Below, one piece after another: positions 1 through 42,036 of a stretch of 42,036 nt of DNA. Origin of the DNA: Aliiruegeria lutimaris (GTDB lineage: Bacteria > Pseudomonadota > Alphaproteobacteria > Rhodobacterales > Rhodobacteraceae); the NCBI RefSeq assembly GCF_900099935.1, contig NZ_FNEK01000041.1, forward strand, positions 1 through 42,036, written 5' to 3'. The notes beneath the pieces are model-generated. The model worked only from the letters and a program-made list of their open reading frames with translations, made no database searches and was not told the DNA's origin. The number at the start of each line of letters is the position of its first letter. Position 1 is the first letter of the stretch. Position numbers and translations under genes: made by a program.

Positions 1-423
1 ATCTGAGACCCCTATATCTGCCTCAACAGAAGGGAATCACATCACAACCAATCTGGGAAGCCTGAATCAGATAGGCCGCGACACGCTCTAGTCTCAAACC
101 TGGTCCCGTGCTGGTTGCAAAAGAACGCGATCATCTCGATCAGGACTGCTTTCCAACCTCGGGCAATACAGCCATTCGGTGGCGCGCGCTTCACGCGCGA
201 AAACGATCCTCCGGATCGTGCCTTCGGCATGAGTATTTCCACCAGGAGAAGTCGTTACTGCCGAGCAGTCATCTTCTGACCTGAAATATCCTGGGGGGGA
301 GCGCTCGCCAGAGCGCGGGGGGCAAAGCCCCCACCGAGATCCAGTAACGGCTCATGGTAGAACCGTGGGTCCGATCAACCGGTCGAAACCATATGGTTGA
401 GCGAGAAAAGCGGCCGCCGCCCC
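1..423. other. Left-edge intergenic stretch without a recognised gene
   Basis: No credible gene is seen here; a 66-codon minus-strand frame (42-242) has no recognisable motif and no good ribosome site. The stretch contains short palindromes (for example GATCC/GGATC near 208) and the dispersed repeat described separately at about 215-332. It lies downstream of the leftward aldo/keto reductase gene, so the hairpins may end that transcript. Confidence 0.5.
215..332. repeat. Dispersed intergenic palindromic repeat, copy 1
   Basis: A GATCGTGCC...GAGTATTT(C)-ACCAGGA segment (about 215-245) is followed by two small hairpins: GCGCTC/GAGCGC (301-306/311-316) and GGGGGC/GCCCCC (318-323/327-332). The same modules recur at 23320-23437 between phnD and phnE1. 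This matches the kind of intergenic palindrome common in Rhodobacteraceae genomes. It may act as a terminator for the leftward gene that ends at 424, which is an inference. Confidence 0.6.
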
Positions 424-1410
424 TCAATAAGCTCCCCGAATGTGCGCTTTAACCTCCGCCTCGTAGAAAGCCGTCAGCTCGTCATGCAGCGCTTTCGGCA
501 GGGGTGCCACGTCGGACGCGCCCGCGTTGCGCAGGATCTGATCCGGAGCACTTGCACCCGGGATGATCGTGGAGACGGCCGGGTGATCGAGGATCCAGCG
601 CTGCGCCATCTTGGCCAGCGTCATGCCCTCGGGAAGCATTTCCTTGAGCCGGTCGGCCAGCTCGACCCCCTTTTCATAGGGCAGCCCGGCAAAGGTCTCG
701 CCCACGTTGAAGGCGGCGCCGTCGCGGTTGAAGTTGCGGTGATCGCCCTCGGCGAATTGCGTCTCCAGCGTGTAGCGCCCGCTCAGCAGACCGCTCGCCA
801 GCGGCAGGCGCACGATGATGCCGACCCCCTTGGCCTCCGCTTGCGGCAAGAGTTCGGTAACCAGTTTCTGCCGGAAGAGGTTGAAGATGACCTGCAACGA
901 CAGCAATCCCTCCTGCTCCAGGCAAAGAAGCCCCTCCTCGACCGTCTCGACAGACGCGCCGAAATGACGAATCGCCCCCTCCTGCTGCAACTTGCGCAGC
1001 CAATCGAAGATCTCGCCCTGCCGCATCACTTCCGTCGGGATACAGTGCAGCTGGACCAGGTCCAGCGCCTCGACCCCGAGCCGCTCGCGCGAGGCGTCGA
1101 CGCCCCGGCGCAGCGCGTCCTCGCTGTAGCCGTCGGGGTAGACACCCGCACCCCGTCCGAACTTGGTTGCGACCCGGATCTCGGGGCCATCGTAATGCTT
1201 GAGGAACTGCCCGATCAGGTCCTCGCTGCGGCCCGATCCATAGACATCGGCGGTATCGAAGAAACGCACGCCTTGTACGGCAGCCTTGGTCAGGATCTCC
1301 AGCGCGATCTCGCGGTTCACGCCCTGTCCCCAATCGGCCCCGATCTGCCAGCAGCCAAGTCCGATCTCGCTCACCTCGAAACCATTTGATCCGAGCATTC
1401 TCGTCTTCAT
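424..1410 (-). CDS. Aldo/keto reductase
   Basis: The 328-residue protein is an NAD(P)H-dependent aldo/keto reductase of the (beta/alpha)8 barrel superfamily, predicted cytosolic. The expected catalytic set is visible: Asp and Tyr in FDTADVYGSGRSEDLIG, Lys in VATKFGRG and His in LVQLHCIP. The C-terminal region (TIIPGASAPDQILRN) resembles the cofactor-binding end of the family. The ATG at 1410 is preferred over a longer frame because AAGGA lies about 8 bases upstream and the family N-terminus (MLGSNGFEVSEIGLGCWQ) starts there. It lies 252 bases downstream of the phosphate acyltransferase gene with a terminator between, so it is probably transcribed on its own. The substrate is unknown. Confidence 0.85.
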   Translation of the reverse strand: MKTRMLGSNGFEVSEIGLGCWQIGADWGQGVNREIALEILTKAAVQGVRFFDTADVYGSGRSEDLIGQFLKHYDGPEIRVATKFGRGAGVYPDGYSEDALRRGVDASRERLGVEALDLVQLHCIPTEVMRQGEIFDWLRKLQQEGAIRHFGASVETVEEGLLCLEQEGLLSLQVIFNLFRQKLVTELLPQAEAKGVGIIVRLPLASGLLSGRYTLETQFAEGDHRNFNRDGAAFNVGETFAGLPYEKGVELADRLKEMLPEGMTLAKMAQRWILDHPAVSTIIPGASAPDQILRNAGASDVAPLPKALHDELTAFYEAEVKAHIRGAY

Positions 1411-1600
1411 GGGATATCCTTTCCAATGAGGTTGCCCGCGATGGCGGCAACCGGAATTCGCGGGCTTTATCTGCCTGCGCACCCCGGAGGTCAATCGGCC
1501 CATCCGCGCGTCTCAGGCGCGCGGCCCGGCCCAACCGGAGGGGCCCCACCCCTGGATGGGGCAACGACGGGCGGGAGGGCTCCCGGCAATCGGGATGCCG

Positions 1601-1634
1601 GAAAAGAAAGAGGCGCCCGCAAAGCGCCCCTTCC
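1601..1634 (-). terminator. Probable terminator of the MaoC/acyltransferase gene
   Basis: An 8-bp stem with one mismatch (1609-1616 against 1624-1631, core GGCGC/GCGCC) with a 7-base loop is followed, in the minus-strand direction, by a T-rich tract (TTCTTTTC). It lies just past the stop codon at 1663. Confidence 0.6.
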
Positions 1635-1662
1635 TTTCCATCTGTCCATCGGCGTTTCGGCC

Positions 1663-3054
1663 CTAGGCCGGAGGCTTCTTGTAGGCATAGAGCGCGGCAC
1701 AGGCGCAGGAGACAAGGCGCGCCTTCTCGTCATCGGCCCGGCTGGTCAGGATGATCGGGCATTTCGCGCCGATCACGACCCCGCCGGCCTCGGCATGGGC
1801 GATGAAGGTCAGCTCCTTGGCCAGCATATTGGCGCTTTCCAGGTTCGGCGCGATCAGGATCTCGGCCTGGCCGGCCACCATGGACTGGATCCCCTTGGTG
1901 CGGGCCGCCTCGATATCGATGGCGTTGTCCATGGCCAGCGGACCATCGACCAGCGCGCCGCGGATCTGGCCGCGCTCGGCCATCTTGGAAATGGCGGCGG
2001 CATCGAGCGTCGAGGGGATCTTGGGGGTCACCGTCTCCACCGCCGACAGGATTCCCACCTTGGGCACTTCAATCCCCAGCGTATGCGCCAGGTCGATCGC
2101 GTTCTGCGTGATGTCGACCTTGGTCTCCAGGTCCGGCGCGATATTGATCGCCGCATCCGAGATCAGCAGCAGATGGGTCAGCCCCGGCACGTCCATCACG
2201 AAGACATGGGAGAGCCGGCGCCCCGTCCGCAGCCCACCATCGCGCTTGACCACCTGGCCGAGCAGTTCGTCTGTATGCAGCTGCCCCTTCATCACCGCCT
2301 GGGCCCTGCCCTCGTGAACAAGACGTACGCCGATCGCGGCGGCCAGCTTGTGGTTGGGCTCGTGGATCAGCTCGAAGCCGGAAATATCGCGGCCAATGGC
2401 CTTGGCGGCGGCCCGGATCTTGACCTCGTCCCCGATCAGGATCGGGTCGATGATCGTGTGATCGGCCCCCAGAAGTGCACCAAGCAGGGCGTCCTCCGAT
2501 TCCGGCGCGATCACCGACGTCTTCATCGGCGGCAGCGGCTCGGCTTCCTTGAGCAGCTTGTCGAAATGCACATGGCGCTGGACGATCATGCCGGGAATGT
2601 CATCGACATTGTAGTCCATCTGCTCAAGCGGCGCGAAGACCTCGACGAACCCCTCGAGCAGCTTCTTGCCGCTTGTCGTGTCCACCCGGCAGGCAAATTT
2701 CGCGACATTGTTGTCGAGCTTCTCGGTCAGCACCACCTTTACGACCAACTCGTCCCCGTCATGGGCGCGCTCGAAGAACTCGACCTTGTGCGATTTGTAG
2801 AGTGTCCCCGGGCCGGGCAACTTGTTGCCGAGCGCCGAGGAAATCAGCGTCGAAACCCACATTGCCGGCGCCACCGGCTCGTGCAGCGCGTCGGTTCCCT
2901 CGAAATCCTTCATGCGGGGAAAGTGCTTGGGGTTCATATTGCCGGTGATATTGGCAAAGACGAAGAAATCGTCGGCCCGACAGACCCGTCGAACCTCGGC
3001 CTCCATGCCGATTTCCAACTTGTCCCACGGCGTATTGCTCAGTGTGGTCATCAT
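1663..3054 (-). CDS. Bifunctional enoyl-CoA hydratase/phosphate acetyltransferase (MaoC-PTA fusion)
   Basis: The 463-residue protein has an N-terminal MaoC-like hot-dog domain (about 1-145; MNPKHFPRMKD is in the hydratase region) joined to a phosphate acetyl/butyryltransferase domain (about 160-460; VIAPESEDALLGALLGA, then DGPLAMDNAIDIEAARTKG and the NLESANMLAKEL segment). Fusions of this type occur widely in alphaproteobacteria, where they interconvert acyl-CoA and acyl phosphate, often beside acetate kinase. No acetate kinase gene is in this window. The start is ATG ATG at 3054/3051 after GGTAGGGATGGG. The hydratase activity is inferred from the domain only. Confidence 0.85.
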   Translation of the reverse strand: MMTTLSNTPWDKLEIGMEAEVRRVCRADDFFVFANITGNMNPKHFPRMKDFEGTDALHEPVAPAMWVSTLISSALGNKLPGPGTLYKSHKVEFFERAHDGDELVVKVVLTEKLDNNVAKFACRVDTTSGKKLLEGFVEVFAPLEQMDYNVDDIPGMIVQRHVHFDKLLKEAEPLPPMKTSVIAPESEDALLGALLGADHTIIDPILIGDEVKIRAAAKAIGRDISGFELIHEPNHKLAAAIGVRLVHEGRAQAVMKGQLHTDELLGQVVKRDGGLRTGRRLSHVFVMDVPGLTHLLLISDAAINIAPDLETKVDITQNAIDLAHTLGIEVPKVGILSAVETVTPKIPSTLDAAAISKMAERGQIRGALVDGPLAMDNAIDIEAARTKGIQSMVAGQAEILIAPNLESANMLAKELTFIAHAEAGGVVIGAKCPIILTSRADDEKARLVSCACAALYAYKKPPA

Positions 3055-3333
3055 CCCATCCCTACCGGATCGCGGGTGCCGAAACAGTGAGAGGGCGGCA
3101 TCCGGTTGACCGCCCGTACGACATTTCTCCCCGCTATGGATTTTGCATGTCGAGCCATTGAAAGAAAGCCTGCGCGACGCAACGACAATGGCGATAGCGG
3201 GGAGCTTTACCCACTCGGGCGGAAATGCCGCACCGCGGCGTCCCGTCGGGCTTCCAAAAGGGAGGCTATGCGACCGGCGATGCGCATGTTAGCCATTTAT
3301 CATAACGACTTGCTGAAGGAAGGGGCGTGTCCG
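3055..3333. promoter_or_regulatory. Divergent intergenic region
   Basis: This 279-base gap separates the leftward acyltransferase gene from the rightward small exported protein gene, so it should hold both promoters. No convincing -35/-10 pair or operator was identified. Confidence 0.3.
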
Positions 3334-3759
3334 ATGAAATCGATATCTGCAATTGCGCTTGGGCTTGCGATGGCCACGGGAATTGGCGCGACGCCGGCCG
3401 GCGCCCAGCAAGCGCAGTTCGAGCTCGAACTCAACAGCCTGAAACCGGTCGAGACCGGCTGCAGGCTGACCTATGTGGCCCGGAACGCGACCGGTACAGA
3501 CCTTGAGGCGGCCTCGTTCGAAGTTGCCGTGTTCGATGGCGCTGGCTCGGTCAGCCGCCTGCTGATCCTCGAATTCGGCGCGCTGCGCGACGGCAAGACG
3601 AAGGTTGTGCAATTCGACCTCGCTGGACAGGACTGCGGCGAGATTTCCCGCCTGCTGATCAATGATATCGCCGAATGCTCCGCCGCCCAGGGCGACGCCC
3701 CGGACTGCATACAGGCGCTTTCACCGAGCAGCCGGACCGAGGTTCAGTTCGGCCTGTGA
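3334..3759 (+). CDS. Small exported protein of unknown function
   Basis: The 141-residue protein begins with a Sec signal peptide (MKSISAIALGLAMATG, cleavage likely after PAGAQ or AGA), so it should be periplasmic. The mature part is a compact beta-rich sequence with three cysteines: one in TGCRLTY, one in GQDCGEIS and one each in AECSAA and PDCIQ, giving four in total and possibly two disulfides. The ATG at 3334 is chosen because GAAGGAAGGGG lies 8-15 bases upstream and it yields a clean signal peptide; a longer in-frame extension to 3106 has no such support. It converges on phnM1 with only 21 bases between the stops. I do not recognise the family. Confidence 0.7.
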   Translation: MKSISAIALGLAMATGIGATPAGAQQAQFELELNSLKPVETGCRLTYVARNATGTDLEAASFEVAVFDGAGSVSRLLILEFGALRDGKTKVVQFDLAGQDCGEISRLLINDIAECSAAQGDAPDCIQALSPSSRTEVQFGL

Positions 3760-3780
3760 TCCAGCCCCGGGCCGCCCGGA

Positions 3781-4920
3781 TCATCCGACCCGGCGGCCCG
3801 CGACCCAGTTGCCACGCACGGCGCCGGCTCCGGCCACCCGGTGCACCCGGATGATATCGGCCCGCGCGCCGATCTCGATCCGCCCACGATCGTGCAGGTC
3901 GACCACGTCCGCCGGCGCGCGGGTCACGGTGCGCACCCCGCGTGCGACATCGCCCCACAGGTCCCCCAGCATCAGCGCCGCTGTCAGCAGCGCCGAGGGT
4001 ACGTAATCGGAACTCAGGATATCCAGCAGGTCGGCTTCCGCCAGGTCCTGCGCGGCCACGTTGCCGGAATGGCTGCCGCCCCTGATGAGGTTCGGGGCTC
4101 CCATCATCACCGCGATTCCCCGCTCGTGGCAGGCGGCCGCCGCTTCGTGAGTGGTGGGGAATTCCGCCAGCCGCACGCCATGGGCGGCCGAGGTTCCGAC
4201 ATGGTCCGCCAGCGTGTCGTCATGGCTGGCCAGAACCGCGCCGTAGCGGCGCGCCTCCGCGACCGCGGCGCGTTCGTGTAGCTCACCGTAGCGCGCGCGC
4301 AGTTCCTTCATATGCGCGACATGCTCCTCGAACCCGTCGTCCGACAGCGCGTGCTTGCCCTGTACGTAGGCCTTCAGTTTGGAGATGTCCCGGAACTGCC
4401 GCTGGCCCGGGGTGTGGTCCATCAGGCTGACGATCCCGACCCGGTCTTCCGGGCCGAACTCCGCCATCTCCTGCACCAGCGTCTGTGAACAGACCTCGGC
4501 GCGCAGATGCAGGAAATGGCTGATCCTGAGCGCCCCCGAAGCGCGCAGATGCAACATCTCGGTCGCCAACTGGCGCGCATAGGCCCGGTAATTCGTCCGC
4601 GCGCTCTGCACCGACCCCACCCGCATCGCGTCGAAAACGGTGGTAACACCGACGCTGGCCAACTCGCCATCATGCGCGATCATGGCCGCCGCATGCGGCC
4701 AGTCGACCTTGGGCCGCGGCTGGATGTGGCGCTCCAGGTTGTCGGTGTGCAGCTCGATCAGGCCGGGCATCACCATGTCGCCCTCGCAATCCAGCGCACC
4801 GGCCGGTACCGCCGCGCCCTGCCCGATCCCGGCAATCCGCCCGCCAGCGATGCGCAGGCTGCCGGTCACCACCTCCTCGGGTAGAACCAGCTGTGCATTG
4901 GCCAGGATTATCTCGTTCAT
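3781..4920 (-). CDS. phnM: Alpha-D-ribose 1-methylphosphonate 5-triphosphate diphosphatase, PhnM (copy 1)
   Basis: This 379-residue amidohydrolase-fold enzyme removes pyrophosphate from the ribosylated phosphonate triphosphate made by the PhnGHI(L) system, giving the substrate of the radical-SAM C-P lyase PhnJ. Visible metal-site and family signatures are ELHTDNLERHIQPRP near residue 57, SLMDHTPGQRQFRD, LASHDDT and GAPNLIRGGSHSGNVAA. Length is normal for PhnM. It is divergent from the DUF1045 gene (71 bases between starts) and lies beyond the distal end of the main operon. A second, more divergent PhnM paralogue is encoded at 12833-14014. Confidence 0.92.
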   Translation of the reverse strand: MNEIILANAQLVLPEEVVTGSLRIAGGRIAGIGQGAAVPAGALDCEGDMVMPGLIELHTDNLERHIQPRPKVDWPHAAAMIAHDGELASVGVTTVFDAMRVGSVQSARTNYRAYARQLATEMLHLRASGALRISHFLHLRAEVCSQTLVQEMAEFGPEDRVGIVSLMDHTPGQRQFRDISKLKAYVQGKHALSDDGFEEHVAHMKELRARYGELHERAAVAEARRYGAVLASHDDTLADHVGTSAAHGVRLAEFPTTHEAAAACHERGIAVMMGAPNLIRGGSHSGNVAAQDLAEADLLDILSSDYVPSALLTAALMLGDLWGDVARGVRTVTRAPADVVDLHDRGRIEIGARADIIRVHRVAGAGAVRGNWVAGRRVG

Positions 4921-4991
4921 CTACCGTCTCCGGGCTGTCTGCTCTCGCCGTGCGGGCCGCTCTGTGCTAGGCGCGCATGAGGAGGCATGTC

Positions 4992-5681
4992 ATGGATGGA
5001 TTCACGCGTTACGCGCTCTTTTACGCACCGCCGGCCGGGCCGCTGGCCGATTTCGGCGCCGCCTGGCTGGGATGGGATCCGCGCAACGGGAAACGCGTGG
5101 CGCATCCCGCCCTGCCCGGCCTGCCGCTGCCGGTTGCCGAGATCACCGAAACGCCGCGCAAATACGGCTTCCACGGCACGCTCAAGCCGCCCTTCCAGCT
5201 CAAGCCCGGATTCGACGTGGCCGAGCTGCACAACGCCGCCGAGGCGCTCGCCGCGATGCTGCCGCCGGTTCTGCTCGACGGGCTTAAACTCTCCCGCATC
5301 GGCAGCTTCCTTGCCCTCGTGCCCAAAGGCGACACGACGCAACTCGCGCTCCTCGCCGCCCGCGTGGTCGAGGCTCTGGACGGCTTCCGCGCCGCTCCCG
5401 AGGAAGACGAACTTGCGCGGCGCCGTAAACCCGGCCTGTCGGCACGGCAGGAGGTGCTGCTGCAGCAATGGGGCTACCCCTACGTCATGGAAGAGTTCCG
5501 CTTTCACCTGACGCTCTCCGGAAATCTGCCCGACGCCGTGGCCGACGCCGTGGCTGCGCGCCTGCATCCCGTGGTCGAGCCGCTGCTGCCGCGTCCCTTC
5601 AGGATCCGCGAAATCTGCCTCTTCGGCGAGGGGCAGGACGGGCGTTTCCACCACCTGCATCGCTACACGCTCTCCGGCTGA
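4992..5681 (+). CDS. DUF1045 phosphonate-operon protein (2H phosphoesterase-like)
   Basis: This 229-residue protein belongs to the DUF1045 family found in alphaproteobacterial phn operons. Two HxT motifs, GFHGTLKPPF near residue 60 and FRFHLTLSGN near residue 170, mark it as a 2H-phosphoesterase-like fold. By analogy it may act on a cyclic phosphate such as the 5-phosphoribosyl 1,2-cyclic phosphate released by C-P lyase, the job of PhnP in E. coli; no phnP is seen here. The ATG at 4992 is preferred over 4977 because AGGAGG sits 6 bases upstream. Its 3' end overlaps the convergent phnN by 19 bases. Confidence 0.8.
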   Translation: MDGFTRYALFYAPPAGPLADFGAAWLGWDPRNGKRVAHPALPGLPLPVAEITETPRKYGFHGTLKPPFQLKPGFDVAELHNAAEALAAMLPPVLLDGLKLSRIGSFLALVPKGDTTQLALLAARVVEALDGFRAAPEEDELARRRKPGLSARQEVLLQQWGYPYVMEEFRFHLTLSGNLPDAVADAVAARLHPVVEPLLPRPFRIREICLFGEGQDGRFHHLHRYTLSG

Positions 5682-6205
5682 AGCACGCCGAGAAAGTCCC
5701 GTACCGCGTGGTCGAGGCTGCCGTCATTCTCCACCACCCGGATCGGGGGGCCATAAGGGATCTGGTAGTCCGCCCGCGCCAGCCGCCGGGCGATCTCCTG
5801 CTTGCTCTCCCGCCCCCGCGCCGCCAGCCGCTCGGCCAGCACGGGCACAGAGGCCGTCACGAGGATCACCGTCAGGCCGGGAAACACCTCCCATGCCCGG
5901 CCCAGGATGCCGCGCGAACCATTGAAAAGCACGTTGCGCCCCTCGGAGATCGCCCGGTCGACACTGCGGGGAATGCCATAGCAGAGCCCATGCGCCTGCC
6001 AGTCCAGCACGAAATCTCCCGCCACCTTGCGGCGCGCAAACTCGGCCTCGCTCACCCCCTCGAACGGCTCGCCGCCGGCCGTCTCCGGCCGGGTGATCAC
6101 GCGCCGCACAAGGTGCAGATCGGGCCGGTGCCGCTTGACCTCGGCCATCAGCGTATCCTTACCCGCTCCCGATGGCCCGACCACCGCGAAGAGCCGCCCC
6201 CCCAT
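5663..6205 (-). CDS. phnN: Ribose 1,5-bisphosphate phosphokinase PhnN
   Basis: The 180-residue kinase phosphorylates ribose 1,5-bisphosphate to PRPP, recycling the ribose used in C-P lyase chemistry. The P-loop GPSGAGKDT is at residues 10-18, followed by a guanylate-kinase-like core with a LNGSRG-type segment (VLFNGSRGIL). The start ATG is one base after the phnL stop, so translation is probably coupled. The first codons contain a run of seven G that is in frame, a useful comparison with the out-of-frame A7 runs in phnD and the acyltransferase gene. The 3' end overlaps the convergent DUF1045 gene. Confidence 0.9.
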   Translation of the reverse strand: MGGRLFAVVGPSGAGKDTLMAEVKRHRPDLHLVRRVITRPETAGGEPFEGVSEAEFARRKVAGDFVLDWQAHGLCYGIPRSVDRAISEGRNVLFNGSRGILGRAWEVFPGLTVILVTASVPVLAERLAARGRESKQEIARRLARADYQIPYGPPIRVVENDGSLDHAVRDFLGVLQPESV

Positions 6206-6206
6206 C

Positions 6207-6890
6207 TCAGGCTGCCCTTTGAGGGGTGAACCCCGTCACGTCGATCTCGCGGTCGCAAACCTGCTCCCGCGCGGCGGCATCGTGGAAGATCCCGACGATC
6301 GCCGCCCCGCGCGCCTTGGCCTCCTCGATCAGGGCCAGCACCGTGGCGCGATTGACCGCGTCGAGGCTCGCCGTCGGCTCGTCCAGAAGCAGCGCCGGAT
6401 AGCCATGCGCAAAGCCGCGCGCGACATTCACCCGCTGCTGCTCGCCGCCGGAAAAGGTCGTCGGAGACAGGCCCCAGAGCGTGCGCGGAATGTTCAGCCG
6501 CTCCAGCAGCGCCGCCGCCCGCGCCCGGGCGGCCTCCAGTTCGACCCCGACCGCCAACAACGGTTCCGCCACCACGTCCAGCGTCGGAACCCGCGGCACG
6601 ACCCGTAAGAACTGGCTTACATATCCAATCGTTACCCGGCGAAGCTCAAGTATTTCCCGAGGTTCGGCGCGTGCTACGTCCACGCCATCCACGACAATAC
6701 ACCCAGCCTGCGCGAGGTAATTGCCATAGATCATCCGCATCAGCGTCGACTTGCCGGCCCCCGATGCGCCGACCAGCGCCACGCATTCCCCCGGCTGCAC
6801 GCTCAGGGTCGCGTTTTGCATCACCGGGATCACTGCCGCGCCCTGGTTGTGAAGCGTGAAGCTCTTGGCCACGTCCTTCAGTTCGATCAT
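6207..6890 (-). CDS. phnL: C-P lyase ABC-type ATPase PhnL
   Basis: This 227-residue ABC ATPase is a soluble part of the C-P lyase system, not a transporter. Walker A is GASGAGKST, the signature is FSGGEQQRVNVARGF, Walker B is ALLLDEPTASLD, and the switch His is in GIFHDAAA. PhnL-type features are YVSQFLRVVPRVPTLDVVAEPL and the unusual FHD switch. The ATG at 6890 gives the normal N-terminus MIELKDVAKSF; a 29-residue upstream extension is not supported. It follows corA by 22 bases and precedes phnN by one base. Confidence 0.92.
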   Translation of the reverse strand: MIELKDVAKSFTLHNQGAAVIPVMQNATLSVQPGECVALVGASGAGKSTLMRMIYGNYLAQAGCIVVDGVDVARAEPREILELRRVTIGYVSQFLRVVPRVPTLDVVAEPLLAVGVELEAARARAAALLERLNIPRTLWGLSPTTFSGGEQQRVNVARGFAHGYPALLLDEPTASLDAVNRATVLALIEEAKARGAAIVGIFHDAAAREQVCDREIDVTGFTPQRAA

Positions 6891-6912
6891 TCCCGGCTCC
6901 CCGCGCCCGGCC

Positions 6913-7875
6913 TCACATCCAGCCGCGTTTCCTGAAAAAGAGATATGTCGCGAGGCCCGAGACCACCATGCTCCCAAGCGCGACGGCGAAGCCCCATTTG
7001 CTGTCGAGTTCCGGCATCCATTCGAAATTCATCCCGTATATCGAGGCAATCAGCATCGCCGGCGCAAACAGAGCGACCAGCGCCGAGAGCATGGAGACCG
7101 ACTTGTTCTGCTCCAGGTCGATCATTCCCAAGGTTGCGTCTGTCACCACCGAGGCCCGCGCCGAAAGGTAATCGGCGTGTTCCTCTAGCGCGGCGACATC
7201 GCGTACGTGGCCGGCCATCAGCCGGCTGATTTCCTTGGCATTCTCAGACTCGACGGGGAATTGTTCGAGATAGTTCAGCGCCCGGGCGAGGGTCAGGAGC
7301 GACTGGCGCACCGCGGCGATGCGCACTCCGAAACGGCCGGCAACTTCCAGCGCGCGCTGCAATGTCGCGCTGCGGTTTTGCCGCCCGCCATCGAAAACCT
7401 CCCCCGAGACGCTATCGAGCGAGCGGCCGATCTCCTCCATCGTGTCGGACAACTCGTCAACCATCTCCTCGATCAGCCCCAGGCAGAGCCGCAGCGGCGA
7501 GGCGCAGCCGGCCCCGCTGCGCGCGGCACGCTCCGGGAAAACCGACAGCGCCTCCGGTTCATGGTAGCGCACCGTGACCAGCCGTTTCGGCGCCAGCACG
7601 AGGCAAAGCGGCCGCGACAGGCGCCGCCCGTCGGTCGTCAATCCGGGCAGGACCACGGTCATGTATTTGGTTGCGTCGATCCGGTAGAGCCGGCTGGAGA
7701 GCTGCAACTCCTCCATGTCCTCCTGAGCCGGCACCGAAATGCCCAACGCTTCCACGCTCGCCGCCTGTTCCGGCGTCGGAACGAAGAGATCGATCCAGAT
7801 GGCTTCGTCGAGCCCCTCCGACGGAGAGTCCAGGGCAACGATGTCGTTTCGGGTGAGGCGGAAGGCGCGCAGCAT
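6913..7875 (-). CDS. corA: CorA-family divalent-cation transporter inside the phn operon
   Basis: The 320-residue protein has the CorA plan: a large cytosolic N-terminal domain, a long helix, then two C-terminal membrane segments separated by the YGMNFEWMPEL loop, which carries the diagnostic GMN motif. The protein ends in the basic tail LFFRKRGWM. It imports Mg2+ or, in some relatives, exports Zn2+. The start is only 3 bases after the phnK stop and the stop is 22 bases before phnL, so it is a true operon member. Its role in phosphonate metabolism is unproven; supplying Mg2+ to the nucleotide-using Phn enzymes is an inference. Confidence 0.88.
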   Translation of the reverse strand: MLRAFRLTRNDIVALDSPSEGLDEAIWIDLFVPTPEQAASVEALGISVPAQEDMEELQLSSRLYRIDATKYMTVVLPGLTTDGRRLSRPLCLVLAPKRLVTVRYHEPEALSVFPERAARSGAGCASPLRLCLGLIEEMVDELSDTMEEIGRSLDSVSGEVFDGGRQNRSATLQRALEVAGRFGVRIAAVRQSLLTLARALNYLEQFPVESENAKEISRLMAGHVRDVAALEEHADYLSARASVVTDATLGMIDLEQNKSVSMLSALVALFAPAMLIASIYGMNFEWMPELDSKWGFAVALGSMVVSGLATYLFFRKRGWM

Positions 7876-7878
7876 GAG

Positions 7879-8649
7879 TCAGACCTGTAGAACGGAAGAT
7901 ACCAATAGCTGCGTATAGCCATGCTGCGGGTCGTCAAGCACTTGATCGGTCAAACCGGCCTCAACGACGCGCCCATCCTTCATGACCATCAGCCGATGTG
8001 CCAGAAGTCGGACCACCGCGAGGTCATGCGTCACCACGATCGCGCTCAGCCCCATGTCGCGCACCAGCCCGCGCAAAAGGTCGAGAAGCCGAGCCTGCAC
8101 CGACACATCGAGCCCGCCCGTCGGCTCGTCCATGAAGACCAGCCGCGGCGCCGTCACGAGGTTGCGCGCGATCTGTAGCCGCTGCTGCATGCCGCCGGAA
8201 AAGGCGCTCGGCCGGTCGTCGATACGGCTTTCGTCGATTTCCACCCGGCCGAGCCAGTCCACTGCCTCCTCGCGTATGCGGCCGTAATGCCGCGCGCCCA
8301 CGGCCATCAGCCGCTCGCCGACATTGCCGCCCGCCGTCACCGACATCCGCAGCCCGTCGCGCGGGTTCTGATGCACGAAGGCCCAATCGGTCCGCGCCAG
8401 CATCCGCCGCTCCGGCTCCGACATGGTCACCGTGTCGCGCAGCCCCTCGGCGCGGGTGTCGAACAGAACCTCGCCGAGATCCGGTTCAAGATGGCCCGCC
8501 AAGAGTTTGAGAAGCTTCGACTTTCCAGAACCGCTTTCGCCCACGATTCCCATCACCTCGCCGGGATAGAGATCGAAACTCACATCCGTGCAGCCGATCC
8601 GCGCGCCATAGCGTTTCTGGATGTTTCGAACAGACAGGAGCGGCGTTAT
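7879..8649 (-). CDS. phnK: C-P lyase ABC-type ATPase PhnK, with ATA at the expected start
   Basis: This ABC ATPase docks on the PhnGHIJ core complex. Walker A is GESGSGKS, the signature is FSGGMQQRLQIARNL, Walker B is VFMDEPTGGLD, and the switch His is in VTHDLAVV. Homology runs upstream to TPLLSVRNIQKRYG, which contains the A-loop Tyr, and matches the E. coli N-terminus. The codon at the expected start (8649-8647) is ATA, overlapping the phnJ stop as ATAA where ATGA is usual. The nearest ordinary in-frame start, GTG at 8583, would drop 22 residues including the A-loop. Either ATA is used inefficiently or PhnK is truncated. The residue after Walker A GKS is Lys instead of the usual Thr. Confidence 0.85.
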   Translation of the reverse strand: MTPLLSVRNIQKRYGARIGCTDVSFDLYPGEVMGIVGESGSGKSKLLKLLAGHLEPDLGEVLFDTRAEGLRDTVTMSEPERRMLARTDWAFVHQNPRDGLRMSVTAGGNVGERLMAVGARHYGRIREEAVDWLGRVEIDESRIDDRPSAFSGGMQQRLQIARNLVTAPRLVFMDEPTGGLDVSVQARLLDLLRGLVRDMGLSAIVVTHDLAVVRLLAHRLMVMKDGRVVEAGLTDQVLDDPQHGYTQLLVSSVLQV

Positions 8650-9529
8650 GCGGTTTCCTCCTCGAATGGTGCTGCCAGCGCGCCAGAATGGCCCTCCTCG
8701 CGGCGCGACCGGCAGAAATCGGTGTCCGAGCAGACGAACATCCGTCCGCCCTCGTCATCGACGATCACCTCGTCGAGATAGGAATTTCCTGCCCCGCACA
8801 GAGCGCAGTCATGGTCCGCTTTCGACGGCACAAAGGGATGGTCCTCGAAATCGAGGCTGACCACCTTCGTGTACGGCGGAACGGCATAGATGCGCTGCTC
8901 CCGCCCGGCGCCGAAAAGCTGGATCGCGCCCATCTCCATTTTCGGGTTGTCGAATTTCGGGATCGGCGACGGGTCCATAACGTAGCGGCCCTCCACTTTC
9001 ACCGGATAGGCATAGGAGGTCGCGATCTCGCCATGGCGCGCGATATCCTCGTAGAGCTTCACATGCATCAGCCCGTATTCCTCCAGCTCATGCATCTTGC
9101 GCGTCTCCGTCTCGCGCGGCTCCAGGAAGCGCAGCGGCTCCGGAATAGGCACCTGGTAGACGAGGATCTGCCCCTCGCCCAGCTCGGTCTCGGGAATGCG
9201 GTGGCGGGTCTGGATCACCGTCGCCTCCGAAGCGCGCTCCGTCGTCTTCACCGTGGCCGTCTTTTCGAAGAACTTGCGGATCGACACGGCGTTGGTCGTA
9301 TCATCCGCGCCCTGATCGATCACCTTGAAGCGATCCTCCGGAACGAGCACCGCGGCGGAGACCTGCACGCGCCCGTGCCCCAGCCATAGGGCATGGGCAT
9401 TTCGCGGCTGGCAAAGGGCACCTGGTAGCCGGGAATGGCCAGCCCCTTGAGCAAAGCCCTGCGGATCATCCGCTTCGTCTGCTCGTCCAGATACGCATAA
9501 TTGTAATCTTTTTGACGTTCACTCGTCAT
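8646..9529 (-). pseudogene. phnJ: C-P lyase radical-SAM subunit PhnJ, interrupted by a frameshift
   Basis: PhnJ cleaves the carbon-phosphorus bond. The N-terminal frame starts at ATG 9529 (MTSERQKDYNYAYLDEQ) and runs through GYQVPFASREMPMPYGWGTG. The rest (VQVSAAVLVPEDRFKVIDQG) continues in another frame down to the stop at 8646. Adding one base at about 9370/9371, where GGGCGCGTG stands for an expected GGGCGGCGTG, restores a normal 294-residue protein. The iron-sulfur cysteines (DCALCGAG and VCSDTDFC) are intact in the second frame. As written the reading frame is broken after about 52 residues. A true inactivating deletion and a sequencing error are both possible. Confidence 0.85.
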
Positions 9530-9573
9530 GAGTCTGCCCCAATTCGATGCGAATTTTGCGGGCGTAAGCGGTC

Positions 9574-9726
9574 AAGGAGGTTCCAATGGAATGGTTTTCC
9601 CAGATCACGGTCGGCGAGGTGATCCTGTCCTTTCTCACCTGCTGTCTGATCCACGAAGCCCTCGTGATCGTTCTGCCAGACGAGATTGCCGGCCCCGGCG
9701 GCTGGCTGATCGACACGCGCGACTGA
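9574..9726 (+). CDS. Candidate 46-residue hydrophobic small protein between phnI and phnJ
   Basis: On the strand opposite the phn operon, in the 235-base gap between phnI and phnJ, the ATG at 9586 is preceded by AAGGAGG (9574-9580) at 5-base spacing, one of the best ribosome sites in the window. The frame encodes 46 residues (MEWFSQITVGEVILSFL...) and ends in TGA at 9724-9726. The middle (VILSFLTCCLIHEALVIVLP) is hydrophobic and could span a membrane once. Function and family are unknown. The feature span includes the ribosome site. It could be fortuitous; conservation in relatives would decide. Confidence 0.45.
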   Translation, partial: KEVPMEWFSQITVGEVILSFLTCCLIHEALVIVLPDEIAGPGGWLIDTRD

Positions 9727-9764
9727 ACCGCAAACCTCTTTCCAGGCACCTGTAGACGAAGGCG

Positions 9765-10859
9765 TCATTCCGCCGCCTCCTGTTGGTCCTGCCGGGTAGC
9801 CTGTGCCTCCCGGCGCAGCCGCCGCACCAGTTCCAGCTCGGATTGGAAATCGACGTAATGGGGCAGCTTGATATGTTCCAGAAACCCCGTCGCCTGGATA
9901 TTGTCCGAATGCGCCAGCACGAATTCCTCGTCCTGCGCCGCCGCCCCGAGATCGTCCTCGCCCAGCTCGCGCCAGCGCAGCGCCCGGTCCACCAGCGCCA
10001 TCGAGATCGCCTTGCGCTCGGTCATGCCGAAGGTCAGCCCATAGCCACGGGTGAATTGCGGAGGTTCGGTTTTCGACCCCTTGAACTGGTTCACCGTCTC
10101 GCATTCGGTCAGCCGCAGCTCGCCGATCTCGATGGCAAAGCCCAGCTCGGGGATCTCCATTTCCACCGGCACCGTGCCGACGCGCAGCTCGCCCACGAAG
10201 GCGTGGTTGCGCGCGTAGCCCCGCTGGGTGGAATAGGCGAGGCCCAGCACGAACCCCTCGTCGCCCCGCGTCAGGTTCTGCAGGCGCAGCGCGCGGTTGG
10301 CCGGGAACTCCATCGGCTCGCGGGTCAGGTCCGGCGGCGTCGCGTCGCCCTGCGGCTCCTGCTCGATCATGCCGTCGCGGTTCAGGAACCCGGTGATATG
10401 CGGCACGGGGGCCGCCTGCGGTTCCCCGCTCTGCGCTTCCGGGATTTCTCCTTCGGCATCCAGCGCGAAATCGAGCAGGCGGTGAGTATAGTCGAAGGTC
10501 GGCCCGAGGAGCTGCCCGCCCGGCACATCCTTGAAAGTCGCGGAAATCCGTCGGTCACAGGCCATCTCGCCTGTTTCCACCGGCTTGCTCGCCCCGAGGC
10601 GCGGCAGCGTGGTGCGATAGGCGCGGACCAGGAAGATTGCCTCGATCAGGTCGCCGCGCGCCTGCTTGATCGCCAGCGCGGCAAGGTCGGGATCATAGAG
10701 CGAGCCCTCGGCCATCACCCGGTTCACGGCAAGGCTGAGCTGCTCGCGGATCTGCGCGACGGAAAGCTCAGCCACCCCCTTGTCGCCCCGCCGCTCTTCG
10801 GCAAGCCAGGCATGGGCGTTCTCGATGGCGCGCTCGCCTCCCTTGACGGCAACATACAT
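9765..10859 (-). CDS. phnI: C-P lyase subunit PhnI
   Basis: PhnI is the nucleosidase-like subunit that, with PhnG, PhnH and PhnL, attaches the phosphonate to ribose of ATP. The 364-residue protein begins MYVAVKGGERAIENAHAWL at 10859 and contains the family segments LGPTFDYTHRLLDFAL, RGYGLTFGMTERKAISMALVDRAL and LEHIKLPHYVDFQSEL. A longer reading frame to 11261 is only overlap with phnH. The start overlaps the phnH stop by one base (TGATG), indicating translational coupling. It is intact, unlike phnJ downstream, from which it is separated by an unusually long 235-base gap. Confidence 0.93.
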   Translation of the reverse strand: MYVAVKGGERAIENAHAWLAEERRGDKGVAELSVAQIREQLSLAVNRVMAEGSLYDPDLAALAIKQARGDLIEAIFLVRAYRTTLPRLGASKPVETGEMACDRRISATFKDVPGGQLLGPTFDYTHRLLDFALDAEGEIPEAQSGEPQAAPVPHITGFLNRDGMIEQEPQGDATPPDLTREPMEFPANRALRLQNLTRGDEGFVLGLAYSTQRGYARNHAFVGELRVGTVPVEMEIPELGFAIEIGELRLTECETVNQFKGSKTEPPQFTRGYGLTFGMTERKAISMALVDRALRWRELGEDDLGAAAQDEEFVLAHSDNIQATGFLEHIKLPHYVDFQSELELVRRLRREAQATRQDQQEAAE

Positions 10860-11431
10860 CAGGCAACCTCCCCGATTTTCGTACTGCGCGGGAGCGCGGC
10901 AAGGGTCGATCCCGCACAGAAGAAGAAGTCCAGGCCCAGCGGGAAGAGCCGGGAATTGCGCTTGAAAGCTTCCCGCTCGGGCAGCGGCAGGAAGGCTTCG
11001 CTGCGAATGCCCGGACCGGTGAGCCGCGCGCCGCTGGCCGACAATACGTCCATCTCGACGATCAGCGTGGCAGACCGATCCGGATAGGAGGGCTCGCCAA
11101 GCGCGAAACGCGCCAGCGGTTGCAGCGCTTCCCAGCGGCCAAGCGCGAAACGCGCCTCCTCGGCTGGCACCAGCGGCGCACCGGCATGAAAGGTCACCCA
11201 GTCCCGCACCGCGTCGCAATCGGTCGCGCCCGCAAGGTGCAGCGGCGTTTCGCCATCGCACAGCGTCAGCAGCAACGCGCCGGCAGCGGGTGAGAGCGGC
11301 GCAGGCGGACGCGCGCCCGTGACCTGATGCAGCGTGCCGGGCCGGGCCATCGCCTCCAGCGCGGCGCGAAACGCGCGCGCGGCCTGAACGGGCGCATCGG
11401 TAAAGTCGCCTTCGAGAGCTTCGGGTCTCAT
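10859..11431 (-). CDS. phnH: C-P lyase subunit PhnH
   Basis: The 190-residue PhnH is a structural subunit of the PhnGHIJ complex, with a PLP-transferase-like fold lacking the cofactor. Recognisable parts are the N-terminal FRAALEAMARPGTLHQV stretch, LLTLCDGETPLHLA, and the C-terminal RNSRLFPLGLDFFF segment. The ATG overlaps the phnG stop by four bases (ATGA) and the stop overlaps the phnI start by one base, so the three genes form a coupled block. Confidence 0.92.
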   Translation of the reverse strand: MRPEALEGDFTDAPVQAARAFRAALEAMARPGTLHQVTGARPPAPLSPAAGALLLTLCDGETPLHLAGATDCDAVRDWVTFHAGAPLVPAEEARFALGRWEALQPLARFALGEPSYPDRSATLIVEMDVLSASGARLTGPGIRSEAFLPLPEREAFKRNSRLFPLGLDFFFCAGSTLAALPRSTKIGEVA

Positions 11432-11877
11432 TGATCCTCTCCCCGCACCATGGTGAAGAACTCCGCCTTCGTCGCCGCCGCCTTGGCCGCGCGGGCAGTG
11501 TCGCGCGCGGCCTGTGCTTCCGCGAGCGGCGCCAGAACCGAGGCCCGGATCTCCCCGGCGCGGACCGTCTGCATCATCGCGTCCACCAGCGCGGCGTTGC
11601 GCGCCTTGGTCTTGTCGCGGCCCTGCACGTAGCCATGTCCGACCTCACCGCTCTCCAGCCGCAGCGAGCAGCGCGTCACCGTCATTTCGCCAAGGTTGAA
11701 AGGCTGGCCGGTGCCGCCAATCCGCCCGCGCACCATCACGCCGCCGATCTCCGGCGCGCGCAGATCATGCGCCTGAGGAAGTCGGTCCAGCGCACCCAGC
11801 CGATCTGCCAGATCCGCCGCCGACGCCCTGGCAAGCAGGCCCATCCAGATCTTTCTGTCTTCTGTCGCGTCATTCAT
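11428..11877 (-). CDS. phnG: C-P lyase subunit PhnG
   Basis: This is the first gene of the leftward operon. The roughly 149-residue protein pairs with PhnI in the core complex. Family segments are IGGVMVRGRIGGTGQPFNLGEMT and GHGYVQGRDKTKARNAALVDAMMQ, the latter with the conserved GRD-KA. The ATG at 11877 is preferred to a TTG at 11883. It diverges from phnF across a 103-base region containing a palindrome that is a good candidate PhnF operator. Confidence 0.92.
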   Translation of the reverse strand: MNDATEDRKIWMGLLARASAADLADRLGALDRLPQAHDLRAPEIGGVMVRGRIGGTGQPFNLGEMTVTRCSLRLESGEVGHGYVQGRDKTKARNAALVDAMMQTVRAGEIRASVLAPLAEAQAARDTARAAKAAATKAEFFTMVRGEDQ

Positions 11878-11889
11878 GGACAACTTGCC

Positions 11890-11923
11890 GATTTGTCGAG
11901 ATAACTATACAACTAGACAAATC
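11890..11923. promoter_or_regulatory. Candidate PhnF operator in the phnG-phnF divergent promoter
   Basis: The perfect inverted repeat GATTTGTC (11890-11897) and GACAAATC (11916-11923) is separated by 18 bases. Read on the minus strand the region also holds a direct repeat TTGTCTAG-TTGTATAG, the latter containing a TATAGT that could be a -10 box for phnG. GntR/HutC regulators such as PhnF usually bind short palindromes between their own gene and the genes they control, so placement and symmetry fit. Binding is inferred. Confidence 0.5.
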
Positions 11924-11980
11924 AATAGACATCCGTCCCGAGTCGCACAAGACCGGCAAGCATGAAGCTTTGGTGACAGC

Positions 11981-12697
11981 ATGGCCCGCACTCCCGTCTG
12001 GAAGACCATCGCCAGCGCGCTCGACGCCGAGATTGCCGCCGGCCATTATCGGCCCGGCGACCGCCTGCCCACCGAGGCAGCGCTCTCCGCGCGGTTTGAC
12101 GTCAATCGCCACACGGTGCGCCGGGCGCTGGCCGATCTGGTCGAGCGAGGCATGGTGCATACCCGCCGCGGCTCCGGCGCATTCGTCACCGCCCGCTCGA
12201 CCGATTACCCGCTGAGCCGCCGTCCCCGCTTTCATCGCTCCATCACCGATGCCGGGCGCGCGCCATCGCGCCGGGTTCTATCGCTGGAAAGCCGCGCGGC
12301 GGATGCGCGCGAGGCGGAGGCGCTACAGATCCCGACCGGCGCGCCGGTCCACATCTATGAGGCGCTCTCGTTCATTGACGATGTCCCCACCGCCATCAGC
12401 CGCTCGGTCTTTCCCGCCGGGCGCCTGCCCGGCCTGCTGGACCGGCTGGCCGAACAGCCCTCGATTACCCATGCGCTCGCGGGCGAAGGGGTGAGCGACT
12501 ACACCCGCGCCTCCACCCGGATCACCGCCAAGCTCGCCACGGCCACGCAGGCGCTGCTGCTGGCCATCCGCGAGGGCGACCCGATCCTGCGCTCCATCGC
12601 GATCAATGTCGCGCCGGACGGAACCCCGGTCGAATATGGCCATGCCTGGTTTGCCGGCGACCGCCTGACGTTGACGCTGCACGGGGACGACGCGTGA
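11981..12697 (+). CDS. phnF: Phosphonate-operon transcriptional regulator PhnF (GntR/HutC family)
   Basis: The 238-residue protein has an N-terminal GntR winged helix-turn-helix (about 8-72; YRPGDRLPTEAALSARFDVN then HTVRRALADLVERGMVHTRRGSGAFV) and a C-terminal UTRA effector domain (about 95-235; IYEALSFIDDVPTAISRSVFP, VEYGHAWFAGDRLTLTL). Family members repress phn genes and respond to a phosphonate or phosphorylated ligand. It diverges from phnG with the palindrome between them. The gene appears intact although several genes it would control are not. Confidence 0.9.
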   Translation: MARTPVWKTIASALDAEIAAGHYRPGDRLPTEAALSARFDVNRHTVRRALADLVERGMVHTRRGSGAFVTARSTDYPLSRRPRFHRSITDAGRAPSRRVLSLESRAADAREAEALQIPTGAPVHIYEALSFIDDVPTAISRSVFPAGRLPGLLDRLAEQPSITHALAGEGVSDYTRASTRITAKLATATQALLLAIREGDPILRSIAINVAPDGTPVEYGHAWFAGDRLTLTLHGDDA

Positions 12698-12832
12698 TCT
12701 GCGCGGCAGGGGCGGCAGAAATTTCCATCAATCGAGAATAGACCGGCAAAAAACGCTCAGGATGTCACACACGCGATACAGTGAGTTTGTATCCCGACCG
12801 GACAGATAACGGCAGATATTCTGAGTACATCC

Positions 12833-14014
12833 ATGCAAGCCGCTCTCCCCCCTGTGCGCTTCACGGGCGCGCAAATCCTACGCGACGGCGAACTTCAGCG
12901 CCGCTCACTGGCCGTTGCCAACGGCCGGATCACCAAGGGTCCCCTGCCCGAGGTGGACATGCGCGGCTACCTGCTGCTGCCGGGGATCATCGACCTGCAT
13001 GGCGATGCCTTCGAGCGCCATATCGTCCCTCGGCCGAACGCGCCCTTCGATCCGTCCATCGGCCTTTGCTCGGTCGATCGCGACGCCGCCGTCAACGGGG
13101 TGACCACCGCCTGGCTGGCCGTATCCTGGTCCTGGGAGGGAGGCTTCCGCGGGCCGGATTCCGCCGAGCGCATCCAGGATGCGCTGACCGCCTATCGCCC
13201 GCATATGGGCACGGACCTGCATGTGCAATTGCGCTGCGAAACCCACATGATCGACAGCGCGGACCGAATGCTCGCCGCAATCCGGCGCCATGGCGTGGAT
13301 TACGTGGTGTTCAACAACCACCTGCACGAGGCGTTGGAGCTTGCCCGGAGCAAGCCGGAGGAGGTCGCCCACTGGGCCAGCCGAGAGGGACGCACGCTGG
13401 AGCAGCACATGGCGCTGGTTCGGGAGATGCTGTCAAGCAGCAAGGAGGTGCCGCGCCACCTGTGCCGGCTGGCCGAAGCCTTCGACGTACTTGGCGTGCG
13501 CTATGGAAGCCATGACGACCCCGATGGGGAAACCCGCGAGACCTATTCGATGATCGGCGCTTCCATCGCCGAGTTCCCCACCACGCGCCGCGCCGCCGCC
13601 GCCGCCAAGGCGATGAACGACCCGGTGATCATGGGCGCGCCCAATGTCCTGCGCGGCGGCAGCCAGTCCGGCAATGTGCGCGCGACGGACCTGATCTCGC
13701 AGAAGCTCTGCGACGCGCTGGTCTCGGACTATTACTACCCGGCCCTCGCCGGGGCGGCCTGGACCCTGGTCGATCGGGGCATCTGCGATCTGCCCGGCGC
13801 CTGGGCGATGATTTCCTCCCGGCCCGCCGAGATCCTGCGCCTGTTTGACCGGGGCAGCCTGGACTTTGGCCGGCGCGCCGATCTTGTCGCCGTAAACGAG
13901 CAGACACGGGCCATCGAGATGACGATTTCGGGGGGCGTCCTGACCCATCTCAGCCACGGCGCTGCACGTCGCGTTGCCGCCGGTCCGCAGCATCTCGACA
14001 TGGCCGCAGAATAG
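12833..14014 (+). CDS. phnM: PhnM-type amidohydrolase, second paralogue
   Basis: The 393-residue protein is a second PhnM-like enzyme (alpha-D-ribose 1-methylphosphonate 5-triphosphate diphosphatase family). Signatures are IIDLHGDAFERHIVPRPNAPFD, a FETH-like CETHMIDS, YGSHDDPDGETR, and IMGAPNVLRGGSQSGNVRA. It differs from copy 1 at several active-site stretches: HGDAFERH instead of HTDNLERH, and VVFNNHLHEAL where copy 1 has the MDHTPGQ loop. It may have a shifted substrate range. It follows phnF by 135 bases on the same strand and could be cotranscribed. No damage is seen. Confidence 0.85.
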   Translation: MQAALPPVRFTGAQILRDGELQRRSLAVANGRITKGPLPEVDMRGYLLLPGIIDLHGDAFERHIVPRPNAPFDPSIGLCSVDRDAAVNGVTTAWLAVSWSWEGGFRGPDSAERIQDALTAYRPHMGTDLHVQLRCETHMIDSADRMLAAIRRHGVDYVVFNNHLHEALELARSKPEEVAHWASREGRTLEQHMALVREMLSSSKEVPRHLCRLAEAFDVLGVRYGSHDDPDGETRETYSMIGASIAEFPTTRRAAAAAKAMNDPVIMGAPNVLRGGSQSGNVRATDLISQKLCDALVSDYYYPALAGAAWTLVDRGICDLPGAWAMISSRPAEILRLFDRGSLDFGRRADLVAVNEQTRAIEMTISGGVLTHLSHGAARRVAAGPQHLDMAAE

Positions 14015-14182
14015 GTCCGCAAGCGCCTTCGGTGAGTCGTTCTTCGCGCTTTCCCGAAACCCCTTTCTTTGCTCGCCAACGCCCCAAAGGTCTCCCGCCG
14101 CCCTTGCGGCCCCGCGCGGCAACGCGATTGCGACCTTTTGCAGCCCTAATCCATTCCAGGTTTGCCGCCACGCAACCATGCG

Positions 14183-14216
14183 GAAGATAGCTAAAAATCT
14201 TCGCATCTGGTATAAT
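14183..14216 (+). promoter_or_regulatory. Extended -10 promoter with an adjacent inverted repeat, upstream of the first YGW-repeat gene
   Basis: TATAAT at 14211-14216 is preceded by TGG, a full extended -10 (TGnTATAAT). No good -35 is seen at 16-18 bases, as is acceptable with an extended -10. The inverted repeat GAAGAT (14183-14188)/ATCTTC (14197-14202), with an A-rich spacer, overlaps the -35 position and could be an operator. The transcript should start near 14223, about 35 bases before the first repeat codons. Confidence 0.6.
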
Positions 14217-14257
14217 AACAAGGCATGGGCGCGCGAAACCTGCGGGAGGAGTGAGAC

Positions 14258-14554
14258 GTAGCAGACGGGTGGCACTACGAATACGATTGGCAATATGGCT
14301 GACATTATGAACCAGGTTGGGCCTATGGCTGGGTTTATGACTACGGTTGGCTCTATGGCTGGACCTACGATTATGGTTGGCTCTACGACTATGGCTGGCT
14401 CTACGGATACTACTATGACTACGGCTGGACCTACGGGTATGGCTGGCTCTATGGCTGGTATGCCGGCTGGGGTTGGACCTATGGCTGGACCTGGAGCTAT
14501 GGCTGGGATTACGGCTGGTATCTTGGCTGGGGCTGGGATTACGGCTGGTATTGA
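14258..14554 (+). pseudogene. First YGW-repeat gene copy, lacking an ATG and carrying an internal TGA
   Basis: In one frame from 14258 to the TGA at 14552-14554 the sequence encodes about 98 residues of YGW/YDYGW units (for example WLYGWTYDYGW) closely like the second copy: WQYG-stop-HYEPGW here matches WQYGWHYDPGW there. GGAGGA (14245-14250) stands 7 bases before codon GTA (14258) followed by Ala-Asp, just where the second copy has ATG-Ala-Glu. Codon 15 (14300-14302) is TGA where the second copy has TGG. No usable in-frame start follows. Third-position changes (TAT/TAC, GGC/GGT) are silent in this frame only, so it evolved as coding sequence. Promoter, ribosome site and terminator remain. 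It is probably recently inactivated. Confidence 0.7.
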
Positions 14555-14600
14555 TCCCTCGACAGGCGGCGGAATATCCCGCCCCATGGACGCAGACAAC

Positions 14601-14631
14601 AAAGGCGCCACCTTCGGGTGGCGTCTTTCAT
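14601..14631 (+). terminator. Strong Rho-independent terminator after the first YGW-repeat copy
   Basis: A 12-bp stem (14601-14612 against 14617-14628, one G-T wobble) is closed by the stable TTCG tetraloop. The 3' arm ends in CTTT and is followed by CATTT. It lies 47 bases past the end of the first repeat copy, so each copy must have its own promoter. Confidence 0.85.
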
Positions 14632-14981
14632 TTCAAAGGGCAAGGAAACAGGGGTCCTCCGCGAGCCCCCGTGGCTGGGTCATGCGCGGATTTCTGTGCA
14701 TCCTCCTACGGAGCCCATCACAAAGTACGACACATTTTAGCGAGCCCGAGCGCTTCATCCTCAGGATCTCGGCAGAGTTTTTTTCAGCCCGAAATTGCAG
14801 CCCATTGGCAAATCTGGAAAAACGCTGACGGCCACCCGGCATCGGCCGGGCCGCTTCCAAGGCAACCCGCAATTAGACAGGCATTTGATCCAAATCGAAA
14901 ATTCATCCAGCTGGATGGCACTTGCGCTTCTCGCTAGCGTGACCGCGAGGTTTCCTGTCTACTTGGCTGAAGGGCAGCAAA
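14629..14981. other. Intergenic stretch between the two YGW-repeat copies
   Basis: This 353-base stretch has no gene. It must contain the promoter of the second copy because a strong terminator precedes it, but no good -35/-10 pair is visible. The ribosome site ahead of 14982 is weak (GAAGGGCAG, about 4 bases from ATG). It does not resemble the upstream region of the first copy. Confidence 0.4.
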
Positions 14982-15746
14982 ATGGCCGAGCTGCGTTACG
15001 AGTACACTTACGACTGGCAATATGGCTGGCATTACGATCCGGGCTGGGTCTACGCCTATAGCTGGCAATTCGGGTGGCATTACAGCTACGGCTGGATCCA
15101 TGACTTCGGCTGGCTCTATGGCTGGAATTACGGCTGGGCCTATGGGTATGGCTGGCAATATGGCGGCTATTACGGATGGTTTCTGGGCGACAGCTGGTTC
15201 TATGGCTGGAATTATGGGTGGGTCCAATCCCATGGCTGGCATTATAGCTGGTACCTGGGCTGGAGCTATGGCTGGGGCTGGAACAACGGCTGGCACTATG
15301 GCTGGACCTATGGCTATGGCTGGTTCTGGAATTATGGCTGGTCGTCGGGCAGCTGGAATGTCGGATGGCATAGCGGATATGGATGGTATGTCGGCTGGGA
15401 TTACGGCTGGTACGTCAACCATGGCTGGCATTTCGGCTGGAACCTTGGCTACTGGTGGTCGCATGGCTGGAACTATGGCTGGTATGTAGGCCACAGCTGG
15501 ATCCATGGCTGGCATCAGGGCTGGTATGCCGGCTATGGTTGGTCCCCCGGTTGGAACTATGGTTGGTACACCGGTTATGGATGGCTCCACGGCTATAGCT
15601 GGGATTACGGCTGGCATCTCGGCTGGGGTTGGGGCTACGGCGACGTATGGCAGTATGGCTGGCACTGGGGCTATGGATGGTCGTGGGGCTATGGATGGGA
15701 TTACGGCGGATACTGGGGGTGGGGCTGGACCATCAGCTACTACTGA
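14982..15746 (+). CDS. Trp/Tyr/Gly-rich YGW-repeat protein, undescribed
   Basis: The 254-residue protein consists almost wholly of 4- and 6-residue units ending in GW (NYGW, HYGW, YVGW, TYGYGW, YTGYGW). It has 55 Trp, 47 Tyr and 59 Gly, about 63 percent of all residues. There is no Cys or Lys, and the only Met is the initiator. Trp spacing is nearly always even: Trp 1-24 sit at even residue numbers (12-120), and after one shift at SSGSW all but one of the later Trp sit at odd numbers (125-249). This is what extended strands with an aromatic face and a Gly/polar face would show. No signal peptide or hydrophobic membrane segment is seen. Codon third positions vary freely (TAT/TAC; GGC/GGT/GGA/GGG) while residues hold, indicating selection on protein. 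Function is unknown; a solenoid or aromatic-stacked fibre or glycan binder is speculation. Confidence 0.8.
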   Translation: MAELRYEYTYDWQYGWHYDPGWVYAYSWQFGWHYSYGWIHDFGWLYGWNYGWAYGYGWQYGGYYGWFLGDSWFYGWNYGWVQSHGWHYSWYLGWSYGWGWNNGWHYGWTYGYGWFWNYGWSSGSWNVGWHSGYGWYVGWDYGWYVNHGWHFGWNLGYWWSHGWNYGWYVGHSWIHGWHQGWYAGYGWSPGWNYGWYTGYGWLHGYSWDYGWHLGWGWGYGDVWQYGWHWGYGWSWGYGWDYGGYWGWGWTISYY

Positions 15747-16156
15747 GTTCGTGTCGCGAAAGGGATCGGCGCGTCGGGCGGAAAATGAAGCGCTTTTTCC
15801 TGCAGCCGCGCCACCGCCAGGAGAGGCACTTTGGGCCCGGGATCTCGGGCGGTTTCGACAGCATCCGCCGGCGAGCGCCTCAAGGATCACGCGTGCCGAG
15901 AAGACGGCCATCCGGGGGCGCTGCCCCCAGACCCCCGGGATATTTCCGGAAAGAGGAAGGAACGGGCCACCGTTGAAAGTGCACAGGTTCCGGGAGAAAT
16001 GCGCGCTTTGACTTCCACAATCGGTGAGCCTCCGGAGATTGCGCCACTGCATTTGGCAACATCAGGACAAGGGCACTGTGAAACGGATGCCTGGTGGCGC
16101 CAGGTACTCGGTGAAATTCCCGCCGGGGAACGAAACCCGGCGTGCTGTATCGCGGA
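15747..16156. other. Convergent intergenic region with dispersed repeat
   Basis: This 410-base gap lies between the rightward YGW-repeat gene and the leftward double-GAF gene. It holds GGGGGC/GCCCCC (15914-15919/15923-15928) and a GGGATATTT-CGGAAAGAGGAAGG module (about 15938-15960) that recurs at 25305-25328. No gene or clear terminator with a T-run was found. Confidence 0.5.
15914..15960. repeat. Dispersed intergenic palindromic repeat, copy 2
   Basis: The GGGGGC/GCCCCC hairpin is followed by CCGGGATATTTCCGG and AAAGAGGAAGG. The latter half matches the sequence just after phnE2 (GGGATATTTGTGGAAAGAGGAAGG near 25306). It is an intergenic element family, not a gene. Confidence 0.5.
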
Positions 16157-17275
16157 TCACTGGGCCGCGCGCAGGTCGAGAATATATTGCAGCAGCGCTG
16201 CTTCGGAGCGCTTCAACCGGTCGATCTGGGAAAAGATCTCGAGCTGCGTGATCGTGAACATGGCGATAACGCTGACAAGCAGTGTGTCGCTCTCCATATC
16301 GTCGATGCAATTCGGCCCGTCACCGACGAATTCCAGCGTCCCGTAGGCGATTCCGTCAAGGATCAGCGGTGTGCCGACGAATTTGCGTGGCGTGGACCCG
16401 TCGAAGGCGCATTTTCCCGCCAACCCGGCCGTTTGCGGATTTGCGAACCAGACGATTTCCTGTCCAGACATCAAATGCGCGGTCAGGCTGGCGGAATTGT
16501 CCGGGTTGCCCGGCGGCATGTCCTGGTCGGTGCTGCAAAATCGCGCGATCACCAGCGTGCGCGACCCGTCCACCCGCGTCACCCCGGCCGCGCGCATTTT
16601 CAGCGCCCGGCACCCTGCCGCCAACATTGCCTGCAACCGTTGCTCGGCGCTCTTGTCCGGTTCGGTGAAGGCGGCAATGATGGTGTCTCGGATGGCGGCG
16701 TTGCGCCGGGAACGGTTCAACGCGCGTTCCAGATCGTTCTGAAGCTGCCGGCTGGTGATCAGGGCCGCCCGCAGCAGGATCGCATCCGTCGCGCAATGGG
16801 CAAGATCCTGCATGACCGCGATGTCTTCCTCGCTCCAGTGGCGCACCTTGGGATCAACCACGCAAAGCGCCCCGAGAGCAGCCCCAGTCGGCCCGAAAAT
16901 CGGCGCCCCGAGATAGGAACGAAAGGGAAGTTGATCCAGCTCGGCCAGCTCGCCCCCCAAGGGATGGGTGTCCTTGTCATTGACGGCAAGCGGGACCGCA
17001 TCGCGGTGGACAAACTGGCTGAAGGATTTCGTGAGCGGGATCCAACCCGCCTGTTCCCACTCTGTCGGCATGCCCAGCCCGCTGACCAGGATCTGCCGTT
17101 CCACCTGCTGTTCGAACACGCCGATCAGCGCCATTTTCGCCGAAAAGATACGCCGCACGACCCGGGTGATATATTTCAGCGCCCCCTGCTCGTCGGGGTT
17201 GCATAAACCGAGCTCGTCGATTGAAAAGGCCTTTTGCCGGACAACCGGCGCGGGCTGGAGCTGCAACGCGGTCAT
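16157..17275 (-). CDS. Double-GAF-domain protein without an output domain
   Basis: The 372-residue protein contains two GAF domains: about 25-185 (ALIGVFEQQVERQIL ... FRSYLGAPIFGPTGAALGALCVVDP) and about 215-350 (FVGTPLILDGIAYGTLEFVGD), joined by a helical linker. No kinase, cyclase or DNA-binding domain follows; the C-terminus is a short helix ending LRAAQ. It is probably a soluble sensor or adaptor, with ligand unknown. The ATG at 17275 has GAGG at suitable spacing; a GTG at 17308 is the alternative. It lies 92 bases downstream of the ThDP enzyme gene on the same strand and could be cotranscribed. Confidence 0.75.
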   Translation of the reverse strand: MTALQLQPAPVVRQKAFSIDELGLCNPDEQGALKYITRVVRRIFSAKMALIGVFEQQVERQILVSGLGMPTEWEQAGWIPLTKSFSQFVHRDAVPLAVNDKDTHPLGGELAELDQLPFRSYLGAPIFGPTGAALGALCVVDPKVRHWSEEDIAVMQDLAHCATDAILLRAALITSRQLQNDLERALNRSRRNAAIRDTIIAAFTEPDKSAEQRLQAMLAAGCRALKMRAAGVTRVDGSRTLVIARFCSTDQDMPPGNPDNSASLTAHLMSGQEIVWFANPQTAGLAGKCAFDGSTPRKFVGTPLILDGIAYGTLEFVGDGPNCIDDMESDTLLVSVIAMFTITQLEIFSQIDRLKRSEAALLQYILDLRAAQ

Positions 17276-17367
17276 ATCGACCTCGATTGATCTGACAAGA
17301 ATGGACACAGCTTGCCGGCTAATTCATTAAATTGAGGTTAACTTTTGCAACGGTCGCGGCGCTGTCC

Positions 17368-18909
17368 TCAGCAGACGATCTCGATCAGCTTCGGACCGGG
17401 CGTCTCCATGGCCGCGCGGAAGGCGTCGGCAAAGCTCTCCATGTCCTGCACCCGGCGCGCTGGCACGCCATGCCCCTGCGACAGCGCCACCCAGTCCAAC
17501 TCGGGCCCTTCGACATTGAACATGCGCTCGGCATTGCGCCCGACATGGCTTACGCCAACATTGGCCAACTCCGCGCGCAGGATCTGGTAGCCGCGATTGG
17601 CGAAGATCAGCACCGTCATGTCGAGTTGTTCGCGTGCCATCGTCCAGAGCGACTGCAGCGTGTACATCGCCGAGCCGTCGCCCGTGGGCGCGATGACCTT
17701 GCGGTCCGGACAGGCCACCGCCGCGCCGACCGCCAGCGGCAGGGCCGCCCCGATCGCGCCGCCAGGATTGTAGAGCAGGTCGTGGTTGCGAGCAGTGCGC
17801 GTGGGCGGGATGACATCGGCGCCCGCCGTTACCGCCTCGTTGGCGATGATTGCCCCCTCGGGCAGCAACGCAGCAAGCGCCTGCCCGACCTTCGCCAACG
17901 TTAGCTCTCCCGTGGGAAGCTCCGGCACGTCCAGCGACAGCAAGGCGGGTTCCGCCTGCTCCGCGCCTGTTGCCACGATCAATGTCTGCAGCGTCCAGGC
18001 AATGTCCATCGTCGGCCCGCAAAGGTCGACCATCCGGCAATCGGCGGGCTCCGGCGTCGAGGGCCGGTCGGGATAGGCAAAAAAGGCCACTGGCTGGCCC
18101 GCGCCCAGCAGCACCAGGTGCTTGACGTCCTTCAGGATCTCGACATTTTCCAGCACCGGGTAGTGCAGGCACTCGATATCGACCGCGCCCTCGCCGCGCT
18201 CGATCCGCGGCAGGAAATAATCCGCCATCAGGCGGCAACCGGTCTTGCGGGCGATCTTGCCAGCCAGCCTTGCCAGCGGGCCGAACGCCGCTGCGCCACC
18301 GATAAACAACGCAGCCCCAGGCTCGGTCAGCGCGGCGGCGGCGGCGGCGATCTGGTCGGGGCGCGGACGGTGCAGTGCGACGGGCGGCAGCGGGTCCACC
18401 GGCCCCTCGGCCTCGCTCCAGGCGGTATTCGCGGGCAGCACCAGCGTGGCGATCTGGCCGTTGCGCGCAGTCGCGGCGCGGATCGCCTCCGCCCCGTCCT
18501 GCGCCACGGCCAGCGCATCCATCGACAGCTTGACCCAGTCGGAAACGGAGCGGGTAACGCCCTCGATATCACCCTTGAGCGGCGCGTCGAATTTCAGGTG
18601 GTAATCTGCATGTTCGCCCACGACATTGATCATGGCCGAATGCCCCTTTCGGGCGTTGTGCACATTGGCATAGCCATTGCCGAAACCGGGCGCGAGATGC
18701 AGCAGCGTCGCCGCCGGCTTGCCGCTCATGCGGAAATAGCCATCGGCCGCGCCTGTCACTCCGCCCTCGAACAGGCTGAGAATGCAGCGCATTTCGGGAT
18801 GCGAATCGAGCGCGGCGACGAAATGCATCTCGGACGTGCCGGGATTGGCAAAACAGACGTCCAGCCCGCCCGCGAGAAAGGTTTTCACAAGGGATTCTGC
18901 GCCGTTCAT
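17368..18909 (-). CDS. Thiamine-diphosphate-dependent enzyme, acetolactate synthase-like
   Basis: The 513-residue enzyme has the usual three domains: an N-terminal pyrimidine-binding domain with the catalytic Glu in ILSLFEGGVTGAADGYFRMSG, a middle domain, and a C-terminal pyrophosphate domain with the GDG...N metal motif (GDGSAMYTLQSLW ... IFANRGYQIL). It is shorter than authentic acetolactate synthase and lacks a neighbouring small subunit gene, so it is more likely a decarboxylase or carboligase of the benzoylformate decarboxylase/acetolactate synthase-like group. The substrate cannot be told. It diverges from ytoQ over 293 bases. Confidence 0.8.
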   Translation of the reverse strand: MNGAESLVKTFLAGGLDVCFANPGTSEMHFVAALDSHPEMRCILSLFEGGVTGAADGYFRMSGKPAATLLHLAPGFGNGYANVHNARKGHSAMINVVGEHADYHLKFDAPLKGDIEGVTRSVSDWVKLSMDALAVAQDGAEAIRAATARNGQIATLVLPANTAWSEAEGPVDPLPPVALHRPRPDQIAAAAAALTEPGAALFIGGAAAFGPLARLAGKIARKTGCRLMADYFLPRIERGEGAVDIECLHYPVLENVEILKDVKHLVLLGAGQPVAFFAYPDRPSTPEPADCRMVDLCGPTMDIAWTLQTLIVATGAEQAEPALLSLDVPELPTGELTLAKVGQALAALLPEGAIIANEAVTAGADVIPPTRTARNHDLLYNPGGAIGAALPLAVGAAVACPDRKVIAPTGDGSAMYTLQSLWTMAREQLDMTVLIFANRGYQILRAELANVGVSHVGRNAERMFNVEGPELDWVALSQGHGVPARRVQDMESFADAFRAAMETPGPKLIEIVC

Positions 18910-19202
18910 ACCTGCACCTCATCTTCGGCCTTGGGGCCAGCCGTTTCCGCCGCGCAGTCAAGCACAGCGAAAAGATGCGTGCACTTGGAAAATCCGCCGC
19001 GCCGGCTCACGACATTCCATTTTCACGGGCGCTCGTCTTGAGTTCCGCAACCTGTCGGAGAGCGCTCAAACCATGGCGGCACATGAGACCATGCCGGGAA
19101 ATTGCCAAATGGCACCGCGAAAAATCCTGTTCTGCGATGATCGCTGGACATTGGTAACGTCTTTCGGGACGCTGAAGGCAACGAACAAAGGGAAATGACG
19201 TG

Positions 19203-19646
19203 ATGCTGAAGGTTTACCTGTCAGGCGAGATTCATACTGACTGGAGAGAACGAATTGTCGACGGTTCGAAAGGGCTGGATGTCGCGTTCAACAGCCCGGT
19301 TACCGATCACGCGGCAAGCGATGACTGCGGCGTTGCGATACTTGGCGCCGAGCCGGACAAGTTCTGGCACGACCACAAGGGCGCGAAGCTGAACGCCATT
19401 CGCACCCGCAAGGGCATCGAGGACGCGGATATCGTCGTGGTGCGCTTCGGAGACCAGTACAAACAGTGGAACGCCGCCTTCGATGCGGGGTATGCCGCGG
19501 CACTGGGAAAGTCTCTGATCATACTTCACGGGAAAAGCCATCAACACGCATTGAAGGAAGTCGACGCAGCGGCGCTGGCCGTGGCCGAGGAACCGGAGCA
19601 AGTGGTTCAAATTCTTCGATATGTTCTGGACGGCTCGCTACCCTGA
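19203..19646 (+). CDS. ytoQ: YtoQ family protein
   Basis: The 147-residue cytosolic protein matches the YtoQ family: it starts MLKVYLSGEIHTDWRERI, then contains DKFWHDHKGAKLNAIRTRK, DADIVVVRFGDQYKQWNAAFDAGYAAALGKSLIILH and ALKEVDAAA. The fold resembles nucleoside 2-deoxyribosyltransferase-like proteins; the actual role is unknown. The ATG at 19203 is preferred to an immediately preceding GTG at 19200. Confidence 0.8.
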   Translation: MLKVYLSGEIHTDWRERIVDGSKGLDVAFNSPVTDHAASDDCGVAILGAEPDKFWHDHKGAKLNAIRTRKGIEDADIVVVRFGDQYKQWNAAFDAGYAAALGKSLIILHGKSHQHALKEVDAAALAVAEEPEQVVQILRYVLDGSLP

Positions 19647-19700
19647 TAGTCGCCCCCGGTCACGCTCAGCCCGTTTCCCCGGTTTCGCCCCGGCGGTGTC

Positions 19701-20228
19701 TCAGCGTGTCCCCGCCAGCCGCCCGTAGGCGCCCAGCGCAAAGAGCAGCGGCGTTCCGGGCCTGTGTGTGACACGCTCCACCTGGCCGATAACGATCGTG
19801 TGGTCCCCTGCCCCGTGAGAGGCGAAATGGCGGCAGTCGAGCCGGGTCAGGCAGCCGGCCAGATGCGGCACGCCGGCCTCGCTCTCGGCCCAGTCGATCC
19901 CGGAGAAATCATCGGCCCGATCGGCGAAACGCTGGGAAATCTCGAGCTGGCCGGCCTCCAGCACATGGATGGAGAAGTCACGCGCGGCCACGAAGGCGTC
20001 GTGGCGCGGCGAGAGCAGCGCCGGGCACCACAGCACCAGCGGCGGGTCGAGCGAGACGGAGGTGAAGCTGTTGACGGTAAAGCCCAGCGGCCCCTCCTCC
20101 GAACCGCAAGTTACCACCGTCACCCCGGTGGCATAGGCGCCGAGCGCCGTACGCAGCGCCCTTTCGCGGCCCGGGCCGGGCGTGAAGCTTTCGCTTTCCA
20201 TTCTCTTCCTCTCCGGCGCGCTCTCCAT
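19701..20228 (-). CDS. Flavin reductase-like FMN-binding protein
   Basis: The 175-residue protein has the FMN-binding split-barrel fold of the flavin reductase family: ALGAYATGVTVVTCGSEEGPLGFTVNSFTSVSLDPPLVLWC near the N-terminus is diagnostic, and GDHTIVIGQVERV lies in the C-terminal part. It would reduce flavin with NAD(P)H, usually for a partner monooxygenase, but none is in this window. The ATG at 20228 overlaps the stop of the upstream aldo/keto reductase (TGATG), with GAGG 7 bases upstream, so the two are translationally coupled. Confidence 0.85.
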   Translation of the reverse strand: MESAPERKRMESESFTPGPGRERALRTALGAYATGVTVVTCGSEEGPLGFTVNSFTSVSLDPPLVLWCPALLSPRHDAFVAARDFSIHVLEAGQLEISQRFADRADDFSGIDWAESEAGVPHLAGCLTRLDCRHFASHGAGDHTIVIGQVERVTHRPGTPLLFALGAYGRLAGTR

Positions 20229-21121
20229 CAGGGCACCTCGTGTCCGAGCGCCGCCGTGTAGAGGGCGTACCATGTCTCACGGTCCATGTTGACCTTGAAA
20301 GCGTCCGCGAACGCGCGGATGCGCTCCAGCTTGTTGGTGCCGATCACCGGCAGGATACAGGCCGGATGCGCCAGCAGCCACGCCACCGCGATCACGCCGG
20401 CCTCCACCCCGTCGCGTTCGGCAAAATGCTTCAGCGCCTCGTTCATGCGGTTATGCCCGGAGGAGAGCAACGCGCCGCCGCCCAGCGGCGACCATGCCAT
20501 GGGCGCAACGCCTTCGCGCTGCAGAAAGGCCAGTTCGCCATTGGTCATCGGCTGGTGGGTGAGCAGCGAGATCTCGATCTGGTTGGTGACCAGCCGGTTC
20601 TCCATCGCCGATTGCAGCAATTCCCAGTCATGCGGCTTGAAATTGGACACACCCACCGCGCGTACCTTGCCCGAGGCCACGGCCTCGTCCAGCGCCCGCC
20701 CGGTCTCGACCGGGTCCATCAGCGGATCTGGCCGGTGCAGCAGGAACAGGTCGATCCGATCCGTCTTCAACTTGCGCAGCGAGCGCTCCAGCGAGGCGGA
20801 GATATGCGCCGGCGAGGTGTCGTAATATTTCACCGCGCGGCCGGAATACTTGCCGATCGGCGCGATGATATCGCATTTGGTCACGATCTCCATCCGCGCC
20901 CGCAGCTCCGGCGCATCCTTCAGCGCCTTGCCTAGGATCGCTTCTGTCGTATAGCCGCCATAGATGTCGGCGATGTCGAAACTGGTGATCCCCTGCTCCA
21001 GACAGGCCTCGATCTTTTTCTGAACACGGGCGGGCGAGGTGTCCTCGTCATCTCCCAGCCGCCACAGGCCATAGACGATCCGGCTGAGTTCCAGCCCGAC
21101 ACTGAGTTCCACCCGTTCCAT
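20228..21121 (-). CDS. Aldo/keto reductase, YdhF-like
   Basis: The 297-residue enzyme shows the catalytic Asp and Tyr in FDIADIYGGYTTEAILGKAL, Lys in IVTKCDI and His in LFLLHRPDPLMDP. The VGVSNFKPHDWELLQ and PVIGTNKLERI segments place it near E. coli YdhF. The ATG at 21121 follows AAAGGA at good spacing. It is the first gene of a two-gene unit with the flavin reductase and diverges from phnC across 310 bases. Confidence 0.88.
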   Translation of the reverse strand: MERVELSVGLELSRIVYGLWRLGDDEDTSPARVQKKIEACLEQGITSFDIADIYGGYTTEAILGKALKDAPELRARMEIVTKCDIIAPIGKYSGRAVKYYDTSPAHISASLERSLRKLKTDRIDLFLLHRPDPLMDPVETGRALDEAVASGKVRAVGVSNFKPHDWELLQSAMENRLVTNQIEISLLTHQPMTNGELAFLQREGVAPMAWSPLGGGALLSSGHNRMNEALKHFAERDGVEAGVIAVAWLLAHPACILPVIGTNKLERIRAFADAFKVNMDRETWYALYTAALGHEVP

Positions 21122-21431
21122 CAGACGTCCTTTCACACAACTGATAGCCCGATACCCTTGCCCGGCCCCGATCACAACCGGCTTGACCCGGCATGGAGGC
21201 ATTGCCCCCTACGCTCCACATCCGCATTCCGGAAGGGAAGGCGCGACACCAATAGTTGTGGACGAGCCCCCTTAAGCGAAGGCAACCAATTAAACATAAT
21301 TGAAAATTCCACCACCAAAACGCCACACGTCACAAATCGGTTTCACCCGCGACGCACAAGCTTCGCAAATCCTTAACGCATATATCGCTCAGGCTGCCCA
21401 AGGCGAGGACACGAACACCTTTGGGGTATAC
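21122..21431. promoter_or_regulatory. Divergent region between the aldo/keto reductase and phnC
   Basis: This 310-base gap must contain the phnCDE promoter. It is more AT-rich than its neighbours (AATTAAACATAATTG near 21288). I looked for a Pho box (two CTGTCAT-like half-sites) and found no convincing one; CGTCACAAAT followed by TTTCAC near 21329-21349 is too weak to call. Confidence 0.35.
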
Positions 21432-22268
<837 letters not shown>

Positions 22269-22337
22269 TCCACCCAAAGCTTTCATCTGCCCGTTGCCGG
22301 TGATCGGGAACGGGTCCACTCAACGGGAGAAACAAAG

Positions 22338-23244
22338 ATGAAAAAAACTGGCTGCTGCCCTCGTGGCCACCACCGCCATGGCCGCCCCGGCCCTGGCCGC
22401 GGATACGATCGACGAATTCCGCATCGCCATCCTCGGCGGCGAGAACGCCCAGGACCGCGTTGCCAATAACGAGTGCCTGCGCGCCTATATCGAGGATGCC
22501 CTTGGCGTGCCGACCAAGACTTTCACCCCCGCCGACTATGACGGCGCCATCCAGGGTCTGCTCGGCGGCACCATCGACGTCTCCTGGCTGGGCGCCTCCG
22601 GCTATGCCAAGACCTACTTGACCGATCCCGAGGCCGTCGAGCCCGTGTTGGTCAAGACCAACATGGACGGCTCCTTCTCCTATTTTTCGATCGGGTTTGC
22701 CCGCGCGGACGGCACCATTACCTCGCTCGATGACATGAAGGGCAAGGTCTTCGGCTTTGGCGACCCCAACTCCACCTCGGGCTACCTGATCCCCTCGGTC
22801 GAGATCCCCGCACTCACCGGCGCCTCCATGGAATCGGGCGACTATTTCGGCGAGGTCAAGTTCACCGGCGGCCACGAGCAGACCATCGTTGCGGTTGCCA
22901 GCGGCGACATCGACGGCGGCGTGACCTGGGCCGACGGTCTGGGCGACTGGGAAGACGGCTACAATTCCGGCGCGCTGCGCAAGGCGGTGGATGCCGGCCT
23001 CGTCGACATGAACGACCTGGTCGAGATCTGGCGTTCCAAGCCGATCCCGGAAGGCCCGGTTGTGCTGCGCAAGGCCCTGCCTGCCGACGTGAAGGAAAAG
23101 GTCACCGCGATCTATCAGAACATGATCGAGACCGACAAGGACTGTGCCTACGACATCGCCTCGGGCGAGACCGCCGGCTTCGCACCGATCACCCATGGCG
23201 CCCATCTCTCGATCATCGCGACCCGTCAGCAGAAGTCCAACTGA
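22338..23244 (+). pseudogene. phnD: Phosphonate-binding protein PhnD, frameshifted at an A7 run in the signal peptide
   Basis: PhnD is the periplasmic substrate-binding protein of the phosphonate transporter. GGGAGA precedes ATG at 22338, which is followed by seven A (22341-22347). With six A the frame would read MKKLAAALVATTAMAAPALA, a perfect signal peptide, and continue into DTIDEFRIAILGGENAQDR and the rest (301 residues). With seven A the ATG frame is lost after three residues. The body of the gene is intact to 23244 (SWLGASGYAKTYL, FGDPNSTSGYLIPS, GGVTWADGLGDW). An internal ATG at 22363 would cut off the positive part of the signal peptide. The cause may be slippage, mutation or homopolymer error. 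Confidence 0.85.
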
Positions 23245-23319
23245 GACGAACAGGTACCGCGGGCCCCGCATGTCGCGGGGCTCGACATCACCCACCTAGC
23301 AGAACGATCTTCCAAGGGA

Positions 23320-23437
23320 CGATCGTGCCTCGGGCGGGAGTATTTCGACCAGGAAGAAAAGCCTGTGCCACCCAGGATTTCTTCCTGGTCAAAATACTCC
23401 GGGGGAGCGCTCGGCAGAGCGCGGGGGCAGAGCCCCC
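23320..23437. repeat. Large inverted repeat plus two hairpins between phnD and phnE1
   Basis: Arms 23337-23359 and 23378-23400 pair over 23 bp with one mismatch around an 18-base loop. They are followed by GCGCTC/GAGCGC (23407-23412/23417-23422) and GGGGGC/GCCCCC (23423-23428/23432-23437). The same modules appear at 215-332. In an ABC-transporter operon such a hairpin often protects the binding-protein mRNA and lowers permease expression; that role is inferred. Confidence 0.75.
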
Positions 23438-23469
23438 TCCCCGGCACGAACTGAACGAAAGCAGCATTC

Positions 23470-24053
23470 ATGGCCGACGCCGCCACAAACACGCCGGACC
23501 GTATCGCCCAGATCCACAGCGCCTACATGGCGTTGGCCCGCCGCAAGCGGCTCTATTCCGGGCTTATTCTGGCGCTCTTCGCTGTGCTTTTCGTTTCCGG
23601 CTTCAAGATCGCGGAAGACCGCAACGCCAGCGGTTTCATGAACGGCATCGGCGATATTTTCGACTTTCCTTCCGAAGTCGTGGCCGAGGCAGTCGAGAAA
23701 TCCGTCAACCTTCCCGGCCACCTGGTGACCTATTTCCCGGCGCTTCTGGAAACCCTCAACATCGCCGCCGTCGCCACCATTCTCGGCGTGATCGTCGGCA
23801 CCGTCCTGTCCCTGCTTTCCACCCGTGGCCTGGCACGGTTTCCACGTCTTATCCCCGTCTTCCGCCGGTTGATGGATCTGATGCGAGCCTTTCCCCAGAT
23901 CGTCGTCGCGCTGGTGCTCATCTTTACCCTCGGCTTCGGCCCCGTGCCCGCGATGATCGCCATCGCCATCCACACTGCCGGCGCCATCGGAAAGCTCTAC
24001 TCGGAGATCAACGAGAATGCCGACCTGAAGCCCGTGGAGGGCCTCACTTCGGT
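23470..24053 (+). pseudogene. phnE: Phosphonate permease PhnE1, C-terminus deleted
   Basis: The first 195 residues are a normal PhnE permease N-terminal part: ARRKRLYSG, a first membrane segment, FPALLETLNIAAVATILGV, and LMDLMRAFPQIVVALVLIFTLGFGPVPAMIAIAIHTAGAIGKL, ending at ENADLKPVEGLTSV in the EAA loop. After about 24053 the similarity jumps to PhnE2 in another frame, and the ATG frame runs out of register to a stop at 24246. The rest of the EAA loop and the last membrane segments, roughly 90-100 residues, are missing, so PhnE1 should not function. Confidence 0.8.
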
Positions 24054-25274
24054 TATGTTTTCCATGCCTTCGACGTTCCGGGCCTCGTGCAGCGGGCGAG
24101 CATTGAGAACGCGCGCGTGCTCGTCTCCGATGCCTATCGCTACAAGACGCATGTCACCCGGGACAATCGCAATGGCGACATCGCTGTCTCGATCGAAGGC
24201 AAGCGCAACCATGTCCACGGACCGGAGACGATGCCGGACTGGGTGACGCTTGGCCCCGAACGTACCGAGATCGACCTACCCCACGGCCACAGCGTGACCT
24301 ATCTGCCCGATGTCGTGATCTATGATCACCCCGCCCATGGCGAGATCCGGGTGAACCGCGTCGATGGCGCCTTCGTGGCCGAGTTACCAGATGGTCTCCC
24401 CGAGGATGTGGTGAATGCCTCCCGCAACCGCGTTTCCATCACAACCGCTGCTGGCCGCCTCGCCGTAACCCGCAATAAGGCCGAGACGTTCGGCTATGCC
24501 AAGGACTGGGAGTTGTTCTTCTTCACGCTGGACAGCCCCTATTACAGCCGCTCGGCCTTCGAGATCTTTTTTGGCCCGCAGAACGACGATACCCGCGGCA
24601 ATATTGCCGGCGCGGCGCAGGATTTCTGGAACAACACGCTCTGGCGGCACAAGGACGTGGCCTGGGCTATGTTCGAGACCATTCTCATGGCTTTCTTCGG
24701 CACGTTCGGCGCCGCAATGGTGGCCCTGCCGGTGGCCTTCCTTGCCGCGCGCAACTTCACCCCGTTGATGAGCCTGCGCTTCTTCTTCCGTCAGATCTTC
24801 GATTTCGTGCGCGGCGTCGATGCGCTGATATGGGCAATCGTGCTCGCCCGCGCCTTCGGACTCGGTCCGATGACCGGCGCGCTCGCCATTCTCGTTACCG
24901 ATAGCGGCAGCTTCGGCAAGATCTTCTCCGAGACGCTGGAAAACGTGGACGAGAAACAGATCGAGGGCATTCATTCCACCGGCGCACGGCCGCTGCAACG
25001 CTACCGTTTCGGGGTGATCCCGCAGGTTGCGCCCGTCCTGCTGAGCCAGGTCCTCTATTTCTTTGAATCCAACGCACGCTCGGCCACGGTGATCGGCGCC
25101 ATCACTGGCGGCGGTATCGGCTTGATTCTGACCCAAGCGATCAACACCCAGCAGGACTGGGAGCAGGTCACCTGGTATATCGTGCTGATTTTGCTGATGG
25201 TGATCGCGATGGATACGCTCTCGGGCTGGATCCGTGCCCGTGTGATCAAGGGTGGCGAAGACCCGGTGCTGTAA
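24054..25274 (+). pseudogene. phnE: Phosphonate permease PhnE2, N-terminus lost at the junction with PhnE1
   Basis: From about 24054 the frame reads FHAFDVPGLVQRASIENARV and DAYRYKTHVTRDNRNGD, characteristic of the large periplasmic segment of the second PhnE of alphaproteobacteria. It then continues through an intact permease core: AWAMFETILMAFFGTFGAA, FDFVRGVDALIWAIVLARAFG, the EAA loop EKQIEGIHSTGARPLQRYRFG, and ITGGGIGLIL, to the stop at 25274. The start codon and roughly the first 30-40 residues are gone, and the junction is out of frame with PhnE1. Internal ATG or GTG codons exist, but none has a good ribosome site. Confidence 0.8.
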
Positions 25275-25275
25275 T

Positions 25276-25328
25276 CTGCCGGCACGCCGGCAGATGCCTC
25301 CGGCGGGGATATTTGTGGAAAGAGGAAG
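25276..25328. repeat. Palindrome and dispersed repeat after phnE2
   Basis: CTGCCGGC (25276-25283) and GCCGGCAG (25286-25293) form a near-perfect hairpin two bases after the phnE2 stop, followed by the GGGGATATTT-GTGGAAAGAGGAAGG module also present near 15938-15960. It has no T-run, so it is a processing or stability element more than a classical terminator. Confidence 0.6.
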
Positions 25329-25341
25329 GTGAGAGCACCGG

Positions 25342-25966
25342 ATGCCGCGACTGGACAAAAAAAGCGCCATTCATCCATCCCGATTGCGAGATCGTGGATG
25401 CTGGATTCGGTCTCTTCGTCGAGATCGGCCGGGGCAGCCGGCTCGTCCATGCCCGGATCGGGGATTACTCCTATTGCGACCGCTATTGCGATGTCGCCAA
25501 CGCGTCGGTCGGCAAATTCGCCAATATCGCCAGTTTCGTGCGCATCGGCGCGACGGATCACCCGTTGGGCACGGCGAGCCTGCATCATTTTCTGTACCGC
25601 TCGGCCGATTACTGGGACGACACGCCACCCGACGCGGAATGGTTCGAGAGGCGACGCGCCCGCAGGGCGACGATCGGGCATGACACCTGGATCGGACATA
25701 ATGCCCAGATCAAGCCGGAGATTACTGTCGGCCATGGTGCCGTCGTAGCCTCGGGCGCGGTGGTCGCCAAGGACGTGGCGCCCTACACGATCGTGGGCGG
25801 GATCCCCGCTGCCCCCATCCGGCGCCGCCAGCCCGAGGGTTTTGCCGAACGCCTGGTCGCGCTTGGCTGGTGGGACTGGGAGCACGCGCGCCTGCGGGCC
25901 GCCCTGCAGGATTTCCGGAAAATGCCGGCGGAAGCCTTCTTGGACAGGTACGAGCCCGGCAACTGA
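25342..25966 (+). pseudogene. Phosphonate-cluster hexapeptide-repeat acyltransferase, frameshifted at an A7 run
   Basis: The product is a left-handed beta-helix acetyltransferase of the type found in phn clusters (phosphonate metabolism transferase, hexapeptide family): IGDYSYCDRYCDVANASVGKFANIASFVRIGATDHP, then WIGHNAQIKPEITVGHGAVVASGAVVAKDVAPYTIVGGIPA. AGGAAGG precedes ATG at 25342, and MPRLDKK is followed by the family sequence only if the A run 25357-25363 is six instead of seven. As written the ATG frame is lost at codon 8. An alternative in-frame TTG at 25313 would avoid the shift but lacks a ribosome site and lies in the dispersed repeat. The corrected protein has 207 residues. The reaction in phosphonate metabolism is not established. 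Confidence 0.7.
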
Positions 25967-26219
25967 GCCGCCTTCCCTGCGGAAACAAGAATTAAATCCA
26001 TTCTATTTCTGCAATGCAGCATCCCAATCCGTTGATCTGCGGTGCATGTTGGATGGGAAGGACCTTTTTTTCATGGCTTTTGCGACCGCCACAAAAACTA
26101 TGCAGTCGCAATATGGAATGCGCGGACAGGGCTTGCGTGAGTGCTGCGGAGCGTCAATAACCTCTTTTAACGAATTCGGTGCCGCTCCTCCCCGCGGCGA
26201 TGAGACGAGGTAAGCCACA

Positions 26220-28613
26220 ATGACTTCCGCAGAAATGAAGGCAGCGATCCTTCACCACCTAGTTTACACTCAGGGCAAGGACGCCGTGACCGCCAAGACC
26301 TATGATTGGCGCATGGCTCTGTCCTATGCGGTGCGGGACAAGATCGTGGACCGCTGGTTCGAAGCCACCCGCCGGGCCTATGCCGAGAAGCGCAAGCGGG
26401 TCTATTACCTGTCGCTGGAATTCCTCATCGGTCGACTGCTCAAGGACGCGATCATCAACATGCGCCTGGAGGAGTCGGTGCTCGACGCGCTGAAGGATCT
26501 GGGCATCGAATGGGAAGAGATCATCGAGGACGAGCCCGATGCGGCGCTCGGCAATGGTGGCCTTGGCCGTCTGGCCGCCTGTTTCATGGAGAGCCAGGCG
26601 ACGCTGGGCCTGCCGGCGATGGGCTATGGCATCCGCTATGAGAACGGCCTCTTCCGGCAGCGCTTCGAGGATGGCCGCCAGGTCGAGGAGCCGGAGGACT
26701 GGCTCAACCAGGCGCATGCCTGGGAATTCGCCCGCCCCGAGGTTTCCATCGATATCGGCTTTGGCGGCCATGTGCAGGAAATCGGCAGCCGGGCCAACTG
26801 GTACCCCTCCGAAGTGCTCATCGCCAGGGCGCATGACACGCCGGTCATCGGCTGGAAGGGCCGCTGGGGCAACACGCTGCGTCTGTGGGAAGCCCGCCCG
26901 ATGCACGGCTTCGACCTCGCCCGCTTCAACCGGGGCGATCACACTGCCGCGGCCGAGCCGGAGGCGATGGCGCGCACGCTTTCCCGCGTGCTCTATCCCG
27001 ATGACCACACCGAGCAGGGCAAGGAACTGCGCCTCAAGCAGGAATTCTTCCACACAGCCGCCTCGATCCGCGACATCTTGCGCCGTTTCGAGAGCGAATA
27101 TGACGATCTGAGGCTGCTGCCCAAGAAAGCCGCGATCCAGATCAACGATACGCACCCGGCCATTGCCGGCCCCGAGCTCGTGCGCATCCTGCACGACGAG
27201 CGTGGCATCGACTTCGAGGAAGCCGTGGGCATTGCCCGCAACACGATCTCCTATACCAACCACACGCTTCTGCCCGAGGCGCTGGAGACCTGGGGCGAGG
27301 CGCGCATGGGCCGGCTGCTGCCGCGCCACATGCAGCTGATCGACCGCATCGACGACCTGCACCGTCGCGAGACCGGCACCCATGACCTCAATGCCCACCA
27401 CGATGGCAAGGTTCACATGGGCACGCTCGGTTTCATCATGGCGCACAAGGTCAACGGCGTGGCGGCGCTGCATACCGAGCTGATGAAGAGCACCGTCTTC
27501 AAGGATCTGCACGAGCTGCACCCCGAGAAGATCGTCAACGAGACCAATGGCGTAACGCCGCGCCGCTGGTTGCTGTCGTGCAACCCGCGCCTGTCCTCGC
27601 TGATCACCGACTCCATCGGTGACAACTGGGTCGATCATGCCGAGGATCTCAAGAAGCTGGAGCCCTTCACCGAGGATGCCGGCTGGATCGAGAAATTCAC
27701 CGCCGCCAAGCACGCCAACAAGGTGGACCTGTCCAACTGGATCGCCGAGACGCTCGAAATCAGCGTCGATCCGGACTCGATCTTCGACATCCAGGTCAAG
27801 CGGATCCACGAATACAAGCGCCAGCACATGAACCTGCTGGAGACCATCGCCTACTGGCTGGAAATCCGCGACAATCCGAACGCGGGCTGGACGCCGCGGG
27901 TGAAGATCTTCGGCGGCAAGGCCTTCCCGAACTACATCTATGCCAAGGAGATGGTTCACCTTGCCAATGACATGGCCAAGGTGATGAACAGCGACCCGCT
28001 GACCAGCCGCTTCCTGAAGGTGGTGTTCCCGCCGAACTACAATGTCAGCCTCGCCGAGCGGCTGATCCCGGCGGCGGACCTTTCCGAGCAGATCTCGACG
28101 GCCGGCAAGGAAGCCTCCGGCACCGGCAACATGAAGTTCTCGCTCAACGGCGCGCTGACCATCGGCACGCTGGACGGCGCCAACGTGGAGATCCGCGAAC
28201 TGGTCGGGGCCGAGAATTTCTTCCTCTTCGGCATGACCGCCGAGGAAGTGATGACGCACCGCGCCGAGGCCGGCCATGCCGCCAGGGCGATCGCCGCGGA
28301 TCCGCGCCTCGCCCGCGCGCTCGAAACGATCCGCTCCGGTGGCTTCAGCCCCGAGGAGCCGGGCCGCTACCACATGATCACCGACAACCTGACGCATCAC
28401 GACTATTTCATGGTCTGCTCGGATTTCACTGATTACTGGCGCGCCCAACGCGACGTGGACGCCGCTTTCGCCGACAAGGCGGAATGGGCTCGCGTCGCCG
28501 CGCTCAACACCGCGCGCACCGGCTGGTTCAGCTCGGACCGGACCATTCGCGGTTACATGAGAGATGTCTGGGACGTGGAAGCGGCGCCGCTGGTCGATCT
28601 CGCCGCAGAGTGA
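26220..28613 (+). CDS. glgP: Glycogen phosphorylase GlgP
   Basis: The 797-residue enzyme releases glucose 1-phosphate from glycogen or maltodextrin. Signatures are YYLSLEFLIGR, GNGGLGRLAACF, the NETNGVTPRRWL stretch, and the PLP site GTGNMKFSLNGALTIGTLDGAN with the cofactor Lys at residue 639. Length is normal. It is the first gene of a seven-gene rightward operon and follows a 253-base gap that should hold the promoter; no convincing promoter boxes were identified. The ribosome site is weak (GAGG about 10 bases from ATG). Confidence 0.95.
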   Translation: MTSAEMKAAILHHLVYTQGKDAVTAKTYDWRMALSYAVRDKIVDRWFEATRRAYAEKRKRVYYLSLEFLIGRLLKDAIINMRLEESVLDALKDLGIEWEEIIEDEPDAALGNGGLGRLAACFMESQATLGLPAMGYGIRYENGLFRQRFEDGRQVEEPEDWLNQAHAWEFARPEVSIDIGFGGHVQEIGSRANWYPSEVLIARAHDTPVIGWKGRWGNTLRLWEARPMHGFDLARFNRGDHTAAAEPEAMARTLSRVLYPDDHTEQGKELRLKQEFFHTAASIRDILRRFESEYDDLRLLPKKAAIQINDTHPAIAGPELVRILHDERGIDFEEAVGIARNTISYTNHTLLPEALETWGEARMGRLLPRHMQLIDRIDDLHRRETGTHDLNAHHDGKVHMGTLGFIMAHKVNGVAALHTELMKSTVFKDLHELHPEKIVNETNGVTPRRWLLSCNPRLSSLITDSIGDNWVDHAEDLKKLEPFTEDAGWIEKFTAAKHANKVDLSNWIAETLEISVDPDSIFDIQVKRIHEYKRQHMNLLETIAYWLEIRDNPNAGWTPRVKIFGGKAFPNYIYAKEMVHLANDMAKVMNSDPLTSRFLKVVFPPNYNVSLAERLIPAADLSEQISTAGKEASGTGNMKFSLNGALTIGTLDGANVEIRELVGAENFFLFGMTAEEVMTHRAEAGHAARAIAADPRLARALETIRSGGFSPEEPGRYHMITDNLTHHDYFMVCSDFTDYWRAQRDVDAAFADKAEWARVAALNTARTGWFSSDRTIRGYMRDVWDVEAAPLVDLAAE

Positions 28614-28657
28614 GTGTCCACGCTTGCGGAACAGGGGAATAGGAGTAGCTTGCAATT

Positions 28658-30874
28658 ATGACCGACACCCCTGCCAAATACCCGCAAATGCCGCTGTCGC
28701 CGGAAACGGCCCAGCAGATCGCAGCCGGCACGCTCCGAGACCCGTTTGGCGTCCTCGGCCTGCATGAAGCCGAGGACGAGACCCACTGGGTCGCGGTCTT
28801 CGACCCAGGGGCGGTCTCCATGACCGTCCTGATGGAAGGCAAGGAATTCCCGCTTGGGCATTTCGACGGGGTTCCCGGCGTCTTCTGCGGCATGGTACCC
28901 GCGCGTGCGCCCTACCGGCTGCGCGGGACCAACGCGGATGGCGACATGTGGGAGAACGAGGATCCCTATCGCTTCGGCCCCGTCATCGGCGAGATGGACG
29001 AGTACCTGCTTGGCGAGGGAACGCATCAGCGGATCTGGGAAGTGCTCGGCGCCCATGTGAAGGAACATGAGGGTGTGAAGGGCACGCATTTCGCGGTCTG
29101 GGCACCCAATGCACAGCGCGTGTCGGTAATCTGCGATTTCAACTCCTGGGACGGGCGACGCAACCCGATGCGGTTGCGCGGGGCAACCGGTGTCTGGGAG
29201 ATCTTCCTGCCGGGGATCGGTGAAGGCACGCCCTACAAATACGAGATCATCGGCGCCCAGGGCCAGTTGATGGCGGCCAAGGCGGACCCGGTCGGTTTCG
29301 GCTCCGAGCACCCGCCGGCAACGGCGAGCGTGGTGCGCGACATCACCGGCTATGGCTGGGACGACGATGGCTGGATGCATCACCGGAGCGAGAAGAACGC
29401 GCATAACGCGCCGATCTCGATCTACGAGGTGCACCTGGGCAGCTGGAAGCGCAAGGCCGATGAGGGCAACCGCCCGCTCTCCTACAAGGAAGCGGCGGTG
29501 GAACTGGTCGATTATGCCAAGGAGATGGGCTTCACCCATCTCGAATTCCTGCCCTTGAGCGAGTTCCCCTTTGACGGCTCCTGGGGCTACCAGCCGATCG
29601 GGCTGTTCGCGCCGACCGTCCGCTTCGGGCCGCCGCATGAGTTCCGCGACCTGATCGACGCCGCCCACCAGGCGGGGCTTGGCATTCTGCTCGACTGGGT
29701 GCCGGGGCACTTCCCGACCGATGTCCATGGCCTCGGCCAGTTCGACGGCACGGCGCTCTATGAGCATGCCGATCCGAAGGAAGGCTTCCACCAGGACTGG
29801 AACACGCTGATCTACAATTACGGCCGCATAGAGGTCGCCAATTTCCTGATCTCCAACGCGCTCTACTGGCTGGAGGAATACCATGTCGACGGGCTGCGCG
29901 TGGATGCCGTGGCCTCGATGCTCTATCGCGACTACAGCCGCGAAGACGGCCAGTGGATCCCGAACAAGGATGGCGGGCGCGAGAACCTAGAAGCGATCTC
30001 GCTGCTGCAACGCACCAACTCCATCTGCTATGGAGAAGTGCCGGGCATCATGACGGCGGCGGAGGAGAGCACCTCCTTCCCCGGCGTATCCAAACCGGTC
30101 GATGCCGGCGGGCTTGGCTTCGGCTTCAAGTGGAACATGGGCTGGATGAACGACACGCTCGACTACATCGCGCGTGACCCGATCCATCGCCGCCACCATC
30201 ACCACCAGATGACCTTTGGCATCCACTATGCCTTCAGCGAGAATTTCATCCTGCCGATCAGCCATGACGAGGTCGTTCATGGCAAGGGCAGCATGATCAA
30301 CAAGATGCCGGGGCTGGAGGGCGAGAAATTCGCCAACCTGCGCGCCTATTACGGCTTCATGTGGGGCCATCCCGGCAAGAAGCTGCTGTTCATGGGCAAC
30401 GAGATCGCCCAATGGGCAGAGTGGAACAACAACGACCAGCTCGATTGGGCCGCGACCGAGTATTACACTCATGCGGGCGTGCAGACGCTGGTGCGCGATC
30501 TCAACTTCCTCTACCGCGAAACGCCCTCGCTCTACGTCAAGGATTGCGAGCCCGGCGGGTTCGAGTGGCTGGAAGCCAATGACATGGACGCCTCCGTCTT
30601 TGCCTGGATCCGTCGCGGCGGGCCGGACGATCCGGAGGTTGTCGTTGCCTGCAACTTCACCCCCATCGAACGGATGGGCTACCGCATCGGCCTGCCGGCA
30701 AAGGGCAAGTGGCGCATGGCACTCAACACCGATGCCAAGGAATATGGCGGGGAGGGTCGTGGCGACATGAACGGCGTCACGGCGGAGGACACACCCTGGC
30801 ACGGGCAGGACCATTCCGCGCCCGTAACCCTGCCGCCACTCTCTACCGTCATCCTTGTGCGCGAACTGGACTGA
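28658..30874 (+). CDS. glgB: 1,4-alpha-glucan branching enzyme GlgB
   Basis: The 738-residue GH13 enzyme introduces alpha-1,6 branches. It has an N-terminal carbohydrate-binding module (about 20-115), a second CBM48 (about 120-220; [20 protein letters not shown]), the catalytic barrel and a C-terminal beta domain. Catalytic residues by position are Asp416 (DGLRVDAV), Glu469 (TAAEEST) and Asp537 ([10 protein letters not shown]). It starts 44 bases after glgP with AGGAG upstream. Confidence 0.95.
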
Positions 30875-30906
30875 CGACAGGACCAAGAAGGAGGAGGACC
30901 ACCCCC

Positions 30907-32175
30907 ATGCCGAACTCTCACACAAGACTGTCTTCGAGGGCGATGGCCTTCGTTCTTGCCGGCGGCCGAGGAAGCCGCCTGAAGGAATTGACCGATAGCC
31001 GGGCCAAGCCGGCGGTCTATTTCGGCGGCAAGGTAAGGATCATCGACTTCGCACTGTCCAACGCGCTGAATTCCGGTATCCGGAAGATGGCAATCGCCAC
31101 CCAGTACAAGGCGCATTCGCTCATTCGCCACTGCCAGCGCGGCTGGGGCTTCTTCCGCGCCGAACGGAACGAATATCTCGACGTCCTGCCTGCCTCGCAA
31201 CGGATGGGCGGCGAGAACTGGTATGTCGGCACGGCCGACGCCGTGCATCAGAACATCGACATCGTCGATAGCTACAACATTGAATATATTGTCGTTCTGG
31301 CGGGTGATCACATCTACAAGATGGATTACGAGATGATGCTCCAGCAGCATGTCGATACGGGCGCAGATGTGACCATCGGCTGCCTGACCGTGCCGCGCGA
31401 AGAAGCCTCCGCTTTTGGAGTAATGGATGTCGACGCCTCTTCCCGGATCATCGAATTCATGGAAAAGCCCGCCAATCCGCCGGGCACTCCGGACGATCCG
31501 AACATGGCGCTCGCCTCGATGGGGATCTATGTCTTCAACTGGAAATTCCTGCGCGAATTGCTGCTGGAAGACGCTGCGAATGTCGATTCCAGCCATGATT
31601 TCGGCAATGACCTGATCCCGCATATCGTGAAGAACGGCAAGGCCGTCGCCCACCGGTTCTCCGATAGCTGCGTCAAGTCCGATCCCTCCGCGCAGGCCTA
31701 CTGGCGCGACGTGGGGACGGTGGACGCCTTCTGGAAGGCCAATATCGACCTGACGGATTTCACCCCCGAGCTGGACCTGTGGGACCATGACTGGCCGATC
31801 TGGACCTATTCGGAATCCGTGCCGCCCGCGAAATTCATCCATGACGAAGAAAAGCGTCGCGGTATGGCCATCTCCTCGATGGTTTCCGGCGGCTGCATCA
31901 TTTCGGGTACCGAGATCCGCAATTCGCTGCTGGGCACGATGGTGAAGACGAACTCATTTGCGGTGCTCGACCATTCCGTTGTCTTGCCATATGTGACCGT
32001 GAATCGGCACGCCCGTTTGATCAAGACAGTGATCGACCGTGGTGTGACCATTCCCGAAGGGCTCGTCGTCGGCGAGGATCCGGAGGAAGACGCCAAGTGG
32101 TTCCGCGTCTCCGAGAAGGGGGTCACGCTGATCACGCAGGACATGCTCGACAGAAGGGAAGCCGCGCTCTCATGA
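30907..32175 (+). CDS. glgC: Glucose-1-phosphate adenylyltransferase GlgC
   Basis: The 422-residue enzyme makes ADP-glucose, the committed step of bacterial glycogen synthesis. The nucleotide-binding loop is [55 protein letters not shown] and the C-terminal beta-helix are present. Start at 30907 follows AAGGAGGAGG; the longer frame overlapping glgB is not coding. It overlaps glgA by four bases (ATGA). By family it should be allosterically regulated by glycolytic intermediates. Confidence 0.95.
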
Positions 32176-33608
32176 AAGTCCTCTCCGTTACCTCGGAAAT
32201 CGCTCCCCTGATCAAGACGGGAGGCCTGGCCGACGTGGCCGGCGCCCTGCCCCTGGCCATCAAGGCTGAAGGGGTGGACATGCGCACGCTCGTTCCGGGC
32301 TACCCGAAGATCCTGGAGGCGCTTGGCGAGGGACGGCAGGTAATGACGGATGGGAACCTCTTCGGGGGTCCCGCGCAGGTTCTCTTCGGCACGGTGGGCG
32401 ATCTGGAGCTTTACGTGCTCGATGCCGCCCATCTGTTCTATCGCGGCGGCGGCCCCTATGCCGCGCCCGACGGCTATGACTGGTGGGACAATTCGGAGCG
32501 TTTCGCGGCGCTGTGCTGGATCGGGGCAAGGCTGGCCAGCGAAGGCCATCTGCATGGCTGGCAGCCCGATGTCGTGCATGCGCATGACTGGCAAGGCGGC
32601 TTCACGCCCGTCTACATGCAGCGGACCGGCGCATCCCATGCCGTCGGCTCGGTCATGACGATCCACAATATCGCCTTCACCGGCTCGGCCGGTGCGGACA
32701 TGATCCACAGCCTGCGCCTGCCGATGGAAGGCTACAATGCCGGCGGTTTCGAGTTCTACGGTCGCATCTCTGCGCTGAAGGCCGGGATTGCCTATGCCGA
32801 CAAGGTCAACACCGTCTCGCCCACCTATGCCGAGGAGTTGAAGACACCCGAGTTCGGCATGGGGTTCGACGGCACCCTGAAATACAAGGGCGCGGATTTC
32901 ACCGGCATTCTCAACGGCATCGACACCGATTACTGGGACCCGGCGACGGATCCGCATATCGAGACCTACAAGGTGCTGCGCGGCAAGGCCAAGGCGCGCG
33001 CGGTGCTCTGCGAGGAAATGGGGCTCAATCCCGAGGGTGGCCCGATCTGCGTCGTGGTCTCGCGGCTCACCGACCAGAAGGGGATGGACGTGCTGCTGCA
33101 TGCCCTGCCCCGCCTGATCGAGCGCGGCGGACACCTCTGCCTGCTCGGCTCCGGAAACCCGTGGTTCGAAGGGAAATTCCTTGAAGCCGCCGCGGCATAT
33201 CCCGGCCAGGTCGCGGTGCGCATCGGCTATGACGAACCGCTCAGCCACCGCATCATTGCCGGTGGCGACGCGATCCTTGTGCCCTCGCGGTTCGAGCCCT
33301 GCGGACTGACCCAGCTCTACGGGCTGCGTTATGGCACGGTTCCCGTTGTCGCCCAGACGGGCGGGCTGGCCGATACGGTCATTCCCCTGACCGTGGCGAC
33401 GCGCATGGCCAAGGTCGCTACGGGCCTTCAGCACGCCCCGGGCAATGCCGATGCGCTGGCCGCGGCTCTCGACGAGCTTTGCGATCTGTGGGCGCAGCCA
33501 AAGCTGTTCCAGCAAATTCAGCGTAACGGGATGAAGCACCCGGTCGGCTGGGATGTATCGGCAGCCGAATATGCGGCGCTGTTCAAGGAAGCGTCGAGGA
33601 ACCCGTGA
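32172..33608 (+). CDS. glgA: Glycogen synthase GlgA
   Basis: The 478-residue GT5 glycosyltransferase elongates alpha-1,4-glucan with ADP-glucose. The ADP-glucose site KTGGLADV starts at Lys15; HAHDWQGG and the C-terminal [23 protein letters not shown] motif with its catalytic Glu are present. Its ATG overlaps the glgC stop (ATGA), and its stop overlaps the GTG of glgX, showing tight coupling. Confidence 0.95.
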
Positions 33609-35698
33609 GACACCCGGAATTCGTGATTTCGGCCGGCCGCCCGGCACCGCTCGGCGCGACCTTCGATGGTGACGGCGTGAATTTCGCCGTCTTCTCTCAA
33701 CATGCGACCGCGATGGAGGTCTGCCTCTTCTCCGCGGATGGCAAGACGGAGACCCAACGCCTCCGGCTGCTCGAACGCGATGGCGACGTTTGGTACGGCT
33801 ATGTCTCGGGCCTGCGCCCGGGTCAGTATTACGGGCTGCGCGCGCATGGCCCCTACCGTCCCGACGAAGGCCACCGTTTCAACCCCAACAAGCTGCTGCT
33901 GGACCCTTACGCCAAGCGGCTGACGGGCAAGCCGGTCTGGCATGACGCCCTGATGGGCTACCAGGTCGGTTCCAACGCGCGCGATCTCAGCTTCGATACC
34001 CGCGACAGCGCCTCCTACATGCCGCGCTGCGTGGTCGAGGATACGGCCTTTTCGTGGGGCTATGACAACCACCCGCGCACACCGATCCAGGACACGATCA
34101 TCTACGAGGCGCATGTGAAGGGCCTCACCCAGTTGCACCCCAAGGTCGCGCCGGAGGGATGTTTTCTCGGGCTGGCAACCGATGCGATGCTGGACTATTT
34201 CAACAAGCTCGGCATCACCGCGATCGAGCTTCTGCCGGTGCAATCCTTCCTCACCGACCGGTTCCTGCATGAAAAGAACCTCGAGAATTACTGGGGCTAC
34301 CAGACGCTCGGCTTTTTCGCACCCCAACCGCGCTACCTGTCGGAAGGCAAGATTTCCGAGTTTCAGCAGATGGTTGCGCGGCTGCACCATGCCGGGATCG
34401 AGGTCATTCTCGACGTGGTCTACAACCACACCTGCGAGGGCAACGAGCTCGGGCCGACGCTCAGCTTCCGCGGCCTAGACAACCGCTCCTATTACCGCCT
34501 GATCCAGGACAAGCGCTATTACATCAACGATACCGGCACCGGGAACACGCTGAACCTCGACCACCCGATGGTGCTGCGCATGGTGATGGACAGCTTGCGC
34601 TACTGGGTGCAGGTGATGCATGTGGACGGCTTCCGGTTCGATTTGTGCTCGACGCTGGGACGCACCGATTACGGCTTCGATCCGGGCGCGAGCTTCTTCG
34701 ATGCGATCCGGCAGGACCCGGTGCTGACGCAGGTCAAGCTCATCGCGGAGCCCTGGGATGTCGGTCCAGGCGGCTACCGGCTCGGCGGCTTTCCCGCGCC
34801 CTTTCATGAGTGGAACGACCGGTTCCGGGACGGCGTGCGCCGCTTCTGGCGCGGCGATGCCGGCCGGGCCCCGGATATTGCCGGCCGCCTGACCGGCTCG
34901 GCGGCCGAGTTCGACCATTCCGGCCGCCCCGCCACGGCAAGCGTGAACCTGGTTACCGCGCATGACGGCTTCACGCTGCAGGACGTGGTCAGCTATAACG
35001 GCAAGCACAACCTTGCCAATGGCGAGGACAACCGCGACGGCCATTCGGAGAATTACTCCGACAATTTCGGCTGGGAAGGCCCGACGGACGACCCCAAGAT
35101 CGTCGAGGCCCGCAACCGCCGCAAGCGTGCGATGATTGCCACCCTCATGCTCTCGCAAGGTACGCCGATGCTGCTGGCCGGCGACGAGTTGGGCAACTCG
35201 CAGAACGGCAACAACAACGCCTATGCGCAGGATAACGAGACCAGCTGGATCGACTGGGAAAACGCCGACATGGACATGATGGCGTTCACGGCCGAGATGA
35301 TCCGGTTCCGCCGCGAGCACCCGATCCTGCGGCAGAAGGTGTTCCTGCACTCGCGCGAGCGCCGCATCGACGGGCGCGAGGACCTGTTCTGGTGGCGCGC
35401 CGATGGCACGCCGATGCTGACGCCTGACTGGGTCGATCCGGGGCTGAAGATGGTCTGCGTCGAGATGCGCACGGCCTCCGGCACGCCGATCTACGCCGCC
35501 ACTGAAAATGCCATCTTTGCCGTCTTCAATGCCGGCGGCGATGCCAAGGTACACCTGCCCGATCCGCCCAAGGGGTCGCGATGGGCATGGTCCATTGACA
35601 CCGCCGAGCCGGGCCGCGCCCAGATTACGGTTCGAAAGACAGAGGTCACCGTGAAAGCTCAATCCGTCGCCATTTTCGTACTGGAACAAGTCGCATGA
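33605..35698 (+). CDS. glgX: Glycogen debranching enzyme GlgX
   Basis: The 697-residue GH13 isoamylase-type enzyme hydrolyses alpha-1,6 branches left after phosphorolysis. It has an N-terminal CBM48 (about 10-110; LGATFDGDGVNFAVFSQHA), the barrel with nucleophile region VDGFRFDLCSTLGR, acid/base in KLIAEPWDVGPGGYRLG, and NLVTAHDGFTLQDVVSYN. It starts at GTG 33605, overlapping the glgA stop (GTGA). Confidence 0.94.
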   Translation: MRHPEFVISAGRPAPLGATFDGDGVNFAVFSQHATAMEVCLFSADGKTETQRLRLLERDGDVWYGYVSGLRPGQYYGLRAHGPYRPDEGHRFNPNKLLLDPYAKRLTGKPVWHDALMGYQVGSNARDLSFDTRDSASYMPRCVVEDTAFSWGYDNHPRTPIQDTIIYEAHVKGLTQLHPKVAPEGCFLGLATDAMLDYFNKLGITAIELLPVQSFLTDRFLHEKNLENYWGYQTLGFFAPQPRYLSEGKISEFQQMVARLHHAGIEVILDVVYNHTCEGNELGPTLSFRGLDNRSYYRLIQDKRYYINDTGTGNTLNLDHPMVLRMVMDSLRYWVQVMHVDGFRFDLCSTLGRTDYGFDPGASFFDAIRQDPVLTQVKLIAEPWDVGPGGYRLGGFPAPFHEWNDRFRDGVRRFWRGDAGRAPDIAGRLTGSAAEFDHSGRPATASVNLVTAHDGFTLQDVVSYNGKHNLANGEDNRDGHSENYSDNFGWEGPTDDPKIVEARNRRKRAMIATLMLSQGTPMLLAGDELGNSQNGNNNAYAQDNETSWIDWENADMDMMAFTAEMIRFRREHPILRQKVFLHSRERRIDGREDLFWWRADGTPMLTPDWVDPGLKMVCVEMRTASGTPIYAATENAIFAVFNAGGDAKVHLPDPPKGSRWAWSIDTAEPGRAQITVRKTEVTVKAQSVAIFVLEQVA

Positions 35699-37638
35699 TT
35701 GGACCCCTGCGCGAACTGGCGCATATGGCCGGGATCTATGACGACTACTGGGACCAGAAGGGCAATCGCCGCGCCACAGGCGCCGCGACGGATATTGCCC
35801 TGCTCTCGGCGATGGGGTTCGACGTGTCATCGGACGAGGCCATCGAGGCGACACTGGCCGATCTGAAGGCAGAGGCCGCGCGTCGCGCCCTGCCCCGCTG
35901 GCTGATCGTCGAGCCCGATTGCGAGACGCGCCACACGCTGGCGCAGCCGGCGGAGGCGATCCGCCTGCTGCACGAGGATGGCAGTGCGAAGGCCCTGCCC
36001 ACCGGGCCGGACCCGGTCCTGCCGGCAGGAAGCGAGATCGTCGTGCCGCCGCTTCCCGTCGGCATCCATGTGCTCTCTGTGGATGGCGAGGAGACGACAC
36101 TGCTGGTCGCCCCAGCCGCGATCCCGCTGCCGGAACGCGACTGGGGCGTGACCCTGCCGCTCTATGGCTTGCGCAGCGAGCAAGAGGGCGGGCTCGGCGA
36201 TTACTCGGATCTGGCCGAGGCTGTCACCGCACTTGGCCGCGCCGGCGCAAGCTTCGTCGGGCTGAACCCGGTTCACGCGAGTTTTCCCAGTGACGAGAAC
36301 GCCTTCAGCCCCTATTCGCCCGCCCACCGGCGCCGGCTCTCGACCATGCATATCGCGCTTGGCGACGACCGCCCGACCCAAGGTGGCACGCTGATCGACT
36401 ACGCGAAGATCCTGCCGGCGCATCGCGCGGCGCTGGAGGCCGCTTTCGCGCGGTTCGAGACGGCTGGCGGCGATGCCCGTTTCGATCGCTGGATCGCGGC
36501 GGAAGGCGGCTCGCTGGAACGTTTCGCCACCCACCAGGCGCTCTCGGACCTGCACGGCCCCTATTGGTGCCATTGGGACGAGCCCCTGCAGGACGCCCAT
36601 TCGCCTGCCGCACGCGCCTTTCGCGAGGCCCATCCGCGCGAGATCCGGTTCCACTGCTGGCTGCAATGGACGGCGGAGCAGCAATTGCAGGCCGTTTCAG
36701 ACGCGGCAGACGCAGAGGGAATGCATTTCGGCCTCTATCTGGACCTGGCCGTCGGCACCCACCCGCACGGGGCCGAGACGTGGTCCGACGGGTCGCTCTT
36801 TGCGCCCGGTGTCTCGCTCGGGGCACCGCCCGATGCGTTCTCGCCCGACGGGCAGTGCTGGGCGCTGGCACCCTTCAATCCGCATGCGCTGGCCGCAATG
36901 CATTTCCGTCCGCTGGCCGAGACGCTGCGCCGGCAGATGCGCTTTGCCAAGCTCTTGCGGATCGACCATGTTCTGGGCTTCGAGCGCGCCTATTGGGTGC
37001 CGACGGACGCGGACGCGCCGGGCACCTACGTCGTGATGCCGCGCGAGGCGATGCTGGCCGTGGTCCGCATCGAGGCCGCGCGCGCGGGCGCCACGGTGAT
37101 CGGCGAGGATCTCGGCAATGTGCCCGACGGGTTGCAGGAGGCGATGAGCCGCTCCGGCCTGCTCGGCTGCCGGCTGTGCATGTTCGAGCAGCCCGAGCAT
37201 GCCGAGTTCCGCAAGCCCGAGGATTATACCGAGGCCGCGCTGGCCAGTTTCGGCAGCCACGACGTGCCGACCTGGGCGGGCTGGCGCGCGGGGTTGGATA
37301 TCGAAGTGCGCCACGATCTCGGCTATCTTGACGAAGAAGGGTATTCGAACGGGCTGGAATGGCGCCGCAGCGAGGTCGCGGGATTCGACAAGCTTGCCGG
37401 CACCAATGGCGACGGGCCGGATGCGTTGCACCGGTTCCTTGGCTCGGTGAAGAGTCGGTTGGTGGCGCTTCAGCTCGAAGATATTCTGGGGGTGCTGGAG
37501 CAGGCCAACCTGCCCGGTACCGTCGATACGCATCCCAATTGGCGGCGCCGGCTGCCGGTTGGCGTGAAGGCGCTGGACGGCCACCCCGCCGTTCTGGCCG
37601 CCGCGAAGATCATGAAAGAGTCCGGCCGACAGGAGTGA
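35695..37638 (+). CDS. malQ: 4-alpha-glucanotransferase MalQ
   Basis: The 647-residue GH77 amylomaltase transfers glucan chains between maltodextrins, complementing GlgX and GlgP in glycogen turnover. It contains an N-terminal extension (about 1-130), WGVTLPLYGLRSEQEGGLGDYSDL, LRIDHVLGFERAYWVP with the nucleophile Asp, VIGEDLGNVPDG with the acid/base Glu, and ASFGSHDVPTWAGW. The ATG overlaps the glgX stop (ATGA). It ends 3 bases before pgm. Confidence 0.92.
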   Translation: MIGPLRELAHMAGIYDDYWDQKGNRRATGAATDIALLSAMGFDVSSDEAIEATLADLKAEAARRALPRWLIVEPDCETRHTLAQPAEAIRLLHEDGSAKALPTGPDPVLPAGSEIVVPPLPVGIHVLSVDGEETTLLVAPAAIPLPERDWGVTLPLYGLRSEQEGGLGDYSDLAEAVTALGRAGASFVGLNPVHASFPSDENAFSPYSPAHRRRLSTMHIALGDDRPTQGGTLIDYAKILPAHRAALEAAFARFETAGGDARFDRWIAAEGGSLERFATHQALSDLHGPYWCHWDEPLQDAHSPAARAFREAHPREIRFHCWLQWTAEQQLQAVSDAADAEGMHFGLYLDLAVGTHPHGAETWSDGSLFAPGVSLGAPPDAFSPDGQCWALAPFNPHALAAMHFRPLAETLRRQMRFAKLLRIDHVLGFERAYWVPTDADAPGTYVVMPREAMLAVVRIEAARAGATVIGEDLGNVPDGLQEAMSRSGLLGCRLCMFEQPEHAEFRKPEDYTEAALASFGSHDVPTWAGWRAGLDIEVRHDLGYLDEEGYSNGLEWRRSEVAGFDKLAGTNGDGPDALHRFLGSVKSRLVALQLEDILGVLEQANLPGTVDTHPNWRRRLPVGVKALDGHPAVLAAAKIMKESGRQE

Positions 37639-39273
<1,635 letters not shown>

Positions 39274-39454
39274 AATCGGCAACGGTCCGATCACCTTGGC
39301 AGGCGGCCCGCCTCATGAGCAGGGTGTTGCCGAGGCGACTCACTTCCGATTCGCCGAGCCCCCCGGAGCGCATTTCGTGGATTCACAAATCCATTGGCCT
39401 GTGACAGAATCAGCCTCGACGTCGCCCGCCAAGAGGCGACCAAGAGGCAGGCCT

Positions 39455-39757
39455 ATGAGCAACACCACATCGCGCCCCGCGGTGAAATCTGCGCTATTCC
39501 TGACGATCAGCCTGTCGCTGGCGATGTATTTCACCTTCGCCGCCGTCCAGGGGGATTTCGGCCTGTTTCGCCGCATCGAAATCGAGGCGGAAACGCGGGC
39601 GCTGGAGGCCGAAAAGGCCCAGCTCGAAATGGTTGTGGCCGAAATGCAGAACAAGACCCATCGTCTCTCGGAAGATTACCTCGACCTGGACCTTCTCGAT
39701 GAGCGTGCGCGCAACGTGCTGGGCCTGATCCGCGTCGACGAAATCGTCATCCGCTAG
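39455..39757 (+). CDS. ftsB: FtsB/DivIC-like septum formation initiator
   Basis: The 100-residue protein has one N-terminal membrane segment (about 12-30; ALFLTISLSLAMYFTFA), then a coiled coil rich in Glu/Ala/Leu (about 45-75; EAETRALEAEKAQLEMVVAEM), and the short conserved end YLDLDLLDERARNVLGLIRVDEIVI. This plan matches FtsB, a late divisome protein acting with FtsL and FtsQ. The ATG at 39455 follows AGAGGCAGG. It is 181 bases beyond pgm and followed by a hairpin terminator. Confidence 0.85.
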   Translation: MSNTTSRPAVKSALFLTISLSLAMYFTFAAVQGDFGLFRRIEIEAETRALEAEKAQLEMVVAEMQNKTHRLSEDYLDLDLLDERARNVLGLIRVDEIVIR

Positions 39758-39792
39758 AGCGCCCAGCCCTTGCCGCCCCCCGAGCAAAACGC

Positions 39793-39828
39793 AAATGGCC
39801 GCCGGCACGCCGACGGCCATATCCTTTT
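39793..39828. terminator. Bidirectional terminator between ftsB and the DUF3604 gene
   Basis: ATGGCCG (39795-39801) pairs with CGGCCAT (39814-39820), with a further inner CGG/CCG pairing. It is followed on the plus strand by ATATCCTTTT and flanked on the other side by AAAACGCAA, giving T-rich tails in both directions between convergent genes. Confidence 0.7.
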
Positions 39829-39861
39829 GCGGAGCTGCAATCGGCGCAGCACCAGGCCGCG

Positions 39862-41787
39862 TTACATTTGCGGCGTGTACCAGATCGGCGAAGTGTAGGC
39901 CCGCTCCTGGGTGGTCATTGGGCTCTCATCGGGCACCTCTGCGCCAAAGCGGAAGGCGTCATAGGCGGTCCAGCGCGGCGTCGGGATCTCGATCACCCGC
40001 GCGTAGTAGAAGGACGGTTGCGTCGGATCAAATTCCGGATCGGTCCAGACCGTACCCAGTTCCGCCGCGCCGATCGTGTTGGTCCAGGTGGCCCGCTCCA
40101 CTTCGACGGTCGAGCCGATGGGCGGCAGCTTGCCCTCCGCATCCGGGGCCCGGTCGCCTGCCCAGACCACGTCGAACACCTTTTCCTCGGTCTCGCCATC
40201 GGCGTTCATCCAGCCCTTGACGATCTGGATGCGGTCGAAATTCCCTCCGATCGGATCCTTGAGCGCAAAGACCATGAAGGTTGGCGCATTTGCTCCTTCG
40301 GGCGCGGTGGGCAGGTTGCCCCCCATCGGCACCCCCCTTTCGTAGCCTGCAAAGGCAGGCATGCGGGAGGTCAGGTCCTCGACCGTGTAGTCCCAGCCGC
40401 CGAAGAAGCGCACGCCGATGCGCGAGCCGGTCGTGGCATAAACCTCCTTGCGCTCGAACGCGTCGAAGATCGCCTCGCGCGTGTTCTCCGCCGCCCAGAC
40501 GGCCGCCAGCCCCGATGCCGCCTGTTCCCACCCAAGGATCGCCACGTCGCCGAACTGGCCGACGATATGGCCCGGACGCTCCGGGCCGGGCTCGGTGCCC
40601 GAATGCTTACCGAAGAAATTGTCCTCTTGCGCAGTGGCCAGGCTGGTGTGGCTGTCCGTCGAGCCGATCATGCCGAACTTATAGGGGTTGGTGCCGAGGC
40701 GCGCCTCCAGTTGAAGGCCACGCTTGAGCGCCTCGCGGGCATACTCACCGGCGAGCATGCTGTCTTCCTTAAGCTCGGAGAGGTTCAGGTTCCCCTTGTC
40801 TCAAGTCTCGTAATCGGCGAACTCGTCGTTCGGCGAAAGGAAGGGATGGGCCTCGCCATCGCCCTTGATCTGGGTCGCCTCGTAGGCCGGCTCCCATTTG
40901 GCGCGGGTCTCGACATATTCGGCATCAAGCTCGGCCCCGTCGAACTGCGCGTCGATAGGGAACATGATGCCATTCGAGAGATTGCCGTTATGGGCCAGCG
41001 CCAGCACGTCGCCGCGGGTCAGATCCTCGTAATTGGCCATCCACTTCCACAAGTCGCGTGGATTGATCGAACCTATCGGTGCTTCGGTGGTGAAGGGGTC
41101 AACCATGGCAGCCTTCTCGCCTCCATCGCGGTACATCACCACGCGGTGCATGTTTCCGCCTTGGATCAGGGAGGTCCATTCATAGCCGATGAAGGCCGTG
41201 AACCGCCCCGGGTCATTGGCAGCCTCGGCCGCCGCGATCTGGCGTTGCCAAACCGAGCGGAAGGTCTTGCTGCCGGCCTCGACCGCCAGGGCCGGCGAGA
41301 TCTTCTCGCCACGCGAATAGGCGTCGATCAACTCGAGCGCCGCGGCGACACCCTCTTCGCCGCCATTGGCAACCATCGTTGCGATCCGGCGACCTTCGCT
41401 GTCGGACATGATCGAACCGTCCTGGGCATAGATCAGGTCGAACAGGCCCATATTGTCGGAATGATCTGCCACCACCAGCCAGTCGAGCGGCCGCGACAGC
41501 CGCACATTCATGCCCGTCGTGGCCGTTACCTGCTCGCCCTTGGCGAACCGATAGGCCGCGTGGGCGTCAAGCCGGTTGCCGAAAGCCCCGGCATCGAAGG
41601 AGGTCGAGGTATGCAGATGGGTGTCTCCCCAGAGCGGCATGCTGGGAAACCCTCTGTCGGCATAGGGCGAATAGGATTTTCCCGGAAAGGCCTTGTTGAG
41701 GCTCGAAGCATCCGGCGACGGCTCGAAAGCCATCGCCCCCCCTGCCAATAGACACAGCACCGATGTCGTGACGAACAAGCAACGCAT
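39862..41787 (-). pseudogene. DUF3604 family exported protein, split by an in-frame TGA
   Basis: The full frame would encode about 641 residues: signal peptide MRCLFVTTSVLCLLAGGAMA, then [60 protein letters not shown] and a C-terminal beta domain, as in DUF3604 proteins (a PHP-like hydrolase family of unknown substrate). The codon at 40803-40801 is TGA between FADYET and [13 protein letters not shown]. Family members have Trp there, so a single G-to-A change (TGG to TGA) explains it. Both sides remain in the same frame. The start at 41787 has GGGAGGGAG upstream. Reinitiation at ATG 40758 would give a fragment without the His motifs. Confidence 0.82.
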
Positions 41788-41862
41788 ATCAGACTCCCTC
41801 CCAGGTTCACGTCGTAACCATAACACGGGAGACGAATTCGACCAATTTAAAGCACCCCGCCA

Positions 41863-42036
41863 TTAACCTGAGACATATCCGGCAGCCTTGAAGTAGCTCC
41901 AGCATTCTTGCGGAGAATAGAGATCGCAGACCTGGGCGATGGCGCCGAACAATTCGGTGAAGGTGCGAGCGCCGATCCTGCGGAGGTGAGCCTTGAGCTT
42001 CGAGAACGCCATTTCGATGGGGTTGAGGTCGGGGCT
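41863..42036 (-). mobile_element. IS630-type transposase, C-terminal fragment running off the window
   Basis: The minus strand reads SPDLNPIEMAFSKLKAHLR and continues for 57 residues to TAA at 41865-41863. PDLNPIE carries the last acidic residue of the DDE triad of IS630/Tc1-type transposases, and the tail ending AAGYVSG is typical. The rest of the element lies beyond the right edge. The element end should fall between the stop and the DUF3604 promoter, within about 75 bases of its start codon. Confidence 0.85.

Follow-up and report, generated by a model that had tools for sequence, protein, structure and literature searches.

The choline-binding and glucan-binding (YG) repeats are aromatic-rich repeated tails on secreted and surface proteins, and a Pfam family, W_rich_C, exists for the tryptophan-rich domains of cyanobacteria. 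In RTX proteins, C-terminal repeats follow M10-type protease or Ig/cadherin-like domains and are exported without a Sec signal; RTX-tailed proteases and adhesins are known type I substrates. In silk-like proteins, functional amyloid beta-repeats and tryptophan zipper peptides, a residue class recurs at every second position, a pattern that suits beta strands. According to one study, a single protein of Synechococcus WH7805 (EAR17767.1) joins tryptophan-rich repeated domains to peptidase domains and cadherin repeats, and was detected in the exoproteome (PMC4949707). Another describes the surface adhesin BAD-1 of Blastomyces, which contains WxxWxxW repeats with conserved Trp (PMC3708853).

The present analysis concerns a repeat module designated here as the W-tail, which is probably undescribed and, to judge from the proteins that carry it as a tail, probably works outside the cell. 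The group was delimited by a Trp content above 18% and mostly even Trp–Trp spacing, a definition drawn from its own members: a stand-alone protein built of YGW units (the YGW protein), a degenerate copy upstream of its gene, two further proteins of the same genome (C95 and the tail of C126), and two tails from a metagenome-assembled genome (MAG), Co_bin.241. W-tails resemble RTX proteins in their C-terminal position after M10-type protease or Ig/cadherin-like domains and in the lack of a Sec signal, but they are aromatic and match neither HemolysinCabind nor Peptidase_M10_C in Pfam, and the C126 protein has no GGxGxD motif. From choline- and glucan-binding repeats they differ by a period of two residues, even-length units and the lack of any Pfam match at E-values up to 10. 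Compared with silk-like or amyloid proteins and with tryptophan zippers (cf. PMC2705519), they contain far more Trp and show no homology, and their fold is a prediction. The repeats of BAD-1 form disulphide-bonded 17-residue loops (PMC3708853), whereas the W-tail of the YGW protein has no Cys and a different spacing. Like the Trp-rich domains of EAR17767.1, W-tails accompany peptidase and cadherin domains; Trp-rich modules on exported protease- or cadherin-type proteins are thus already a known kind. The W-tail family is set apart from the cyanobacterial domain by Pfam, in which it has no match, on the assumption that W_rich_C is present in the copy used.

The YGW gene, its degenerate copy and their neighbourhood

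The window, a 42,036-nucleotide stretch of Aliiruegeria lutimaris DNA, contains the YGW gene between a presumably phnM-like amidohydrolase gene and a gene for a GAF-domain protein (Table 1). A recount of the 254 residues gave 55 Trp, 59 Gly and 47 Tyr, with no Cys or Lys, in agreement with the original prediction, and in addition 16 His and 16 Ser. The N-terminus (MAELRYEYTYDWQYGW) has neither a basic start nor a hydrophobic core, and hence does not look Sec-like by eye; it is followed by a leading motif, YGWHYDPGW, at residues 14-22. Successive Trp residues are separated mainly by 4 (27 cases), 6 (16) or 2 (7) positions, and occasionally by 5 (2), 1 (1) or 8 (1), so that 51 of 54 spacings are even, a value that was never reached when the residues were shuffled 2000 times. 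A single Trp register runs unbroken from residue 12 to residue 120. Over the whole protein, an aromatic residue is followed by another aromatic with a frequency of 0.15 at the next position and 0.65 at the position after that. The tandem DNA units measure 12, 18 and 42 bp, all even in codons. Units of four or six residues ending in GW had been proposed; the 12- and 18-bp units bear this out, while the gene also contains a 14-codon unit and some units do not end in GW.

Table 1. Positions of the YGW gene, the features around it and the W-tail genes elsewhere (positions without a prefix refer to the window)
Feature	Position	Strand	Remarks
Amidohydrolase, presumably phnM-like (left flank)	12833-14014	+	80% identical in G008
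Stretch without counterpart in G008	14015-16156		~2.1 kb
TATAAT	14211-14216	+	Upstream of degenerate copy, behind inverted repeat GAAGAT-8-ATCTTC (14183-14202)
Degenerate copy, same design as YGW gene	14255-14554	+	~97 codons; ~430 bases upstream of YGW gene
Terminator-like palindrome between the two copies	14606-14623	-	Weak; scan gave this strand only
Stand-alone YGW/W-tail protein	14982-15746	+	254 aa; ATG to TGA
GAF-domain protein (right flank)	16157-17308	-	62% identical in G008
C95 stand-alone repeat protein	L024:397-1533	-	378 aa; 19% Trp
C126 matrixin with W-tail	L025:9492-10505	-	337 aa; PF00413, E 4.6e-22, residues 24-158
Co_bin.241 W-tail genes (G173, C135)	JAUIIC010000125.1		MAG, Alphaproteobacteria bacterium Co_bin.241

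The degenerate copy, which the original prediction had overlooked, keeps its frame except for an in-frame TGA (14300-14302), and no ATG, GTG or TTG lies between the preceding stop (14252-14254) and this codon. All 19 of its Trp–Trp spacings are even, as are its tandem units in codons (18, 30 and 60 bp). Over 51 codons, it differs from the YGW gene at 9, 9 and 26 first, second and third positions, respectively, a count that depends on the protein alignment and was given less weight than the alignment-free codon test described below.

Only one promoter-like site was found near the YGW gene, no more than chance expects. A consensus promoter scan did not include the TATAAT upstream of the degenerate copy among its sites. 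At the C95 gene, too, a TATAAT directly follows an inverted repeat of 6 bases; five TATAAT occur across the five loci scanned, and a third, unrelated one also has such a repeat. The arrangement at the two genes might perhaps mark a shared regulated promoter, a weak suggestion, or it may be chance.

In G008, the member of the genus with the best-matching flanking genes (as judged by the GAF gene), the phnM-like and GAF genes are adjacent, approximately 125 bases apart; therefore, either one lineage acquired the intervening stretch of the window or the other lineage lost it. A mobile element was considered as the source and rejected: no transposase was recognised among the ORFs listed within the stretch, the stretch shares no non-repeat DNA with the other two W-tail loci of the genome, for one piece of it the sole match in the rest of the genome spans 44 bases, and plasmids yielded no match.

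Two minor features of the window were also recorded. A 24-base repeat, 92% identical, occurs downstream of the YGW gene (15937-15960) and at 25306-25329, where it falls in the gap separating two ORFs or at the beginning of the latter one. Furthermore, a second phnM-like amidohydrolase gene (3781-4920, minus strand) is 31% identical to the plus-strand gene on the left flank, and the pair lies near a phnG gene.

Relatives, their distribution and the position of the tail

The original prediction knew of no family with this design. Indeed, no Pfam family matched any of the five intact tails at E-values up to 10, the RTX, DUF4214, choline-binding and glucan-binding models included; the YGW protein gave no match at E up to 1 or 10, the M10 zinc protease domain of its C126 relative included. 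Comparison with PHROGs was likewise negative for all five tails. With NCBIfam, the YGW protein gave one match, far below threshold (15 bits; cut-off, 650), and the other four tails gave none. Among PDB sequences there was no credible match, the lone profile match (1rkx, E 0.04) being taken as chance. A literature search, conducted mostly without subscription journals, found no paper on YGW repeats; a "tryptophan-rich" protein in PMC12448352 is a sensory protein unrelated to the W-tail.

The view of a lone design, in contrast, did not survive: relatives occur elsewhere in the genome itself as well as in a second genus, and three of the five intact members are tails on proteins of exported kind. 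A protein search with the YGW protein among 60 relatives returned a single genome, its own; a further protein search found C126 at no better than E 2.1e-5 and did not list C95. In the C126 protein, a matrixin, the last 174 residues are repeat (22% Trp), with 36 of 38 Trp–Trp spacings even. The stand-alone C95 protein is the least regular of the group (53/69). A transposase fragment lies approximately 4 kb from the C95 copy. Beside the C95 gene (L024, in contig C95 of the A. lutimaris genome, G000; 2865-5405, minus strand), an NTP_transf_5 nucleotidyltransferase gene, an 83-residue small ORF and a gene for a protein with a weak, below-cut-off HPr-kinase match form a set reminiscent of peptide-modification clusters, e.g. 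those of lasso peptides; a DDE_3 transposase fragment follows.

The remaining two tails were found by a family-wide pattern search in Co_bin.241 (G173), which belongs to another genus of the family; this MAG is 84% complete, and the assignment of its W-tails depends on binning. One open frame of 557 codons encodes Big_9 and Cadherin domains followed by a 164-residue tail with 32% Trp. The other, of 741 codons, encodes PPC, Peptidase_M10_C and one RTX match, which falls outside the tail, followed by a 201-residue tail with 24% Trp; the NCBIfam serralysin model matches this protein at E 2.3e-47, yet below its curated cut-off. Even spacings number 47/51 and 41/48 in the two tails. The other four intact tails are 41 to 48% identical to the YGW protein, but at such composition this identity is little proof of kinship; strong pairwise scores between tails were obtained with masking and composition correction switched off. 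The common descent of W-tails is unproven on these sequences, and convergence may account for their likeness.

Near the tail start, YGWHYDPGW in the YGW protein has counterparts in C95 (YGWHLEPSGY), C135 (YGWHVDPAGW) and, in similar form, the degenerate copy; FGWYLNDPGF, noticed by eye in the untrimmed serralysin of Co_bin.241, brings the total to five of six tails, C126 being the one that lacks it, for a motif that was picked after the sequences had been seen. Its position suggests that the stand-alone proteins start where the tail domain starts. Across the W-tails, Asp and Glu together exceed Lys and Arg, and Lys and Cys are few. No shared C-terminal end was seen by eye.

Pattern searches at the DNA level were used to gauge distribution. 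Three copies of TAYGGNTGG were detected in one of nine genus genomes (its own, the eight other species lacking it), two of 394 family genomes (its own and G316, there out of frame), six of 385 class genomes (its own and five unlike by eye) and nine of 398 phylum genomes (its own and eight unlike by eye), in sets that overlap; these misses are weak evidence, as the pattern also missed Co_bin.241 in the family set. TGGN9 x4 TGG matched 198 of 295 family genomes, and 42 of 48 chosen genomes in a follow-up; among the matches listed, Co_bin.241 was the only genome with aromatic arrays in the former and the only one alike in the latter. A TGGNNNTDBGGNTGG-type pattern matched 81 of 272 relatives of Co_bin.241, a set outside which A. 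lutimaris falls, and among the matches listed only Co_bin.241 itself was alike by eye. In viral contigs, the first pattern gave 20 stretches, none alike, and the second gave at least 120, 117 of them new, of which the 22 richest in Trp were unlike by eye. Genome contigs yielded at least 118 loci, with one relative, Co_bin.241 again (L144), among the 12 richest. A protein search of phages and plasmids with the YGW protein returned no match, with BLAST masking low complexity. Thus, among the matches listed, and by DNA patterns blind to other spacings or codons, the W-tail is known from two genomes only, and the gene is very rare. Nevertheless, a complete absence of homologues, which the original prediction had named as speaking against it, was not observed, and the orphan status of the gene is refuted by the relatives in its own genome and Co_bin.241. 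Because the pattern is missing from the eight other species of the genus and one copy has decayed, the gene appears dispensable.

The C126 protease was compared with 23 other homologous ORFs, 21 from the family (many of them weak, with E up to 1e-3) and two from plasmids. HExGH is present in 21 of the 23, and at least two GGxGxD motifs are present in 20, the exceptions being L184, L204 and L205, which have none; the Trp fraction in their tails is 0 to 0.025. L205, from Sulfitobacter, is annotated as a DUF4214 protein. In a two-sequence comparison, the L205 stub that precedes DUF4214 has its counterpart in residues 461-542 of the Co_bin.241 serralysin (36%, E 1e-8), and the W-tail begins at the border of this aligned stub. 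Behind this shared stub, a related protease thus has DUF4214 at the position of the W-tail, although W-tails differ from DUF4214 in having no Pfam match and in the 22-32% Trp of the three fused tails. The C126 matrixin aligns well with L205 over the catalytic part only (38%). In L204 (plasmid NZ_CP116424.1 of Sulfitobacter faviae, 3998-6693), the matrixin and DUF4214 genes look like pieces of one Sulfitobacter indolifex gene and are separated by a gene for an IS4 family transposase.

Codon usage and the two-residue register

Silent third-position variation alongside constant residues, and hence selection at the protein level, had been claimed for the YGW gene, and both claims hold. Its GGN codons comprise 42 GGC and 17 others, whereas all 55 TGN codons are TGG (Fisher p 4.7e-6). 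Over the five intact tails, there are 265 TGG, 2 TGC, 0 TGT and 0 TGA codons against 141 GGC and 62 other GGN codons (Fisher p 4e-23), one C135 tail with GGC only being uninformative by itself. This test requires no alignment. Because TGG stays constant while GGN varies, the repeat DNA drifts at silent third positions but hardly where Trp would become Cys or a stop; selection acts at the protein level on W-tails, a conclusion to which the shuffled-sequence comparison adds. The third-position test and the three fusions to recognised domains, which set the reading frame of those tails, together fix the frame of the W-tails. Alternative reading frames at the locus were ruled out on both strands, including the long minus-strand ORF that overlaps the gene (14934-16052).

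In the five intact tails and the degenerate copy together, 247 of 279 Trp–Trp spacings are even, counts that are not independent, because even spacing is passed on whenever an even-length unit is duplicated in tandem. In 38 Trp-rich control windows of 80 residues, some of them out-of-frame readings, 258 of 503 spacings are even; for the subset of 17 windows that are also rich in Tyr and Gly, the figure is 120 of 228. Four of the 38 (L029, L275, L057 and L115) are as even as the W-tails, L275 being a plain WL repeat. In W-tails, an aromatic residue has another one two positions further along with a frequency of 0.52 to 0.84. Slippage alone would not demand units of an even number of codons, yet every unit (12, 18, 30, 42 and 60 bp) is of this kind. 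The aromatics would thus tend to one face of an extended chain, as expected if a strand were aromatic on one side. Structure prediction, as had been advised, gave two single-sequence AlphaFold models in which the repeat is drawn largely as long strands, with mean pLDDT values of 38.8 and 35.8 (very low); these strands are too low in confidence to serve as evidence, and the beta reading depends on the periodicity.

Possible roles of the W-tail

The tail most probably acts outside the cell through stacking of its aromatic face, either on further copies or on a glycan. Of the two we tentatively prefer the former, in which the YGW protein would be the stand-alone form of a rare C-terminal module that stacks on itself. 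Export of W-tail proteins would not involve a Sec signal and would probably proceed by type I secretion; the tail would adopt a beta conformation (strands or a sheet) that is aromatic on one side, and tails may stack through these aromatic sides. Stand-alone copies could then form or cover a layer outside the cell or at its surface, in which tailed enzymes and adhesins would be held by the same aromatic contact. Self-stacking is favoured because two of the proteins are pure tail, whereas in the rest the tail follows an enzyme or adhesin-like portion, an arrangement that would fit a scaffold and its clients. The complete arrangement, with pure W-tail proteins polymerising into a surface or matrix layer onto which tailed proteases and adhesins dock, is doubtful. 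An exported C-terminal module is indicated by the RTX motifs that most related proteases (20/23) carry at that place. As RTX-tailed proteases and adhesins are type I substrates, export may fairly be assumed for the fused tails, and less safely for the stand-alone proteins. Inspection by eye of the ORFs around the loci (6 to 42 kb each) revealed no type I exporter or adaptor, and the ABC transporters there look like uptake systems; the genes of many type I systems lie elsewhere.

Rows of Trp and Tyr might instead stack on sugar rings, which would make the W-tail a glycan- or polymer-binding module and the stand-alone protein a multivalent lectin. This is somewhat unlikely. The C-terminal place of the tail on proteases and an adhesin-like protein, where the choline- and glucan-binding repeats of Gram-positive bacteria also sit, and the +2 recurrence of aromatics speak for it, but none of the five members matches a Pfam family, the composition and period of known binding repeats differ from those of the W-tail, and a protein of nothing but repeat would be unusual for a lectin. 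Nevertheless, the evidence here does not separate self-stacking from ligand binding. If the tail were chiefly a module for export and folding, standing in for RTX repeats in type I secretion and without a function of its own outside, its occupation of the RTX/DUF4214 place in related proteases, its excess of Asp over basic residues and its few Lys and Cys would follow; however, two of the proteins are tail alone, the Co_bin.241 serralysin keeps its RTX match too, and the RTX models match no tail, which renders this reading improbable.

That the YGW gene is a non-functional repeat expansion, unexpressed and decaying like its upstream neighbour, is quite improbable. The decay of that copy, the absence of the gene from relatives and the single promoter-like site are what this account would predict, but it is at odds with 265 TGG against 2 TGC codons beside free GGN variation, with even spacing across unit lengths in five proteins, and with in-frame fusion to protease and Ig/cadherin domains. 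An optical or redox role, as a UV screen or radical sink of Trp and Tyr, draws on composition only and predicts neither the protease and adhesin fusions nor the two-residue register; we consider it very improbable. Thus, of the roles that the original prediction left open, the context favours extracellular structural, adhesive or binding ones over light absorption and redox protection, without eliminating either of the latter.

The Trp content of the three fused tails is extreme for a module of a natural protein, and the two-residue register provides a testable structural prediction. Should the tail assemble or bind as proposed, W-tails would represent an undescribed way of holding secreted enzymes and adhesins at the Gram-negative surface, and an aromatic beta material open to production and study in a laboratory strain. 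The scaffold-client arrangement would retain secreted proteins without sortase, choline or calcium.

Proteins rich in GYPGYGW or GGPGYGW units were encountered in L060 (Tamlana), L134 (a Rhodospirillales MAG), L208 and L210, with even Trp–Trp spacing in 3/11, 9/15, 3/11 and 4/13 cases, respectively. The WNGGYGW repeat of L057, from an Ardenticatenaceae MAG, has 11 of 13 even spacings and a composition unlike that of a W-tail.
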